The notes under the pieces were generated by a model, which made no database searches, was not told the origin of the DNA, and was given only the letters and a program-made list of their open reading frames with translations. From Aquabacterium sp. (lineage in GTDB: Bacteria > Pseudomonadota > Gammaproteobacteria > Burkholderiales > Burkholderiaceae_C), in NCBI RefSeq assembly GCF_029946005.1, contig NZ_JAQSDR010000006.1, positions 124,001 through 188,000 of the forward strand: a DNA stretch of 64,000 nt, read 5' to 3'. Below are positions 1 through 64,000 of the stretch, piece after piece. Made by a program: the position numbers and the translations under genes. The first letter of the stretch is position 1. Every line of letters starts with the position of its first letter.

Positions 1-399
1 CTGGCACCGGGCAGCACCAGTGCCGATTGGGCGCCCAAGCCCGTGCGGCTGACCGTCACCCCGGCCGGGCTGTTTGAGGTGGCCACCGCCGATGGCGCCA
101 CCGACGCCCCTGTGGGCCTGACGCTGACCGTCCACCTGACCGCCCCCTGGACCATGACGAGGCGAGCGCTGCAAGGCGAACGCCCCGAGGTCAGCATTGA
201 CGGCGATGCGGCACTGGCTGAAACGGCCTCCTGGCTGATGAAAAATCTGCGCTGGGACATCGAAGATGACCTGGCGCGCTGGTTGGGCAACACCCCCAGC
301 CAGGTCCTTCGCTCGGTGGGCGAGGGCCTGAAGGAAACCGTGCTGCGCTGGCGCCCGGATGCGGGCCGTCGGCCTGGCTTTCACGACGCCAAACGCTGA
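1..399 (+). CDS. ubiJ: UbiJ, ubiquinone biosynthesis accessory factor (5' partial)
   Basis: The reading frame is open from base 1, so the gene starts before the window; only the C-terminal 132 residues are present. The fragment carries an SCP2-like pattern (a strand rich in small residues, then a segment ending in a Trp-Leu-rich helix) typical of the UbiJ lipid-binding accessory protein. UbiJ works with UbiK and the Ubi hydroxylases in a soluble complex and is thought to bind ubiquinone intermediates. The call rests largely on context: it lies 18 bp upstream of ubiB in the same direction, as in the ubiE-ubiJ-ubiB order of proteobacteria. No ubiE is visible because the window begins here. Confidence 0.8.
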   Translation: MAPGSTSADWAPKPVRLTVTPAGLFEVATADGATDAPVGLTLTVHLTAPWTMTRRALQGERPEVSIDGDAALAETASWLMKNLRWDIEDDLARWLGNTPSQVLRSVGEGLKETVLRWRPDAGRRPGFHDAKR

Positions 400-417
400 G
401 AAGCCGCGGGAACCCTG

Positions 418-1968
418 ATGCGCGCCTTGTTCATTGGCTTGATCTTTTTACGCTACGGGCTGGACGCGCTGGCGCTGGACAGCCTGCGCCGCCCCAGCCT
501 TCGCCTGCTGTCCCGAATCATTTCAACGGGGCGCCGCCTGCATGCCCCGCGCGGCGAGCGCTTGCGCCAGGCCCTTGAAAGCCTGGGGCCCGTGTTCGTG
601 AAGTTCGGACAGATGTTGTCCACGCGCCGCGACCTGCTGCCCCCCGATGTGGCCGACGAACTCGCCAAGCTGCAGGATCGGGTCCCACCCTTCCCTGGTG
701 AAGAGTCGATGAAGCTGGTAGAAAAAGCATTGGGCAAGCCCATTGCCGCCATCTTCAAGCAGTTCGACGCCGAACCCGTGGCTAGCGCCTCCATCGCACA
801 GGTGCACTTTGCCGTGCTGCACGACGGGCGCGAGGTGGCCGTCAAGGTGCTGCGGCCCCGCATGCTGCGCGTGATCGATGACGACCTGGCTTTGATGCGC
901 AAGCTGGCCGGTTGGGTGGAATTTTTATGGGCAGATGGCCGACGACTCAAGCCGCGCCTGGTCGTGGCCGAGTTCGACAAATACCTGCACGACGAGCTCG
1001 ACCTGGTACGCGAAGCCGCCAATGCCGCGCAACTGCGCCGCAACATGAAGAACCTGGACCTGGTCCTGGTGCCCGAGATGATCTGGGACTACTGCACCGG
1101 CACCGTGATGGTGATGGAGCGCATGAAAGGCGTGCCGATCAGCCACCTGGCCCGCCTGCGCGATGCTGGCGTCGACATCAAAAAGCTGGCTCGCGATGGC
1201 GTGACCATCTTTTTCACTCAGGTGTTCCGCGATGGCTTCTTCCACGCTGACATGCACCCGGGCAACATCCAGGTCAGCCTGGCGCCTGAAACCTTCGGCC
1301 GCTACATCGCCCTGGATTTCGGCATCATCGGCACGCTGACGGAGGTCGACAAAGAGTACCTGTCGCAGAACTTCATCGCCTTCTTCCGCCGCGACTACAA
1401 ACGCGTGGCGGAGCTGCACATCGAAAGCGGCTGGGTGCCAGCCAACACCCGGGTTGACGAACTGGAAGGCGCGGTGCGCACCGTGTGCGAGCCTTACTTC
1501 GACCGGCCGTTGAAGGATTTGTCGTTGGGATTGGTTTTGTTGCGTCTGTTTCAAATTTCACGACGATTCAATGTGGAGATCCAGCCACAACTGGTGCTGC
1601 TGCAAAAAACATTACTCAATGTCGAAGGCCTGGGTCGGCAGCTTGATCCTGATCTTGATTTGTGGAGCACCGCCAAGCCATTCCTGGAGCGCTGGATGAA
1701 CGAGCAAGTTGGCTGGCGCGGCCTTCTGGAGCGGCTGAAACAGGAAGCCCCCCGCTACGCCAAACTCTTGCCCGAGTTGCCTCGCTTGCTCCACCAGAAC
1801 CTGGAGCGCAGCGACGTCGGATTGCGGCGCGACCTGGCCGCCATCTTGAAAGAGCAACGCAAGACCAACCGCACCATGACGGCCGCCCTGTGGGTGGGCA
1901 TGGGTTTCGTCATGGGACTGCTGGTGGCGCAACTCTTGCTGAAGCTGCACCTGGCCGGCATGATTTAG
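418..1968 (+). CDS. ubiB: UbiB, ABC1/ADCK-type atypical kinase for ubiquinone biosynthesis
   Basis: The 516-residue protein has the expected family length. The KxGQ motif that replaces the usual kinase Gly-rich start is at about residues 62-65 (KFGQ), the Ala-rich nucleotide loop ([10 protein letters not shown]) is near 121-130, and the HADxHPGN catalytic-loop region is near 275. Two hydrophobic segments lie at the C-terminus (about 488-512), which anchor the protein to the inner membrane. UbiB is an ATPase-like atypical kinase needed for ubiquinone synthesis, probably by helping extract or hand over membrane-bound intermediates. It follows ubiJ with an 18 bp gap and likely shares its transcript. 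The ATG at 418 is the first in frame after the ubiJ stop. Confidence 0.95.
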
Positions 1969-2029
1969 GCGAGCAAGGCCTTACACTGCGCGCCGATCCT
2001 CGGCCCGACAGTAGAAGGTTTTTGGCGAC

Positions 2030-3478
2030 ATGAACACCACTTTGCTCTGGTTTGTGATCCTGTACCTGGTGGGAACCATGGCCATCGGGGTCTACGCCGG
2101 CACACGCATCAAGAACACGACCGATTTCGCCGTCGCGGGGCGCAGCCTGCCCTTGGCCATGGTGATCACCACCACCTTCGCGACCTGGTTTGGGGCCGAA
2201 ACGGTGATGGGCATCCCGGCCAAGTTCGTGCAGGGCGGTTTGAACGCGGTGGTTGAAGACCCCTTTGGGGCGTCCATGTGTTTGGTGCTGGTGGGCGCCT
2301 TTTTTGCCACCAAGCTGTACAAGATGAAGCTGCTGACCATCGGCGATTTCTACCGCGCCCGCTTTGGCGAAGGCGTGGAAATTTTCTGCTCGATCGCCAT
2401 CATCCTGAGCTACCTGGGCTGGGTGGCGGCACAGATCACGGCCCTGGGCCTGGTGTTTTCGGTGTTGTCCGGTGGCCAGATCGAACCCTGGGTGGGCATG
2501 ATCATCGGCACCAGCCTGGTGCTGGTCTACGTGTTGATCGGCGGCATGCTGGCCGTGGCGTGGACCGACTTCATCCAGATGATCGTGCTCGTCGTTGGCT
2601 TATCGGTGATCGCCGTGATGGCGAGCGAGCAGGCAGGCGGCGCGGACAAGGTCATCGCTCTGGCCCAGTCCAACGACTGGTTCAGGATCTGGCCGGAACA
2701 CACCCCTTCGGGCTGGATCGCCTTCATCGCCGCGGCCATCACCATGATGTTTGGCTCCATCCCTCAGCAGGACGTTTTCCAGCGCGTGATGTCGGCCAAG
2801 GACAGCAAAACCGCCAGCCGCGGCGCGGTGATTGGCGGCTTCAGCTACCTGGCCTTTGCCTTTGTGCCGATGTTCATCGTAGCCGCGTCGATGATCATCA
2901 TGCCGAGCGAGGCCCAGGCGCTGCTGGCCAATGACCCGCAAAAAGTGCTGCCCACGCTGATCCTGACGCACATGCCACTGGTAGCGCAGATCTTCTTCTT
3001 TGGCGCGCTGGTGTCGGCCATCAAGTCGACCTCGTCGGCCACGCTGCTGGCGCCCTCGACCAGCTTCGTCGAAAACATCCTTCGCAACATCAAGCCTGGC
3101 ATGAGCGACAAGCAAGTGCTGCTGTCGCTGCGGATCACGATTTTCGTGTTCACCGCGCTGGTGTTGGCCTATGCCATCGCCATGCAAGGTACCCCCATTT
3201 ACGACCTGGTGTCCTCCGCCTACCAAGTGCCTTTAGTGGCCGCCTTTGTGCCCCTGACGATGGGGCTGTACTGGAAGCGCTCGACCACGCAGGGCGCCGT
3301 GATGTCCATCGCCCTGGGCATTGGCACATGGGGCACTTTCATGCTCCATGCACCGTGGGGCGAAGCATTTCCCGGCCAGTTGGCGGGCCTGATCGCGGCG
3401 CTGATCGGCATGGTGGTGGGCTCACTGGCACCCCAGTTGATCAAGAACCACCACGATCGAAAGCACCACCTCGGCTGA
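2030..3478 (+). CDS. Sodium:solute symporter (SSS) family transporter
   Basis: The 482-residue protein is hydrophobic throughout, with about 13 predicted membrane segments, and has the SSS signature regions: an N-terminal segment with GTxIKNTTDFAVAGRS, the SxIPQQDxFQRxMSAKD loop near the middle, and an SAxxSTSSATLLAPST stretch near residue 330. It should be an inner-membrane Na+-coupled importer. The substrate cannot be told from sequence; relatives include proline, pantothenate and organic acid carriers, and the QQDVFQR loop fits the general SSS fold only. The gene lies 61 bp after ubiB and 48 bp before an FmdB gene, all on the same strand, so it may be co-transcribed but is not obviously functionally linked. 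Confidence 0.9.
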   Translation: MNTTLLWFVILYLVGTMAIGVYAGTRIKNTTDFAVAGRSLPLAMVITTTFATWFGAETVMGIPAKFVQGGLNAVVEDPFGASMCLVLVGAFFATKLYKMKLLTIGDFYRARFGEGVEIFCSIAIILSYLGWVAAQITALGLVFSVLSGGQIEPWVGMIIGTSLVLVYVLIGGMLAVAWTDFIQMIVLVVGLSVIAVMASEQAGGADKVIALAQSNDWFRIWPEHTPSGWIAFIAAAITMMFGSIPQQDVFQRVMSAKDSKTASRGAVIGGFSYLAFAFVPMFIVAASMIIMPSEAQALLANDPQKVLPTLILTHMPLVAQIFFFGALVSAIKSTSSATLLAPSTSFVENILRNIKPGMSDKQVLLSLRITIFVFTALVLAYAIAMQGTPIYDLVSSAYQVPLVAAFVPLTMGLYWKRSTTQGAVMSIALGIGTWGTFMLHAPWGEAFPGQLAGLIAALIGMVVGSLAPQLIKNHHDRKHHLG

Positions 3479-3526
3479 GCAGGGCACGTAGAATACTGGT
3501 CTTACTGGAAAACCCGAAGGTTTGAG

Positions 3527-3865
3527 ATGCCGATTTACGCCTACCGCTGTGAGTCTTGCGGTCATGCCAAGGACGTTTTGCAAAAAATGTCCGATCCCGT
3601 CCTGTCCACTTGCCCGGCCTGCGGGGCCGAAAGCTTCAAGAAGCAACTGACGGCAGCTGGGTTTCAATTGAAGGGCTCGGGTTGGTACGTGACCGATTTC
3701 CGCGGGGGCACCAGCACGGCCACTGCACCGGAATCGAAAGACAAGGCCGCCTCGGGCAGCCCCGACACGGCCGCGCCAGCCGCGACGCCATCGGCCACAC
3801 CGGCCGCCCCTGCCAGCAGCACCACGCCGTCTTCGGGGGGCAGCTCGCCTGCCAGCACGGCCTGA
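3527..3865 (+). CDS. FmdB-family zinc-ribbon protein
   Basis: This small 112-residue protein has two CxxC pairs in its first 33 residues (CESC and CPAC) within the start pattern MPIYAYRCESCG, which is the FmdB/CxxC_CXXC_SSSS putative regulatory domain. The rest, from about residue 60, is a low-complexity Ala/Ser/Pro/Thr tail of the kind common in this family and probably disordered. The function is not established; the family was named for a regulator near formamidase genes but occurs widely upstream of DUF502 and aspS in betaproteobacteria, as here. The start at 3527 gives the standard MPIY N-terminus. Confidence 0.88.
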   Translation: MPIYAYRCESCGHAKDVLQKMSDPVLSTCPACGAESFKKQLTAAGFQLKGSGWYVTDFRGGTSTATAPESKDKAASGSPDTAAPAATPSATPAAPASSTTPSSGGSSPASTA

Positions 3866-3936
3866 ACGACGGCCCATCCACAGATCGCACCCGCTGCGAT
3901 CACCCGGCCTTTGCGGCCTCATCTTGAAGCGCATTT

Positions 3937-4596
3937 GTGAAGAAATACATCCTGACCGGCTTGCTCGTGTGGCTGCCTTTGACCATCACCATCTGGGTGA
4001 TGATGCAGGTACTGGGCGTGCTGGATGGCGTCTTCGCCGGCCTGATCATCGCCGCGCAGACCGTGTTGCCCGAAAGCCTGCGCCCCGGCCTTGAATCGCT
4101 GAGGAGCATTCCTGGCCTGAGCGCCATCGTCATGGTGTCGGTGCTGCTGCTGACGGGGCTGGCCGTGACCAACTTCGCCGGCCAGTGGATCCTGGACCAG
4201 TCGAACCGGGTCTTCTCCAACATCCCGATCGTCAAATCCATTTACACCTCGGTCAAGCAGGTGTCGGACACCCTGTTTTCTAGCAGCGGCCAGGCGTTTC
4301 GCCATGCGGTGCTGGTGCAATACCCACGTGCGGGCTCCTGGACCATCGGCTTCGTCACTGGCAAGCCCAGTGGCGAGGTGGCGGCGCACCTCAGCGATGA
4401 CCACCTGACCTTGTACGTGCCCACCACCCCCAACCCCACCTCGGGCTTCATGCTGATTGTGCCGCGCAGCGACGTGATCGAATTGCAAATGTCGGTGGAC
4501 GAAGCCTTGAAATACATCATTTCCATGGGCGTGGTGGCCCCGCCGCTGCACGCGTCGGCGGTGATCAACCAAGTCAAGCCACGCCACACGGCCTGA
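3937..4596 (+). CDS. DUF502 family inner-membrane protein
   Basis: The 219-residue protein starts at a GTG; the next in-frame codons upstream run into a stop at 3925, so this is the earliest possible start. It begins [20 protein letters not shown], the standard DUF502 N-terminus, followed by a second membrane segment near residues 60-85 and the family's conserved stretch around [14 protein letters not shown]. The C-terminal half is soluble, with a GF(V/M)L-type sheet pattern. Function is unknown; the family is conserved directly upstream of aspS in many betaproteobacteria, which is the arrangement seen here (gap 97 bp). Confidence 0.9.
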
Positions 4597-4693
4597 GCAC
4601 CTCAATCCTGAGGGACAATCGAGGGTTCCGGGCGGGCTCGCGCTTTTTGCGGCGGCCGCCCCACGAACACGATCGATCATCCGGAGAATAACG

Positions 4694-6493
4694 ATGCGAA
4701 CCACTTACTGCGGACTGGTCAGCGAAGCGCTGATGGGCCAGACCGTGACGCTGATGGGCTGGGCCCACCGTCGCCGCGATCACGGCGGCGTGATCTTCAT
4801 TGACTTGCGCGACCGCGAAGGCCTGGTCCAGGTCGTCTGTGACCCCGACCGCGTTGACACCTTCAAGGTGGCCGAAGGCGTGCGCAACGAGTTCTGCCTG
4901 AAGCTGACCGGCCTGGTGCGCGCGCGCCCCGCTGGCACCGAAAACGCCGGACTGACCAGCGGAAAAATCGAAATCCTGGCCCACACCCTCGAAGTGCTGA
5001 ACCCGAGCGTGACGCCGCCCTTCCCGCTGGACGACGAGAACCTGTCCGAAACGACACGCCTCACGCACCGCGTGCTCGACCTGCGCCGCCCCTACATGCA
5101 GAAGAACCTGCGCCTGCGCTACCGCGTGGCCATGGAAGCGCGCAAGTTCCTGGACGAGAACGGCTTCATCGACATCGAAACGCCGATGCTGACCAAATCG
5201 ACGCCCGAAGGCGCGCGCGACTACCTCGTGCCCTCGCGCGTGAACGACGGCCAGTTCTTCGCCCTGCCCCAGTCGCCCCAGTTGTTCAAGCAATTGCTGA
5301 TGGTGGCGGGCTTTGACCGCTACTACCAGATCACCAAATGCTTCCGCGACGAAGACCTGCGCGCGGATCGCCAGCCCGAATTCACCCAGATCGACATTGA
5401 GACGTCCTTCCTGGGCGAACAAGAGATCCGCGACATGTTCGAGGGCATGATCCGCCGCGTCTTCAAGACGGCGCTGGACGTGGACCTGGGCGACTACCCC
5501 GTCATGACCTATGCCGATGCCATGCACCTGTACGGCTCGGACAAGCCGGATCTGCGCGTCAAGCTCGAGTTCACCGAGCTGACCGACATCATGGCCTCGG
5601 TCGACTTCAAGGTGTTCTCGACGCCGGCCACGACCAAGGGTGGCCGCGTGGCCGCGCTGCGCGTGCCGGGTGGCAGCGCCATCAGCCGTGGTGAGATCGA
5701 CGCCTACACCGAGTTCGTCAAGATCTACGGCGCCAAGGGCCTGGCCTGGATCAAGGTCAATGAGCTGGAAAAAGGCCGTGAAGGCCTGCAATCGCCCATC
5801 GTCAAGAACATCCATGACGAGGCCTTGAACGAGATCCTCAAGCGCACGGGCGCGCAAAACGGCGACCTGATTTTCTTCGGTGCCGACAAGGCCAAGGTGG
5901 TCAACGATGCCATTGGCGCCCTGCGCGTCAAGATCGGCCACAGCGACTTCGGCAAGAAGTCTGGCCTGTTCGAACACAAGTGGGCCCCGCTGTGGGTGGT
6001 CGACTTCCCGATGTTTGAGCACGACGAAGAAGGCGACCGCTGGAACGCGGTTCACCACCCGTTCACGGCGCCCAAAGACGGCCATGAAAACCTCATGGAC
6101 ACCGATCCCGAGAAGTGCATCGCCAAGGCCTACGACATGGTGTTGAACGGCTGGGAACTGGGTGGCGGCTCCATTCGGATTCACCGCGCCGAAGTGCAGA
6201 GCAAGGTCTTCAGCGCGCTGAAGATCGGGCCGGAAGAGGCGCAACTGAAGTTCGGCTTCCTGCTGGATGCGCTGCAATACGGCGCGCCTCCGCACGGTGG
6301 CCTGGCTTTCGGCTTGGACCGCTTGGTCACGCTGATGACCGGCGCCGAGTCGATCCGCGACGTGATCGCCTTCCCGAAGACGCAACGCGCCCAGTGCCTG
6401 CTGACGCACGCACCAAGCCCGGTCGACGAAAAGCAGTTGAAAGAGCTGCACATCCGACTACGCAATCCGCAGGCGGGCACGGCCACGGCCTGA
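4694..6493 (+). CDS. aspS: Aspartyl-tRNA synthetase
   Basis: The 599-residue enzyme charges tRNA-Asp with aspartate in the cytoplasm. An N-terminal OB-fold anticodon-binding domain (about residues 1-105) is followed by the class II catalytic core. Motif 2 ([18 protein letters not shown]) lies near residue 216, the bacterial-type GAD insertion follows from about 290 to 410, and motif 3 (GLAFGLDRL) is near 538. Length and domain order match bacterial AspRS. The start codon is preceded by a good ribosome site (CGGAGAA, about 6 bases before ATG), and the gene is followed by a strong terminator. Confidence 0.97.
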
Positions 6494-6540
6494 CCTCACT
6501 AAGAGGGATCGCCCCAGGGCGACATCCTCAGTACACTGCG

Positions 6541-6568
6541 CGGGCCGCCCTTTGGGGTGGCCCGTTTT
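6541..6568 (+). terminator. Rho-independent terminator after aspS
   Basis: CGGGCC (6541-6546) pairs with GGCCCG (6559-6564) and the stem continues inward with GCCC against GGGT around a TTTG loop. Four T residues follow at 6565-6568. It sits 47 bp after the aspS stop and 24 bp before the next gene, so it should end the aspS transcript. Confidence 0.85.
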
Positions 6569-6591
6569 CATTGGCCTTCAGGATATTGGAC

Positions 6592-7437
6592 ATGCAGCAT
6601 TCACCTCACCGCATTCACCGCCACGCTTGGGCCTTGCTGTCAGCGGCAACGCTGTTGAGTCTGGGCCTGGCAGGTTGCGGCGACAAGGTCACCCAGCAGG
6701 CCAAGACGGAGCTGGGCCAGGGCGGCTCGGTGGTCTCGGGCTCGGCCGGGCCCAAGGGCGCGCAAGGCGCCGACGGTGGCCTGGTGACCTGCACGACGCC
6801 GGTGGCCACACTGGCCCTGGCCGAGAACCCCAACGGCTACACCATGACCTCGCATTACCAGTTGCCCGCTTCGCCCGTGCCACTGCTCAAACTGATCGCC
6901 CAGCAAAGCGGCTGCTTCCGCGTGGTGGACCGCGCGGCGGGCCTGCGCAGCACCATCCAGGAAAACGAACTGAAGGAAGCGGGCATCGTCCGATCCAACA
7001 GCACGGTGTCCAAGGGCAAGGGCTACGAAGCGCAGTACACCCTGGTGCCCAGCCTGACGTTCAGCGAACAGGATGCGGGCCGGGGCCTGAGCGGCGTGAT
7101 CGCGGCCATCCCGGTGCTGCGCGACATCGCCGGGCTGGCGGGCCTGGTCGATCAGGTCAAGATCAAGGAAGCCCAAGTGGCCTTGCTGCTGACCGACAAC
7201 GAAACCACCGAACAATTGGCCGCGTCCACCGGTTCAGTCAAGGTCACCGACCTGGGTGTGGGCGGATTCGTGGCGGGCAAGTTGGGCGGGGCGGGTGGCA
7301 TGGGCTGGAGCAACTCCAACGAAGGCAAGGTGATCGCCGCGGCATTTTTCGATGCGCACAACAAGCTGGTGACCCAGGTGCGCGAGTTGCAAGCCAAACA
7401 ATTGCCGCCGTCGGCGGCCGTGCTGGGCAAGCCATGA
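6592..7437 (+). CDS. CsgG/HfaB-family outer-membrane lipoprotein
   Basis: The ATG at 6592 gives a 281-residue precursor with a signal peptide ending in a lipobox (LAGC, Cys at about residue 27), so the mature protein is a lipoprotein. The body matches the CsgG family (curli secretion channel CsgG is 277 residues): a TxxVxxL region, an SGCFRVVDRAAGL segment typical of CsgG-like proteins, a Gly-rich GGFVAGKLGG hairpin region, and a final strand. CsgG forms a nonameric outer-membrane pore in curli export. No csgA, csgB, csgE or csgF lies nearby, so the substrate here is unknown. A short collagen-like GPKGAQGADGG stretch follows the lipidated Cys region. It overlaps nudB by four bases. Confidence 0.82.
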   Translation: MQHSPHRIHRHAWALLSAATLLSLGLAGCGDKVTQQAKTELGQGGSVVSGSAGPKGAQGADGGLVTCTTPVATLALAENPNGYTMTSHYQLPASPVPLLKLIAQQSGCFRVVDRAAGLRSTIQENELKEAGIVRSNSTVSKGKGYEAQYTLVPSLTFSEQDAGRGLSGVIAAIPVLRDIAGLAGLVDQVKIKEAQVALLLTDNETTEQLAASTGSVKVTDLGVGGFVAGKLGGAGGMGWSNSNEGKVIAAAFFDAHNKLVTQVRELQAKQLPPSAAVLGKP

Positions 7438-7946
7438 GCCAGCCTCCCGAGGCGAGTGCCGCTGTTCGCCCGCCCAAAATCCCGCTGTCGGTGCTGGTGG
7501 TGATCCACACGCCCGAGCTGGAGGTGCTGTTGATCGAGCGCACCCAGCAACCCGGTTTTTGGCAGAGCGTGACCGGGTCGAAAGACCTGGAGGATGAACC
7601 CTGGGACCTCACCGCCGCGCGTGAAGTGGCGGAAGAAACCGGCATCGTCATCGGCAGCCCCGCCGTGCCGATGGCCGCCCTGCAGGATTGGGCCATCGAG
7701 AACATTTACGAAATCTACCCGGTCTGGCGGCACCGCTACGCCCCCGGCGTGACCCACAACACCGAACGGGTTTTTGGGTTATGTGTGCCTCGTAACACCC
7801 CGGTCACGCTGGCACCCCGAGAGCACACCGCGTGGGCCTGGCTCCCCTTGCAAGAGGCGGCAGACCGCTGCTTTTCGCCGTCCAACGCCGAGGCGATTTT
7901 GCAACTGCCTCGATTTAGCGGGAAAGCCAACCCTTCAACGGGCTGA
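7434..7946 (+). CDS. nudB: NudB, dihydroneopterin triphosphate diphosphatase (Nudix)
   Basis: The 170-residue protein starts inside the upstream stop (ATGA overlap, 7434-7437). The Nudix box runs from GSKDLEDEPWDLTAARE to VAEETGI at about residues 43-70 and retains the REVAEETG core that binds Mg2+. The phrase GFWQSVTGSK before the box and the ERVFGLCVP segment after it are typical of NudB. The enzyme removes pyrophosphate from dihydroneopterin triphosphate in folate synthesis. Its position a few genes after aspS is common in this group of bacteria. The translational coupling to the CsgG-like gene is probably only an expression arrangement. Confidence 0.88.
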   Translation: MSQPPEASAAVRPPKIPLSVLVVIHTPELEVLLIERTQQPGFWQSVTGSKDLEDEPWDLTAAREVAEETGIVIGSPAVPMAALQDWAIENIYEIYPVWRHRYAPGVTHNTERVFGLCVPRNTPVTLAPREHTAWAWLPLQEAADRCFSPSNAEAILQLPRFSGKANPSTG

Positions 7947-8018
7947 AAGACAGCCTCAGTTGCGGCTATGGTGTCAGGGTGAACGCCTTTGTTCGCGCCG
8001 CTGTTGGAATGATTCGCC

Positions 8019-8834
8019 GTGCTGAACCCTCTCCAGTCCTCGCTGTTGCCGCCCTCGACGCAGTCGTCCACGCACCTGCGGGTGGCCACGTACAACATCC
8101 ACAAAGGCGTGCGAGGCATGGGCCCCACCAAACGCCTGGAAATCCACAACCTGAGCCTGGCGGTCGAGGCATTTGACGCCGACATCGTGTGTCTTCAGGA
8201 AGTGCGCCATTTCCACAGGGCCGAGGCCAGGCGCTTTTCGCGCACCGATTACGGGCCCATGTGCTGGCCGCAGCAGCCACAGGCCGATTTTCTAGCGCCC
8301 GAAGGCTATGAGGTGGCTTACCGCACCAACGCCACCACCAAAGATGGCGAGCATGGCAACGCTTTGCTGAGCCGCTGGCCCATGGGCAACATTGGCCACC
8401 ACGACGTGTCTGACCACCGGTTCGAACAGCGCGGTTTTTTGCACGTGCCCGTGTTCTGGCGCGGCGTCGAGATCCACGTGATCGTGGTGCACCTGGGCCT
8501 GATCCACGCCAGCCGTGTGCGGCAGGCCGAGCACCTGGCTGCCCTGGTGATCAGAGATTTGCCGCCCGATGCACTGGTGGTGGTGGCGGGCGACTTCAAC
8601 GACTGGAATGAGAAGCTCGACCCGGTGTTGCACACCGCCAATCTGAAACGCGCCGGCTTGCCCAAGGCCCCGAACACACCCACCTTCCCCTCGCGCATTC
8701 CAGTGCTGGCACTGGATCGGGTCTACACACGGGGCTTGACCTGCCAATCGGTGATGGTGCCGCGCGGTGGCGCTTGGCCGCGCATGTCGGACCACTTGCC
8801 CCTGGTGGTCGAACTGGACATCGACAACACCTGA
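8019..8834 (+). CDS. Endonuclease/exonuclease/phosphatase family protein (YbhP-like)
   Basis: The 271-residue protein has the EEP-fold catalytic motifs in order: ATYNIHKG (about 23-30), LQEVR (about 60-64), a histidine in VVHLGL, GDFNDWN, and DHLPLV near the C-terminus. These residues bind Mg2+ and cleave phosphodiester or phosphate ester bonds. It overlaps the cardiolipin synthase gene by one base (TGATG), the same pairing as E. coli ybhP-clsB, so it probably acts in membrane phospholipid metabolism, though its substrate is not known. The start is a GTG at 8019; the region upstream of ATYNIHKG is poorly conserved, so a shorter start is possible. Confidence 0.85.
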   Translation: MLNPLQSSLLPPSTQSSTHLRVATYNIHKGVRGMGPTKRLEIHNLSLAVEAFDADIVCLQEVRHFHRAEARRFSRTDYGPMCWPQQPQADFLAPEGYEVAYRTNATTKDGEHGNALLSRWPMGNIGHHDVSDHRFEQRGFLHVPVFWRGVEIHVIVVHLGLIHASRVRQAEHLAALVIRDLPPDALVVVAGDFNDWNEKLDPVLHTANLKRAGLPKAPNTPTFPSRIPVLALDRVYTRGLTCQSVMVPRGGAWPRMSDHLPLVVELDIDNT

Positions 8835-10147
8835 TGAACCCCCTGCCCGAACAGAGTTCGGCGCACGCGCTGCGCGGTTTGGCCTGGTATGGCCAGCGCA
8901 AGCCCATGTTCACGGGCGGCAACCAGGTCAGTTTGTTGAAGGGCGCCGCACAACAGTTCCCGGCCTTGTGCGCCAGCATCGACGCAGCCAAGCGGTCGGT
9001 GTGGATGGCCACCTACATGGTGTCGCCGGTTGGTCAAAGCCAGTCGGTGCTGCAGGCTTTGACCCGGGCTGCCCAGCGAGGCATCGATGTGCACTTCGTG
9101 GTGGACGGCGTCGGCTCGCGTGATGCCCCGGCCTCGCTTTGGCGAGACCTGGAGACAGCAGGCATCAAGCTGGTGGTGTATCGGCCTGTGCGTGGTTTGT
9201 TGAATTTGCTGGACTCGTCGCAATGGCGGCGCATGCACATGAAGCTGTGCGTGATCGACGATGCGGTGGGCTTCGTCGGTGGCATCAACCTGATCGATGA
9301 CCGCTACGACCTGGCGCTGGGCTGGTCGTCAAACCCTCGATTGGACTATGCCTTGCAGGTGAACGGCCCCGCCGTCTTGCCGATGGCACACACGGTCAAG
9401 GCCATGTGGACCCGGGCCACGTTGGGCCGAGACTGGCGCGACGACATCGTTCACTGGATGGCCGATCACCGCAGCATGAAGCGACTGCGCGCTTTGTGGC
9501 TGAAAGCCCGTTTGCGGCTGTCACCGGGCGAGCAAAGGCATCTGTCGGCGGCCTCCGCCACCCACCTGCCCATGCGCTGCGCTTTTGTCTTGCGCGACAA
9601 CCTGCTGCAGCGGCGCACCATTGAGCACGCAGCCTTGCAGGCGATCCAGCATGCGCGCACGCGGGTGGACATCATCACGCCTTACTTCTACCCCGCCCGC
9701 GCCTTGCGGCATGCGCTGCGCAACGCCGCCAAGCGCGGGGTGGTGGTCAGGCTGCTGTTGCAAGGCAAGGCGGACTACAGGATCGCAGCGATCGCAGCCC
9801 AGGTGCTGTACCACGACCTGCAACTTCACGGGGTCCGCATCTTTGAATACCAGCCGGCACTGCTGCATGCCAAGGTGCTTTGCGTGGACGATGAGTGGGC
9901 CACCATCGGTTCGTCCAACCTCGACCCCTTGTCGCTGGTGTTGAACCTGGAGGCCAACCTGGTGGTGCGCGACCGGGGCTTTGTGCGCACGCTGTCGGCC
10001 GCTTTGCTGCACGACTTTGAACAGAGCGTTGAGATCCCACCGCCACTGGTTCGGCAACGCAGCTGGATGACGCGAGTGCGGCGTTCAACCATCGCCTGGA
10101 TGGCCAAAACTTACCTTCGATTGGCGGGCGTCACCGGGCGGTATTGA
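8834..10147 (+). CDS. clsB: Cardiolipin synthase B-type phospholipase D family enzyme
   Basis: The 437-residue protein contains two phospholipase D catalytic motifs: HMKLCVIDD followed by GGINLIDD (near residue 135), and HAKVLCVDD followed by GSSNLDPLS (near 345). Both keep the His-Lys-Asp residues. There is no N-terminal membrane anchor, as in ClsB and unlike ClsA. The enzyme joins phosphatidyl groups to make cardiolipin; E. coli ClsB can also make phosphatidylglycerol. The ATG at 8834 shares a base with the upstream stop. It follows a ybhP-like gene exactly as clsB does in E. coli. It converges on cobC with only 17 bp between the stops. Confidence 0.9.
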   Translation: MNPLPEQSSAHALRGLAWYGQRKPMFTGGNQVSLLKGAAQQFPALCASIDAAKRSVWMATYMVSPVGQSQSVLQALTRAAQRGIDVHFVVDGVGSRDAPASLWRDLETAGIKLVVYRPVRGLLNLLDSSQWRRMHMKLCVIDDAVGFVGGINLIDDRYDLALGWSSNPRLDYALQVNGPAVLPMAHTVKAMWTRATLGRDWRDDIVHWMADHRSMKRLRALWLKARLRLSPGEQRHLSAASATHLPMRCAFVLRDNLLQRRTIEHAALQAIQHARTRVDIITPYFYPARALRHALRNAAKRGVVVRLLLQGKADYRIAAIAAQVLYHDLQLHGVRIFEYQPALLHAKVLCVDDEWATIGSSNLDPLSLVLNLEANLVVRDRGFVRTLSAALLHDFEQSVEIPPPLVRQRSWMTRVRRSTIAWMAKTYLRLAGVTGRY

Positions 10148-10164
10148 GGCGGGACAGCGTCGGC

Positions 10165-10719
10165 TCAGGGCAAACGCCACAAAGTGCCGTAGGGTGGCGA
10201 GGCGGGCCACTGAGCCGCCTGTTGCGGTGCTTGCTGCGGATGGTCATGGGCCCAACGCCGGGCCAGCATCCAGCCGGCGTGTGCGACCAACACGGCGTTG
10301 TGGCTGACAGGGGTCCAAGCCGCCGCCCTGGCCAACAAGGACTGCAGGGCTTCGCCACCCCCGGGGGCATGGGTGGCAAAAGCCTCGCACCACTGATCGA
10401 TGTGATTTTGCGGAATGTCGCGCCAGGGCAGTCCATCCCACGTGCCGAAGTCCAACTCCAGCAAGGCGGGCATTTGCAGATGCGTCCAGCCCCAGCGCCT
10501 CAGATAGCGGCCCACCGAGGCGCAGCGCTGCAGGGGCGAGGTGTGCACCACCTTCGCCAGGCCATGCCGACGAGCGGCCTTTTGGATGCGTCGGGCCCAG
10601 CGCGTGGCCCGACGGGCGGGCACGGCCACATCGGTGCGTCCGATGCAGCGGCCTGCCACCTTCTCGGGTTGGGGATGGCGCCAAGCCCACAAGGTGGCTG
10701 GTTTTGCCGGATTGCTCAT
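10165..10719 (-). CDS. cobC: Histidine phosphatase, CobC-type (alpha-ribazole phosphatase)
   Basis: This is the last gene of the corrinoid operon. The start at 10719 (184 residues, MSNPAKPATLW) overlaps the cobS stop by four bases. The N-terminus has the phosphoglycerate-mutase-like RH catalytic pair, here RHP instead of the usual RHG, followed by GRCIGRTD, which is the CobC-type pattern. A second catalytic histidine is in LVAHAGW. CobC removes the 5' phosphate of alpha-ribazole phosphate or of adenosylcobalamin phosphate in nucleotide-loop assembly. The Pro in place of Gly after the catalytic His is unusual but also occurs in other phosphatases of this fold. The operon position supports the role. 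Confidence 0.8.
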   Translation of the reverse strand: MSNPAKPATLWAWRHPQPEKVAGRCIGRTDVAVPARRATRWARRIQKAARRHGLAKVVHTSPLQRCASVGRYLRRWGWTHLQMPALLELDFGTWDGLPWRDIPQNHIDQWCEAFATHAPGGGEALQSLLARAAAWTPVSHNAVLVAHAGWMLARRWAHDHPQQAPQQAAQWPASPPYGTLWRLP

Positions 10720-11561
10720 GCGAACCAGGAGGCCACTGCGGCCCCGTGCTTGACCACCGCCAACCAGGCGAGCAAGGCCGCGACTTCGCTGAATTGCTGG
10801 GCCGCTCCGAGCGTGTCGCCGGTGTAGCCGCCCAGGCGTTGTCGGTACCAACGCGCGCACACCAGGTTCACCACACCGCAGGCCAAGCAAGCGGCCAGCA
10901 AGGCGGGCAGAAGGAGGGCCAGGGGATCATTGAATGGCGAGGCCAGGAGCAGGCACAAGCTGGCCAACAGCACCCAGCACCAGGCGACCAAAACCGCACT
11001 GGACCGCACGCTCAAGGCCAGGGGCTTGGCCTTGGCATGCTCGATGTCACCCGCGTAGGGCAACCAGCGCATCAAGGTCACGGCCACGGCACGCGAGGCC
11101 GCGTGAGCCCAGATCAAGGCCAGCGCAGGCCACCACAGGCCGTGCTCGGCCAGGCCATCCAAGGTAGCCGCTTTCAGCCCGAGCATGAGGACCAGGCTGA
11201 TGGCACCATAGGCTCCGATGCGCGAGTCCTTCATGATCAGCAGAGCTTTGTCGCGGCTGACGGTGCCACCCAATGCATCGCAGGTGTCGCTCAGGCCGTC
11301 TTCATGGAAGCCGCCGGTCAGCCACACAGTGGCCACCATGCTCAACACCACCGCGATAGCCGGGGGCCACACTTGGGCGGCAGCCCCCCAGACCAGCGCG
11401 CCAAAGGCACCGATGCCCAGGCCCACCAGCGACAGGTGACGCGCGCATTCGTTCAGCCAGTGCGCCTCGAAACCCACCCAGCGCGGCACGGGCACGCGGG
11501 TGAGGAACTGCACGGCCACCAAAAGCAGCCGCAGTTCATGCACGAGGCCTTGCGCCCGCAT
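10716..11561 (-). CDS. cobS: CobS, adenosylcobinamide-GDP ribazoletransferase
   Basis: The 281-residue integral membrane protein matches CobS: QFLTRVPVP near residue 18, the metal-binding GGFHEDGLSDTCDALGG region near 85-101, and KDSRIGAYG near 111. Six or so membrane segments are predicted. It joins adenosylcobinamide-GDP with alpha-ribazole (or its phosphate) to give cobalamin or its phosphate at the inner membrane. It is coupled to cobT upstream (shared base 11561) and cobC downstream (ATGA). This is the salvage enzyme, not the CobS subunit of the aerobic cobaltochelatase. Confidence 0.95.
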   Translation of the reverse strand: MRAQGLVHELRLLLVAVQFLTRVPVPRWVGFEAHWLNECARHLSLVGLGIGAFGALVWGAAAQVWPPAIAVVLSMVATVWLTGGFHEDGLSDTCDALGGTVSRDKALLIMKDSRIGAYGAISLVLMLGLKAATLDGLAEHGLWWPALALIWAHAASRAVAVTLMRWLPYAGDIEHAKAKPLALSVRSSAVLVAWCWVLLASLCLLLASPFNDPLALLLPALLAACLACGVVNLVCARWYRQRLGGYTGDTLGAAQQFSEVAALLAWLAVVKHGAAVASWFA

Positions 11562-12625
11562 CAGGCGCCCTGCCCTTGGCCTGTTGAGCCGCCATCGGCG
11601 GTGCTGACACCGGCCGATTCAAAGCTGGCCATCTCGGCCAGGATGCGGCAGCTCGATTCCAGCAGGGGCCAGGCCAGCGCCGCGCCGGATCCCTCGCCCA
11701 GGCGCAAGCCGAGGTTGAGAAGCGGCTGCGCCTTCATGTGAGACAGCATGCGGGCATGGCCCTGCTCATCGGACTGGTGAGCGAACACGCAGCGTTGCAA
11801 GACCAGCGGCTGCAGCGCCTGCGCCACCAGGACCGCGCTGCTGGCGATGAAACCATCGACCACGATGACCCGGTTCTGCGCGGCGGCTTCCAGCACGGCG
11901 CCGACCATCATGGCGATCTCGAAACCACCCATGGCGGCCAACACCTGCAAGGGTTCAATGGCTTGCTCGTGGCGAGCCAGCACCTGGCGCAAGACGGCGA
12001 GCTTGCGCTGAACACCGGCGTCGTCCAGGCCCGTGCCGCGGCCCACGCAGTGCTCGATGGGCAGGCCGGTCAAGCGCGCCATGAGGAGGGCTGCGCTCGA
12101 CGTGTTGCCGATGCCCATCTCGCCCAGCAACAAAGCATTGCCGGGCAGGCCACGCAGCACGTCGGCGCCCGCGTCCAGGGCCGACTGGCATTGGGCTGGG
12201 GTCATGGCGGGGCCCTGGCTGGCGTCGGCCGTGCCGGGTGCGATTTTGCGCAGTTGCAGGCCAGGGCGAGGCGCGAAGTCATGGGCCACGCCCGCGTCCA
12301 CCACGGTCAGGGCCAGACCGTGCTGGCGGGCCAGCACGCTGACCGCTGCGCCTCCGGCCAGGAAGTTTTCCACCATTTGCCAGGTCACGTCGCTGGGGAA
12401 CAGGGAAATGCCTTGTGCGGTCAAGCCATGGTCGCCCGCGAAAACCACCATCTGCGGCTGCGTCAATTGGGGCGCCTCGGTGCCCAGGATCAAGCCCAGT
12501 TGCAGGGCCAGGGCCTCCAGGCGGCCCAGCGATCCCAAGGGCTTGGTCTTGTGGTCGAGCAGGTGCTGCAGGCGCAGGGCGCGGGCGGGGTTGTGCAGGT
12601 TGGTGATGGCGTTCAGGTCGGTCAT
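11561..12625 (-). CDS. cobT: CobT, nicotinate-nucleotide:dimethylbenzimidazole phosphoribosyltransferase
   Basis: The 354-residue protein has all expected CobT segments: FAGDHGLTAQGIS, the GGAAVSVLA loop, LLGEMGIGNTSSAALL, GRGTGLDD, and the C-terminal LRLGEGSGAAL that carries the catalytic glutamate. It transfers phosphoribose from nicotinate mononucleotide to dimethylbenzimidazole to form alpha-ribazole 5'-phosphate for the lower ligand of cobalamin. The start overlaps the stop of the BtuF-like gene (12622-12625), and the stop overlaps the cobS start. It should not be confused with the CobT subunit of cobaltochelatase. Confidence 0.96.
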   Translation of the reverse strand: MTDLNAITNLHNPARALRLQHLLDHKTKPLGSLGRLEALALQLGLILGTEAPQLTQPQMVVFAGDHGLTAQGISLFPSDVTWQMVENFLAGGAAVSVLARQHGLALTVVDAGVAHDFAPRPGLQLRKIAPGTADASQGPAMTPAQCQSALDAGADVLRGLPGNALLLGEMGIGNTSSAALLMARLTGLPIEHCVGRGTGLDDAGVQRKLAVLRQVLARHEQAIEPLQVLAAMGGFEIAMMVGAVLEAAAQNRVIVVDGFIASSAVLVAQALQPLVLQRCVFAHQSDEQGHARMLSHMKAQPLLNLGLRLGEGSGAALAWPLLESSCRILAEMASFESAGVSTADGGSTGQGQGA

Positions 12626-13445
12626 GGTTGGGATGCTCCGGCGTCGAAGCCCAGGGCTTGCGGGGTGGTGGCAGCGCAGCGCGCAATGGCATTGAAGATG
12701 TGGAGCAGGCCGCGTTCGATGGCGGCTGGTCCGGGCGACAGGATGTCGGACGATGGGATGTCTTGCATCATCGCGTTCAGGGCGGGGAAGCCTTCGCGGG
12801 CCAGCACCTTTTCAGGTTCGAAGCGCTGACCGCACCAGGCACCCATGATGAGCTGCGGCTCGGCTGCCAAGACCTGCTCCGGCGTGACGGCGCGCTCGCG
12901 CGAAGGAAAGCGCTGGGCGGTCTCGGCGAACACGTCGATGCCGCCCGCCAACTGGATGATCTCGCTGATCCAGGCAATGCCGCAGATCAGGGGCGAATGC
13001 CATTCTTCAAAGTAAACGCGGGGCTTGAAAGGCAGCCGCTGCGCGGCCTGAGCCACCTTGGATTGAATGGCTTCCAGCTCGCTGACCAAGCCCTCGGCAG
13101 CTTCGGTGCGCTGCACGACCTGCCCCAGTTGTCGGACCATGTCGGACACGCCAGCCAGGCTGCGGTGGTTGAACCACATCACCGCCACGCCAGCCTCGGC
13201 GCAGGCATCGAGCAAGGGGCGTTGAACTTCAGAAAATCCGATCACCAAATCGGGCTGGACATCGAGGATGCGCTCAAGCTTGCCGGTCTTGAAGCCGCTG
13301 ACCTTGGGCTTGTCTTCGCGGGCCTGGGGCGGGTAAACCGTGAAACCCGAGATGCCTGCGATGCGGTCTTGCGCGCCCAGGCGGTAAAGCACATCGACCG
13401 ATTCAGTCGACAGACAGGCAATGCGTTGAGGGCCTTGCGGTGTGT

Positions 13446-13449
<4 letters not shown>
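12622..13449 (-). CDS. BtuF-like corrinoid-binding protein without signal peptide
   Basis: The 275-residue protein belongs to the helical-backbone periplasmic-binding fold (BtuF/FecB class): RIACLSTESVDVLYRLGAQDRIAGI at the start, then KLERILDVQPDLVIGF, and CGIAWISEIIQLAGG in the second lobe. Unlike the btuF at 25417, it begins MNTPQGPQR with no hydrophobic signal, and the upstream frame is only the shadow of cobQ, so no export signal is missed. It is coupled on both sides (ATGA with cobQ and with cobT). It may bind corrinoid in the cytoplasm, or be a domain freed from transport; its function is not known. Cobinamide or metal binding cannot be told from sequence. Confidence 0.75.
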
Positions 13450-14944
<1,495 letters not shown>

Positions 14945-14948
<4 letters not shown>

Positions 14949-15979
14949 GGGTTGATCTCCGCGTGGGCCAGCGCATGGAACAAGGCCTGTTGAGAGCCGG
15001 GCGCCTGGGCGCTCAAGCGCACCCACCCCGGCATGCCAAAGCTGGTGGCATCGCGCAGCTTGATGCCATGCGCTCGCAAGCCGTTGACCGACTGCGCAGG
15101 CCGCGCCAGCATGAAGGGCACCACGGATGGCTGGCAATGCCAACCCAGGCGCGTCAAGGCCATGGTCTGCGCGGCCATCCACAGCAGCAAGGTTTGGCGT
15201 GATCTGGCCAGCCAAGCTTGGGTGCCCGCCTGATGCCAAGCCTGCAACATGGCCACGCCTTCGGCCGATAAAACCCAACTGGGGGCCAGGGCCTGGACGT
15301 TTGCCACGCCCAGCAGGGCATCCTCAATGGGTGCGATCACATACCCGGCGCGCACACCGGTCAGGCCCAATGCTTTGTTGGGTGAACACAGCTGCCAGCA
15401 TTGATCAGCGAACGCCGTGGGCACGGGATCCTGCCCCGTCAGGCGCAAAGGTTCGTAAGCGCGGTCCAGCACCACGGTCACGGGACGCTGACGCTTCAAC
15501 TCGGCCAGCGCCGCCCAGAATGCTGGCGGCAGGGTTTGGCCCGTGGGGTTGCAGGGTTCGCACAACCAGACCAGCGAAGGGCCCACCTGCGCCTTCAAGG
15601 CAGCCAGCAAGGCCTCTCCATCGGCATGGCCCTGCGCATGAAGGCCCAAGGCCAGCGCGGCGGACCGGTAGTCGCCATAGCCCGGTTGCGGCACCCACAC
15701 CTGACGCACGCCTTGCAAGGATGCAGCCAAGGTCAATCGGCGGATGGCCTCGCTGCTGCCCGCCGTGGGCAACACGCGCCCGGCCTCGACGTCCAGCACC
15801 TGGGCCAGGTACTCGCGCAAGGCTTGGTAGGCGGGATCAGGGTAACGCTGGCGATCGGCCGCGTGGATCGCTTGAACCACTTCGTCGGGCGCCCCCAGCG
15901 GGTTGGCGTTGCTGGAGAAATCATGGGCGATCGGCGGGCCGCTGTCGGGGCCACCGTGTTCGTTCAGGGGCGGCATCAT
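14945..15979 (-). CDS. cobD: Threonine-phosphate decarboxylase (CobD/CobC type)
   Basis: The 344-residue protein is a PLP-dependent fold-type I aminotransferase relative. It has NANPLG near residue 27, the substrate and PLP-binding CEPCNPTGQ, DRAYEPL, and the Schiff-base lysine in SPNKALGLTGVRAGY. The enzyme decarboxylates L-threonine phosphate to (R)-1-aminopropan-2-ol phosphate, the linker that CbiB attaches to cobyric acid. The start ATGATG at 15979 overlaps the cbiB stop. In Pseudomonas naming this gene is cobC; I use the Salmonella name. Confidence 0.92.
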
Positions 15980-16911
15980 CCGTGGCCTCCTTGTGCCCAG
16001 CAGGCAGACAACAACATGAGCAAGACACTCAACACGGCCGCCCACCACACCGCCCGCTGCGCCCAGGCCAAGGCTTGCGCGGTGTGCCGCGCCTCGGGCA
16101 ACTGAGCAGATTCGTTCAACACGTACACCCCCGGCTTGCCCAAACGGACCTTCAGCAGCAAGGCCATTACGCCCATGGGCCACCCGCCGTTGGGCGATGG
16201 CGTGGCACGCGCCTGCCGCGTGATCGACGACCAGGTTGGCATGGCCCCTGCCGACAGGCACAGCAGCAAAGCCGTGATGCGAGCGGGCAGCCAAGACAGG
16301 ATGTCGTCGGCACGGGCGGCCCATTTCCCGGCCCATTCGTAGCGACCGCGGTAGCCCCACATGGCATCGGCCGTGTTGGCGAAACGGTAGAGCGCGGCCG
16401 CGCCCAGGCCCCCCACGGCGAACCACAACAGGGGTGCCACCAGCGAATCGTTCAGGTTCTCGGCCAGCGATTCAATCGCGCTTTCACGCACGGCCACCTC
16501 GTCCAACTGGCTCACGTCGCGGCTGACCAGGCGTTGCAGTTGTGCCCTGCCTGCACCAAGGGATTCGCCCAAGGCCCCTTCGACCGAGGCCACCTCGTCA
16601 CGCAGCATGCGCCACGCCAGCAGGGGTTTGAGCAGCACCCCCAGCAACAAGGTCTGCACATACCACGCGCATTCCGACAAGCCACGCTGTGCACCCCATG
16701 CCAACATCATGACCATCCCGCCGCCCACACACCAGGCCACCGCGCCACCCAGGAAAGCAAACCCCGGCCGCCAGGCACTCAGGCGCGGACCCAGCCAAGC
16801 CAGGTAACGACCCATGGCCACGACAGGGTGCGCCCACGTCGGCGGCTCGCCCCAAAGCCGGTCGATCAGCAAGGCCACGGTCATGGCCAGCAGGGGCACC
16901 CACGGCGACAT
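15976..16911 (-). CDS. cbiB: CbiB, adenosylcobinamide-phosphate synthase
   Basis: The 311-residue membrane protein starts MSPWVPLLAMTVALLIDRLWGEPP, the typical CbiB/CobD N-terminus with DRLxGEPP and then HPVVAMGRYLAWL. A later ESLAENLNDSLVAPLLWF and DAMWGYRGRYEWAGKWAAR are also diagnostic. It condenses cobyric acid with aminopropanol (phosphate) to make cobinamide (phosphate) at the inner membrane. I chose the ATG at 16911, four bases after the cobO stop; an earlier in-frame start at 16953 would lie inside cobO. The stop overlaps cobD. Confidence 0.93.
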   Translation of the reverse strand: MSPWVPLLAMTVALLIDRLWGEPPTWAHPVVAMGRYLAWLGPRLSAWRPGFAFLGGAVAWCVGGGMVMMLAWGAQRGLSECAWYVQTLLLGVLLKPLLAWRMLRDEVASVEGALGESLGAGRAQLQRLVSRDVSQLDEVAVRESAIESLAENLNDSLVAPLLWFAVGGLGAAALYRFANTADAMWGYRGRYEWAGKWAARADDILSWLPARITALLLCLSAGAMPTWSSITRQARATPSPNGGWPMGVMALLLKVRLGKPGVYVLNESAQLPEARHTAQALAWAQRAVWWAAVLSVLLMLLSACWAQGGHG

Positions 16912-16915
16912 CGGG

Positions 16916-17485
16916 TCAGTCTTCGATGCCGCGTTGGGCGGGCACGCCTGCATGGTAGTGGTGCTTGACGGCGGCCATCTCGGTCACGGTGTCCGCGATG
17001 TCGATCAACTCTTGGGGGCAGCCACGGCCCGTCAACATCACGTGGACATGGCTGGGGCGGTTGCGCAAGGCTTCGAGCACGGGTTCCAGCGGCACCCATC
17101 CGTAGCGCAGCGGGTACATGATCTCGTCGAGCACCACCATGAAATGCTCACCAGCGTTGATGGTTTCAAGCGCGCGGGCCCAGCCATCGCGGGCCAGTTG
17201 GGCCGAGTGCTCCAGGTCGCGGCTCTTCCAGCTGAAGCCGTCGCCCAATCCTTCAATGGGCACGCCGAGTTGCTCGAACACGCGGTGCTCGCCAAAGCGG
17301 GCACTGGGCACCTTCATGAACTGGTAGATCTTGACGGCCTTGCCACGGCCATGGGCACGCAGCGCCAGGCCAAAGGCCGAGGTGCTTTTGCCCTTGCCAT
17401 CGCCGGTGTTGACCAGCAAGAGGCCACGGCGTTCGCCATCGGGTTTTTCAACCTGGCGGTCAACGGGGGGGGATTCGATTTCCAT
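16916..17485 (-). CDS. cobO: CobO/BtuR/CobA, cob(I)alamin adenosyltransferase
   Basis: The 189-residue enzyme has the P-loop NTGDGKGKSTSAFGLALRA near residue 26 and later VVLDEIMYPLRYG and LTGRGCP, all diagnostic of the CobA-type ATP:corrinoid adenosyltransferase. It attaches the 5'-deoxyadenosyl group from ATP to Co(I) corrinoids, including cobyrinic acid diamide and cobinamide, in the cytoplasm. The 30 bp gap from the cobN stop is the largest gap in the operon, so an internal signal could lie there, but I see no clear hairpin. Confidence 0.95.
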   Translation of the reverse strand: MEIESPPVDRQVEKPDGERRGLLLVNTGDGKGKSTSAFGLALRAHGRGKAVKIYQFMKVPSARFGEHRVFEQLGVPIEGLGDGFSWKSRDLEHSAQLARDGWARALETINAGEHFMVVLDEIMYPLRYGWVPLEPVLEALRNRPSHVHVMLTGRGCPQELIDIADTVTEMAAVKHHYHAGVPAQRGIED

Positions 17486-17515
17486 GAAGGTCTTTCCAAT
17501 CTTGGGGGTCAGGGA

Positions 17516-20500
17516 TCAGGCTCGGACGGGTCGGCGCAGTGCTTGCCACGATGCACCACCGACCACCAGCAAGGCCATCACAGCAGCGGCCAAGGCACGC
17601 GACAGCTCCCGGCCAACATCCATTTCAGCTTCGGGATTATCAGGCTGACGCTTCAGCAACAGGCCTTGAAGGCTGGGGGCCGACCTCGGCTCGTCCACTG
17701 GTTTTTGAACCGGCGCTGGACTAGGTTGCTGTGCGATGTGGGGCACTTCTGATTGGGTGGGCTCGTGCAACTGCTGCGCCACCCAATGCCGCACGGGCCC
17801 CATCTCACCGGGCAAGGGCGCCTCACGGGTCAGTTCCTTGTACAACTGGGCCACCTGCTGCTGAGTGGCCGCGTCGGGTTGCCAATACCCCATGCGCTGG
17901 GCCTGCACCAGGCGTTCCAGCGATTGGGCGTAGGCCTGTGGGTGCGTGCGCAGCCATTGCGGCAGCCCCAGCTTGTGCTTGTCTTGCACCAGCACTTCGT
18001 AGAAATTCTGCCAGTGGTCGGGGCGCACGGTGTCGGGCGCGGTCACTTGCCAGCCCCAGGCAAACTGCAAGGCCTTGAGCACTTGCAAGGTGCCTGAGTA
18101 GCCCTCGGCTTTCTGGGCTTGCAACCAGCCGGGGTGCAGGTAACGCGACTGCATCTCCAGCGCGATGCTGGTGGCGGCCGACTGCGTATGCACCTCGCTG
18201 GCGTCTTGCAGCTGGTTCACATACAAACCCAATGCTTCGGTCTTGCCCGCGCTGCGCGCCGCCGCCGCCAAACCGCCCAGGTACTGGAAGGGGTCATCGG
18301 ACGTGACCATGGCGTACAGGTGCGAGGTGCGCGACAACACCGCCGCCTGCGTGTGCCGCAGGTGCGAGCCCAAGGCCTTGGCGGCCACGCCCTGGGGCAA
18401 GCCCTCCAGCGGTTCTCCATCAACATAGGGCTGGCTCATGCGCTGCAGGAACATCTCACCCAGGCGGCTGTCATCGCGTTGAACGCCTTCGGACTGAACC
18501 GCCGCCGACAAGCCCGTGCCGTAGTCGCCGCTCACGTTGCCGAACACCCGCGCCCGGGCCAACACCTGCGCCAGCGCACGCGGCACGCCTTCCTTGAGCA
18601 ATTCAGCCGCGACCACGGCGGTGTTGCTGGAGACCGCATTGCCCGGCTCGGCCGTGGAGGCCGCCGCGACCGCCTGGTCCACCAAGGCCATCAAGGCCGG
18701 GAACTGGTCGCGGTAAGAACCGGTGATGCTGAGCAACACGTCCACGCGCGGACGCTGCAACACCGAAGCCGGGATGACATGCACGCCCGTCGGCCTGCCC
18801 GAGTCATCCCACACCGGTTCAACCCCCAAGGCCACCAGGGCTTGCGCCTCCATGATCCCTTGATGGCGCAAGGTCTCGCCCGCCCACAAGGACAAGGCCA
18901 TGCGCGTGGGCGTTTGACCGCCATGCTCGGCACGCCAGGTCTTGAGCCAATCGTTGAACAAGCCTTTGGCCACCTCATGGGCTTGCCGGGTGGGCAGGCG
19001 ACTGGGGTCCAGGCCTGTCAGGTTGCGGCCAGTGGGCAGGCTGTCGGGATTGCGGATGGGGTCGCCGCCATAAGCCGCGGTGATGAAGTGCCCCGACAGG
19101 GCCGTGAGCAATCCGGGCATCTCGCCTTCGGTGGACAGCAAGGCTTCCAGGGCTTGTGCCCGCTCGGCCAGCTTGAACAAGGCGGGGGAATCAATGGGCT
19201 TGCGCGCCGCTCGGTTGGGCACCGGTCCACTGGGCAAGGCGGGCCGCAGATCGAGCGTGCTGGCCTTTTGCGCGTCAAGCAAGGCGACGTCCAGCCAACG
19301 CGAAGGACGCGCCGTGGCCAGAGACTCGTGGTTGATCAGGAAGGCCTCGTCGATGTCTTCGCCCAGCGCCTCGATCAAGGGCTTGCGCAAGGCCTGCAAG
19401 ATGGTCTGATGACGCTGTGCGGCTTCAGGCACCCGCCCAAACACCGCCAAGCCCTTGGGCTGGGAACTCTGCGCCAGCGTGTCCAAGTAGGGGTGCAGCA
19501 ACTCCAGGAAGCCAGAAAAATCCGCCGCGATGCGCTCGGCCGTCCAACCCAGGTCACGGTGCAATTGGTGCTCCACGAAGTTGCCGATCAACTGGCGTTC
19601 CAACGCCTGCCGCGTGGGCCCGGCATCCACGGTTTCCCACTCGTGCATCAGCTCGTGCATGTGGGCCATCTTGGCCTCGAAACCCGCGGGCGAAAACACC
19701 GGCGTCTTGTGGCTGACCAGCACCGCGCGCCCACGCCGCTTGGCCGTCAACGCCTCACCCAGGTTGTCGACGATGTAGGGATAGACGACCGGCACATCGC
19801 CCAAGGGCAGCAAGGCGTCATCCCAGACGTCCAGGCTGCGCGCCTTGCCCGGTGCCCATTCCTGCGTGCCATGCGTGCCAAAGTGGATCAAGGCATCGGC
19901 CTGCCGGGCCCACAGGTACACCGCCAGGTAATGGTGGGACAACGGCGTCTTGCTGCGGTGCATGAAAGGGTTCTGGCCCAGGTGCAAGGTTTCTTCACGC
20001 GGCGGCTGGGGCAGCACTGCCAAGCGCCCGACCTGCATGCGCGGGATCACAAACACCCGTTGCCCCTGATAAGACACCACGTAGCGGCTGCTGCCCGGCG
20101 CGCCCCATTGCGCCTCGATGCGCTGGCGGACCTTGGCGGGCAGTGTCGCCCACCAGGCTTCGTAGTCTTTCAAGGGCAAGGCGGCGGCCTGGTTCTTGGC
20201 CAGCAAGGCCTGGAGGTCTGAGCCGGGGTAGTAGGCGGCCAGCATGGGCTTGAGCCCGTCGATCCACTGCGCTTCAGGCACGGCCTGCGTGGTGTACTCC
20301 GCCTGCGCCAAGCTGCCGGACACCTGCTCCAGGCTGCGCGGCACGTTGAGGAACGAGGCCCCGAAATTGCTGCCGCCCGGCGGGTAGTTGTAGACCATGG
20401 CCACCAGGCGTTTGTCGGCCACTGGCTTGGTTTGCAGGGCGATCAGGCGGCGCGCCTTCGCCACCACTGCCTGGGCCTGGCGTTCGATCAACTCAGGGCG

Positions 20501-21529
20501 ACGGCCTTGGTCGGCGTGGGCGACCACCATGATCGGGTCCACGGCGCCCGCGCCTTCGGGCTGGGCCAGGTAAAACGGCACATCGCTTTGCGACAGGCCG
20601 CCCTCGTCCTGCTCCCAGGCCGCCGTGTCGGCAGACCGGTACGGCTGTGTCAACAGCACCGGCGCGCCCCAACGGGCGAACAAGGGCTGCAAAGCGGCAC
20701 TTTGCGGCAGCAACTGGTGAATGACCACGACCTGAGCGTGCAGGTGACGATCTGCCCCATTGGCCCCATCGGGCCCAGGCACCTCCAACAAGCCAGACAA
20801 ACCAGCCGCATCCACCTGCTGACCAAAAGCCGCGTAAGCAAACATGCCTTGCTTGGCGAACATGCGCAGCCACGCATCGATCCACTGGGTGGCGCCATTC
20901 ACGAAGTGATACCGGTGCACCAACAACACCACCGCGGGTCGGCCACGCAGCGCACCTTGTGCTTGCTGCCATTGCGACAAAGCCTGGGCATCGGCAAACA
21001 AGCCGGGTGCGTCCGGGTGGTACAGACCACGGCTGGGCCAGGCCTGGGGTGCGGGCAGCTCAGGTGCTGGCAAGCCTTTGATGAGGGCCTTGGACAAAGC
21101 CAGGGCATGCTCGGTGTTGCGCTCGCCCCCCGCTTGCAGGTAGGCCGCGATGCCTTTCGCACCACCCTGCGGGGTGACCCACACCACGTTCCGGGCTTTC
21201 AGCAGAGGCTGACTCAGCAAATGCTCCAGGCGGGCCTGCGCGGTGACGTGCGGCGCATCAACCCACGCCATCGCCGAAGCTTCCAAGGCCGCATCCAGCG
21301 CCGAGGCCTCGGACGCGGTGAGCCTGCTGCTGCCCCGCAAGGGGTACTCGATGTGCTGCACGCTCAGGCCCTGCTGGCGAGCCAGCCGCTCGATCATGGC
21401 GGTGCGGGGAGCGGGCGTGACATCCGTGGTCAACCACAGCACCACGGGCGACGCCGCCTGCGCACTCACACACAGGCTCAGCAACAGCAACAGCCACACC
21501 AACAAGCACCGCACACCAGACATGGCCAT
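17516..21529 (-). CDS. CobN-like magnesium/cobalt chelatase-type protein, exported and membrane anchored
   Basis: The 1337-residue protein has the CobN/BchH family core, including the HFGTHGTQEWAPGKARSLD region near residue 550, which is typical of the large chelatase subunit. The N-terminus is a signal peptide (short polar start, Leu-rich core, then SAQA|A). The C-terminus has a Pro-rich linker and one hydrophobic segment (about 1312-1330) followed by RRPVRA, which predicts a large periplasmic domain held to the inner membrane. True cobaltochelatase CobN is cytoplasmic and works with CobS/CobT ATPase subunits; none are here. It follows ExbB-like and ExbD-like genes. Start: ATG 21529 (a TTG at 21535 would overlap the upstream stop). 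A role in corrinoid uptake or remodelling is inferred. Confidence 0.85.
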   Translation of the reverse strand: MAMSGVRCLLVWLLLLLSLCVSAQAASPVVLWLTTDVTPAPRTAMIERLARQQGLSVQHIEYPLRGSSRLTASEASALDAALEASAMAWVDAPHVTAQARLEHLLSQPLLKARNVVWVTPQGGAKGIAAYLQAGGERNTEHALALSKALIKGLPAPELPAPQAWPSRGLYHPDAPGLFADAQALSQWQQAQGALRGRPAVVLLVHRYHFVNGATQWIDAWLRMFAKQGMFAYAAFGQQVDAAGLSGLLEVPGPDGANGADRHLHAQVVVIHQLLPQSAALQPLFARWGAPVLLTQPYRSADTAAWEQDEGGLSQSDVPFYLAQPEGAGAVDPIMVVAHADQGRRPELIERQAQAVVAKARRLIALQTKPVADKRLVAMVYNYPPGGSNFGASFLNVPRSLEQVSGSLAQAEYTTQAVPEAQWIDGLKPMLAAYYPGSDLQALLAKNQAAALPLKDYEAWWATLPAKVRQRIEAQWGAPGSSRYVVSYQGQRVFVIPRMQVGRLAVLPQPPREETLHLGQNPFMHRSKTPLSHHYLAVYLWARQADALIHFGTHGTQEWAPGKARSLDVWDDALLPLGDVPVVYPYIVDNLGEALTAKRRGRAVLVSHKTPVFSPAGFEAKMAHMHELMHEWETVDAGPTRQALERQLIGNFVEHQLHRDLGWTAERIAADFSGFLELLHPYLDTLAQSSQPKGLAVFGRVPEAAQRHQTILQALRKPLIEALGEDIDEAFLINHESLATARPSRWLDVALLDAQKASTLDLRPALPSGPVPNRAARKPIDSPALFKLAERAQALEALLSTEGEMPGLLTALSGHFITAAYGGDPIRNPDSLPTGRNLTGLDPSRLPTRQAHEVAKGLFNDWLKTWRAEHGGQTPTRMALSLWAGETLRHQGIMEAQALVALGVEPVWDDSGRPTGVHVIPASVLQRPRVDVLLSITGSYRDQFPALMALVDQAVAAASTAEPGNAVSSNTAVVAAELLKEGVPRALAQVLARARVFGNVSGDYGTGLSAAVQSEGVQRDDSRLGEMFLQRMSQPYVDGEPLEGLPQGVAAKALGSHLRHTQAAVLSRTSHLYAMVTSDDPFQYLGGLAAAARSAGKTEALGLYVNQLQDASEVHTQSAATSIALEMQSRYLHPGWLQAQKAEGYSGTLQVLKALQFAWGWQVTAPDTVRPDHWQNFYEVLVQDKHKLGLPQWLRTHPQAYAQSLERLVQAQRMGYWQPDAATQQQVAQLYKELTREAPLPGEMGPVRHWVAQQLHEPTQSEVPHIAQQPSPAPVQKPVDEPRSAPSLQGLLLKRQPDNPEAEMDVGRELSRALAAAVMALLVVGGASWQALRRPVRA

Positions 21530-21531
21530 GC

Positions 21532-21897
21532 TCAACGGCCTCCCGGCCCTGTGGCTGCCGCGGATTTAGGCGCCGAGGCACCCGACTCCGGCACGTACAC
21601 GATGTTGCCATCATTGAGCTTGTAGGCCACGCCTGCGCGCTGGCCTTCACCGGCACCGGCAGTGCCCGCGCCCTTGAACTTGATTTCCTTGCCGTTCTCG
21701 CGCACCACCACCTCCATGTTGGGCTGGCCCGGGTTGCGGATGATGGTGACGTTGTCCTGCGCATTGCTCTGGCTTTGCGCGGCCACGGCCGTCAACAAGG
21801 CCACCACCAACACCAGGAAGACATCGACCAGGTTGACGGCCGACAGCATCGGGTCGTCGTCGTCTTCAGCCAACACGTGGATGTGCTTGAAGCTCAC
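21532..21897 (-). CDS. DUF2149 family protein, ExbD/TolR-like
   Basis: The 121-residue protein starts at a GTG that overlaps the upstream stop (GTGA, 21894-21897). After an acidic stretch (EDDDDP), one membrane segment begins NLVDVFLVLVVALL; its Asp is residue 25, the same position as the essential proton-carrying Asp25 of E. coli ExbD, in a similar local pattern. The rest is periplasmic, ending in a small domain (NMEVVVRENGKEIKF) and a flexible tail. The family is recorded next to CobN-like and MotA/ExbB genes. It probably forms the D-type partner of the channel protein encoded just upstream. This is inference from topology and context. Confidence 0.8.
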   Translation of the reverse strand: MSFKHIHVLAEDDDDPMLSAVNLVDVFLVLVVALLTAVAAQSQSNAQDNVTIIRNPGQPNMEVVVRENGKEIKFKGAGTAGAGEGQRAGVAYKLNDGNIVYVPESGASAPKSAAATGPGGR

Positions 21898-22361
21898 AGC
21901 GCCACCTCGCGCGCCTTGCGCACGTTCAACAGTTCGGCCAGCAACCAGCGGCGACGCACCGAGTAGACGGTCAGGCCGATGGACGCGGCCGCCAAGGCCA
22001 GCACCACCCCGGCGAAAGCGCCGCTGAACACTGACAAGGCCTGCTGCCCCTGGCCGGCGGCCACGCTTTGAAGCGCCGGGCCCAAGGGGATCATCGTGGC
22101 GATCAGGCCGAGCATCGGGCTCAGGCGGCTGAGCAAACGCACCGGCTCGATCTGCCGAACCACGGACAGTTCCAGCTCTTCCATCGACAGCTCGGGCGTG
22201 ACGCGCAATGCCGTGTAGCGTGGATTGCGCCAGCGCTGCCAGCCCTCCATCATGGTCATGCCACCAGTCCACAAGGCATACACAAAGCCCAGGGCCACCA
22301 GCGTGAGCACAGGCCACAGCAGCGACTGCGCCACTTGAGAAAAACCAGATTCAATCATCAT
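21894..22361 (-). CDS. MotA/TolQ/ExbB-like proton channel protein
   Basis: The 155-residue protein has three membrane segments: about residues 13-35, about 80-102 (SPMLGLIATMIPLGPAL) and about 112-135 (FSGAFAGVVLALAAASIGLTVYSV). The second matches the ExbB/TolQ pattern P-x-LGL-x-x-T, with the Thr that lines the proton path. It is shorter than E. coli ExbB (244 residues). It overlaps the cobyrinate diamide synthase stop by four bases and is followed directly by the ExbD-like gene. The pair should form a proton-motive-force-driven motor that acts on the exported CobN-like protein or on the BtuB receptors; which of these is unknown. Confidence 0.82.
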   Translation of the reverse strand: MMIESGFSQVAQSLLWPVLTLVALGFVYALWTGGMTMMEGWQRWRNPRYTALRVTPELSMEELELSVVRQIEPVRLLSRLSPMLGLIATMIPLGPALQSVAAGQGQQALSVFSGAFAGVVLALAAASIGLTVYSVRRRWLLAELLNVRKAREVAL

Positions 22362-23674
22362 GTCGGGGCTCCAGGAGCGAACAAGGCGGAGACGGCCGCC
22401 GGATTGGAGGGAAAGTACAAATGCATGAAGGAGGCGTGCAAGCGGCCATCGCGGTAGATCCCTTCGGCCTTGCCCAATGGACGCTGCGGCAGCGTTGAAG
22501 CCACCGGGGTCATGGGGCTGTCCATGCTGGCGTGGTGGAAGGTGTGGCCCCGCAGGGCGCCCTCGGGCAAGGTCACGCCGTGCATGCCCAGGTTGACGAA
22601 GCGCTTTTGCAGTGCCGCCTTGCCGGGCATCAAACCGAGCATGGGGGCCACCTGTCCCTGCACATCACTGAGTGAATCCAGCAGGTACAGCATGCCGCCA
22701 CACTCGGCCACCACAGGCTTGCCTTGGGCATGGTGGGCATGGATGGCGGCCTTCATGGCGCTGTTGTGCGCCAACTGGTGCAAGTGCAACTCGGGATAGC
22801 CGCCGGGCAGGTAGAGGCTGTCGGCCTCAGGTAAGGCGGCGTCACTCAAAGGCGAGAAGGAGATCAACTCCGCGCCCAGTTCGCGCAAGGTGTCCAGATT
22901 GGCCGGGTACAGGAAAGAGAACGCGGCATCGCGCGCCACGGCGATGCGCACTCCTTGCAAGCTACGCTCAAGGGCCACGCTCTGTTCGGACTGGGGCGGC
23001 TCAAAGTTCACTGGTGCTGGCAAGGCGGGTGACAAGCGGCCCAAGGCCTGCGCCGCCTGGTCGATGCGCTGCTCCAAGTCCGCGATTTCTTCGGCCTGCA
23101 CCAAGCCCAGGTGCCGCGACGGCATGCCATAGGCCTCGTTGCGCGGCAGCGCGCCAAACCAGGCCATGCCCTCGGGCAGGCTTTCACGCAGCATCTGCGC
23201 GTGCGACTCGCTGCCCACCCGGTTGGCCAACACCCCAGCCATGGTCAAACCTGGGCGGTAGCTTGCCAAGCCCAAGGCGATGGCGCCAAAAGTTTGCGCC
23301 ATGGCCGAACCGTCAATGACGGCCAGCACCGGCAAGCCAAAACGCATCGCGAGGCTCGCGCTGGAGGCATCGCCATCGTGCAAGCCCATCACGCCCTCCA
23401 CCAGGATCAGGTCAGATTCGCACGCGGCCTGGTAAAGCATCTCTCGGCAATGCGCCTCGCCGCCCATCCACAGGTCCAACTGGTACACGGGCTGGCCGCT
23501 GGCACGCTCCAGGATCATCGGGTCCAGAAAATCAGGCCCAGTCTTGAAGACCCGCACGCGCAAGCCTTGCTGGCGGTGCCAACGGGCCAGGGCTGCCGTG
23601 GCGGTGGTCTTGCCCTGGCCGGAAGCCGGGGCGCTGATCAACACGGCGGGGCATTGCACGCTGGGCTTCCTCAT
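22358..23674 (-). CDS. cobB: Cobyrinate a,c-diamide synthase (CobB/CbiA)
   Basis: The 438-residue protein has an N-terminal P-loop (SAPASGQGKTTATAALARWH), the metal/ATP segment KTGPDFLDP, VEGVMGLHDG, and a C-terminal glutamine amidotransferase domain with the Cys nucleophile in AECGGMLYLLD and the LPGGYPELH motif. It amidates the a and c carboxylates of cobyrinate (CbiA-type) or hydrogenobyrinate (CobB-type). The start at 23674 overlaps the btuD stop (ATGA). Because no corrin-ring genes lie in this operon, a salvage role on cobyrinate-like precursors is likely unless ring synthesis is encoded elsewhere. Confidence 0.93.
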   Translation of the reverse strand: MRKPSVQCPAVLISAPASGQGKTTATAALARWHRQQGLRVRVFKTGPDFLDPMILERASGQPVYQLDLWMGGEAHCREMLYQAACESDLILVEGVMGLHDGDASSASLAMRFGLPVLAVIDGSAMAQTFGAIALGLASYRPGLTMAGVLANRVGSESHAQMLRESLPEGMAWFGALPRNEAYGMPSRHLGLVQAEEIADLEQRIDQAAQALGRLSPALPAPVNFEPPQSEQSVALERSLQGVRIAVARDAAFSFLYPANLDTLRELGAELISFSPLSDAALPEADSLYLPGGYPELHLHQLAHNSAMKAAIHAHHAQGKPVVAECGGMLYLLDSLSDVQGQVAPMLGLMPGKAALQKRFVNLGMHGVTLPEGALRGHTFHHASMDSPMTPVASTLPQRPLGKAEGIYRDGRLHASFMHLYFPSNPAAVSALFAPGAPT

Positions 23675-24453
23675 GCGGTGTGAGGCATGGCCAACCACTG
23701 CCCCTCCACGTTGAACAACTTGAGCCGGTGGTCAAACACGTCTTGCAGCGCAGCGTGAGACGACGGCGCATCGACCGGGCCATGGTGGCGCACCAAGCCC
23801 TTGGCCATCACCACCAGGTCATCGGCCTGCAAGGCCATGTTCAGCTCGTGCAGCACGCTGACCACGGTCACGCCCTGCGTCACCAGCCCCCGCACGATGC
23901 ACAGCCAGTCGGCCTGGTGCGGCGGATCCAGGTGGGCCAAGGGCTCGTCCATCAAAACGATGGGCGCCTGCACGGCCAATGCCCGTGCCAGCAATACGCG
24001 CTGACGTTCGCCGCCCGACAGGTGGGCCAGGGTGCGGTCCTTCCAGGCCCAGCAATGGGTTTGCGTCATGGCCTGTTGCACGGCGGCATGGTCGGCCGGG
24101 CTGGCAGGCGCCAACCACGCCTGGTGCGGCAAGCGGCCCAGCATGACCACGTCGAACGCACTCAGGTCATCGGCACCGGCTTCACTTTGCCCCAGCCAGG
24201 CCAAAGCGCGAGCGCGCTCCTTGGCGGGCCATTCATGCAGTGGTCGGCCCTGCAAGCCAATGTGCCCGACGAAAGTCTGCAAGCCCGCCAGGGTGCGCAA
24301 CAGCGTGGACTTGCCCGCGCCATTGGGCCCGACGATGGCCGTCCAGCGGCCCGCTGGCAGCTTCAAGGAGATGGGGTGCAACACCAATTGCTTGGACAAA
24401 TGCACCGACCGGATCTCAGCGCTCAGCGCGGTGGTGTGATGAGGCGTGTTCAT
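23671..24453 (-). CDS. btuD: BtuD-like cobalamin ABC transporter ATP-binding protein
   Basis: The 260-residue ATPase has a Walker A motif (GPNGAGKSTLLRTLAG near residue 43), the signature LSGGERQRVLLARAL, and Walker B with VLMDEPLAHLD. It powers corrinoid import with BtuC. I chose ATG 24453 (MNTPHH), one base after the btuC stop; a GTG at 24462 would overlap btuC. The downstream cobB start overlaps its stop. The same family also includes hemin and ferric siderophore ATPases, but the operon and the riboswitch fix the substrate class as corrinoid. Confidence 0.93.
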   Translation of the reverse strand: MNTPHHTTALSAEIRSVHLSKQLVLHPISLKLPAGRWTAIVGPNGAGKSTLLRTLAGLQTFVGHIGLQGRPLHEWPAKERARALAWLGQSEAGADDLSAFDVVMLGRLPHQAWLAPASPADHAAVQQAMTQTHCWAWKDRTLAHLSGGERQRVLLARALAVQAPIVLMDEPLAHLDPPHQADWLCIVRGLVTQGVTVVSVLHELNMALQADDLVVMAKGLVRHHGPVDAPSSHAALQDVFDHRLKLFNVEGQWLAMPHTA

Positions 24454-24454
24454 G

Positions 24455-25420
24455 TCACCCACCCCGGTTCATGCGCCACAGCAAATAGCCACCACCCAAC
24501 ACGGCGGTGAGCACGCCCACCGGCAGCTCTTGCGGCGCCCACACCCAACGCGCGACGATGTCCGCCCCCAGCAGCAGCACGCCGCCAAACAGGGCTGACA
24601 GCACCAGCACCGGGCCATTGGTGGCATTGACGCGGCTGCGCACCAAGTGCGGCGCCACCAGGCCCACGAAGGAAATGAGACCCGCCTGCGCCACAGCCGC
24701 CCCGGTGGCCAGCGCCATGGCCGCGATCAGCAGCATGCGGACACCCGCCAGGCGCACGCCCAGACTCATGGCGGCCGAGTCGCCCAGGGTCAGGGCATCC
24801 AGCGCGCGGCTGCAACCAAAGGCCACCAGCGCGCTCACCACCAAGGTGCTCGCCAGGATCGTCACACTGTTCCAGCCCAGGAAGCCCGTCGTGCCCATCA
24901 TGAAAGCCTGCATGGCCCGCATGATGTCGGGCACCATGAGCATGGTCAGCGCGCTCAAAGCACCCAGCACCACACCCACCACCACGCCGGCCAACAAGAG
25001 GCGCAAGGTGTGCTGCACGCCACGCGCCAGGATCAAGGTCAGTGAGACCGCACCCACCGCCCCCACGAAGGCCGCGCCGGTCAGGCCCAGGCGCAAGCTC
25101 CACGCCGATGCCACGGGCGAGACGCCCAACAAGGCCAACAACACCGCCACACCCAAGGCCGCTCCAGATGAGCTGCCCAAGAGGTAAGGATCCGCCAAAG
25201 GGTTGCGGAACAGGCCTTGCGCGATGGCGCCGCCCAGGCCCAGCAGGGCCCCGGCCAACCAGGCGCCCGCGCAACGCGGCGCGCGGATGTCCCACACGAT
25301 CTGCATCGCCGTGGGATCACCCCAGGGCGGCGACCAACCCGTGCTGCCCACTGCCAGGCCCAAGGTCATGAAACCAAGCGTCACCACAACCAACACGAAC
25401 AGCAAAGTGATCGGCCTCAT
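24455..25420 (-). CDS. btuC: BtuC-like cobalamin ABC transporter permease (FecCD family)
   Basis: The 321-residue protein starts MRPITLLFVLVVVTLG and has about ten membrane segments. Typical FecCD/BtuC motifs are present: RCAGAWLAGALLGLGGAIAQ near residue 50, NPLADPYLLGSSSGAALG after it, and GLVAPHLVR near residue 248. It forms the inner-membrane corrinoid channel with BtuD and receives substrate from BtuF. The start at 25420 overlaps the btuF stop by four bases; longer in-frame starts lie inside btuF. Confidence 0.94.
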   Translation of the reverse strand: MRPITLLFVLVVVTLGFMTLGLAVGSTGWSPPWGDPTAMQIVWDIRAPRCAGAWLAGALLGLGGAIAQGLFRNPLADPYLLGSSSGAALGVAVLLALLGVSPVASAWSLRLGLTGAAFVGAVGAVSLTLILARGVQHTLRLLLAGVVVGVVLGALSALTMLMVPDIMRAMQAFMMGTTGFLGWNSVTILASTLVVSALVAFGCSRALDALTLGDSAAMSLGVRLAGVRMLLIAAMALATGAAVAQAGLISFVGLVAPHLVRSRVNATNGPVLVLSALFGGVLLLGADIVARWVWAPQELPVGVLTAVLGGGYLLWRMNRGG

Positions 25421-26322
25421 CGAACCGCACCCGCCCCCATGGTCACCGCCGACGCACGCAAGCAGTTCGCCATGATCTGCGCCGCCTCCCCCATGCGCGG
25501 GCCGGGGCGCGACAAGACATCGCCCTGCTCCAAGGTGAACGCGCACACATGCTTGTCGCGCACCGCGCGGATGCGCTCCCAGCCTGGCCGTGCGCCCACG
25601 CCCGCCGAATGGCGCTGAGAAATCATGATGACCTGGGGATCGGCCCGCACCACGTACTCCGGGTTCAGCTTCGGAAACGGCCCCAAGCTGGTGGGCACGA
25701 TGTTCTTGGCGCCCAGACGGGTCAGGGTTTCGCCAATGAAAGACGACTCGCCAGCGGCATAGGGCGCACTGTCAACTTCGTAGTAAACGCTCAGGCCTCG
25801 CGCGTTGACGGGCACCGTCTTGGCTGCGGCGTCCACCTGGGCCTCCAGCCGCTGCCACAAACGCAAGCCACCATCGGCGCTGCCCAGGATCTGGGCGACC
25901 TTGCCCGCCACGCGTTGCACATCCTTGTAAGTGCGGGGCTCCAGCGCCACCACCTTCAGGCCCAGCGACTCGAGCCGCTCGCTCACGCGCGATGACAAGG
26001 CCAGCAGCACCACATCGGGCTTGAGGGAGGCGATCAGCTCGATGTTGGCGTCGTCCAGACCCCCGGTCTTGGGCAGGTTGCGCACCGAAGCCGGGTGGTT
26101 GGAGTAGCGATCGGTGCCCACCAAGCGCGCGCACCCGCCCAGTTCACACACCGTCTCGGTCAACGATGGCAACAAGGTGATGATGCGGGTCGGCGGCGAC
26201 TCCAGGCGCACGGTCACGCCGCGGTCATCGACCAGGGTCACGCCCGGCGCGGCATGGCTCACCTGCATTGCAGCAGCCATCAAGGCACACAGCATCCCCC
26301 ACCGTATCGTCTTCATGCTCAT
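25417..26322 (-). CDS. btuF: BtuF-like periplasmic corrinoid-binding protein
   Basis: The 301-residue precursor has a signal peptide of about 24 residues (cut near SHAAP). The mature protein follows the class III binding-protein layout: PPTRIITLLPSLTETVCELG, GLDDANIELIASLKPDVVL, a long linker helix, and a second lobe. It delivers cobalamin or cobinamide to BtuCD. It is followed by btuC (overlap) and preceded by cobU with a one-base gap. It differs from the second BtuF-like protein in the operon, which has no signal. Confidence 0.92.
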   Translation of the reverse strand: MSMKTIRWGMLCALMAAAMQVSHAAPGVTLVDDRGVTVRLESPPTRIITLLPSLTETVCELGGCARLVGTDRYSNHPASVRNLPKTGGLDDANIELIASLKPDVVLLALSSRVSERLESLGLKVVALEPRTYKDVQRVAGKVAQILGSADGGLRLWQRLEAQVDAAAKTVPVNARGLSVYYEVDSAPYAAGESSFIGETLTRLGAKNIVPTSLGPFPKLNPEYVVRADPQVIMISQRHSAGVGARPGWERIRAVRDKHVCAFTLEQGDVLSRPGPRMGEAAQIMANCLRASAVTMGAGAVR

Positions 26323-26323
26323 G

Positions 26324-26887
26324 TCATTCCCCGTGCGGCGTCACCGGCCGCGTCCATGCCTGCCCCGCCACCATCAAGGTCACCTGGCCACAACGCTGTG
26401 CCACCGCCTGATTGAGCCAACCCAGTTCATCCACAAAGGCGCGCACCTCGCGCGACATGGGCACGATGCCCCAGCCCACCTCGTTGGACACGAAGACCAC
26501 AGGCGATGGCAGGTGGGGCAACACCGCCAACAGCGCCCCGCGCTCCGCACGCCATGCGGTCAGATCGGCCTGGCCTTCCGCAGGCATCAGCCAATTGGTC
26601 AACCACAAGGTCAGGCAATCCACCAGCAGCAACCGCCCTGGCAAGGCCTGTGCACGCAAGGTCTCGGCCAGACGCAAGGGTGCCTCGGCCGTGGCCATGC
26701 CCACGGGCCGCTCTTGCTGATGGCGTTGGATGCGTTCGCGCATCTCATCGTCAAAGGCCAGCGCCGTGGCCACCACCGTCACGCTGTGCGCCTCCGACTG
26801 CCGCAGCCAGGCCTGCGCCAGCCGCTCGGCCTGGCGCGACTTGCCGCTGCGTTGTCCGCCAACGATCAGGTGGTGTTCGGGCATCAC
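26324..26887 (-). CDS. cobU: CobU/CobP, adenosylcobinamide kinase/guanylyltransferase
   Basis: The 187-residue enzyme begins MMPEHHLIVGGQRSGKSRQAE with the P-loop GGQRSGKS, then VDCLTLWLTNWL and VSNEVGWGIVPMSREVRAF, all diagnostic of CobU/CobP. It phosphorylates adenosylcobinamide and then transfers GMP to make adenosylcobinamide-GDP, the substrate of CobS. The ATGATG start overlaps the stop of the second btuB in the operon. Confidence 0.95.
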   Translation of the reverse strand: MMPEHHLIVGGQRSGKSRQAERLAQAWLRQSEAHSVTVVATALAFDDEMRERIQRHQQERPVGMATAEAPLRLAETLRAQALPGRLLLVDCLTLWLTNWLMPAEGQADLTAWRAERGALLAVLPHLPSPVVFVSNEVGWGIVPMSREVRAFVDELGWLNQAVAQRCGQVTLMVAGQAWTRPVTPHGE

Positions 26888-28755
26888 AACTCCGGTGTCC
26901 AGCGCACACCAATGATGGCCGTGCGTGGGGCGCTTGAGTAGGTTTGAGCGTTCTCGTACTTCTTGTCAGCCACGTTGTCGATGCGCGCAAGCAGGCGCCA
27001 GTGGGCGTTGATTCGGTAGAGCGCATCCACGTTCACCACTGTGTAGCCGCCCAGGGGCTTCTTGTTGGCCGCATCGTCAAAGCGCTTGCCCACAGCCAGC
27101 AACTGCGCGCCCAAGGTCCATTGTTTCAAATCCGTGTCGAGCCGCAGTGAGGCATGACGACGTGCCCGACGCTGAAGATCCGCATCATTGAGTGCGTTCT
27201 TGGAAGAATCAAAATCAATGGCCCCTGACAGGCGCACAGGCCCCAATGGCAAAGCCCCGTTCAGACTGATGCCCTTCAGGTGCGCCAACGCGGTGTTCCT
27301 GTAGCAATAAGCCGGGTCTTGCACACACGTTTTGGTGCTACCAGGAGGCCCGACGATGAGGTCGCTCACCCAGTTGTTGTAGGCTGTCATGCCCCATTGG
27401 GCCCCGTCTTTTTGATACCGCACGCCAACATCGGCGTTGCGCGAGGATTCAGCTTTGAGCGCGAGGTTACCGAATTGGCTGAAGCGTTGGTACAAGGTCG
27501 GCGCGCGATACCCCGTGCCCCAAGACGCGTGAACATTCCAATGTTCTGCGAAGTCCTGGCCCGCAGCCACCGATCCCGTGCTGTGCGCGCCAAACTCGCT
27601 GTCCCAATCGTTGCGCGCATTGAGTTGAATGGCCGTGCCATGCGCACGCCACGCGTAGCCCAAGCCCAGGCCGTCGTCGCTGCGCTGGCCTTCGCCAACG
27701 GTGCCTGACAAGACGACCTGGCTGTTTTCAAGCGTGTCTTCGCGGCGCTCCAGCAGCGTGGTCACAGAATGGGCGCCCCACTTGAGTTCATTGAGCCAGG
27801 AGGCCGTGTCCACGTGGGTTTCGGTGCGGTAGTTCTTGTCCAGCGGCGTGCGGTATTGGTCGACCGACCGCCCCCCCGTCACTTGGCTCGACCAGTGATC
27901 CCACCATTGCGCGGTCCATTGAAGTTTCAAATCACGCCGATCCCGCAAGGCGTAGTCATCGCGGCTGGCGACGGTTGAGTCATAACGGCTGAGCATGTGC
28001 TGCTGCGATGCGATCGCCTCGATCCGGTGTGCCGCCGAGGGCGTGAAACCAAAACGGAGGTTGCCCCCCTCCGTGATGTACCCATCCCGGTCGGCCATTC
28101 GGGTGCCTGGAACAGCATTGTTCTTCGCACTAAAGCCATCGCTCTGCTCTCTGGCCACCGAGACCGCGTAGTCAAACAGGCCCGTCGCACCGCTCAAGCC
28201 AGCATCGGCCTTCAAAAATCCCAACTCTCCAGCCGACAGGCCCAGCTCAACGCGCGCAGGGCCTTTGCCCTTCTTCGTGAAAATCTGGACCACGCCCGAA
28301 ATCGCATCCGAGCCATACAAGGCGCTGACCGGGCCACGCACGATTTCGACGCGGTCAATCTGCGACAGGTTCAACAGCTGCCATGACGCGCCACCGCTAC
28401 CGTTTTGCGTGTCGATCCGAACACCATCAACCAGCACGGCAATGAACCTGGTTTCACCACCGCGCAGGTACACATTGGCATCCGCGCCCGGCCCACCACT
28501 GCGCGCCACCTGGAACCCAGCGACGTGGCTCAGCAAGTCCACCATGGTGCCCGAAGTCTGCCGCTCAATGTCCTCTCTCGAAATCACGGTGACGTCGGCC
28601 AAGACCTGCGACAGAGGCACCGGGGTGCGCGTTGCCGTAACGACCAAGGGCTCGAGCGCGCCCTTGCCCGCCGTTTGCGCCCATGACGAGCACCCAAGGC
28701 ACAACAAAGCTGCGCCCAACACCAAAGATTTGAAGTTATCCATGGTGCAGCCCAT
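26884..28755 (-). CDS. btuB: TonB-dependent corrinoid receptor (BtuB-like), second in operon
   Basis: The 623-residue precursor has a signal peptide (MDNFKSLVLGAALLCLGC start), then a TonB-box-like segment (EPLVVTATRTP) that resembles E. coli BtuB, a plug domain with YLRGGETRFIAVLVDGVRI and RVEIVRGPVSALYGSDAI, and a 22-strand barrel pattern. The last residue is Leu rather than the aromatic residue usual for outer-membrane barrels. The start at 28755 overlaps the stop of the other receptor (TAATG); an ATG at 28743 would give a tidier signal peptide. It imports corrinoids across the outer membrane. Confidence 0.9.
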   Translation of the reverse strand: MGCTMDNFKSLVLGAALLCLGCSSWAQTAGKGALEPLVVTATRTPVPLSQVLADVTVISREDIERQTSGTMVDLLSHVAGFQVARSGGPGADANVYLRGGETRFIAVLVDGVRIDTQNGSGGASWQLLNLSQIDRVEIVRGPVSALYGSDAISGVVQIFTKKGKGPARVELGLSAGELGFLKADAGLSGATGLFDYAVSVAREQSDGFSAKNNAVPGTRMADRDGYITEGGNLRFGFTPSAAHRIEAIASQQHMLSRYDSTVASRDDYALRDRRDLKLQWTAQWWDHWSSQVTGGRSVDQYRTPLDKNYRTETHVDTASWLNELKWGAHSVTTLLERREDTLENSQVVLSGTVGEGQRSDDGLGLGYAWRAHGTAIQLNARNDWDSEFGAHSTGSVAAGQDFAEHWNVHASWGTGYRAPTLYQRFSQFGNLALKAESSRNADVGVRYQKDGAQWGMTAYNNWVSDLIVGPPGSTKTCVQDPAYCYRNTALAHLKGISLNGALPLGPVRLSGAIDFDSSKNALNDADLQRRARRHASLRLDTDLKQWTLGAQLLAVGKRFDDAANKKPLGGYTVVNVDALYRINAHWRLLARIDNVADKKYENAQTYSSAPRTAIIGVRWTPEL

Positions 28756-30701
28756 TAAAACTGGCGAGCCAGTGAGAGTTTGAAAGCCCGGCCGGGCTCG
28801 GGGTACAGCGCGCCGGTGGCGCAGCTGTAGGCGTAGTTGTAGCTGTTTTGATTGGTCAGATTGGCGCCCGACACCGCGACCGTCCAGGTCTTGTCAGACC
28901 AGGCGTAGCGTGCATCCAGCGTGGTCGAAGACGGGATCTTACGGGCGCATTGGTTGGATGCGTCGTCGTTGAAACGCATGGCCGCCAGATACTGCACCCC
29001 CAAGTCAATCAATTGGCGCTCATTGAAGCGGTAGGTTGTCCGCAAGGTCGCGCTTTCAGGAGCTACCAGGACTTGCTTTAAACCGGCGTTGGCGCCCGAC
29101 CGGTAGGTGGCATTCACATGCTGCCAAGTCGCTGACCAGTCCCATGATGGCAGGGGGCTCCAGCGCCCTTCGAGCTCATAGCCTTGCCGACGCGTGGGGT
29201 CCAGGTTCGTGTTGGCAAACGCCATTGGATCGTAGGCAATCTCATCTCTGGTGGTCTGCAGGAACCAGCGCCACGTGGCGCTGCTCGCACCCTTCGCCCA
29301 CTTCAACCCCAACTCGCGGTCGCGGTTTTCTTGCGGGCGCAAAGCTTGTTGAAGCGGGGTGTAGCGGTTTTCATCCACATTGGGCAAACGGTACGAAGAC
29401 GCCCAACGCCCATACACATCCAGGCCCGTCAGCACGGTCTGACTCAAGGCCAACTCGGCCGCGTTCAGATGATTCTTGCGGTCATAGATGACAGCGGATG
29501 ATTTGCCCTCCTTCTCGACGTGTTCGGTGCGCCAACCCGCCGCCAACCGGGTGCGGCTGGGAAAGGCCAAATTCGTGTGAATGAAGGCCGCGTGGCTCGA
29601 TTGCTTCCCGGCTTCCGTGCCACTCACGAACGACCAGTCCTGCGCTTCAACGCCAACCACCCCACTGGCATCGATGGCCCCCCAATTGTCAGCGTAAGCC
29701 AATCGCGGCGACACTTGCGTATTGCGGCTGGTGCTATCGCTCGCAAAAGAAGACCCCACGTAGTAGCTGCGCGATTGACGCTCACGGGTACCCACATCGA
29801 TCTGCGACGTCCACGCTCCCACCTTGTGTTCGACGTTGATCACCGACCGAGTCTCGTCCGTCTTGGCAAAATCCAGCGGTGTGTTCGCCTGGCGGGGATT
29901 TGCCGCGAACTGCGCGAAGCTCAAGGTCCCCGGCATCCCCGAATCGGTGTTTTCCTGCTGGACACGGCCCTTGATGCGCCAGCCTGCATGTGCCCACTGG
30001 ATGCTCGCGCTGCCGCTGTCCTGCTTGTAATGAGCATTGTCCCGGTAGCCATCGCTGCGCACACTGCGCACCGCGGCATCCAGCGTCACATCGCCCAAGC
30101 CCCAGGTACCGCTGCCTTGGAGGTCATGGCCGTTGAAACTTTCAAACGCGGCGCTAACGCGCCCGCTAGAAATCGCTTGGTCGCCTCGCTTGAGGATCAC
30201 GTTGATGACACCGGCGGAAGCACCTTCGCCCCACAACACGCTGGAGCCGCCACGAACGATTTCGATGCGCTCAATCTGGTCAAGCGGAATGGCCGACAAA
30301 CGGGCCGGCATCAGCTCGTTCTCGCTGAGCCGGATGCCATCCACCATCACCACCATGTTCTGGTCTGCTACCTCGCCATAGCCCCGCAAGTCCAGGCGGT
30401 ACTCGCGCCCACCCGAGAGGTCGGTCTTGGCGGAAACCCCGGCCAGCTTGCGAATGGCCTCATTGGCATCTGACACACCCGAGCGGGCAATCTGCTCCGA
30501 GGTGATCACCGAGGCGCCAATGGGCGCCGATTTCAGCAACTGAGGCATCCGACTCGCGGACACGAACACCGTCTGCAGCTCAGGCAATGCCGACACTTCA
30601 GCCGCGTGGACCTCTGCACCTGGCAGCCAGCCCCAAGACACCGCGACGGCCACGGCCGAACGCACCCCAGGTGCTAGGCGCACCGAATTCAAAAACAACA
30701 T
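28755..30701 (-). CDS. TonB-dependent receptor (BtuB-like), first in operon
   Basis: The 648-residue precursor starts MLFLNSVRLAPG with a signal peptide ending near VHAAE. A TonB-box-like TVFVSASRMP follows, then a plug with DLRGYGEVADQNMVVMVDGIRLSE and RIEIVRGGSSVLWGEGASAGVINV, and a barrel ending in SLARQF with the C-terminal Phe typical of outer-membrane proteins. It is the first gene after the cobalamin riboswitch. Its plug and barrel differ clearly from those of the other receptor. The substrate is inferred as a corrinoid from the riboswitch and operon; a related ligand is possible. Confidence 0.88.
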   Translation of the reverse strand: MLFLNSVRLAPGVRSAVAVAVSWGWLPGAEVHAAEVSALPELQTVFVSASRMPQLLKSAPIGASVITSEQIARSGVSDANEAIRKLAGVSAKTDLSGGREYRLDLRGYGEVADQNMVVMVDGIRLSENELMPARLSAIPLDQIERIEIVRGGSSVLWGEGASAGVINVILKRGDQAISSGRVSAAFESFNGHDLQGSGTWGLGDVTLDAAVRSVRSDGYRDNAHYKQDSGSASIQWAHAGWRIKGRVQQENTDSGMPGTLSFAQFAANPRQANTPLDFAKTDETRSVINVEHKVGAWTSQIDVGTRERQSRSYYVGSSFASDSTSRNTQVSPRLAYADNWGAIDASGVVGVEAQDWSFVSGTEAGKQSSHAAFIHTNLAFPSRTRLAAGWRTEHVEKEGKSSAVIYDRKNHLNAAELALSQTVLTGLDVYGRWASSYRLPNVDENRYTPLQQALRPQENRDRELGLKWAKGASSATWRWFLQTTRDEIAYDPMAFANTNLDPTRRQGYELEGRWSPLPSWDWSATWQHVNATYRSGANAGLKQVLVAPESATLRTTYRFNERQLIDLGVQYLAAMRFNDDASNQCARKIPSSTTLDARYAWSDKTWTVAVSGANLTNQNSYNYAYSCATGALYPEPGRAFKLSLARQF

Positions 30702-30757
30702 GATGGATACAACAGATAAAGGCTCGCGCCAGCGTCCCCGCAGGCAATGAGCGACAT

Positions 30758-30770
30758 GGTGCAAAGCACC
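30758..30770 (-). promoter_or_regulatory. Hairpin after the cobalamin riboswitch
   Basis: GGTGC and GCACC pair perfectly around a three-base loop directly after the B12 box on the minus strand, 57 bases before the btuB start. It may be part of the expression platform. The structure lacks a T-run, so a simple terminator is unlikely. Confidence 0.45.
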
Positions 30771-30775
30771 CCCTG

Positions 30776-30984
30776 TTGGCCGGTATCCGGGCTGAGCAGT
30801 ACAACCCGTGCGGCCTTCCCAGATGCGTGGAGCATCCAGTGGCAAGAGAGCACGGGCGAAGGACTTGGCAAATGCGCCGAGCCCTTGACCACCGACCGTT
30901 GCGGGGGCAGCGCAGGTAGGGCGCGGCATGTGTGAATGCCTGAACCGTCCTGCTTCCCGTTTAACTGCACCAGGGAGAACCCCA
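30776..30984 (-). promoter_or_regulatory. Cobalamin riboswitch
   Basis: Read on the minus strand, the region has the conserved cobalamin riboswitch blocks in order: an AAACGGGAA segment (about 30954-30963), GCTGCCCCCGCAAC with flanks (about 30895-30911), GCCACTGG (about 30838-30845), GGGAAGGC (about 30814-30821), and the B12 box GCCCGGATACCGGCC (30778-30792). It lies 75 bases upstream of the first btuB gene of the 18-gene operon. Binding of adenosylcobalamin should reduce expression. It appears to be the only such element in the window. Confidence 0.95.
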
Positions 30985-31004
30985 GCGCGAGCACCAACAC
31001 GGCG

Positions 31005-31036
31005 ATTGTAAAGGACTTGGCAAGCAGGCCTACAAT
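31005..31036. promoter_or_regulatory. Overlapping divergent promoter candidates
   Basis: The 32 bp segment has TTGTAA (31006-31011) and TACAAT (31031-31036) on the plus strand, 19 bp apart. On the minus strand the same bases read TTGTAG (31030-31035) and TACAAT (31005-31010), again 19 bp apart. The first would serve the zapA operon, the second the riboswitch operon. The 19 bp spacing is longer than the ideal 17, so this is a prediction only. Confidence 0.4.
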
Positions 31037-31274
31037 GACCGCCATGTCCAGAATCGATGATCTCACCGAGCGCGTTGAGCGGTTGCTGCTGCGTCACGAA
31101 GAGCTTCAGCGCACCCACGACCTGTTGCAGCAGCAACTGGACGTGACCACGCACGAGCGTGATTCTCTCAAGGCCCGATTGGCTGCAGCCCGGGCCCGCA
31201 TCGACGCCCTGATCGACAAGCTGCCCGCGTCCTTGCCTGCCGACGCCTCCTCGACCCACTCGCCCGACGCATGA
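31035..31274 (+). CDS. Small coiled-coil protein upstream of zapA (ZapB/TIGR02449-like)
   Basis: The 79-residue protein is almost entirely a heptad-patterned helix (RIDDLTERVERLLLRHEELQ, then LLQQQLDVTTHERDSLKARL), which predicts a coiled coil over about residues 6-60, followed by a short Ser/Ala/Pro tail. Proteins of this size and type lie directly upstream of zapA in beta- and gammaproteobacteria and are thought to aid cell division, but this is not shown for this gene. The start is either ATG 31035 (MTAMSR) or 31044 (MSRIDD). The stop overlaps the zapA start (ATGA). Confidence 0.75.
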   Translation: MTAMSRIDDLTERVERLLLRHEELQRTHDLLQQQLDVTTHERDSLKARLAAARARIDALIDKLPASLPADASSTHSPDA

Positions 31275-31594
31275 AACAAATCGAAGTCTCGATCATGGGC
31301 CAAAGCTATTTGCTGGGTTGCCCTGAAGGCGGAGAAGCGCGCCTGAAGGAAGCCGTCTCGCACGTGGACCGCGAAATGTGCGCCATCCGTGACAGCGGCA
31401 AGCTCAAAGCACGTGAGCGGATCGCGGTGCTGTCTGCGCTGAACCTGGCTTACGAGCTCACCGAGCGGCCTGCCGTCACCGCGCCTGCGGCCAGCACCAC
31501 CGCCGATTCAGCCGACGTGCCATCGCCTGAACATGTGGATCGGCTCATTGCCCGCATCGACCAGGTGCTGGGCCAAGATGGTCACTTGATTTAA
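31271..31594 (+). CDS. zapA: ZapA, FtsZ-ring-associated protein
   Basis: The 107-residue protein starts MKQIEVSIMGQSYLLGCPEG, the ZapA pattern, and has the family's VSHVDREMCAIRDSGKLKARERIAVL helix followed by a C-terminal coiled coil. ZapA binds FtsZ and cross-links protofilaments at the division site. It is translationally coupled to the small coiled-coil gene and is followed by the 6S RNA gene, as in E. coli zapA-ssrS. Confidence 0.93.
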   Translation: MKQIEVSIMGQSYLLGCPEGGEARLKEAVSHVDREMCAIRDSGKLKARERIAVLSALNLAYELTERPAVTAPAASTTADSADVPSPEHVDRLIARIDQVLGQDGHLI

Positions 31595-31649
31595 ACCCCT
31601 TCGCAACGGGGTATTTCCACACCCATCAGGGCGCGGCGCACGTAGAATG

Positions 31650-31831
31650 AATTCGTTCGTCGCGTTCGTGGAAGCTTTTAATTCCTTGAACCGATGCTCT
31701 TAGAGCCAGGGCTTGGAACATTGCGAAGTGGGTGTGATCGTCTCGCGTCAGACGAACCCGAAGCCTCGCTGACCTCGCCCACCTGAATCCCCTGGGTTCA
31801 GGAACGCGGCAACCAGTGCGCGGCGAACACC
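31650..31831 (+). ncRNA. ssrS: 6S RNA
   Basis: The position right after zapA is the usual 6S location. The ends pair: GTTCGTCGCG (31655-31664) with CGCGGCGAAC (31819-31828), with only one G-T pair. Near the 3' side, a CCTGAA...TTCAGG hairpin followed by GCGGC resembles the E. coli 6S 3' arm. A TAGAAT -10-like element is at 31643-31648, which would place the start near 31655. 6S RNA mimics an open promoter and sequesters sigma-70 RNA polymerase. The exact ends are estimated. Confidence 0.8.
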
Positions 31832-32854
31832 TTATGTGTGCACGAACTGAATGCTGGCCAAGGCCACACGGTTCCCACCGGTGTCACGGGCACTGGCCAT
31901 GGCGCGATCTGCGCTGCGCATCATCTCTTCGACCGAGCCCGCGGTGTGCGGAAAACTTGCCACCCCCATGCTCACCGAAAACGGAATCTGCTGCCCGTTG
32001 TGCGGCACGATGTGCCCCGCGCATTGACGGCGCAGTTGCTCCATCCTGGAATGGGCCGTGGCCAGGCCAACGCCCGACAGCAACACCACAAAGCGATCGC
32101 CACCCAGGCGGCACGGGGAGTCCATGGCGCGGGTGTTGGCGCGCAGCAAGCGGCCCAGGGCTTCGACCACGCGTTCGCCCCCCTCGGGCCCGTGCAGGCG
32201 CAGGATTTCTTCCAGCCCGTCGATCGACACCGAGACCAGCGCGAACTCGCGTTGCTCGCGGCTGGACAGGTCGGCCTCGCGGCGCAGTTGTTCTTCGAAG
32301 TGGGCGCGGTGGTACAGGCCGGAGGCGGCATCTCGCACCTGGTTGTCCTGCATGTCGCGGCGCAGGTTATCGTTGGCCTTTTGCTGGGCTTCCAGCTGCT
32401 GCAGCGCGGAGTGCAATTGGGTTTCGCGGCGCTTTTGTTCGGTCACGTCCTTCCAGACGGACAGCAACTTGCCCGCAGGGGCCGCCTGACCTTCTGCAGC
32501 GGGCGCTTGGCGCCACACGGTAAAGTCACGGCGTTCGCCGGAGCGCTCCAGGCGGTGCTCGGTCAAAAAGCCTTGGGTCAAGGACAGGGCCTGCTGATCA
32601 GCAGCGCGCAAGGCCACGGCCTGCACGGCATCGAAAAGATCCGCGTCCTGCGCGCCCACCACCGTGGTGCGCGGGCCGGCCAACAAACTGGAAGCGGCCT
32701 CGTTGGCCCACTCGTAACGTCCACTGGCCACATCCTTGACCAGCAAGGCCACCCCCAATTGATCAAGGGCATGCACCAGAGCGTCTGACAACACGCCTCT
32801 GGACAGTGTCTCCACAGCGTTTGAATCGGCCATAACGTTGATTGGTGTGATCAT
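31832..32854 (-). CDS. PAS protein with degenerate GGDEF domain
   Basis: The 340-residue protein (start ATG 32854 chosen; ATG 32833 and 32887 are alternatives) has an N-terminal PAS-like region (about 20-140), a short helix, and a GGDEF-type domain (about 170-335). The catalytic motif reads GGDRF instead of GGDEF (near residue 249), so the conserved Glu is replaced by Arg and cyclase activity is doubtful. It may act as a c-di-GMP or GTP binder or a signalling scaffold. Its stop codon meets the 3' end of the 6S RNA with no gap, in convergent orientation. No membrane segment is seen. Confidence 0.8.
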   Translation of the reverse strand: MITPINVMADSNAVETLSRGVLSDALVHALDQLGVALLVKDVASGRYEWANEAASSLLAGPRTTVVGAQDADLFDAVQAVALRAADQQALSLTQGFLTEHRLERSGERRDFTVWRQAPAAEGQAAPAGKLLSVWKDVTEQKRRETQLHSALQQLEAQQKANDNLRRDMQDNQVRDAASGLYHRAHFEEQLRREADLSSREQREFALVSVSIDGLEEILRLHGPEGGERVVEALGRLLRANTRAMDSPCRLGGDRFVVLLSGVGLATAHSRMEQLRRQCAGHIVPHNGQQIPFSVSMGVASFPHTAGSVEEMMRSADRAMASARDTGGNRVALASIQFVHT

Positions 32855-33036
32855 GAGTTCTTGGAACAACCCGGTGCATTCGAGCATGCATGGGGCCGAA
32901 GGCCTTCAGGGCCAAATCTTGGCTTAAATTAACGCGGCTGGCTGCCCTTCAAACATGGGATGTGAGCCACCTTTACAGTACTTGTGTGCGCTTTACCACG
33001 GTGCATTGACCTCTATTCCCCTCCTTGGTACCCGCC

Positions 33037-33939
33037 ATGACCCAACTCACTGTTTTAGGTTGCGGCTTGATGGGCGCGCCGATGACGCGCCGCCTGCTCG
33101 CCGCTGGATTTTCGGTCACCGCCTGGAACCGCACGCGCGCCAAGGCCGAAGCCCTTGAATCCGCAGGGGCACTGCTGGCCAACTCGCCAGCGCAGGCCGT
33201 GGCGCGGGCCGACATCGTGATCACCATGCTGGAGCATGGCCAGGTGGTGGAAGAGGTCTTGTTTGGCCCGGCCACCGACAGCGCCGCCCAAGCCCTCAAG
33301 CCTGGCGCATTGGTGATCGACATGAGCTCAATCCTGCCCGAACAGGCCCGGGACCATGCCGCGCGTCTGGCTTTGTCGGGCGCCACCAGCCTGGACGCCC
33401 CCGTCTCGGGCGGCACCGTGGGCGCCGAAGCTGGCACCCTGGCCATCATGGTCGGAGGCCTGGCCGAAGACTTCGAACGCGCGCGGCCGGTGTTCGCGGC
33501 ACTGGGTCGGCCTGTGCACGTCGGCCCCATCGGCAGCGGGCAACTGGCCAAGCTGGCCAACCAGATGATCGTGGGCATCACCTTGGGCGCGGTGGCCGAG
33601 GCCCTGCTGCTGGCCGAGCGCGGGGGTGCCGACCCAGCCAGGGTGCGAGAAGCCCTGCGCGGGGGCTTTGCCGAAAGCCGGATCCTGGAAGTGCATGGGC
33701 AGCGCATGGTCGATGGTGATTTCGCCAAACGCGGTTCGCTGGCCATCCAGCTCAAAGACCTGAACAACGCGCTCCACACCGCCTCAGCGATGGGTTTTGA
33801 CGCGCCCATCACGCAGCGACTGGCCGCGCTGTACGCCGATGCGGCCCACCATGGCTTCGATCAGTTGGACCAATCCGGCGTGTTCTGCGAGTTGCAGCGC
33901 CGACAAAATCCACTGGTATTCAGCGACCCCGTGGTTTGA
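33037..33939 (+). CDS. NAD(P)-dependent beta-hydroxyacid dehydrogenase (HIBADH/GLYR family)
   Basis: The 300-residue protein has an N-terminal Rossmann fold with LGCGLMGAPMTRRLLAAG, the substrate motif DAPVSGGTVGAEAGTLAIMVGG near residue 122, and the catalytic lysine in GQLAKLANQM near 171. These define the family of 3-hydroxyisobutyrate dehydrogenase, tartronate semialdehyde reductase and succinic semialdehyde or glyoxylate reductase. The exact substrate cannot be told. The ATG at 33037 is favoured over a TTG at 33025. The next feature is a tRNA gene 15 bp downstream. Confidence 0.87.
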   Translation: MTQLTVLGCGLMGAPMTRRLLAAGFSVTAWNRTRAKAEALESAGALLANSPAQAVARADIVITMLEHGQVVEEVLFGPATDSAAQALKPGALVIDMSSILPEQARDHAARLALSGATSLDAPVSGGTVGAEAGTLAIMVGGLAEDFERARPVFAALGRPVHVGPIGSGQLAKLANQMIVGITLGAVAEALLLAERGGADPARVREALRGGFAESRILEVHGQRMVDGDFAKRGSLAIQLKDLNNALHTASAMGFDAPITQRLAALYADAAHHGFDQLDQSGVFCELQRRQNPLVFSDPVV

Positions 33940-33954
33940 TACACTGGTTTTGAA

Positions 33955-34030
33955 GGGCCGGTAGCTCAGTTGGGAGAGCGCTGCGTTCGCAATGCAGAGG
34001 TCGTCAGTTCGATCCTGATTCGGTCCACCA
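33955..34030 (+). tRNA. tRNA-Ala (anticodon CGC)
   Basis: The 76-base sequence folds as a tRNA: acceptor GGGCCGG against TCGGTCC (two G-T pairs), D-arm GCTC/GAGC, anticodon stem CTGCG/TGCAG with loop TTCGCAA, and TTCGATC in the T-loop. The anticodon CGC (33988-33990) reads GCG alanine codons. The 3' CCA is encoded (34028-34030). Confidence 0.93.
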
Positions 34031-34033
34031 GTT

Positions 34034-35482
34034 TCAATGGTTGCGTCGGTCGTAGCCCTGTTTGACGTAGTAGCGCCGCTTGGCCTCGTACATGTGCTGG
34101 TCGGCCCGGTGCACCAGCGCCTCCATGCGTTCGCCATCCACACTGGTGGCCGAGCCAATGGCCAAGCTGATCTGCGAGCTGCCCGCGTTGAACTGGTTGT
34201 TCAGCGCCAGCAATTCACACAACTGCTCGACCCGTTTTTCGCACCCACGCGCATCGGTGTTGGGCAGCAGCAAGGCGAATTCGTCGCCCCCGATGCGAGA
34301 GGCCGTGCAGGGCCGGTCCACCGCCTTGCGCAGGACCTCGCCCACGCGGCGAAGCATGGCGTCGCCACCGGCATGGCCCAGTTCGTCATTGACGCCCTTG
34401 AGGTTGTTCAGGTCCACCACCACCACACTGATTGGCCAAGGGCCGTGGCGCTCCAGCCGGTTGATCTCGTCCGTGAAGAAGGATCGATTGCGCAGGCCGG
34501 TCAAGGCATCGTGCATGCCCAGGTACTCCAGGTAGGCCTCGGCTTTTTTACGCGCACTGATGTCGGTCAGGGACACCAGCACCTTGTCCCAACGCTCTTC
34601 GTGGCCAGGCAGCACCGAGAACTGCAGGTACACATGCACCTTCTCGCCGTCCAGCGCGTAGTTCACCACTTCGCGTTGCTGGAACAGCTTCCCATTCCAC
34701 AAATCGACCAGTTGCTCGGCAAAATGCGGGCGCATGTCATCGCGGAAGACCTTGTCGGTTTGCGCCAGCAACGACACCTTGTCGGCAGCACGGAACATGT
34801 GCACGGTCTGCTGGTTGATGTCCAGCACGCGGATCTCTTGCAGGCAACGGGTCACGAATTCAGGGTGCACATCCAGGAAGACCCGAAAGTCGGCAATGCC
34901 TTGGCCTCGCACCTCTTCAATCAACTGTTTGATGCCCGTGAAGTCTTCCAGCCACAAGGAAACCGGTGAATGCTCGAACAGGCCTTTGGCCTCCAGCTCG
35001 CTGGTCCGCAAAGCGCGCTCGGTGCGCGAACGTTCGGTGGTGTCCTCGATCGCTAGCAGCACGCGCGACCACGTGTCCTCGTGGCCAGGCAGGATGTTGG
35101 CCTTCAGCGAAATCGACAGGCGCTCGCCATGCAAGGTGTAGTTCACGGTCTGGCTGGCAAACTGGGTGCGACCAGCCCACAACTGCGCCAGCTCTTCAAT
35201 GTGCTGCTCGAACATGTCATCGCGGAACACCAGGTGCAATTGGGACGACAACTCGGCCAGATCCTGGGCACCATAGAGCGACAAGGTGCGTTGGTTCACC
35301 CTCAGGATGCGCAGGCACTTGGAGCACTCGGCCACGCGCTCAGGGTGTTGGCGCAAAAAGGCGCGCAGGTCGGTCACCCCTTGCTTGCGCCATTGCGTGA
35401 ACAGCGTTTTCAAAGCGCTGTAGTCCTCCAGCCAAAGCGACACCGGTGCCAGCTCAAACATGTCGGCATAGAGATCGTCCAT
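34034..35482 (-). CDS. Diguanylate cyclase with duplicated PAS-like sensor region
   Basis: The 482-residue protein has two copies of a PAS-like module. Each begins with a near-identical phrase (APVSLWLEDY at about 11, SPVSLWLEDF at about 176), includes VFRDDM, and ends near LPGHEDTWSRVLLAIEDTT or LPGHEERWDKVLVSLTDIS. A GGDEF domain follows (about 325-482) with an intact RIGGDEF near residue 397, so it should make cyclic di-GMP. The upstream inhibitory RxxD site is not intact (RPCT). No membrane segment is predicted. Its stop lies three bases from the tRNA-Ala 3' end, convergent. Confidence 0.9.
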   Translation of the reverse strand: MDDLYADMFELAPVSLWLEDYSALKTLFTQWRKQGVTDLRAFLRQHPERVAECSKCLRILRVNQRTLSLYGAQDLAELSSQLHLVFRDDMFEQHIEELAQLWAGRTQFASQTVNYTLHGERLSISLKANILPGHEDTWSRVLLAIEDTTERSRTERALRTSELEAKGLFEHSPVSLWLEDFTGIKQLIEEVRGQGIADFRVFLDVHPEFVTRCLQEIRVLDINQQTVHMFRAADKVSLLAQTDKVFRDDMRPHFAEQLVDLWNGKLFQQREVVNYALDGEKVHVYLQFSVLPGHEERWDKVLVSLTDISARKKAEAYLEYLGMHDALTGLRNRSFFTDEINRLERHGPWPISVVVVDLNNLKGVNDELGHAGGDAMLRRVGEVLRKAVDRPCTASRIGGDEFALLLPNTDARGCEKRVEQLCELLALNNQFNAGSSQISLAIGSATSVDGERMEALVHRADQHMYEAKRRYYVKQGYDRRNH

Positions 35483-35582
35483 CGCGCGGGGTCTTTCCAG
35501 GGGGGCTCAAGTAGGGTGATCGACACGGTAGCAGATGCAACGAAGGCATGATGGCGTTTTTTCGTTTCTTCGCGCTGCCTCC

Positions 35583-36776
35583 ATGACCTCCAGTTTCATG
35601 CGCACGGCCCTGGTTCTGGGACTGCTGACCGCCATCGGCCCGTTCGCCATCGACATGTACCTGCCCGCCTTGCCCGCCATCGGGCAAAGCTTGCACGCGG
35701 ACACGGGCGAGGTGCAATGGAGCCTGATGGCTTTCTTCCTGTCGCTGGGCTTGTGCCAGCTGATCTACGGGCCGTGGTCGGACATGGTCGGGCGCAAGAC
35801 GCCGCTGTATGTGGGGCTGGTGCTGTTCGCGGTGACCAGCGTGGCCTGCGGCCTGGCGCAAGACATCCACACCCTGACGGTCTGGCGCTTCATCCAGGGC
35901 ATCGGGGCCTGCGCCACCATGGCCATCCCGCGCGCCATCGTGCGCGACCTGCACACCGGCACCGATGCCGCCCGGTTGATGTCCCTGCTCATGCTGGTGT
36001 TCAGCGTGTCACCCGTGCTGGCGCCCTTGGCAGGCAGCATCGCCATCGAACTGGCCAGCTGGCGCGCCGTGTTCTGGGCGGTCACGGTGGCGGCGGTGCT
36101 GGGTCTGGTGCTCACGGCAACCATGTTGCCCGAAACCCGCCCACCCGCTGACCGCATTGGCAGCAACCTCGCCAGCGCCTGGGCGGGCTACGTCACCCTG
36201 ATGAAGGACCGGCACTTTCTGGGGCTGACCTTCATTGGTGGCTTCGGCATGGCCAGCTTTTTCGTCTACCTGGCCAACTCGTCCTTCGTGCTGATCCAGG
36301 GCTATGGGTTGACGCCAATGCTGTACAGCTTCTTCTTTTCGATCAATGCCGTGGCTTTCATCGGCACGGCGCAACTCACCGGCTGGCTCACCAAGCGATT
36401 TGGCATGCAGGGCGTCGTCAAAGTCGCGGCCATGGGCTACGTGCTGCCCCTGATCGTGCTGTGGGTGGTGTTTGCCATGGGCATGCAGCGTCTGGACGTG
36501 CTGGCCATCTTGCTGTTCATCGGCTACGGCTTCCTGGGCCTGATCATCCCCACCACCTCGGTGCTGGCGCTGGACAACCATGGCGCCATTGCTGGCACCG
36601 CCTCGGCCTTGCTGGGCACTCTGCAAATGGTGACCGGTGCGGTGGTGGTGGCGCTCATGGGGCTGTTCATGGACGGCTCAGCGCTGGCCATGGTAGCGGG
36701 CATCACCGTCTGCGCACTGATCACCTGGGCCTTGACCTTCCTGACCCTGCGCTCGCATGGGCATGCTGCGTCCTGA
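35583..36776 (+). CDS. Bcr/CflA family drug-resistance MFS transporter
   Basis: The 397-residue protein (start ATG 35583, MTSSFMRTALV) has twelve membrane segments. The Bcr/CflA start AIGPFAIDMYLPALPAI is present, as is the loop 2-3 motif A (GPWSDMVGRKTPLY), and a GIGACATMAIPRAIVRD segment typical of the subfamily follows. Members export drugs such as bicyclomycin, sulfonamides or small peptides using the proton gradient. The actual substrate is unknown. It diverges from the diguanylate cyclase upstream. Confidence 0.9.
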   Translation: MTSSFMRTALVLGLLTAIGPFAIDMYLPALPAIGQSLHADTGEVQWSLMAFFLSLGLCQLIYGPWSDMVGRKTPLYVGLVLFAVTSVACGLAQDIHTLTVWRFIQGIGACATMAIPRAIVRDLHTGTDAARLMSLLMLVFSVSPVLAPLAGSIAIELASWRAVFWAVTVAAVLGLVLTATMLPETRPPADRIGSNLASAWAGYVTLMKDRHFLGLTFIGGFGMASFFVYLANSSFVLIQGYGLTPMLYSFFFSINAVAFIGTAQLTGWLTKRFGMQGVVKVAAMGYVLPLIVLWVVFAMGMQRLDVLAILLFIGYGFLGLIIPTTSVLALDNHGAIAGTASALLGTLQMVTGAVVVALMGLFMDGSALAMVAGITVCALITWALTFLTLRSHGHAAS

Positions 36777-36781
36777 ACGGC

Positions 36782-38326
36782 CTACCGGAACACGCTCACG
36801 GCCTCGACCAATCGCGCCGCCTGCTCTTTCAGCCCTTCAGACGCAGCGGCGCTTTGCTCCACCAATGCCGCGTTCTGCTGAGTGATCTGGTCCAGGTGGC
36901 TGACCGCCTGACCCACTTGGGTGATGCCGCTGCTCTGCTCGCGGGTCGCGGAACTGATCTCTGCGATCAGATCCGACACCCTTTGAACTTGGCTGACCAC
37001 CTCGTCCATCGTTTTGCCGGCGTCGTCCACTTGCTTGGAGCCCGACTCCACCTTCTCGACGCTGGCATTGATCAGATGCTTGATCTCCTTGGCCGCCTCG
37101 GCGCTGCGTTGCGCCAGGCTGCGCACCTCGCTGGCCACCACGGCAAAGCCGCGCCCCTGCTCGCCCGCACGCGCGGCTTCCACCGCCGCGTTCAAGGCCA
37201 GGATGTTGGTCTGAAAAGCAATGCCATCAATGACCCCGATGATGTCGGCGATCTTCTTGGAACTGTGGGTGATGGCGTTCATGGTGTTGACCACGTCGGC
37301 CACGGCCTTGCCCCCCTTGCCCGCCGCCTTGCTGGCCGTGCCCGACAACTCGTTGGCCTGGGTCGCGGTGTCGGCGCTGCTTCTCACGGTGGCCGTCATC
37401 TGCGTCATCGTCGACGCGGTTTGCTGAACGCTGGACGCGGCAGCCTCGGTGCGCGAGGCCAGGTCGTTGTTCCCCTGCGCTATCTCGTTGATGGCCGTCT
37501 GCACGTTGACGACCTGCTCACTGACGTCATCGATCAACCAGCGGAACATCAAGCCCAATTGACTGATCGCGCGCAAGGTCAAACCGACCTCGTCGACACG
37601 GTTCATGTGGACAGCGTTTTGCGTTTCGCCCGAGGCCACGCGCAGGGCTTGCTGACACATCTGCTCCACAGGCCGGGACACTTGCGCTTCCAGCCACCAT
37701 GCGGCCAACAGCGACAACACAGTCATGCCCGCGGCGAAGCCCGCCACCGCCATGCCACCCAAGCCCAGCACCCAAGCACCGATCACGCTGGCCGGCAGCA
37801 TGGCCAGCAAGGCCGACCGAATGCGCCACCGCACCGGCATGGTCTGCAGCAGCGAGGTCCAACCCATGAGACCAGTGCGCACCACCAGCCCCTTGTGAAA
37901 CTGGCGCCCTCCGGTCTGGCCGTCCTGGAACTTCTTGTACAGGCCTTGTGCCGCGTCAATTTCTTCGCGAGAAGCCTTGGTGCGCACCGACAGGTAGCCC
38001 GTGGGCCGACCATGGCGAACCACAGGCACAGCGCTGGCGCGCACCCAGTAGTGGTCACCAGTTTTGCGGCGGTTTTTCACGATGCCCGTCCACGGCTGAC
38101 CCGCCTTCAACGTGGCCCACATGTCGGCGAACGCCTCCTTGGGCATGTCCGGGTGCCGGACCAGGTTGTGGGCTTGCCCCTGCAACTCTTCACGGCTGTA
38201 ACCGCTGATCGACACAAATGCCGCGTTGGCGTAAGTGATGTGGCTTTGCACATCCGTCGTCGACATCAAGGTCGTGTCAGCGGGAAAATCAAACTCTTGT
38301 TGGGTGACGGGCTGGTTGTTGCGCAT
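36782..38326 (-). CDS. PAS-containing methyl-accepting chemotaxis protein (Aer-like)
   Basis: The 514-residue receptor has an N-terminal PAS domain (about 15-125) with [21 protein letters not shown], typical of Aer-type redox sensors. A hydrophobic region (about 165-210) follows, then a HAMP-like segment, and the MCP signalling domain whose tip contains [20 protein letters not shown]. It should signal to CheA/CheW in chemotaxis or energy taxis. No large periplasmic domain is present, as for Aer. No che genes lie in the window. Confidence 0.92.
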
Positions 38327-38414
38327 GAGGTCGGGACGGTGATCAGGGAAGCCACCTTGTTATCGGCTGGAATGCCCCCGACTTCATCTCATCATTTCGG
38401 TCAAATCGACGTTT

Positions 38415-38777
38415 TTAGCCGCCCGCGCGCTTCACCGTCCAGCCCTGTTTCTGCAGAAACGCCATGACCGTTTCGACATGGTCACCCTGCACTTCCACCA
38501 CGCCATCCTTGACGGTGCCGCCACACCCACACGCGGCCTTGAGCTGTTTGCCCAACTGGTGGAGTGCCACCTCGTCCAGCGGCACGCCCTTGACCAAGGT
38601 CACGCCCTTGCCCTTGCGACCCTTGGTCTCGCGCGACACCCGCACGATGCCATCCGACGCAGGCAGGTTCAGCTTTTTGCTGCACACGCATTGCGCAACA
38701 GCTTGGCGGCATTCGGGGCAAGTGCGGCCCAGTTCGGTGGAGTAAACCAGCCCACCGCTGGATTTTTGAGGTTTCAT
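38415..38777 (-). CDS. SUI1-domain translation initiation factor-like protein (YciH)
   Basis: The 120-residue protein has an N-terminal zinc-ribbon-like segment (CPECRQAVAQCVC) and a SUI1/eIF1 domain (about 45-118) containing KGVTLVKGVPLD, ACGCGGTVKDGVVEVQGDH and a C-terminal MAFLQKQGWTVKRAGG. YciH-type proteins influence start-site fidelity of translation; the physiological role in bacteria is not settled. The gene diverges from ppk2 with about 57 bp between starts. Confidence 0.9.
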   Translation of the reverse strand: MKPQKSSGGLVYSTELGRTCPECRQAVAQCVCSKKLNLPASDGIVRVSRETKGRKGKGVTLVKGVPLDEVALHQLGKQLKAACGCGGTVKDGVVEVQGDHVETVMAFLQKQGWTVKRAGG

Positions 38778-38833
38778 GGCCTTGATGGATCTCTGTCACA
38801 GGGTTGACACCATACAGCGATACCGTCGACGCC

Positions 38834-39712
38834 ATGAGCCCGACCGATGATGACTTGATCCGCCGCATCCACCGCGATCTGCAAGACAGCTACGACGAAG
38901 AGTTGGAACTCGAACTGGACGATGGCAACGACACCGACAAGGAAGGCCGCAAGCAGTACTTCAACGAGCTTTTCCGCCTACAAGGGGAACTCGTCAAGCT
39001 GCAGGACTGGGTGGTCAGCTCGGGTCACAAGGTCGTCATCCTGTTCGAAGGCCGCGATGCCGCCGGCAAAGGCGGTGTCATCAAGCGCATCACCCAGCGC
39101 CTGAACCCGCGCGTGGCCCGTGTGGCCGCCCTGCCCGCGCCCAACGACCGCGAACGCACGCAGTGGTACTTCCAGCGCTACGCCTCGCACCTGCCCGCCG
39201 CGGGCGAGATGGTGCTGTTCGATCGCAGCTGGTACAACCGCGCTGGCGTCGAACGCGTGATGGGCTTTTGCACCGACGACCAGTACGAAGAGTTCTTCCG
39301 CTCGGCACCCGAGTTCGAACGCATGCTGGTGCGCTCGGGCATTCAGCTGATCAAATACTGGTTCTCGATCTCGGACGACGAGCAGCAACTGCGCTTCATG
39401 GGCCGCATCCACGACCCGCTCAAGCAATGGAAGCTCAGCCCGATGGACCTGGAGTCGCGCCGCCGTTGGGAGGACTACACCCGGGCCAAGGAGGTCATGC
39501 TGGAGCGCACCCACATTGCCGAGGCGCCTTGGTGGGTGGTGCAGGCCGACGACAAAAAGAAGGCCCGGCTGAACTGCATCCACCACCTGCTGCAGCAAAT
39601 GCCCTACCGTGAAATCGAACGCCCCGCCATCATCCTGCCGCCACGGGAACGCCACCAGGACTACGCCCGCCAGCCGGTGTCGCCCGACATCGTCGTGCCT
39701 GAAATCTACTGA
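38834..39712 (+). CDS. ppk2: Polyphosphate kinase 2
   Basis: The 292-residue protein has the PPK2 fold: Walker A FEGRDAAGKGGVIKRI near residue 70, the lid and Walker B region VLFDRSWYNRAGVERVMGF near 125, and KQWKLSPMDLESRRRW near 200. It transfers phosphate between polyphosphate and nucleotides (ADP, GDP or AMP). The start at 38834 (MSPTDDD) is chosen over an in-frame ATG at 38804. N-terminal residues 1-40 are acidic. Confidence 0.92.
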   Translation: MSPTDDDLIRRIHRDLQDSYDEELELELDDGNDTDKEGRKQYFNELFRLQGELVKLQDWVVSSGHKVVILFEGRDAAGKGGVIKRITQRLNPRVARVAALPAPNDRERTQWYFQRYASHLPAAGEMVLFDRSWYNRAGVERVMGFCTDDQYEEFFRSAPEFERMLVRSGIQLIKYWFSISDDEQQLRFMGRIHDPLKQWKLSPMDLESRRRWEDYTRAKEVMLERTHIAEAPWWVVQADDKKKARLNCIHHLLQQMPYREIERPAIILPPRERHQDYARQPVSPDIVVPEIY

Positions 39713-39781
39713 ATCTGCCGCTGCTTGACCCCGGATAGAACGTGGCGCACAGTGTCAAAGTCTTGGCACTGAGGACCCATC

Positions 39782-40186
39782 ATGAAACCCTTCATGCTTG
39801 AACCGCGCATGCTGACCATGGGCGGTGTGTTCTACCCCACGGGCTATGTGTTCGCCATGTTCCCCAACCTGGCGGATGCCGACAAGGTCGGCGAGGCCTT
39901 GCAGGGCGCCGGATTCCACAGCGACGACATCATGCTGCTGAAACCCGAAGCCATCCTGGACCAGGTCAGCCCCACTGTACCGGCCGTGGCAGGCCCCATG
40001 CCTTCTGTTGGCAGCGAAGCAGCCACCGTGCGCCAATACACCCATCTGGCGCGCCAGGGCCACTGCGCGCTGCTGGTTCACGCGGCATCTGAACGCAGTA
40101 CCCAGCGCCTGATGGAGGTCGTGCACACGGTGCCCTTTTCAATGGCCGAGAAGTACCACTTCCTGGCCATGGAGCGGCTGCACTGA
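39782..40186 (+). CDS. Conserved hypothetical protein
   Basis: The 134-residue soluble protein is not recognised with confidence. Residues 22-58 have a pattern (VFAMFPNLADADKVGEAL then GFHSDDIMLLKPE) that loosely resembles the general-stress/heat-induced ferredoxin-like domain. The C-terminus (VVHTVPFSMAEKYHFLAMERLH) resembles a stretch common in betaproteobacterial hypothetical proteins of this size. No signal or membrane segment is seen. Its last 48 bases overlap the PAP2 gene on the other strand. Confidence 0.7.
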   Translation: MKPFMLEPRMLTMGGVFYPTGYVFAMFPNLADADKVGEALQGAGFHSDDIMLLKPEAILDQVSPTVPAVAGPMPSVGSEAATVRQYTHLARQGHCALLVHAASERSTQRLMEVVHTVPFSMAEKYHFLAMERLH

Positions 40187-40849
40187 GGCTGGCACCGGGC
40201 GGTGCAGGTCAGCCCGCTGATAGGGATACTGCCGCTGAGACAGCACCAAGGCCACCTTGATGACCGTTTGGTGCGTGTTGAAGGGCAGGCTGACAAAGGG
40301 CATGGCCGCCAACCAGGCGGCAGCGGTCAGCCATGCCCACCGTGGAATGCGCAGATGGGCCGGAGCCCTGAACCTCATGGCGCAAACGCTAACCAGGCAT
40401 CCCAGAAGAAATCCCAACACCGTTTCAGACACCGAGTGCGCGTGGGTAGTGATGCGGGACACCGCGATCAGTGCGGCCAGGGCCAAGCCCATGGCCGCCC
40501 CCCACCAGGCGGTCGAGGCCTGCCTCCGGCGGGCAAAGACATGTCCCAGCACAGGGTAGATCGCCGCGGACAGCATGGCATGCCCCGAAAACCCAGTGAA
40601 GTCCAGCCAGGCAATGCCCAGCCCCCAGCCCAGGAAGGCAATCTTGGAGACCGAGGTGACGCCGATGGCCAAGCCCAAGGCCAAAGCCCAGGACCGCACC
40701 ACGCGATGGGCATCAAACGCCATGAACACCAGTACCAGCGCGAAAGCGATGGGCAGGACGATGGGCGATTCGCCCAGGCGTGAAATCCAGAACCAGAAGG
40801 TATCGCTGCTCAACATGTGCACCAGTGCCGCGTGAATGGATGTGAGCAT
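40139..40849 (-). CDS. PAP2-family membrane phosphatase
   Basis: The 236-residue protein has about six membrane segments. The PAP2 motifs are present: an SGHAMLSAA block near residue 87 (PSGH-like) and SRITTHAHSVSE near 132 (SRxxxxxHxxxD/E). The Asp of the last motif is a Glu here. The family includes lipid phosphate and undecaprenyl diphosphate phosphatases; the substrate is unknown. The C-terminal 16 residues overlap, in antisense, the end of the preceding gene, so the true C-terminus could be shorter or the neighbour longer. Confidence 0.8.
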   Translation of the reverse strand: MLTSIHAALVHMLSSDTFWFWISRLGESPIVLPIAFALVLVFMAFDAHRVVRSWALALGLAIGVTSVSKIAFLGWGLGIAWLDFTGFSGHAMLSAAIYPVLGHVFARRRQASTAWWGAAMGLALAALIAVSRITTHAHSVSETVLGFLLGCLVSVCAMRFRAPAHLRIPRWAWLTAAAWLAAMPFVSLPFNTHQTVIKVALVLSQRQYPYQRADLHRPVPASVQPLHGQEVVLLGH

Positions 40850-40904
40850 CCTGGGACGCTTTGGTTCCCATTCCGAGCGTGTAAATTGCGCGGATTATGG
40901 AGAG

Positions 40905-41672
40905 TCAACGTCCTCGGCCCTGATCTTCGCGGGGTTGGGGCTCCTGGGGCACGCAGATGATGCTGTAGCACCACTCGATGTCGCGCAAAGGCGTGCGCAC
41001 CTCAGCCTGCTCGATGCGCAGGTCAAAGGGCGCCTGCAAACCTACCAGGTTGAAGTCCGCACGGTTCAAAACATCGGCCTGCAGCGTGGCGTGAACAGGC
41101 ACCGTCAGGTGCATGGTGGTGCGCACAGGCACCTTGATGGCATCGCTCACCTGGCCACTGACCTTCACATCCAGCGCCAAAGGCAGCTGCACCTTGATGG
41201 GTACAGTCAAGTGCACCGGCACGTTGAAAGTGACGGGCACCATGACGTTCATGGCTGGCAGCCAAGACACCACCGGGATCTTCATCTGCACCTCGGTCGA
41301 CACGGGGATGTCCTGGTCAAAACTGATGCTGGTGTCCACCGGCACGGTGGTGTTGATGACGGCCTGGGCGCTCAGCTGGTTCAGCAACTGCACGCTGACC
41401 ACCTGGTCGATGGGCACGGCCACCTTGGACCGGGTGTCCAGTCGCAGGTGCAGAGGAGTGTGCACCTCAGCCCGCGCGGGCATGCCCGTCGGCAGACGCA
41501 AGGTAACCGTTTGATGGCGCAAAGCCACAACAGACTGCCAATGCTCGCGCACCTGCCAGGCCGCGGCCGCCATCAAAGCCACCCAGATCAACGCCGCGCT
41601 GGTCATCACCAAGGCCACATCGCGCCGACGCACCGGTCGGTGCCAACCCCGCCGCGCTGACGTCGTCGTCAA
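40905..41672 (-). CDS. Anchored beta-rich protein of unknown function, paralogue of the next gene
   Basis: The 255-residue protein starts with a TTG (TTGA overlap with the upstream stop, good AGAGGGG site about six bases before). It has one hydrophobic segment near residues 19-40, so most of it should be periplasmic. The rest is a run of short alternating strands with many VPV and VPI phrases (VAVPIDQVV, TTVPVDTSI, VMVPVTFNVPVHLTVPI). I do not recognise the family. The same layout and phrases occur in the adjacent gene, so they form a tandem duplication. Adjacent to the type VI locus but with no proven link. Confidence 0.75.
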   Translation of the reverse strand: MTTTSARRGWHRPVRRRDVALVMTSAALIWVALMAAAAWQVREHWQSVVALRHQTVTLRLPTGMPARAEVHTPLHLRLDTRSKVAVPIDQVVSVQLLNQLSAQAVINTTVPVDTSISFDQDIPVSTEVQMKIPVVSWLPAMNVMVPVTFNVPVHLTVPIKVQLPLALDVKVSGQVSDAIKVPVRTTMHLTVPVHATLQADVLNRADFNLVGLQAPFDLRIEQAEVRTPLRDIEWCYSIICVPQEPQPREDQGRGR

Positions 41673-42400
41673 GGCTGCCCCTCTGGCCGACGTTCAAGCT
41701 TCACCGCCTGCAGCGGCAACTTGATTTCCATGTGGGTCAGACCAGCCTTCACGCTCTGACTCGGAAAACTCAAGGTCGCGTTGACGGGCGCAGTCACGGG
41801 CAGGCTGAAGGACTCACGGATCGGAACCACCGTGTTCATCACCGTGTCGATGCGAGCGCTCAAAGGCTCGGCCAGTCGGATCAACGCCGGGGTGTTCAAA
41901 GAGACCGGCACCTGCTTGCGCACCGGGATCACCAGGCGGATGGGCACGTCGGCCTTGAGCGGCACCTTGCCCTGGATCGGCAAAGTGACGGCAAAACCCA
42001 GGATGCGCGTCTTGACCTTGGTGTCCAAATCAATCACCTGATCCACATGCAAGGTGTGCTCGATGGGCACGTCAAAGTTGATCGGGACCGAGGTTTCAAC
42101 GATGACGTTGAGCGGAATGGGATCGGTGATCGGGATGCGGAGTGTTTCGCGAACAGGCACTTTCAAGCGCAGGCTTTGGTCAATGCGCACCTCGATTTTG
42201 TTGCTGACCGAGGCCCGCACGGCCAACTCGGACGGCATGCTGATGCTGGCCTCCTGATCGCGCAACACCACGTGGGCGGCCAGATTCTGCCAGGCCCAAT
42301 GAGCGCCAAAACCGGCCACGGCCGTCATCACAAGCAGCAAGGCCAGGGTGCTCAAGACCAAGGTGCGCCAGGTGAGGTGTGAGGACGGAGGCTCGTGCAT
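41669..42400 (-). CDS. Anchored beta-rich protein of unknown function, paralogue of the previous gene
   Basis: The 243-residue protein has one membrane segment (about residues 12-34) and then a periplasmic region of short beta-like repeats with LKVPVRETLRIPI, VETSVPINFDVPIEHTL and KVPLKADVPIRLVIPV. It shares this architecture with the gene directly downstream, and the stop overlaps that gene's start by four bases. No cysteine-rich, enzyme or transport motif is seen. The repeated VP(I/V) strands suggest a structural or scaffold role, which is only a guess. It starts 32 bp beyond the stop of the T6SS-linked hypothetical gene. Confidence 0.75.
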   Translation of the reverse strand: MHEPPSSHLTWRTLVLSTLALLLVMTAVAGFGAHWAWQNLAAHVVLRDQEASISMPSELAVRASVSNKIEVRIDQSLRLKVPVRETLRIPITDPIPLNVIVETSVPINFDVPIEHTLHVDQVIDLDTKVKTRILGFAVTLPIQGKVPLKADVPIRLVIPVRKQVPVSLNTPALIRLAEPLSARIDTVMNTVVPIRESFSLPVTAPVNATLSFPSQSVKAGLTHMEIKLPLQAVKLERRPEGQP

Positions 42401-42431
42401 ATGCGCTCCACTCTACAGCACACCCGTGTGG

Positions 42432-42788
42432 TCAGATCTTCACTTGAACCACATGGGGGCAGGGCAAACACCGGATCTGCACGGTCGCACGCAGGGCCCC
42501 CGCCGCCAGAACAACCTGGTAATCGGACGAAAACCCGCCATCGGCCACCAGGGTGTGGATCCTCCATGGCCCCACACTCAGGCGAGACAACAGGCGCGTG
42601 GCACCGTCTCGGGCTGGCGAGACGATGGCCCGCCCTTCGGCCGCCTGGATCAACAAGGCCTCGATGTCCTGGGGGGCAGGCTTGCGGTGCGACACCAGGC
42701 GATGGTGGGCGCCAGGGGCATGGCCGCCCAGGTCCAATGCCTTGTCGGCCACGCTGGCTTCATGGGTGGGTTCGGGACTGCTCATCAT
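42432..42788 (-). CDS. Hypothetical protein linked to the T6SS arm
   Basis: The 118-residue protein is soluble, with no signal or membrane segment. The ATGATG start overlaps the clpV stop, so it should be translated with the T6SS genes. The C-terminal half has a strand-rich pattern (WRIHTLVADGGFSSDYQVVLAAG, then ATVQIRCLPCPHVVQVKI). I do not recognise the family. It might be an accessory or effector-related protein of this locus; no toxin or PAAR motif is visible. Confidence 0.65.
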   Translation of the reverse strand: MMSSPEPTHEASVADKALDLGGHAPGAHHRLVSHRKPAPQDIEALLIQAAEGRAIVSPARDGATRLLSRLSVGPWRIHTLVADGGFSSDYQVVLAAGALRATVQIRCLPCPHVVQVKI

Positions 42789-45544
42789 TGCACCTTGAAT
42801 TTGAATTTGCCATCCTTGCCCGCGCTCACCTTGATCCGGGCGATGGGCTGCCCCTCGGCCATGCGGGCCAGCACGCTGTCGGCGATTTCGGGCAGCAAGG
42901 TGCCATTGAGGATGTGGTCGACCGCCCGGGCGCCCGTGTCCACCTCGGTGCAGCGGTTGAGCACCGCCTCCATCAAGGCCTCGTCGTAGTCCAGCACTGC
43001 TTGGTGATTGGCCGCCACGCGCTGCGCGATGCGGTCCAGCTTGAGCCGGATCACGTTGAGCAACACGTCATCGCTCAAGGGGTAGTAAGGGACCACCTTG
43101 GTGCGCCCGATGAAGGCCGGCTTGAAGGTTTTATAGAGGGTCGGCCGCAGGGCCTCGGCCAGTGCCTCGGCATCGGGCAGCTCGCTCACCGCCTTCATCA
43201 CCGTGCCACCGGCTGCTTCGTCATGCTTGAAACAGGCTTGCATGATGCTTTGCGAGCCCACGTTCGAGGTCAGGATGATGACCGTGTTGCGGAAGTCGAT
43301 CTCGCGGCCTTCGGCATCGTCCATCAAGCCTTTGTCAAACACCTGGAAGAACATCTCCAGCACATCGGGGTGGGCCTTCTCGACCTCGTCCAGCAGGACG
43401 ACGCTGTAGGGCTTGCGGCGCACGGCTTCGGTCAAAACGCCCCCCTCGCCGTAACCCACATACCCGGGGGGCGAGCCTTTCAGGCCGCTGACGCTGTGCG
43501 CCTCCTGGTACTCGCTCATGTTGATGGTGATGAGGTTGCGCTCGCCGCCGTACAGGATGTCGGCCAAGGCCAATGCGGTCTCGGTCTTGCCCACGCCGCT
43601 GGGGCCCACGAACAGGAACACGCCCTTGGGCTTGTTGGGATCCTCCAAGCCAGCACGTGCGGTGCGCACGCGTTGGGCGATGGCGGCCAAGGCGTGGTCC
43701 TGGCCAATCACGCGCTCTTGCAAGGTGGTGTGCAGCAGGCGCACGGTCTTGATCTCGTCCTTGACCATCTTGCCCAGCGGGATGCCGGTCCAGGCCGCCA
43801 CGATCTCGGCGACCACATGGCCGTCAACCTGCATGGGCACCAGGGGCGCCTCGCCTTGCAAGGCGGCCAGCTCGGCCTGCTTGAGCGACAACAACTCATG
43901 CTCCGGGCTAGCGTGGGCGATGGCGATGGCCGCTTTCTTGCGCCCCCTGGTGGCCGCCTTCGCCCCATCATCGTGGGCCGATGCGAGAGCATCCGGCTCG
44001 CCAGCACTGGCGCGGTCTTCAAGCTTGGCGCGCAGATCACGGATGTCGTTGACGAGCTGCTGCTCGAAGGTCCAACGTTCTTCGTCCAAGGCCAACGTGG
44101 CCTGGATGGCCTCGCGTTCCACCTGCAACTCGTCGAGGCGGGCACCATGGCGCGCGCCGCTGGCAACCTCGCGTTTCAAGGCGCTGGATTCAGCGTCCAG
44201 GCGCTCCAGAAGTTTGCGCGCGTCTTCAATCCGGGCAGGCGTGGCGCTTTGGCCCAGAGCCACCTTGGCGCAGGCCGTGTCCAGCACGCTGATGGCCTTG
44301 TCGGGCAGCTGGCGTCCACTGATGTAGCGGGCAGACAGGCGGACGGCCTCCAGGATGGCCTCGTCGAACAGGCGCACGCCAAAGTGTTTTTCCATCAAGG
44401 GTGCCATGCCGCGCAGCATGGCGCAGGCCAGCTCTTCGCTGGGTTCCTCCACCTTGACGACCTGGAAACGCCGGGCCAGGGCCGCGTCTTTTTCAAAGTA
44501 TTTTTTGTACTCGCCCCAGGTGGTGGCCGCGATGGTTCGCAGCTCGCCTCGGGCCAGCGCGGGCTTCAGCAAATTGGCCGCGTCATTCTGGCCCGCTTGC
44601 CCGCCCGCGCCGATCATGGTGTGCGCTTCATCGATGAACAAAATGATGGGATGCGGGCTCCTCTTGACCTCGTCGATCACGTTCTTCAGGCGGTTTTCAA
44701 ATTCACCCTTGACCGAAGCACCCGCTTGCAGCAGGCCCATGTCCAGCACATGGATGGCCACGCCTTGCAAGGAAGACGGCACATCACCCAGGGCCACGCG
44801 CAGCGCCAGCCCCTCCACCACCGCAGTCTTGCCCACCCCCGCCTCGCCGGTCAGGATGGGGTTGTTCTGCCGACGGCGCATCAGGATGTCGATGGCCTGG
44901 CGGATCTCCGCGTCTCGGCCGATCACCGGATCGACCTTGCCATCCAGCGCCCGCTGCGTGAGGTTGGTGGTGAACTGGTCCAGCGCCGGGGTCTTGCCCG
45001 TCAGGGTGTCGCTGGCATGGGCCTCGTCCTCCTCCGTTGGCGACTGGGCGAGGTGCATTGCCTGCGCAGCCTCCTGCGAGCCCTGTGTCACCTCGGCCAA
45101 TTTATGCTTGAGCTCCTCCAGCTTGAACCTGGCAAACAGCTTGGACCCGCGATAAGCCAACTGGCTGAGCGAGGGTTCGGTCAGCAAGGCCAGCAGCAGG
45201 TGGGCGCTGCGGATGCCCGATGCCTGCGACTCCAGCGAGGCGATCAACCAGCCATGCTCCAGCAGCACCGGTAAATGGTTGGAAAACACCGGCGTGCGGC
45301 TGTTGCCGGTTTTGAAGCGGGACAGCTCGGACTCCAGGTCACGCTGCAGTTCTGAAGTCGAGACGCCAAAGCGTCGGCACAGCACCACCAGGTCGCTTTG
45401 CGGCTGCTCCAGCAGGGCCAGGAACAGGTGCTCCAGGTCCACCTCGTAGTGCCCACGGCCCATGCACAGGCTGGCGGCACGCTCCGCCGCGCGGCGGGTG
45501 GTGTCATTGAGTTTGGAGATCAAGGTCTTGAGGTTCTGGCTCAT
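42785..45544 (-). CDS. tssH: TssH (ClpV), T6SS sheath-disassembly AAA+ ATPase
   Basis: The 919-residue protein has a Clp N domain (about 1-160), a first AAA module with GEAGVGKTAVVEG and FIDEAHTMIGAGG, a coiled middle domain, and a second AAA module with GPSGVGKTETALALAD and VVLLDEVEKAHPDV. The T6SS ClpV type is clear from the N-terminal sequence (ISKLNDTTRRAAERAASLCM). ClpV unfolds contracted TssB/TssC sheath for reuse in the cytoplasm. It follows tssG with a 39 bp gap and precedes an overlapping hypothetical gene. Confidence 0.95.
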   Translation of the reverse strand: MSQNLKTLISKLNDTTRRAAERAASLCMGRGHYEVDLEHLFLALLEQPQSDLVVLCRRFGVSTSELQRDLESELSRFKTGNSRTPVFSNHLPVLLEHGWLIASLESQASGIRSAHLLLALLTEPSLSQLAYRGSKLFARFKLEELKHKLAEVTQGSQEAAQAMHLAQSPTEEDEAHASDTLTGKTPALDQFTTNLTQRALDGKVDPVIGRDAEIRQAIDILMRRRQNNPILTGEAGVGKTAVVEGLALRVALGDVPSSLQGVAIHVLDMGLLQAGASVKGEFENRLKNVIDEVKRSPHPIILFIDEAHTMIGAGGQAGQNDAANLLKPALARGELRTIAATTWGEYKKYFEKDAALARRFQVVKVEEPSEELACAMLRGMAPLMEKHFGVRLFDEAILEAVRLSARYISGRQLPDKAISVLDTACAKVALGQSATPARIEDARKLLERLDAESSALKREVASGARHGARLDELQVEREAIQATLALDEERWTFEQQLVNDIRDLRAKLEDRASAGEPDALASAHDDGAKAATRGRKKAAIAIAHASPEHELLSLKQAELAALQGEAPLVPMQVDGHVVAEIVAAWTGIPLGKMVKDEIKTVRLLHTTLQERVIGQDHALAAIAQRVRTARAGLEDPNKPKGVFLFVGPSGVGKTETALALADILYGGERNLITINMSEYQEAHSVSGLKGSPPGYVGYGEGGVLTEAVRRKPYSVVLLDEVEKAHPDVLEMFFQVFDKGLMDDAEGREIDFRNTVIILTSNVGSQSIMQACFKHDEAAGGTVMKAVSELPDAEALAEALRPTLYKTFKPAFIGRTKVVPYYPLSDDVLLNVIRLKLDRIAQRVAANHQAVLDYDEALMEAVLNRCTEVDTGARAVDHILNGTLLPEIADSVLARMAEGQPIARIKVSAGKDGKFKFKVQ

Positions 45545-45583
45545 GGGGATGACAGCGTTGAATGTTCTTGTGATGACGTGAGG

Positions 45584-46651
45584 TCAAGCCGCCGCGTGGA
45601 TGTCATAACGCACATCGGCGCGGTCTTCGTTGGCAGGCCTGGTTTGCAAAAAGGTGTCCCAGCCCAGGCGGGCTTCGGTGGGCGCCCGGTCAGAGTTCAG
45701 CGAACTGCCCCGCACTTCGTCCTGCCGCAAGCGCACATTCACCTCGAACTCCAGGCTCACCCCGTTCAAGAGGGTCAGCAACTCGCGCAAGGCCAAAGCG
45801 CCGGGTGCGCCGGGCAAGAAGCGCCGGAACCGAACATGGTCCAACGGGCCCAGCACGATGCGCATGCGCAAATCGCGCTGCCACACCCGCTCGCCCAACA
45901 TGACCGATTGCCCCAGGCCGCCATTGCCAGAACGGCCCAGGTAGTGGCGGCCAGCCTCGGGCAAGGTGTACCAGCGACCCACGAACTGCTCCAGCGCCAC
46001 CGGCACGTCCAGGTAGCCTTGCAGCACCTGCTGCAACTGGCGCGCCGACAAGGTGCGTTGCTGCAAGGTGCCTGAATAAAAAGCCAGCGCCTCGTCGGCC
46101 ACGCCTGTTCGCTCGGCGTCGTGTCGACCGCGCAGCGACTTCTGCCCGAGGCCCGCCAAGGCCAATGCCATCGGCATGAAGCGCTGGCGGCGATCGCCCT
46201 CGTACTGGATGTGCAGGCGGTGTTTCTTCCAGGCTTGGTAGAACAGCATCACCGCTCGGTGGCTGAACACGTCCATGAAGGCGCGCGCGGCATGGTCCTT
46301 CTGATACAGCTCGCGCTGAGCCAGCGACTCGGTGTAGAACAGCGGCAAGGTGCCAGTGACCCCCAACAGGCCCATGAACGCGGGCGTCAGGTCGATGCGC
46401 TCAACGTCTTCAGGGCCTTCAGGATGCTCGGCCGCACTGCCATCGGCACGCCGATGCACCAGCAAGGTTTCAATCTCGCTGGCAGGAAAGGCCAGCGAGA
46501 TTGAATTACGGAAGTTCAGCTTGCTCAAACCTTCGGGCGTGACCAGCCAGCGTTCCAGCAGGCGCACTGCCTGGAAGAAACCAAACCGCTGCGGTTCACG
46601 CAGCAGTTGCTCGATCACACCAGCGGTTTGTCGCCGTTGCGGGGCGGACAT
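45584..46651 (-). CDS. tssG: TssG, T6SS baseplate protein
   Basis: The 355-residue protein starts with GVIEQLLREPQRFGFFQAVRLLERWL, a typical TssG/ImpH start, and has the GLLGVTGTLPLFYTE segment near residue 95, which marks the family. TssG forms part of the baseplate wedge with TssE, TssF and TssK. It overlaps the tssF stop by 37 bases, so the two are likely co-translated. Confidence 0.93.
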   Translation of the reverse strand: MSAPQRRQTAGVIEQLLREPQRFGFFQAVRLLERWLVTPEGLSKLNFRNSISLAFPASEIETLLVHRRADGSAAEHPEGPEDVERIDLTPAFMGLLGVTGTLPLFYTESLAQRELYQKDHAARAFMDVFSHRAVMLFYQAWKKHRLHIQYEGDRRQRFMPMALALAGLGQKSLRGRHDAERTGVADEALAFYSGTLQQRTLSARQLQQVLQGYLDVPVALEQFVGRWYTLPEAGRHYLGRSGNGGLGQSVMLGERVWQRDLRMRIVLGPLDHVRFRRFLPGAPGALALRELLTLLNGVSLEFEVNVRLRQDEVRGSSLNSDRAPTEARLGWDTFLQTRPANEDRADVRYDIHAAA

Positions 46652-48588
46652 GTCAGCACCTCTTCTTGCGTGCGCGCCGACACGATGGTCAACTGCGTGA
46701 AACTATTGACGTGAACATAAAGACCAAAGAAATGGTCCATCACCGCGGCCAGCAGGCCCAGGCCGGTGCCCACGAAGCTGTCTTCGTCCACGGTCAAGCG
46801 CACCTGGGTGCCCCGCACAAAGGTCGCAAAGGGCTCACCAGGCAGCCAGGCCGTGGTCGGGCGAAATGCCACCGCCACCAAGCCATCCACCTGTCGGCGG
46901 TTGGAAGCGCTGCGCGGCAGGTCGTACAGGCGCAGCATTTCCTTCAAGGCGTCGATGCCGCCTGAGGACAAGGACAAATGGTTCAAGGACAAGTGCGAGA
47001 TCAAGCGCCACAACGTGCCGCGCCCACGCTCAAAGCGTTGACTGGCCGTGGGCTTGCGCAGCATCCTGATCTCACGAGCCAGGCTACCGCCTTCCAGGCT
47101 CAGGTCACCACCTGGCGCCCCAAAAGCCAACAAGGTGGGCAAATCACGGTTGGTGGCTGTGACGGTCAAAGACAAGGTTTCGGTCTGCGGCAAAGCAGGC
47201 TCGAAATCCACGTCCACGATAGAGATCTCGGTTTCGTAGCCCGGGCTTTGCTCGGCCAGATCGTCATCGCGGCGCGCATGCCAATAGCGACCCGGGGCCC
47301 GCCCGTCGCCTTGTTGCTTGGAGCGCTGCCGGCGCAGGGCGGCCAGATTGGGGGCCGACGCACTGAGTTCAGCCTCGTCAAACGGCAGCAGGTCGTCGTG
47401 CTTGAGCGAAAAGAAGGGGCGAAACTCATCGACCGACTCGCCATGCGGCGTTTGCAAGACGCGGTAAACACGGTCGATGGAGTAAACCTCGTGGCCAAAC
47501 GCACGGCGGCTGTCGGGCAAGACCGGGTAGCTGGACGTCGTGTGGGTGATGCGGATCGGATCAGCTGGCTGGCTGAACAGGTTGACCACGGGCGTGCAAC
47601 CCAAAACAAAGCTGCGGGCCTGGATGGTTTCCAGCAAGCGGGACTCGTCCGAGTCGGCGCGGATGCCCGACAGGAGCAGGTGCAAGGTCAAGGATCGCAC
47701 GCTGTGGACCTCACCATCGCCACCGCCTGCAGGTGCCTGGCACAAGTTGCGCGGCACCGGAACGATCAGGTCAATGAAATTGAACTTGTCGGGGAAAGCG
47801 AAGTACTCGGTCAGCAGGCGGTAGGCCGCGTGCGAACGTGCATCGAAATCGATCAGGGCCTCGTCGTCAGCAAAGCCCGCCAGTTGGGGCGTGGGTTTGT
47901 CGACCCCGATGGACGCGGCCGACAGCCAGGGCTGGTGAGGCGCCACCTGAGTCATCACGCCCACCACCTTTTGACACAGCGCCTCGCGCAAGACGCTGAC
48001 CTGCGAAGACTCACCATCCAGGTACACGCGCAAAGGCTGACCGGAAAGAACACTCCAGGACGCCTGGGGAGACAGCAGTTCCAGCGTGATGGACAACACC
48101 GAGGTCGCACCGGCAGGCAACCTCGTGCCCTCGGGTGCCAGCACTGAATTGCGGAACGCCGCGCTGGCGATGCGCACCGGCCGCAGTGTGACCGCCTGGG
48201 TCGTGCGGAACTTGCAGGTCACGCCTTTGACCGGACGAGCGTTCAGCAGGGTGCCACGGGACACTTCGGCGGACTTGCTCATTTGGCCGGCAGCCGCCCC
48301 CAGGTCAAACTGGGCAATGGAACAGGATGGGAAAGGCCGAAGGTAATGCGGGTAGAGCACCTCCAGCATGGATTCAGTGAACAACGGAAAGTCGTCGTCC
48401 AGCCGCTTGTGAACACGGGCTGCGAGCAAGGCGAAGGATTCGATCATCCGCTCGACATGAGGATCTTGAGACACGTCATTGGCCAGTTGCAAGCGCCCCG
48501 CGATCTTGGGGTAACGCTCGGCAAAGCTCATCGACGATTGCCGCAGCAACGCCAGTTCTCGCTCGTAATGGGGCAGCAAATTTTCCAT
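46615..48588 (-). CDS. tssF: TssF, T6SS baseplate protein
   Basis: The 657-residue protein starts LLPHYERELALLRQSSMSFAERYPKIAGRL, the TssF/ImpG signature, and continues with VERMIESFALLAARVHKRLDDDFP. Length agrees with the family (about 600-650). It assembles into the wedge of the T6SS baseplate with TssG. The gene lies two bases after tssE. It ends in a 37 bp overlap with tssG. Confidence 0.94.
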   Translation of the reverse strand: MENLLPHYERELALLRQSSMSFAERYPKIAGRLQLANDVSQDPHVERMIESFALLAARVHKRLDDDFPLFTESMLEVLYPHYLRPFPSCSIAQFDLGAAAGQMSKSAEVSRGTLLNARPVKGVTCKFRTTQAVTLRPVRIASAAFRNSVLAPEGTRLPAGATSVLSITLELLSPQASWSVLSGQPLRVYLDGESSQVSVLREALCQKVVGVMTQVAPHQPWLSAASIGVDKPTPQLAGFADDEALIDFDARSHAAYRLLTEYFAFPDKFNFIDLIVPVPRNLCQAPAGGGDGEVHSVRSLTLHLLLSGIRADSDESRLLETIQARSFVLGCTPVVNLFSQPADPIRITHTTSSYPVLPDSRRAFGHEVYSIDRVYRVLQTPHGESVDEFRPFFSLKHDDLLPFDEAELSASAPNLAALRRQRSKQQGDGRAPGRYWHARRDDDLAEQSPGYETEISIVDVDFEPALPQTETLSLTVTATNRDLPTLLAFGAPGGDLSLEGGSLAREIRMLRKPTASQRFERGRGTLWRLISHLSLNHLSLSSGGIDALKEMLRLYDLPRSASNRRQVDGLVAVAFRPTTAWLPGEPFATFVRGTQVRLTVDEDSFVGTGLGLLAAVMDHFFGLYVHVNSFTQLTIVSARTQEEVLTCPPRNGDKPLV

Positions 48589-48590
48589 GG

Positions 48591-49055
48591 CTAAGCGTTG
48601 CGTCCGCGAGAAACTTGGTAGCGTTGGCTGACCGGCTGCAAGACCGCGTCAAAGCTGACGATTTCGTTGGCCTCGTGGGCGATCAACAAGGCCTGGATGG
48701 CAAAGTGCAAGCGCTGACCGGGCCCCGGGGTGCTGCTCACCTGCACCATTGGGTTTTGCAGGCGCGGCTCGTGCACCAGCAACGCCGATCGGATGTCTTC
48801 GCAAATCAAAGCACGGTCACCCTGGTTGGCCAAGGACAGGGAGACAAAGTCCTTCAAACCAAAAGACAGCAAGGACTGCTGGCAATGCTTGAAGTTGCCC
48901 AACATGCCTTCCGGTAGGCCGCACCTTGAATTCAACAACGACTCGACGTCACGTGCCACGCTGTCCTTGAGCTGATCGATCGACGTGTGCCCCCGTTCGT
49001 CACGGTGGTCATCGGTCAACTTTTCCAGCAGATTGAGTCCAAACAAAGTCATCAT
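48591..49055 (-). CDS. tssE: TssE, T6SS gp25-like baseplate protein
   Basis: The start at 49055 (MMTLFGLNLLEKL; 49052 also possible) gives 154 residues. The family pattern SVARDVESLLNSR near residue 45 resembles gp25-like TssE, which contacts the sheath and baseplate. The ATG lies directly after the T-run of a strong hairpin that ends the hcp transcript, and I see no clear ribosome site in the usual window, so translation may be weak or the start may differ. tssF follows two bases later. Confidence 0.88.
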   Translation of the reverse strand: MMTLFGLNLLEKLTDDHRDERGHTSIDQLKDSVARDVESLLNSRCGLPEGMLGNFKHCQQSLLSFGLKDFVSLSLANQGDRALICEDIRSALLVHEPRLQNPMVQVSSTPGPGQRLHFAIQALLIAHEANEIVSFDAVLQPVSQRYQVSRGRNA

Positions 49056-49056
49056 G

Positions 49057-49085
49057 AAAAAACGGCGGCACGAGGCCGCCGTTTT
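49057..49085 (-). terminator. Terminator or attenuator between hcp and tssE
   Basis: On the minus strand, AACGGCGGC (49083-49075) and GCCGCCGTT (49069-49061) form a perfect 9 bp stem around a five-base loop, followed by a run of T's (49062-49057). It lies 14 bp past the hcp stop and directly before tssE. It should limit read-through into tssE-tssF-tssG-clpV and help explain high Hcp levels. Confidence 0.85.
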
Positions 49086-49098
49086 CCTGTTCAGTCGA

Positions 49099-49659
49099 TC
49101 AAGCGAAGGTCGAGGTGTTGGTGGCCAGGTTCCAGGCACCGGTGCCGGTGACCGAACCTTGGCTGCCGTCCAGCTTGGACGCCGAGTAAGCCCAATCCAC
49201 GGCCGAGTACTTCAGACCGAAGGTTTCCTTGGGGATGCCTTCTTCCGAAACCGTGGGGGCCACGGACGAGATCAGCACGTTCTTCAACTTGATGACCAGG
49301 TACTTGACGCGGTCGTTCTTGGTGCCGCTGTTGAACGAACCCGTCTGGCCGCTGGAGCGGTAGAAGGTGATTTCGACTTCAGGGGTCACCAGGCCTTGCG
49401 ACGCGGCTTGCCACAGCTTGGGGCTGGACGAGTCGATGTCCTTGACGAACACCATTTCGTCGTGCTCGCAACGCTCGGAGGTGTGACCACCGGCGGTCGA
49501 AGCCGAAGCCGACTTGGGTTGGCGGATCAAGTGGGCCCAGGAGTCCACTTCGATCGTGGGCTTGGCGTTCTGGCCAGTCGCAGCATTGCTGCCGTGAACG
49601 GCGTCACGCACGTCACCCTTGATGGCCGAGTTCTTGAACTCGATGTAGATGTCTTTCAT
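49099..49659 (-). CDS. hcp: TssD (Hcp), T6SS inner-tube protein
   Basis: The 186-residue protein starts MKDIYIEFKNSAIKGDVRD and has an SWAHLIRQPKSASASTAGGHTSERC segment, then CEHDEMVFVKDID, the standard Hcp1-family pattern with HxxMxxxKxID. Hcp hexamers stack into the tube that is pushed out by sheath contraction and also chaperone effectors. It lies between tssC and tssE and ends before a strong terminator. Confidence 0.94.
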   Translation of the reverse strand: MKDIYIEFKNSAIKGDVRDAVHGSNAATGQNAKPTIEVDSWAHLIRQPKSASASTAGGHTSERCEHDEMVFVKDIDSSSPKLWQAASQGLVTPEVEITFYRSSGQTGSFNSGTKNDRVKYLVIKLKNVLISSVAPTVSEEGIPKETFGLKYSAVDWAYSASKLDGSQGSVTGTGAWNLATNTSTFA

Positions 49660-49700
49660 TGTTTTTCCTTCCGTGATGTTTTTAAAGAAATGGATGCGCC

Positions 49701-51179
49701 TTAGGCACCGCTGGGCAGTTCTGCAACCAGGCGCAGCGACACCGACAACTCATCCAGCTGAAAATGCGGGCGCACAAATGCGACCGCACGGTACACCCCA
49801 GGTCGTCCGGGGACTTCCTGCACCTCGATGGATGCCTCCCTGAGGGGGTATTTGGCTTTGGCTTCTTGCGACGCACTGTCGTCGGCCAAAACATACTGAG
49901 CAATCCACGCATTGAGGAAGCTCTCAACATTGCCCGCCGAGGCAAAGCTGCCGATCTTGTCGCGCATCATCGCCTTGAGGTAGTGCGCAATGCGGCACAC
50001 CGAGAAGATGTACTGCAGTTGCGACGCCAAGGTGGCGTTGGCGGTGGCGGCCGGGTTGTCGTATTTTTTGTGCTTTTGAACCGACTGAGCACCGAAAAAC
50101 GCGGCGTAGTCGGTGTTCTTGCAATGGACCAGGGGGATGAAGCCCAGGTCGCTGAGTTCTTTCTCGCGGCGGTCTGTGATCGAGATCTCGGTCGGGCACT
50201 TCAAGGCCACTTCGCCATCATCGGTCTTGAAGGTGTGGGTGGGCAGGTCTTCGACCAGACCGCCACCTTCAACGCCGCGGATGGCCGCGCACCAGCCGTA
50301 CATTTCGAACGCCGAAGTCAAGCGGGCGCCAAAGGCATAAGCGGCGTTCACCCATAGGTACTTGCTGTGATCGGTGCCGTCGATGTCTTCGACAAAATTG
50401 AAGCCTTCGGTGGTGTTGCCATCCTTGGGGTCAAAAGGCAGGCGACCCAGGAAGCGCGGCAAGGTCAAGGCCACATAACGGGCATCCTCGGACTCGCGGA
50501 AGGACTTCCACTTGGCGTACTCGACCGTGTCGAACACCTTGGCCATGTCGCGGGGCTTGCCCAGATCGGTGAAGGTGTCCAAGCCCATCAGCTCGGGCGA
50601 GGCCGCCGAGATGAAAGGTGCGTGGGCCGCAGCGGCCACGTGGGACATCTGATCCAGGAAGTACATGTCTTCCGCACCACGACCAGCTTCAAAATCGCCG
50701 ATCAAAGCGGCGAAAGGTGCGCCACCAAAGGTGCCGAACTCTTCTTCGTAGACCTTCTTGAACAAGGCCGATTGGTCAAAGTCAATGGCCGTTTTGAAGT
50801 CCTTGACGAGCTCCTTTTTGGTGGCGTTGAACACCTTGATCTTGAGCTTTTCGCCGGTGGAGGTTTGCTTGCACAGGTAGTGCAGGCCGGTCCACGAGGA
50901 CTCCAGCTTCTGGAACTCGGCGGCGTGCATCACCTCGCTGAGCTGGTCGGAAATCAAGCGGTCGATCTCGGCGATGCGGGCATCCAGCGTGGCCGACAGG
51001 TTGTCGGAGACCACCACCGTGCCCTGCAGGACTTCTTTGACCAACTCACCAATGATGTCCTTGGCACGGGCGTGCTCGGTGTCGGTCTTGGCGACCTTGC
51101 TCTTGGAAACGATGTCGTCCAGCAGGCTGAAAGCATCGGCGGCCACGGGCAGGCCATTGGATTGCAGTTGTGCGCTCAT
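49701..51179 (-). CDS. tssC: TssC (VipB), T6SS sheath large subunit
   Basis: The 492-residue protein has the TssC features: IDRLISDQLSEVMHAAEFQKLESSW near residue 70, KVYEEEFGTFGGAPFAALIGDFE near 145, and a conserved C-terminal domain with VPGRPGVYRAVAFVRPHFQLDEL. TssC assembles with TssB into the contractile sheath. It starts five bases after the tssB stop. hcp follows with a 41 bp gap. Confidence 0.95.
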   Translation of the reverse strand: MSAQLQSNGLPVAADAFSLLDDIVSKSKVAKTDTEHARAKDIIGELVKEVLQGTVVVSDNLSATLDARIAEIDRLISDQLSEVMHAAEFQKLESSWTGLHYLCKQTSTGEKLKIKVFNATKKELVKDFKTAIDFDQSALFKKVYEEEFGTFGGAPFAALIGDFEAGRGAEDMYFLDQMSHVAAAAHAPFISAASPELMGLDTFTDLGKPRDMAKVFDTVEYAKWKSFRESEDARYVALTLPRFLGRLPFDPKDGNTTEGFNFVEDIDGTDHSKYLWVNAAYAFGARLTSAFEMYGWCAAIRGVEGGGLVEDLPTHTFKTDDGEVALKCPTEISITDRREKELSDLGFIPLVHCKNTDYAAFFGAQSVQKHKKYDNPAATANATLASQLQYIFSVCRIAHYLKAMMRDKIGSFASAGNVESFLNAWIAQYVLADDSASQEAKAKYPLREASIEVQEVPGRPGVYRAVAFVRPHFQLDELSVSLRLVAELPSGA

Positions 51180-51183
51180 GGTG

Positions 51184-51699
51184 TCACTCCTCGGCTTGGT
51201 GGGTTTCTGCGCCCAGCTGCTTGAGCTGTTCGGTGTTGCTCAGGACAGCGCCCAGCACGTCTTCCAATTTTTCGTTGCCGGCCATCTTGTTGCGCAGGTC
51301 GGAAAGCTTGGTGCGGGCTTCCAGCAATTTGCGCAGAGGCTCGACCTGCTCAACCACCGACTCGGGGCGGAAGTCGTCGATCTTCTTGAAGTCGAGGTTG
51401 ACGGCGAACTCGCCGCCATCGGCGCTGAGCTTGTTCTTGACGCGGTAGCTGGCGCGGGGCGCCATGCCGGACAGGACTTCGTCGAAGTTATCCAGGTCCA
51501 CGTTGACGAACTTGCGGTCTTTCAAGCGCACCACTGGCTTGTCAGGATCAGGTTGCCCGGTGAAATCACCCATCACGCCCATCACAAAAGGCAACTCCTT
51601 TTGCTCGATCGAATCACCGATCTCGACGTCGTACGTCAATTGAACACGCGGGGGGCGAACACGCTCCAGACGCTTTTGAACACTGTCGTTTTTGGCCAT
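51184..51699 (-). CDS. tssB: TssB (VipA), T6SS sheath small subunit
   Basis: The 171-residue protein starts MAKNDSVQKRLERVRPPRVQ and has the family segments LPFVMGVMGDFTGQPD and KFVNVDLDNFDEVL, then VEQVEPLRKLLEARTKLSDL. It pairs with TssC to form the sheath and carries the contact site for ClpV-mediated recycling in some systems. It is preceded by a TPR lipoprotein gene with a 27 bp gap. Confidence 0.95.
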   Translation of the reverse strand: MAKNDSVQKRLERVRPPRVQLTYDVEIGDSIEQKELPFVMGVMGDFTGQPDPDKPVVRLKDRKFVNVDLDNFDEVLSGMAPRASYRVKNKLSADGGEFAVNLDFKKIDDFRPESVVEQVEPLRKLLEARTKLSDLRNKMAGNEKLEDVLGAVLSNTEQLKQLGAETHQAEE

Positions 51700-51726
51700 G
51701 ACAAAACTCCTCTCTGTGGAAACTGA

Positions 51727-52428
51727 TTACTGCAAAGCACCAAAGGGGTTGTTGCGCCCTCCGGCCGCCGGTGGTGCGGCATTGAGCGCGCTCACCGGGC
51801 TGGTGGCCTGAGTTTTGGCTGCAGAGGCCACCACCGGTGCGGGAGCGGTGACCACGGGACGGGGGGGTGACGTGATGCGGCGAGCAGCGCGCACGGGCTT
51901 GGCCTCAACCGAAGAGGCGGCGGCCAAAGGGGGCACCAGGATGGGCTCGCCCAACGCTTCGCGGATCAACTTAGCCACGCTCTCTGCTTCTGTGCGGGCC
52001 GAGCCGTTGACTTCATTGGCCTTGCGCAGCTGCTCAAGCGCCTGAGCACTGACCCGCAAGCCGCTGACGGCCAGGATGCTTTTGGCCGTGAGGTCGGTGG
52101 TATCGCGCTGCAAGGTCTCTTGGGCTGCCGTGATGGCCTGGCCATATTGGCGCGCATCAAAATAGATCTGGGCTTTGCGCAACCAAGGTGTTTTGCTGGC
52201 CGGATCGACCTTGATGGCCGTGTCCAGCTGCAGCAAGGCGTCTTCGGTCTTGCCCAGCTTCTGGGCTTTGTCGGCCGCATCAAGACGCTCGGTCAGCTTC
52301 TCTGCGGTGGCGGCACTGGCTGCGGCTCCATCACCCTGCTTGGGGGCAATGCCGCAAGCCGTCAAGGCACACAGAAGGGAGGCCATCACCGCGCTGAGCA
52401 GGCCGCGGCGCACATGGGTATACAACAA
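51727..52428 (-). CDS. T6SS-associated TPR lipoprotein
   Basis: The start is a TTG at 52428 with a good GGGAG site about eight bases before; the longer open frame upstream has no sensible start. The 233-residue precursor has a signal peptide ending in a lipobox (LTAC, Cys near residue 25). TPR-like helices follow (DAADKAQKLGKTEDALLQLD and RQYGQAITAAQETLQRD), then a Pro/Ala-rich tail. It is the first gene of the minus-strand T6SS arm, next to tssB. Lipoproteins of this type occur in some T6SS loci; the function is not known. Confidence 0.75.
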   Translation of the reverse strand: MLYTHVRRGLLSAVMASLLCALTACGIAPKQGDGAAASAATAEKLTERLDAADKAQKLGKTEDALLQLDTAIKVDPASKTPWLRKAQIYFDARQYGQAITAAQETLQRDTTDLTAKSILAVSGLRVSAQALEQLRKANEVNGSARTEAESVAKLIREALGEPILVPPLAAASSVEAKPVRAARRITSPPRPVVTAPAPVVASAAKTQATSPVSALNAAPPAAGGRNNPFGALQ

Positions 52429-52460
52429 TTTGGGAACTCCCTGAACAGTTATGTTGAACT

Positions 52461-52485
52461 CGGCCACACGCTCTCGCTGTGGCCG
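52461..52485. repeat. Perfect hairpin in the divergent T6SS intergenic region
   Basis: CGGCCACA (52461-52468) pairs with TGTGGCCG (52478-52485), with one more flanking pair, around a nine-base loop. It lies in the 202 bp region between the TPR lipoprotein and tssJ. There is no T-run on either side, so a regulatory or leader structure is more likely than a terminator. Confidence 0.5.
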
Positions 52486-52630
52486 ACAGGACGAATTAAA
52501 GCCCAAAACATTCGAGCCACTTCTCCCCCTTTGGGGTGCGTTACAGACTCTTGCATTCGGTTGCAAATGACCCACCCCCTTGATGGGGGATGCCCATGAA
52601 TCAAGTCATCGGTCTTCTTACACTAGCAGC

Positions 52631-53320
52631 ATGAATACAGGGATGGAGACTCGATTGGCCGCGCTGTTGAGCGCCTGCATGCTGCTAGGTTTGAGTGGCT
52701 GCACATCAACACCCCCCCTCAAGGTCGCCCCCACCGAACTTGAGCGGCTGGGCATGCCGAAAGAAGCGGCCAGCGGCTCGGTCATGGACACGATTGGTGA
52801 CTACAAGGACAAGGCACTGGAAGCGATTGGCCTGAAGAAGCCCGAGCTGCCAGAGGTTCCGGATGTCCAGTTGCCGGACCGCAAGATCATGTGGCGGCTT
52901 CATGCCAGTGACTCGCTCAACATCGCACCTTCTGGCGAGCCTGTGGCACTGCTCACCCGCATCTACAAGCTGCGCAGTCCCAATGCTTTCCTGCAAGCTC
53001 CCTATGAGGTGTTTGGGGACCCGGCCAAAGAGAAAGCACAGATGGGCGACGATGTGATCGAAACGCGAGAGGTTCAGATGATTCCAGGCCGACACGATGA
53101 AGTCCTCGACAAAGTCGCCCGCGAAGTCCGCTACATCGGCATCGTCGCGCTGTTCCGCAAACCAGCGCCGCAACGATGGCGCTATGCGTTTCGCAGTGAA
53201 TCCGCCGAGAAGAGCGGCCTGTCCATCGGGCTGCATGCCTGTGCCATGAGCGTGCAAGTGGGCGAGCCCATCGGCCAGCCCTTGAACTTGGCGCGCTCCG
53301 TGGCCGTGCCTTGTCCTTAG
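52631..53320 (+). CDS. tssJ: TssJ, T6SS outer-membrane lipoprotein
   Basis: The ATG at 52631 gives a 229-residue precursor with a signal peptide ending in a lipobox (LSGC, Cys near residue 24). The mature region contains ALLTRIYKLRSPNAFLQAPYEVF and IGIVALFRKPAPQRWRYAF, typical of the TssJ sandwich domain. TssJ anchors the TssJLM membrane complex to the outer membrane. It diverges from the minus-strand arm and is followed by tssK. Confidence 0.9.
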   Translation: MNTGMETRLAALLSACMLLGLSGCTSTPPLKVAPTELERLGMPKEAASGSVMDTIGDYKDKALEAIGLKKPELPEVPDVQLPDRKIMWRLHASDSLNIAPSGEPVALLTRIYKLRSPNAFLQAPYEVFGDPAKEKAQMGDDVIETREVQMIPGRHDEVLDKVAREVRYIGIVALFRKPAPQRWRYAFRSESAEKSGLSIGLHACAMSVQVGEPIGQPLNLARSVAVPCP

Positions 53321-53339
53321 AAAATTCAGTGAGTACACC

Positions 53340-54707
53340 TTGATCCAGTCACCCAAGATTCTTTGGGGCGAAGGCCTGTTCCTTCGCCCGCAGCACTTTC
53401 AGCAACAAGACGCGTACCACGAGTGGCGCCTGTCGCAGATGTCGCGCCTGTTGCACCCCTATGCCTGGGGCGTGCGCCACATCAAGGTCGATCCTGATGC
53501 CTTGCAGACCGGCCTTTTGCGCGTGCTGGAGTTGCAAGTGGTGTTCCCCGATGGCGAGTTGTTCAACGCACCTGCCGAAGACGAGCTGCCGCCGCCCGTC
53601 GCACTGGATTCGCTGCAGGCCTCCAATTCAAATGGGGCCAGTGGCCAGGAGCCGGTCTTCCACCTGGCACTGGCGCCCGTGCGTGCCAGCGGCACCAATT
53701 TCGCCGCATCTCGCGAAGAGGCCGACACCGCTGTGCGCTACTACCGCAGCCACTTGCAAGCCGCCGATGCCTACACCGATGCCGTGACCGCCGAGGTCAC
53801 CGTGCTGCGCAAGTCCGCCAAGCTGTTGTCAGAGACCGAACCGCGCGCTCACCTGGTGTCCCTGCCCGTGCTTCGCATCAAGCGCACCGCCACCGGCAGC
53901 TTTGAGCACGATGGGCGCTTCATCCCACCCAGCCTGAATGTGCAAGCCTCAGCAGCGCTGGTGCTGCACCTGCGCCGTTTGCTGGATGTCTTGCAAGCCA
54001 AGGTGGACGCCCTGTATGGCCTGCACCGCGAGCCCAGCAAGAACATCATCGAGTTCAGGTCGGGCGACGTGGCGTCATTCTGGTTGCTGCACACCGCCAG
54101 TTCGGCGTTCGCAGGCCTGTCGCACCTGGCCAGGCACCCTGGCCTGCACCCCGAGCGGCTGTTTGAGAAACTGCTGGAGTTGGCCGGGGCCTTGCTGACG
54201 TTCTCCAAGACGTTCACCTTGGCCGATTTGCCCGCCTACGATCACCAGAACCCGGGGCCCGCGTTTGTTCGCCTGGACCACATCGTGCGCGAGTTGCTGG
54301 AGACGGTCATCTCCACCCGCTACTTCTCGATCGCCCTGACCGAGCATCAACCATCGTTCCACCTGGGGCGCCTGGACTCTGATCAGATCAAGCCAAGCAC
54401 TCAGCTTTACCTGGGCGTGTCGGCCGCCATGTCGCCCTCGGAATTGGTCGATGTCGTGCCCATGCGCTTCAAGCTCGGGGCGCCCGAGGACGTTGACAAG
54501 CTGGTCCTGTCGGCCATGCCCGGGGTCAAGCTCGTGCACGCACCTCAAGTGCCCGCGGCCATCCCGGTTCGGCCAGGTTGCTACTACTTCACGCTGGAGC
54601 CTCGCGGATCGCTCTACGAACGCATGCTGCAGGCTCAGTCCATCACGGTCTATGCGCCGTCTGGCCTGAATGAACTCAAGCTGGAACTCATCGCGGTCAA
54701 CCCGTGA
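53340..54707 (+). CDS. tssK: TssK, T6SS baseplate protein
   Basis: The 455-residue protein starts with a TTG (MIQSPKILWGEGLFLRPQHF), the standard TssK N-terminus with WGEGLFLRPQHFQQQD. Downstream, LDHIVRELLETVI and HLGRLDSDQIKPSTQLYL are family segments. TssK connects the baseplate to the TssJLM complex. The gap to tssJ is 19 bp and to tssL 31 bp. Confidence 0.93.
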   Translation: MIQSPKILWGEGLFLRPQHFQQQDAYHEWRLSQMSRLLHPYAWGVRHIKVDPDALQTGLLRVLELQVVFPDGELFNAPAEDELPPPVALDSLQASNSNGASGQEPVFHLALAPVRASGTNFAASREEADTAVRYYRSHLQAADAYTDAVTAEVTVLRKSAKLLSETEPRAHLVSLPVLRIKRTATGSFEHDGRFIPPSLNVQASAALVLHLRRLLDVLQAKVDALYGLHREPSKNIIEFRSGDVASFWLLHTASSAFAGLSHLARHPGLHPERLFEKLLELAGALLTFSKTFTLADLPAYDHQNPGPAFVRLDHIVRELLETVISTRYFSIALTEHQPSFHLGRLDSDQIKPSTQLYLGVSAAMSPSELVDVVPMRFKLGAPEDVDKLVLSAMPGVKLVHAPQVPAAIPVRPGCYYFTLEPRGSLYERMLQAQSITVYAPSGLNELKLELIAVNP

Positions 54708-54738
54708 TGCGCCCCATGAATGACCACGAGGTGATTTG

Positions 54739-55488
54739 ATGTCCACCGCCACCATCCCCACGCTGAATGCCGTTCGCGCCAAGGAAGCCAGCAGCCTGCT
54801 GGACCTGATGTACGACGGCTTTTACCTGCTGTTCCTGCTCAAGGCCAAGCACGCGCCCATTGAGGCCGAGGTGTTTCGCGAACGGGTCAAGCAGTTCCTG
54901 ACCGCTTTTGAGCGCGGGGCCACCCGCATGCACGCCACCTCTGAAGACATCTACGCCTGCAAGTACGCGTTCTGCGCCACGGTGGACGAGGCCATTCTGA
55001 TGTCGTCGTTCAAGGCCCGCGAATCCTGGCAGCGTTTGCCCCTGCAGTTGCAATTCTTTGGCGAGCAGTTGGCTGGCGAACAGTTTTTCGTCAAGCTGGA
55101 GGACCTGCGCTCACAAGGCGTGGCGCGCGTGGGCACGCTTGAAGTCTTCCACATGTGCTTGCTGCTGGGCTTTCAAGGCAAGTACCTGATCGAAGGCACT
55201 GAAAAACTGGGCTACCTGACCGCTCGCCTGGGTGATGAGATCTCACGCCTGAAAGGCAAACGCGCCGCCTTCGCGCCCAGCTGGGCCGCCCCCGACCAGG
55301 TGTCGCATCAGCTCAAGCATGAAGTGCCGCTGTGGGTCATCGGCTCGGTGTTCGGACTGCTGTCTTTGCTGGCTTTCGTGGGTCTGCGCTGGAACCTGAA
55401 TCACTTCACGCAGCAGGCACTGGCCGAGCACCATGACATCGTGCAACTGGCGCCTCAGGTGGCCAACATCACGATCACCTTGCCTTGA
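54739..55488 (+). CDS. tssL: TssL (DotU/IcmH), T6SS inner-membrane protein
   Basis: The 249-residue protein has a cytoplasmic helical domain with LLDLMYDGFYLLFLLKAKHA and CATVDEAILMSS, which match DotU/TssL, followed by a single C-terminal membrane segment (about 200-222) and a short tail. It lacks the peptidoglycan-binding OmpA-like extension found in some TssL proteins. It anchors the complex in the inner membrane with TssM, which is not in the window. Confidence 0.92.
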   Translation: MSTATIPTLNAVRAKEASSLLDLMYDGFYLLFLLKAKHAPIEAEVFRERVKQFLTAFERGATRMHATSEDIYACKYAFCATVDEAILMSSFKARESWQRLPLQLQFFGEQLAGEQFFVKLEDLRSQGVARVGTLEVFHMCLLLGFQGKYLIEGTEKLGYLTARLGDEISRLKGKRAAFAPSWAAPDQVSHQLKHEVPLWVIGSVFGLLSLLAFVGLRWNLNHFTQQALAEHHDIVQLAPQVANITITLP

Positions 55489-55510
55489 CACCAGACACAC
55501 AAAGCAGGCC

Positions 55511-56857
55511 TCAGCCCTTGGTCCCGCGCTTGCCAGCCAGCTCTCGCAATTGCATCAGGCGCTCGCCAATCTTGATTTCCAGACCCCGTGACACGGGCTG
55601 GTAGAACGCTTGGGGCGCCATGCCATCCGGGAAATAATTTTCACCAGCGGCCACTGCATCGGGCTCATCGTGGGCATAGCGGTAGCCTTTGCTGAAGCCC
55701 AAATCTTTCATCAACTTGGTGGGCGCATTGCGCAGGTGCAAGGGCACGGGGCGCGTGGTGTCTTGCTTGACCCAAGCACGCACGGCCTTGTAGGCGTTGT
55801 AGGCCGCATTGCTCTTGGGCGCCATGGCCAGGTAGATCACGCATTGGGCCAAGGTCAACTCGCCCTCCGGCGTGCCAAGGCGCTCATAGGTGTCGGCCGC
55901 GTCCAAGGCCATGCGCAGCGCACGGGGATCGGCCAAGCCGATGTCTTCGCTGGCCATGCGGATCAGACGCCGCGTGATGTAGCGAGGATCAACGCCGCCA
56001 TCCACCATGCGCACGAACCAATACAAGGCGGCGTCGGGGTCTGATCCGCGCACGGACTTGTGCAGGGCCGAAATGGTGTCGTAGAACTGATCGCCCCCCT
56101 TGTCATAGCGGCGCAGTTGTTCGCCCAAAGATTTCTCAAGCGCGGCCTCGTCGATCAGCGCTCGGCCCTTGAGCATGCCGGTCAAGGTCTCGTAGGTGTT
56201 GAGCAAGCGGCGGGCATCGCCATCCGCATAGGCGATCAAGCGCGTGGCGGCTTCTGGTGTCAACGCCGCACCTTGCAACGCTTCTTGTCCACGCGCCAGC
56301 AATTGCGCCATGGCTTCATCGTCCATGGACCGCAAGACATGCACGGTGGCCCGCGACAGCAGGGCCGCGTTGACCTCGAACGAAGGGTTCTCGGTGGTGG
56401 CCCCAATGAAGGTGAACAGGCCTGACTCCACGTGCGGCAGGAATGCGTCCTGCTGCGCCTTGTTGAACCGGTGCACCTCGTCCACGAACACAATGGTCCG
56501 CAGGCCATTGCGCTGGGCCAGCACCGCCTTGTCCACCGCTTCACGGATGTCCTTGACCCCGCCCAGCACGGCCGAAATGCTGAGGAATTGGGCCTCGAAG
56601 GCCTGGGCCATCAGGCGCGCCAGGGTGGTCTTGCCCACGCCGGGGGGGCCCCACAGGATCATGGAATGGGGCTGGCCGGACTCGAAAGCCACCCGCAAGG
56701 GCTGCCCGGCGCCCAGCAAGTGATCCTGCCCGACGACCTCGTCCAAGGCTTTGGGCCTCAGGCGTTCGGCCAAGGGGGCGGCCAAGGCCGCTTTGGCCGC
56801 GGCTGAGTCGCGTGGCATGTCTGGTGGATCCAATGGCAAAGACAGGCTTTCTTGCAT
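55511..56857 (-). CDS. rarA: RarA (MgsA), replication-associated recombination ATPase
   Basis: The 448-residue AAA+ protein has LRPKALDEVVGQDHLLG at its start, Walker A (WGPPGVGKTTLARLMA near residue 72), Walker B with VDEVHRFNKAQQDAFLPH, and the C-terminal tetramerisation region with GSDPDAALYWFVRMVDGGVDPRYITRRL. It acts at stalled replication forks. It converges on tssL with only 22 bp between stops and diverges from the helicase gene. Confidence 0.94.
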   Translation of the reverse strand: MQESLSLPLDPPDMPRDSAAAKAALAAPLAERLRPKALDEVVGQDHLLGAGQPLRVAFESGQPHSMILWGPPGVGKTTLARLMAQAFEAQFLSISAVLGGVKDIREAVDKAVLAQRNGLRTIVFVDEVHRFNKAQQDAFLPHVESGLFTFIGATTENPSFEVNAALLSRATVHVLRSMDDEAMAQLLARGQEALQGAALTPEAATRLIAYADGDARRLLNTYETLTGMLKGRALIDEAALEKSLGEQLRRYDKGGDQFYDTISALHKSVRGSDPDAALYWFVRMVDGGVDPRYITRRLIRMASEDIGLADPRALRMALDAADTYERLGTPEGELTLAQCVIYLAMAPKSNAAYNAYKAVRAWVKQDTTRPVPLHLRNAPTKLMKDLGFSKGYRYAHDEPDAVAAGENYFPDGMAPQAFYQPVSRGLEIKIGERLMQLRELAGKRGTKG

Positions 56858-57307
56858 GCGGTCATTGTCGCCGCTGCAGACCGGACCCTTGCATTGAGGG
56901 GGTTCAAGCCGAATCTGTGATCGTGACTAGACAAGCGTGACCGGCCATGACATAATGCGGGTTGACCCGATAACTGCTCGCCTGAATTTTCAGGCAAAAC
57001 AGCTACCCGAGTTTTCGTTCATCCCCTCTGACCTTTTCAAGCCGAGTTGCACCGTCGGGTGTCAACTGATAGTCGTGTCTTGAGTCTCGGTTGGCGGCGA
57101 TGCCGTCGCTTTCCAAACCGGCTCACCGTGACGCCTTGCGCTTTGGCTGCCCAGCCATCCGCCCTGTCACGCGATTCGGACACGAATCCACAGCGACCTC
57201 ACCTGTTCCAGGTTGACCAACCATTTCGTTGGCACCTGGTCGCAGCGCTTTTGCCTTCTGGCTTCGCCGGAAGCGGCAGCGCTTTGTCCTGGCTTGAAAG
57301 AATAATC
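56858..57307 (+). promoter_or_regulatory. Long leader region before the rhlE-like gene
   Basis: This 450 bp stretch between rarA and the helicase has no clear coding potential. Its 3' part contains an 8 bp stem (CTTCTGGC 57255-57262 with GCCGGAAG 57266-57273) nested inside a self-complementary AGCGCT pair (57244-57249 with 57278-57283), 25 bp before the helicase start. Long 5' leaders that control RNA-helicase levels are known for this family; this one is a candidate, not shown. Confidence 0.45.
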
Positions 57308-59065
57308 ATGAATGAAGAATTGAACCCCGTTGCCGAACCGTCGAAGCTCGACGTGCTGGCCCGCGAACTCGACGCAGCTGAAGGCGTCAACGCCCCCGAA
57401 GAAGCCGATACCGATACTTCCGGTGGCCCACGTTTCTCGGACCTGGGTCTGGACGCCATGCTGATCAAGGCATTGACCGACTCCGGCTACACGCAACCGA
57501 CCACGGTGCAGGTCCAGTCCATTCCCATGGCCATGAATGGCGCCGACCTGAAGGTCGCCGCCAGCACTGGCAGCGGCAAGACCGCCGCCTTCATGTTGCC
57601 CGCACTGCAACGCCTGATCACCGCCCGTGGCGATGGCAAGCGCCGCGAAAAAGGCACGGTCCATGGTCCCCGCATCCTGGTCCTGGCACCCACCCGCGAA
57701 CTGGCCATGCAAGTCGCCAAGGCCGCATCGACCTATGGTCGCCACATGCAAGGCCTGCGCGTTGCCACCGTCGTTGGTGGTGTGCCTTACGCAGCTCAAC
57801 TGAAGGCCCTGCGTGGTCCTCTGGATGTGCTGATCGCCACCCCTGGCCGCCTGATCGACCACTTGGGCACCGGCGTTTGCGTGCTGTCCAACCTGGAAGT
57901 GCTGGTCTTGGACGAAGCTGACCGCATGTTGGACATGGGCTTCATCGAAGACATCGAACACATCGCTGCTCAAACGCCCGCCGATCGCCAGACCCTGATG
58001 TTCAGCGCGACCTTCGCCGGTCACGTTGGCAAGCTGGCCGCGCGCTTGACCCGTCCCGATGCACAAAGCATTGACGTGGCCTCGCACACCGACAGCCATG
58101 AAAACATCGAACAGCGCCTGCACTACGCTGACCACTTCGCGCACAAGAACGACCTGCTGGACAGCCTGCTGACCCAGCGTGACGTCGACCAAGCCGTGAT
58201 CTTCACCAGCACCCAACGCGACGCCGACATCCTGGCCGACCGTCTGGCCGACCTGGGCCACGAAGTCGCCGCCCTGCACGGTGGCATGCCCCAAGGCCGC
58301 CGCACCCGCGTGCTGCAAGCCTTGCGTCAACGTCAATTGAAGATCCTGGTGGCCACCGACGTCGCCGCCCGCGGCATCGACGTGCCCACGATCACTCACG
58401 TGATCAACTACGGCATGCCCATGAAGCCTGAAGATTACGTTCACCGCATTGGCCGTACCGGCCGTGCCGGTCGCAGTGGCTTGGCCGTGACGATCGCCGA
58501 ACGCCGTGACATCCCCATGCTGCGCCGCATTGAGCGTTACACCACGCAGAACATCCCCGTGGCGACCATCGCCGGCCTGGAACCCAAGGCCCCGATGCAG
58601 TCCAGCGGACCGATGCGCACTGGCAAGCCCATGCCCGGTCACCGCGGCCCCCGTGAAGGTGGCTTTGGTGGTGGCGGCCGTTCGTACGGCGCCCCTCGTG
58701 AAGGCGGCTTCGGTGGCGGCGGTGGTGGTTTCGGTGGCGGCAACAACAACGGCGGCGGTTATCAAAACCGTGGCCCGCGTCGTGATGGCCCCGCTGAAGG
58801 TGGCTACAACAGCCGCCCCAGCTTCGGCAGCGATCAACCGCGTGGCGATTTCCGCCCTGCCGGTGGTGACGACCGTCCTGCTTTCGGTGGCGGCCCCCGT
58901 GGCGACAGCAAGCCTTCGTTTGGCGCCAACAAGCCCGCGTTCGGCGCCAACAAGCCTTCGTTTGGTGGCAAGCCTTCTTTCGGTGGCCCAAAGCCCTCGT
59001 TCGGCGGCAAGCCCTCCTTCGGTGGCCCGAAGCGCCAAGGTGGCGGCTTCAAGCGCGAAGACTGA
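57308..59065 (+). CDS. rhlE: DEAD-box RNA helicase, RhlE type, with Gly-rich repeat tail
   Basis: The 585-residue protein starts at ATG 57308. It has a Q motif (GYTQPTTVQVQSIP), motif I ASTGSGKTAAF near residue 93, DEAD (VLDEADRMLDMGF near 199), SAT, and the C-terminal helicase lobe with VHRIGRTGRAGRSG. The tail from about residue 445 is rich in Gly, Phe and Arg, with repeats of (K)PSFGG or PAFGAN near the end. RhlE-type helicases remodel ribosomal and other RNA, often in the cold. An N-terminal acidic extension of about 50 residues precedes the core. The frame upstream to 57047 is open but lacks a good start. Confidence 0.93.
   Translation: MNEELNPVAEPSKLDVLARELDAAEGVNAPEEADTDTSGGPRFSDLGLDAMLIKALTDSGYTQPTTVQVQSIPMAMNGADLKVAASTGSGKTAAFMLPALQRLITARGDGKRREKGTVHGPRILVLAPTRELAMQVAKAASTYGRHMQGLRVATVVGGVPYAAQLKALRGPLDVLIATPGRLIDHLGTGVCVLSNLEVLVLDEADRMLDMGFIEDIEHIAAQTPADRQTLMFSATFAGHVGKLAARLTRPDAQSIDVASHTDSHENIEQRLHYADHFAHKNDLLDSLLTQRDVDQAVIFTSTQRDADILADRLADLGHEVAALHGGMPQGRRTRVLQALRQRQLKILVATDVAARGIDVPTITHVINYGMPMKPEDYVHRIGRTGRAGRSGLAVTIAERRDIPMLRRIERYTTQNIPVATIAGLEPKAPMQSSGPMRTGKPMPGHRGPREGGFGGGGRSYGAPREGGFGGGGGGFGGGNNNGGGYQNRGPRRDGPAEGGYNSRPSFGSDQPRGDFRPAGGDDRPAFGGGPRGDSKPSFGANKPAFGANKPSFGGKPSFGGPKPSFGGKPSFGGPKRQGGGFKRED
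58912..59034 (+). repeat. Tandem short repeats in the helicase tail
   Basis: Units encoding KPSFG-x-x or KPAFGAN repeat about eight times in this segment, with 12-21 base spacing, and the DNA copies differ mainly at third positions. The pattern is coding and in frame, giving a low-complexity RNA-binding tail. The repeats may vary in number between strains. Confidence 0.85.
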
Positions 59066-59089
59066 TCAATCAGTCAGACTGGACTGACC

Positions 59090-59761
59090 TCAGGGTTGGT
59101 CCAGCACATCCGCCCCTGCCGGGGGCGTGAATTGAAAACGGGTGGCTGGCAAAGTCACCCGTGATTCAAACTGGGCAAAGTCCAGTCTTGATCGTTGACC
59201 AAAGCCGTCCTCGATCACCAGCGCGGCCAACACACCCGCCTTGAACCCGACCCGCACCGAACGGAACTGTCCGTCCTTGTCGCGTGGTACCGCTTCCACC
59301 CATTCCAAATTTGAATCCGCGCCTGAGGCGGATGCCTTTGGCACGTCCTTCAGCGTGAAGTCCTTGTCCAGCGATCCGCCCGACAGGAGCGCCGCCGGTG
59401 TGGCACCCAATGCATTGCTCATGGGCCGCACTGTGACCTGGTTCAGGTCGGCATCCCACAGCCACACCTTTTGGCCGTCGCCCACGATCAACTGTTCGGT
59501 CGGTGTGCTGTAGGCAAAGCGGAATCGATTGGGCCTTTGGAACTCAAGACTGCCAGCAGACTTGCGGGTCTTCTTGCCATCGGGTGAAGTCACCAGTTGG
59601 GTGAAGTTGCCCCGGCCGGTGCTCACGTCCTTGACGAAAGCGCGCAAGGAAGCTACGCCATCGGCGTGGGCCAGGGGCGTGAGCAAGGCACCGACGGCCA
59701 GGCTCAGCACCGCGAATCTCCATCTGAACGGGGTCATCATATTTGTCGAATTGATCGTCAT
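59090..59761 (-). CDS. lolA: LolA, periplasmic lipoprotein carrier
   Basis: The 223-residue precursor (start ATG 59761, inside the ftsK stop) has a signal peptide cut near AHA. The mature protein has GNFTQLVTSPDGKKTRKSAGSLEF and RPNRFRFAYSTPTEQLIVGDGQKVWLWD, the LolA pattern, and ends TRFQFTPPAGADVLDQ. LolA carries lipoproteins from LolCDE to LolB. The coupling to ftsK and the position by rarA are common in betaproteobacteria. Confidence 0.92.
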   Translation of the reverse strand: MTINSTNMMTPFRWRFAVLSLAVGALLTPLAHADGVASLRAFVKDVSTGRGNFTQLVTSPDGKKTRKSAGSLEFQRPNRFRFAYSTPTEQLIVGDGQKVWLWDADLNQVTVRPMSNALGATPAALLSGGSLDKDFTLKDVPKASASGADSNLEWVEAVPRDKDGQFRSVRVGFKAGVLAALVIEDGFGQRSRLDFAQFESRVTLPATRFQFTPPAGADVLDQP

Positions 59762-62238
59762 CAAGCGTCCCAGGGGGCGGCGGTTGCACCACCATCGCCA
59801 GTGCGGTTGGGCACCAGCAGCTCACGGTTGCCATTGGTGGCCATGTTGGACACCAGGCCTGATTTTTCCATCTGCTCCAGCAGACGAGCAGCGCGGTTGT
59901 AGCCGATGCGCAGATGGCGCTGCACCAGCGAGATCGAGGCTTTGCGGTGCTGCAGCACGATGGCCACAGCCTGGTCGTACATGGGGTCGGATTCAGAGTC
60001 GCCACCACCGCCTGGCGCGCCATCGCTGCCAGCGTCGCCGTCCAGCACGCCACCTTCGAGGATGCCCTCAATGTAGTTGGGTTCGCCCTGCGATTTGAGG
60101 TACTCGACCACGCGGTGCACTTCGTCGTCGCTGACAAAGGCGCCATGCACGCGCACTGGCAAGCCGCTGCCTGAGGACAGGTAAAGCATGTCACCCTGCC
60201 CCAACAAAGCTTCGGCGCCCATCTGGTCAAGGATGGTGCGGCTGTCGATCTTGCTGCTGACCTGGAAGGAGATCCGCGTGGGAATGTTGGCCTTGATCAG
60301 CCCTGTGATCACGTCAACGCTGGGGCGCTGCGTGGCCAAAATGAGGTGGACGCCCGAAGCCCGCGCCTTCTGCGCCAGGCGGGCAATCAACTCTTCGATC
60401 TTCTTGCCCACCACCATCATCAGGTCGGCCAACTCGTCAATGATGATGACGATGAAGGGCATGCGCTGTTGCGGCTCGGGCGACTCTGGCGTCAGGCTGA
60501 AGGGATTGGGCAGATGCTCGCCACGCGAGGCGGCCTCGTCGATTTTCTTGTTGTAGCCAGCCAGGTTGCGCACCCCCATCTTGCTCATGAGCTTGTAGCG
60601 GCGCTCCATCTCGCCCACCGCCCAGTTCAGCGCGTTGGACGCCTGTTTCATGTCGGTCACGACCGGGCACAACAGGTGCGGAATGCCTTCGTAGACGCTC
60701 ATTTCCAGCATCTTCGGATCGATCAGGATCAGGCGAACATCGCGCGCCTCGGCTTTGTAGAGCAGGCTCAAGATCGTGGCATTGATGCCCACCGATTTGC
60801 CCGAGCCGGTGGTGCCGGCCACCAGGCAGTGCGGCATCTTGGTCAGGTCGGCCACCACGGGCGCGCCGATGATGTCCTTACCCAGGCCCACGGTCAGCAT
60901 GGACTGCGCGTCGTTGTAGACCTGCGAGCCCAGGATCTCGGCCAGGCGGATCATCTGGCGCTTGGCGTTGGGCAGCTCCAGCGCCATCAGGTTCTTGCCC
61001 GGAATGGTTTCAACCACGCGGATCGACACCAGCGACAGCGAGCGCGCCAGGTCTTTGGCCAGGTTGACGATCTGCGAGCCCTTCACACCCGTGGCCGGTT
61101 CAATCTCGTAGCGCGTGATGACCGGGCCGGGCGAAGCCGCGACCACGCGCACTTCCACGCCAAAGTCCTTGAGCTTCTTCTCGATCATCCGGGACGTCAT
61201 CTCCAGCGTCTCGGGCGTCACGGTTTCCATGCGGCCCTGGGCAGCGTCCAGCAGCGCGATCTGCGGCAGCTTGGTGTCGGCCATGTCAGAGAACAGCGGC
61301 TTTTGCTGCTCCTTGATGATGCGGTCGGACTTGGGCACCTCGACCATCGGCTTTTCGATCACCAGGGGAATGGGCTCCAGCGGCTGCTCGTGGCGGATCT
61401 CTTCGGCCACGCGTTCGCGCTCGATGGTGGCTTCTTCGCCGATGCGCAGATCAACGGCCTCTTCGCGCTTGGCCTCTCGGCGCTCGCGGACGCGCTCGAA
61501 CAAGCCGCCAATGCGCTCGGCGATGTCCAACCATGAAAAATGCAGGGCCAGCGACAAGCCAGCAATCAGCAAGGCGATCCAAACCACGCCCGAGCCGTTG
61601 AAGCCGAGCCATTTGTGGCCGAACTGACCCAAGGTCATGCCCAGGATGCCACCAGCGTGCTCTCCGGCCAAAGTGGCTTCATGCCGGTACAGGCGCGACC
61701 ATTCAAGCGCGCAACTGGCCGACATCAACAGGATCACGCCCAGCCAGAACAACCAGCGGGAGGGCCGCGCATCTGCCGACTGACTCAGTGGCAATGCGCC
61801 AGAAGGAATGAGGGAAACCGCCGTGTCACGACGCAACCAACGGGCCAGCGCACTGAGCCAGACTCGCGCGCCAACGATCAGCCCCCACCAGGCGGATTGT
61901 CCGAACAAAAACAGAGCGACATCAGAGGCGTAGGCGCCCAGGTGCCCGCCCCAATTGGCGGCATCCTGGTTCAAACCCGAGGTGGTGAAAGCCGCATCAA
62001 GCCGACTGTGGCTGGCCAGGGACAGCAAGGCCAGCACCAGCAGCACGCCGCCCATCAGCAAGCCAGCCTGGAAGCGAAAGGTATTTTCAAGCGGTGGGCC
62101 GGGCGGTTCGGGCACCACCACGACGGGACTGCGGTGCAGTCGCCCAGTCACGCGCGCAGACGCAGAAGCGTCCGGGCGTCGGTCGGATTTGGCGTCCGCA
62201 GACGCCTCATGGCGGAGTGAACCCAACGGAAAAGTCAT
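59761..62238 (-). CDS. ftsK: FtsK, DNA translocase
   Basis: The 825-residue protein has four membrane segments in its first 245 residues, a charged linker, and the translocase motor: Walker A ([14 protein letters not shown] near residue 475), Walker B ([14 protein letters not shown]), and a C-terminal gamma domain ([21 protein letters not shown]) that reads KOPS sites. It pumps DNA at the septum in chromosome dimer resolution. The ATG is directly abutted by a hairpin (62239-62255) and no clear ribosome site is seen. It overlaps lolA. Confidence 0.95.
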
Positions 62239-62255
62239 GCCCGCATTGTGCGGGC
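62239..62255 (-). promoter_or_regulatory. Hairpin abutting the ftsK start
   Basis: GCCCGCA and TGCGGGC (62239-62245, 62249-62255) pair perfectly around a three-base loop, directly next to the ftsK ATG (62238). It could mask ribosome binding or end the upstream transcript. On the plus strand it is followed by ATTTT, but no plus-strand gene ends there. Confidence 0.5.
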
Positions 62256-62289
62256 ATTTTCAAAGCAAGGGAGGCTGGGGGGACTCGCG

Positions 62290-62961
62290 TCAAGCGGTGG
62301 CCACCAAGCGCTCCTTGAGCACCACGCTGCCCGTTTCCTGGGTTTCGATCAAGCCACGCTCTTCCAGGTCCTTCATGACGCGGCTGACCATTTCGCGCGA
62401 GGCACCCACGTGTTTGGCCAGATCCTGGCGAGACACCTTGCCGCGAATGACCTTGGCACCGTCGTCTTCGTCGGCCATGTCCAGCAGGGCGCGGGCCACG
62501 CGGCCATAAACGTCCAGCAGGGCCAGGGATTCAATCTGGCGATCGGCATTGCGCAGGCGCTGCACCAGGCCGCGCAAAATTGCGTAGGACAGGCTGGAGT
62601 TTTCAGGCAAGCAACGGGCAAAATCTGCACGTCCCAGCACCAGCACATCGGTCTGCACTTCGGCGCGAACCGTGGCCGAATGGGGGTCGTTGTCGATCAG
62701 GCTCATTTCACCGAGGTAGTCACCGGCCTCCAGCACCGCCAGGATCACTTCACGGCCACGCTCGTCCGAGGCCACCACACGGGCGCGGCCCGTCAGGAGA
62801 ATGAACAGAGAATTGGTCTTGCGACCCCGCTCGACGATGAGCTCCCCACGGCGATAGCGGCGTTTGACGACGCCCTCTGCGATGGCCTCGGCCTGTGCTG
62901 CCGTGAGCATCGAGAACAGCGGTACGCGCCGGATCAGGTCGAGATTGGACAGCATGGCCAT
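62290..62961 (-). CDS. Crp/Fnr family transcription regulator
   Basis: The 223-residue protein has a cyclic-nucleotide-binding domain (GEMSLIDNDPHSATVRAE near residue 85) and an HTH domain. The recognition helix (SREMVSRVMKDLEERGLIE) keeps the Arg-Glu-x3-Arg pattern of E. coli CRP (R180, E181, R185), so it should recognise GTGA half-sites. No iron-sulfur Cys cluster of Fnr is present. The effector is unknown; cAMP is possible. Two GTGA/TCAC dyads lie upstream of its start. It diverges from trxB. Confidence 0.9.
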   Translation of the reverse strand: MAMLSNLDLIRRVPLFSMLTAAQAEAIAEGVVKRRYRRGELIVERGRKTNSLFILLTGRARVVASDERGREVILAVLEAGDYLGEMSLIDNDPHSATVRAEVQTDVLVLGRADFARCLPENSSLSYAILRGLVQRLRNADRQIESLALLDVYGRVARALLDMADEDDGAKVIRGKVSRQDLAKHVGASREMVSRVMKDLEERGLIETQETGSVVLKERLVATA

Positions 62962-62987
62962 GGAAAGCTCCTCATTGGATGAATTCG

Positions 62988-63004
62988 AGGTGAACCATTC
63001 ACCT
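62988..63004. promoter_or_regulatory. 17 bp palindrome upstream of the Crp/Fnr gene
   Basis: AGGTGAA and TTCACCT flank three bases in a perfect inverted repeat, 26 bp before the regulator's start. Each half contains GTGA or TCAC, the half-site expected from its recognition helix, though the spacing is five rather than six. It may be an autoregulatory operator. Confidence 0.5.
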
Positions 63005-63010
63005 TATCTG

Positions 63011-63026
63011 TGTGAGACAAATCACC
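63011..63026. promoter_or_regulatory. CRP-like binding site between the regulator and trxB
   Basis: TGTGA, six bases, then TCACC matches the CRP consensus TGTGA-N6-TCACA at nine of ten positions. It lies 49 bp before the regulator's start and 123 bp before trxB. A TACAAT -10-like box for trxB follows at 63033-63038. Confidence 0.6.
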
Positions 63027-63130
63027 AGTCCCTACAATTTTCGGCAGGACTCCAGGAATTTGTAGGCACTTTATCGATTGCAAACCCTAATCCAAGCCCA
63101 AATATGAGGCTGGAAACCCGCACAGTTTGA

Positions 63131-64000
<870 letters not shown>

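Follow-up and report, generated by a model that had tools for sequence, protein, structure and literature searches.

As judged from gene order across genomes, an ExbB-like channel protein and a DUF2149 protein form a pair that is coupled to CobN proteins with a C-terminal membrane anchor and not to CobN proteins without one. The phylum sample comprised 299 genomes, with 102 CobN proteins among the matches listed, 13 of them anchored and 89 not. Among these listed matches, and uncorrected for shared ancestry, the pair lay no more than 2.1 kb from 12 of the 13 anchored CobN, whereas neither partner was found within 7 kb of any unanchored CobN (0/89). In one unanchored entry (L287) the contig stops before the C-terminus is complete, and for seven CobN less than 3 kb of sequence is available on one side; the CobN genomes number 92 among the matches listed, with G291 (split over contigs), G287 and G295 left out. 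At family level, 299 genomes yielded 49 DUF2149 places, and inspection of every one gave a CobN within 2.8 kb in 47 and an exported Sel1-repeat protein instead in 2. Six of 30 short family loci initially lacked a CobN; longer stretches (L302-L305, L236) revealed one at five of them, and the sixth (L199, extended as L240) has the Sel1 client.

The tree, from which L131 was excluded as it is cut at a contig end, contains a sister pair of CobN, L053 and L054 (67.8% identity, support 1.0), that differ in this respect. L054 has retained the signal peptide, while its linker, anchor and both partner genes are missing; thus an exported CobN is able to persist without the motor. Conversely, L063 is an anchored, box-bearing CobN, yet no partners occur in its 18.5 kb, of which only 2.8 kb is upstream sequence; a complete module is present elsewhere in that genome, at L044. 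A monophyletic subclade of 11 CobN has lost both active-site motifs and kept the anchor and the pair, so the motor may serve something besides chelation. A sequence-only reading had credited the CobN-like protein with a motor pair of its own, and the 12/13 versus 0/89 counts, the L053/L054 sisters and the 47 of 49 DUF2149 places all agree with this.

The module analysed here lies in a 64,000-nt stretch of Aquabacterium sp. DNA (the window), within a run of B12 genes on the minus strand. The CobN-like gene (17516..21529), the DUF2149 gene (21532..21897) and the ExbB-like gene (21894..22361) share 4 bases or sit 2 bases apart, which fits the expectation for coupled translation, and the tight coupling noted earlier is upheld by these coordinates. 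The ExbB-like gene is in turn overlapped by the gene for CobB, cobyrinic acid a,c-diamide synthase (22358..23698; NF002204, 445 bits against a cut-off of 254). Also on this strand are a CobO/BtuR corrinoid adenosyltransferase (16916..17485; PF02572, E 1.7e-60), a BtuD, BtuC and BtuF-like ABC importer (23671..26322; PF00005, PF01032, PF01497), a BtuB-like TonB-dependent receptor (26884..28755; TIGR01779, 396 bits, under the cut-off of 599.7) and, at the head of the run, a cobalamin riboswitch (30761..31013; RF00174, 71 bits). A genome search found a single CobN. The previously claimed absence of CobT was borne out genome-wide, with no match to PF06213, and the source genome gave no match to CbiC, a ring-making marker.

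The CobN-like protein has 1337 residues from the first ATG at 21529; the listed 1339-residue reading frame begins at a TTG two codons upstream. It matches Pfam CobN-Mg_chel (PF02514) over its full length (profile positions 2-1089 of 1090, E 1.6e-255) and NCBIfam NF004644 (CobN) with 1484 bits against a cut-off of 1248. Its topology was read from the sequence and a hydropathy scan alone. By eye the N-terminus looks like a Sec signal peptide of 25 residues (21455..21529) that would be cleaved between LLVWLLLLLSLCVSAQA and the following A, and the C-terminus is a predicted transmembrane anchor with a basic tail (17519..17605, hydropathy 1.9). Both features had been proposed earlier and are seen again here, and they support the predicted placement of the large domain in the periplasm. 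Alignment located an HFGTHG motif (19868..19885), whose second His is kept in most aligned relatives and which includes the position of the His that is essential in HmuS (PMC12583661), and an SDDPFQYLGG motif (18272..18301), which is of the CobN type and not of the HmuS type LDHVYEFMGG.

For the ExbB-like protein (155 residues), a Pfam search at 1e-3 gave no match. Profile-profile comparison with canonical ExbB gave a probability of 94.5% (E 7.6e-8), and the predicted model consists of three long helices (pLDDT 93.5) whose closest PDB neighbours are ExbB/TolQ; by profile and fold similarity, it belongs with the ExbB/TolQ/MotA proton-channel family. The Thr89 position in helix 2 is Thr in 52/52 aligned sequences. 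A position in helix 3 is Thr in 49/52, but Val119 in the window protein. The three membrane segments proposed earlier, and the Thr in the second, are seen here. The DUF2149 protein (PF09919, E 3.3e-24) has one predicted transmembrane helix bearing Asp25 and a small beta-rich part, in a model of low confidence (pLDDT 64.9). The idea that Asp25 is placed as in ExbD stands in part: the residue sits in a nearly invariant NLVDVFLV and its helix aligns with that of ExbD, but a statistical relationship does not emerge, as profile-profile comparison gave a probability of 3% (E 0.015) with an alignment limited to the short helix around the Asp. The profile comparison does not establish DUF2149 as an ExbD homologue.

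The anchored CobN proteins and the Sel1 client share a tail made up of a linker, a VxGxxL-type box, an anchor and a basic end. The Sel1-repeat protein is unrelated to CobN, has Sel1 as its sole detected domain, and replaces CobN beside the pair in two loci (L207, L240). At E<=1e-3, a profile built from 47 CobN tails matched 86 of 113 Sel1-client tails; among 572 decoy C-terminal transmembrane tails it had one match, itself the L240 Sel1 client. Built from the full set of 123 CobN tails, it matched 77/113 Sel1 tails and 2/572 decoys at E<=1e-3 (7/572 at E<=0.01), the two decoys being a truncated CobN (L166) and a DUF2162-type reading frame (L092). Known CobN tails and reading frames longer than 900 residues had been removed from the matches, so that the 572 are decoys of at most 900 residues. 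The strict form of the box occurred in 87 of the 123 anchored tails against 1.4% of shuffles, and a relaxed form in 114; the 123 are those CobN with a C-terminal end over the hydropathy cut of the tree script, which L107, L168, L225 and L228 fell below. L107 and L228 have a weak end segment, and in L168 the transmembrane segment lies ahead of an in-frame receptor. The window tail fits the relaxed form only, as LQGLLLKRQ between the Pro-rich linker and the anchor (17645..17671), a candidate motor-docking site. The HmuS-type L169 also fits the relaxed form, by chance or otherwise. Class-wide and plasmid searches for Sel1 clients returned mostly partial Sel1-repeat matches, and thus it is the two loci that place this client next to the motor.

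We infer that the proton-motive force drives the CobN-like protein. In the reading that we somewhat favour, the ExbB-like and DUF2149 proteins function as a proton motor docked on the C-terminally anchored tail and power a periplasmic metal-handling cycle on corrinoids. Proton flow through the pair would move the tail, and this mechanical cycle would stand in for the ATPase (CobST, ChlID) of the soluble relatives. The substrate in the window is likely a corrinoid, probably one in transit between BtuB and BtuFCD, given the B12 cluster and the riboswitch; such a cluster surrounds 19 of 21 window-type modules, and the window shares its cobalamin riboswitch with all 7 relatives tested. Most speculatively, the reaction may be cobalt loading into scavenged early corrins or the clearing of a wrong metal from them, a choice based on the retained CobN-type motifs and on the finding that each of the 20 B12-type genomes examined has CobB along with the module. 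A broader proposal, to which we give rather less than even weight, is that the pair constitutes a new proton-driven machine whose clients are interchangeable through the C-terminal docking tail, the window case being a periplasmic class I chelatase for scavenged corrins powered by the proton-motive force. In B12, heme, nickel or zinc loci the client would be a CobN-like chelatase, and elsewhere the Sel1-repeat protein beside a two-component system.

It is possible, with a distinctly lower probability, that the CobN-like protein is a mechanically cycled carrier that hands corrinoid from BtuB to BtuF, with no metal chemistry in the window. The motif-less subclade would suit a carrier, as would a client in which only Sel1 repeats are found, and BtuF is fused to or adjoins CobN in several loci. 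Six loci carry a BtuF-type gene in the space separating DUF2149 from CobN; L052, the one of these that was scanned, encodes BtuF-CbiZ there, and in L153 BtuF, CbiZ and CobN make up a single polypeptide. The same arrangements also favour a corrinoid as the substrate. Retention of both HFGTHG and SDDPFQYLGG in the window protein, and of the second His of HFGTHG in most aligned relatives, argues for metal chemistry instead.

We consider it unlikely that the pair serves as an extra TonB energiser of the adjacent TonB-dependent receptor, with CobN nearby only incidentally. Receptor energisers are nevertheless how PA1924 (PMC4542158) and HmuU/V have been interpreted, the latter being given to the receptor and not to HmuS in the published model (PMC12583661). 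The ExbB homology of the channel protein and a TonB-receptor match in 121 of 145 module loci are consistent with that role. However, 12 of the 145 loci have a separate canonical ExbD, so that there the pair is not the sole TonB energiser; the pair tracks the CobN anchor; and in L207 and L240, where it accompanies an anchored Sel1 client, BLAST with few references gave no receptor match in 19 kb. DUF2149 is also present in the archaeon Methanosarcina acetivorans (a control match), which has no outer membrane.

More improbable still is that the window protein is a HmuS-type reductive heme de-chelatase, in a B12 cluster by happenstance. The Bacteroides hmu operon holds the same kind of triad, and the best PDB match of the window protein is HmuS 9d26 (E 5.1e-88), with CobN 7c6o very close behind (4.4e-87). 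Against this, its second motif is of the CobN type and not LSLDHxxEFMGG, His-Gly-Arg is missing at the head/neck heme site (alignment with L169 and L170), it has 27 Met where two HmuS-type proteins have 56 and 46, it is distant from these proteins on the tree, and it comes with a B12 riboswitch and cluster. Despite the NCBIfam label, an ordinary cytoplasmic CobN of de novo B12 synthesis is barely conceivable, given the signal peptide and anchor, a genome without CobT and CbiC, and the absence of CbiC from 19 of 20 B12-type genomes.

Several elements of the module are already known, namely the HmuS de-chelatase, the BtuS name and the PA1922-PA1925 zinc operon. HmuS/HmuU/HmuV of the Bacteroidota hmu operon likewise combine an exported, anchored CobN/ChlH-superfamily protein with MotA/TolQ/ExbB and DUF2149 genes, and HmuS shares HFGTHG with the window protein. 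HmuS differs in its heme substrate, LSLDHVYEFMGG, HGR heme site and Met-rich insertion, whereas the window protein carries SDDPFQYLGG, lacks HGR and is encoded in a B12 cluster. The structure of HmuS, a heme de-chelatase whose gene is accompanied by ExbB-like and DUF2149 genes, has been solved (PMC12583661). Recombinant HmuS strips iron from heme in vitro, and the available part of that paper mentions no requirement for HmuU/V; Porphyromonas gingivalis HmuS made in Escherichia coli was reported to be possibly an inner-membrane protein exposed to the periplasm (PMC13227078). The name BtuS has been given to predicted periplasmic, anchored CobN-like proteins (Rodionov 2003, cited in PMC6460266), and both the signal peptide and the membrane anchor of that class are found in the window protein by sequence and hydropathy. 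BtuS proteins, including BtuS1 and BtuS2 of B. fragilis, were proposed for metalloporphyrin salvage. In B. fragilis, loss of both gave poor growth on heme iron, yet protoporphyrin was still released; neither a motor nor a docking tail nor a swapped client is mentioned in the portions of these descriptions at hand. The P. aeruginosa operon PA1922-PA1925, a Zur-regulated zinc-starvation operon, also joins a TonB receptor to CobN-like and 'ExbD' genes (PMC4542158, PMC8456098), but concerns zinc and not B12, has its 'ExbD' assigned to the receptor, and is likened here by gene description.

CobNST and Mg-chelatase ChlHID have the CobN family and the HxGxHG motif in common with the window protein but are soluble and driven by ATP through AAA+ subunits, and the pair accompanies none of the unanchored CobN listed in the phylum sample. 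TonB-ExbB-ExbD and TolA-TolQ-TolR likewise have an ExbB/TolQ-like protein, a single-transmembrane partner with a membrane Asp and a client with a Pro-rich linker, though the profile comparison does not show DUF2149 to be homologous to ExbD/TolR. TonB and TolA are membrane-anchored through the N-terminus, unlike the CobN and Sel1 clients, which are anchored through the C-terminus. As far as the available parts of the literature show, the motor-client evidence, the docking tail and the swapped client are new. The need of class I chelatases for an ATPase is described as not fully understood (PMC7689651, the part available), and a natural swap of the ATPase for an ExbB-like motor, if true, would make this question testable. 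The motor model would also explain HmuU and HmuV in heme operons and advise caution in attributing 'ExbB/ExbD' genes of this kind to whichever TonB receptor lies closest, and a true docking tail would predict which periplasmic proteins are driven by such a motor.

CobB was present in 20/20 B12-type genomes (in G365 as two contig pieces, each below the cut-off) and in 11 of 30 control genomes that were CobU-positive, CbiC-negative and DUF2149-negative; these controls were chosen by hand, with at least one eligible genome (G321) skipped. CbiC occurred in one of the 20. CobU was found in 190 of 299 genomes, compared with a B12-type module in 20, and the module is therefore not needed for salvage as such; the congeners G330 and G451 are CobU-positive and do without it.

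The triad is tightly packed on the minus strand between CobB and CobO: the ExbB-like gene (155 aa) starts the 22361-17516 span at its 5' edge, the DUF2149 gene (121 aa) lies in the middle, and the CobN-like gene (1337 aa from the first ATG) ends at 17516. The surrounding B12 run, comprising TonB-dependent receptors, CobU, BtuFCD, CobB, the triad, CobO, CobD and others, is headed by a cobalamin riboswitch (30761-31013) and is probably one transcript. Such a riboswitch was found in all seven relatives tested. The 4.53 Mb genome, with a listed completeness of 100, encodes a single CobN, and genome-wide searches gave no match to CobT or CbiC. Aquabacterium and Acidovorax are among the names on close DUF2149 relatives, which points to Burkholderiales (Pseudomonadota). 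A 6S RNA (31653-31831, plus strand, 54.3 bits) lies directly past the head of the run, and a second BtuF-like ORF of the periplasmic-binding type lies within it (12622-14055, minus strand), its BtuF-like part having no obvious signal peptide.

By inspection, the CobN-like protein carries an N-terminal signal peptide, and at the other terminus a Pro-rich linker leads through the box LQGLLLKRQ to a hydrophobic anchor and then a basic end. The large domain is expected in the periplasm. Periplasmic CobN-like proteins with such neighbours are already known as BtuS, HmuS and PA1923, and the available text of PMC13227078 places P. gingivalis HmuS, expressed in E. coli, possibly in the inner membrane and exposed to the periplasm. 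Of 123 anchored CobN proteins, 87 have a [VIT]xGxx[LM] box ahead of the anchor (1.4% of shuffled and 3.9% of internal sequences), and 114 have a relaxed form (15% shuffled, 30% internal). The window tail fits the relaxed form only, and the strict form is also missing from the HmuS-type proteins of loci L169 and L170 and from L048, L049 and L053, so the box is not universal.

Anchor and motor genes occurred together. In the phylum sample, DUF2149 was present in 11 of 299 genomes and CobN in 92, and by coordinates all 11 DUF2149 genes lay no more than about 2.5 kb from a CobN. The 102 CobN proteins of 100 CobN loci plus the window were each classed by C-terminus, giving 13 that were anchored. 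Both partners lay within 2.1 kb of 12 of these, and neither lay within 7 kb of any of the remaining 89, one of which is cut by a contig end (Fisher 1e-14, a statistic that ignores shared ancestry). The sole anchored CobN without partners (L063) belongs to a genome that carries a complete module at another locus (L044). A DUF2149-alignment search over several phyla gave 80 loci, some cut by contig ends, with both partners in 78 and CobN in 75 of those 78. The sister CobN proteins of L053 and L054 (67.8% identical, support 1.0) both sit in B12 loci. L053 has the anchor and the motor genes, whereas L054 (6411-10601) keeps the signal peptide and B12 neighbours, and its locus is without linker, anchor, ExbB-like gene and DUF2149 gene. 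Motor and anchor travel together, and an exported CobN can persist without them.

All 49 DUF2149 places in the window's family, spread across 43 of 299 genomes, were inspected. CobN lay within 2.8 kb at 47, with an intervening gene in at least L302, L303 and L304. At the other two, L207 (9884-10669, minus strand) and L240 (10138-10932, minus strand), the ExbB-like/DUF2149 pair stands instead beside an exported, C-terminally anchored Sel1-repeat protein (PF08238) of 262-265 aa. Next to this protein come a histidine kinase and then a response regulator, the latter judged by sequence. The L207 protein had 120 database matches, of which 104 were anchored and 62 of these carried the strict box. At E<=1e-3, a profile of 47 CobN tails matched 86 of 113 Sel1 tails; the single match among 572 decoy tails was the L240 client itself. 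Thus, two unrelated periplasmic proteins share one kind of C-terminal tail and, judged by L207 and L240, one kind of motor. The pair would most likely be a proton motor that docks on the anchored tail, in place of CobN's ATPase. None of the available portions of PMC12583661, PMC13227078, PMC6460266, PMC4542158 and PMC8456098 describes a docking tail, an exchange of clients or a chelatase driven by protons.

A full B12 cluster accompanies 19 of the 21 window-type modules; L212, on a short contig, has CobO only, and L219 has none. The 20 B12-type genomes all have CobU and CobB and one has CbiC, the CobB count including G365, where two pieces at contig ends each fall below the cut-off. CobB was present in 11 of 30 control genomes, hand-picked as CobU-positive, CbiC-negative and DUF2149-negative. 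On these counts the module accompanies ring salvage and an early-corrin enzyme, and the majority of salvagers are without it. More broadly, the module gives the impression of a general uptake platform for metals or metallo-rings.

The window protein keeps HFGTHG and the CobN-type SDDPFQYLGG, and differs from HmuS, the heme de-chelatase, in having neither the DHxxEFMGG motif nor the heme-site HGR. The available text of PMC7689651 describes CobNST as cobalt-specific, with hydrogenobyrinic acid a,c-diamide as substrate, and its requirement for ATP as not fully explained. Because the CobN-type motifs are kept, the HmuS-type features are missing and CobNST is cobalt-specific, we tentatively favour, at low confidence, a reaction in which scavenged early corrins would be loaded with cobalt or metal-corrected. 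That the protein is purely a carrier is almost equally likely, since 11 anchored CobN proteins that form one monophyletic subclade (L047, L142-L144, L146-L148, L151, L152, L156 and L165) have lost both HxGxHG and DDxFQYxGG and retained anchor and motor.

The pair may also serve a neighbouring TonB receptor, to which published models, in their available text, assign HmuU/V and PA1924 (PMC12583661, PMC4542158, PMC8456098). Such a shared role is conceivable because receptors lie near 121 of 145 modules; however, canonical ExbD is also present in 12 of the 145 module loci, and L207 and L240 gave no receptor match.

Several loci combine the module with other genes. It meets BtuF-CbiZ, and in L153 (1287-7355), a MAG contig, a single open frame joins BtuF-like, CbiZ and CobN domains to a C-terminal anchor, which could be an assembly effect. 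In L168 (12140-17494) the reading frame of an anchored CobN runs on into the plug domain of a TonB receptor, through true fusion or a lost stop. Ten loci, L097 (the one checked by Pfam) and nine more, have a gene for a CbiK-type class II cobalt chelatase close to the module. L087, on a Runella plasmid, has the triad within a hydrogenase-maturation (hyp) cluster, accompanied by a TonB receptor and by a gene whose annotation is urease accessory protein. ZnuA, DUF1007 and NicO genes lie beside the module in L148, and HmuY at it in L169 and L170. The CobN-like proteins of L050, L051 and L088 carry an HmuS-like DHPFEYLGG motif with no hmu operon around, and in L088 nikR adjoins the CobN-like gene.
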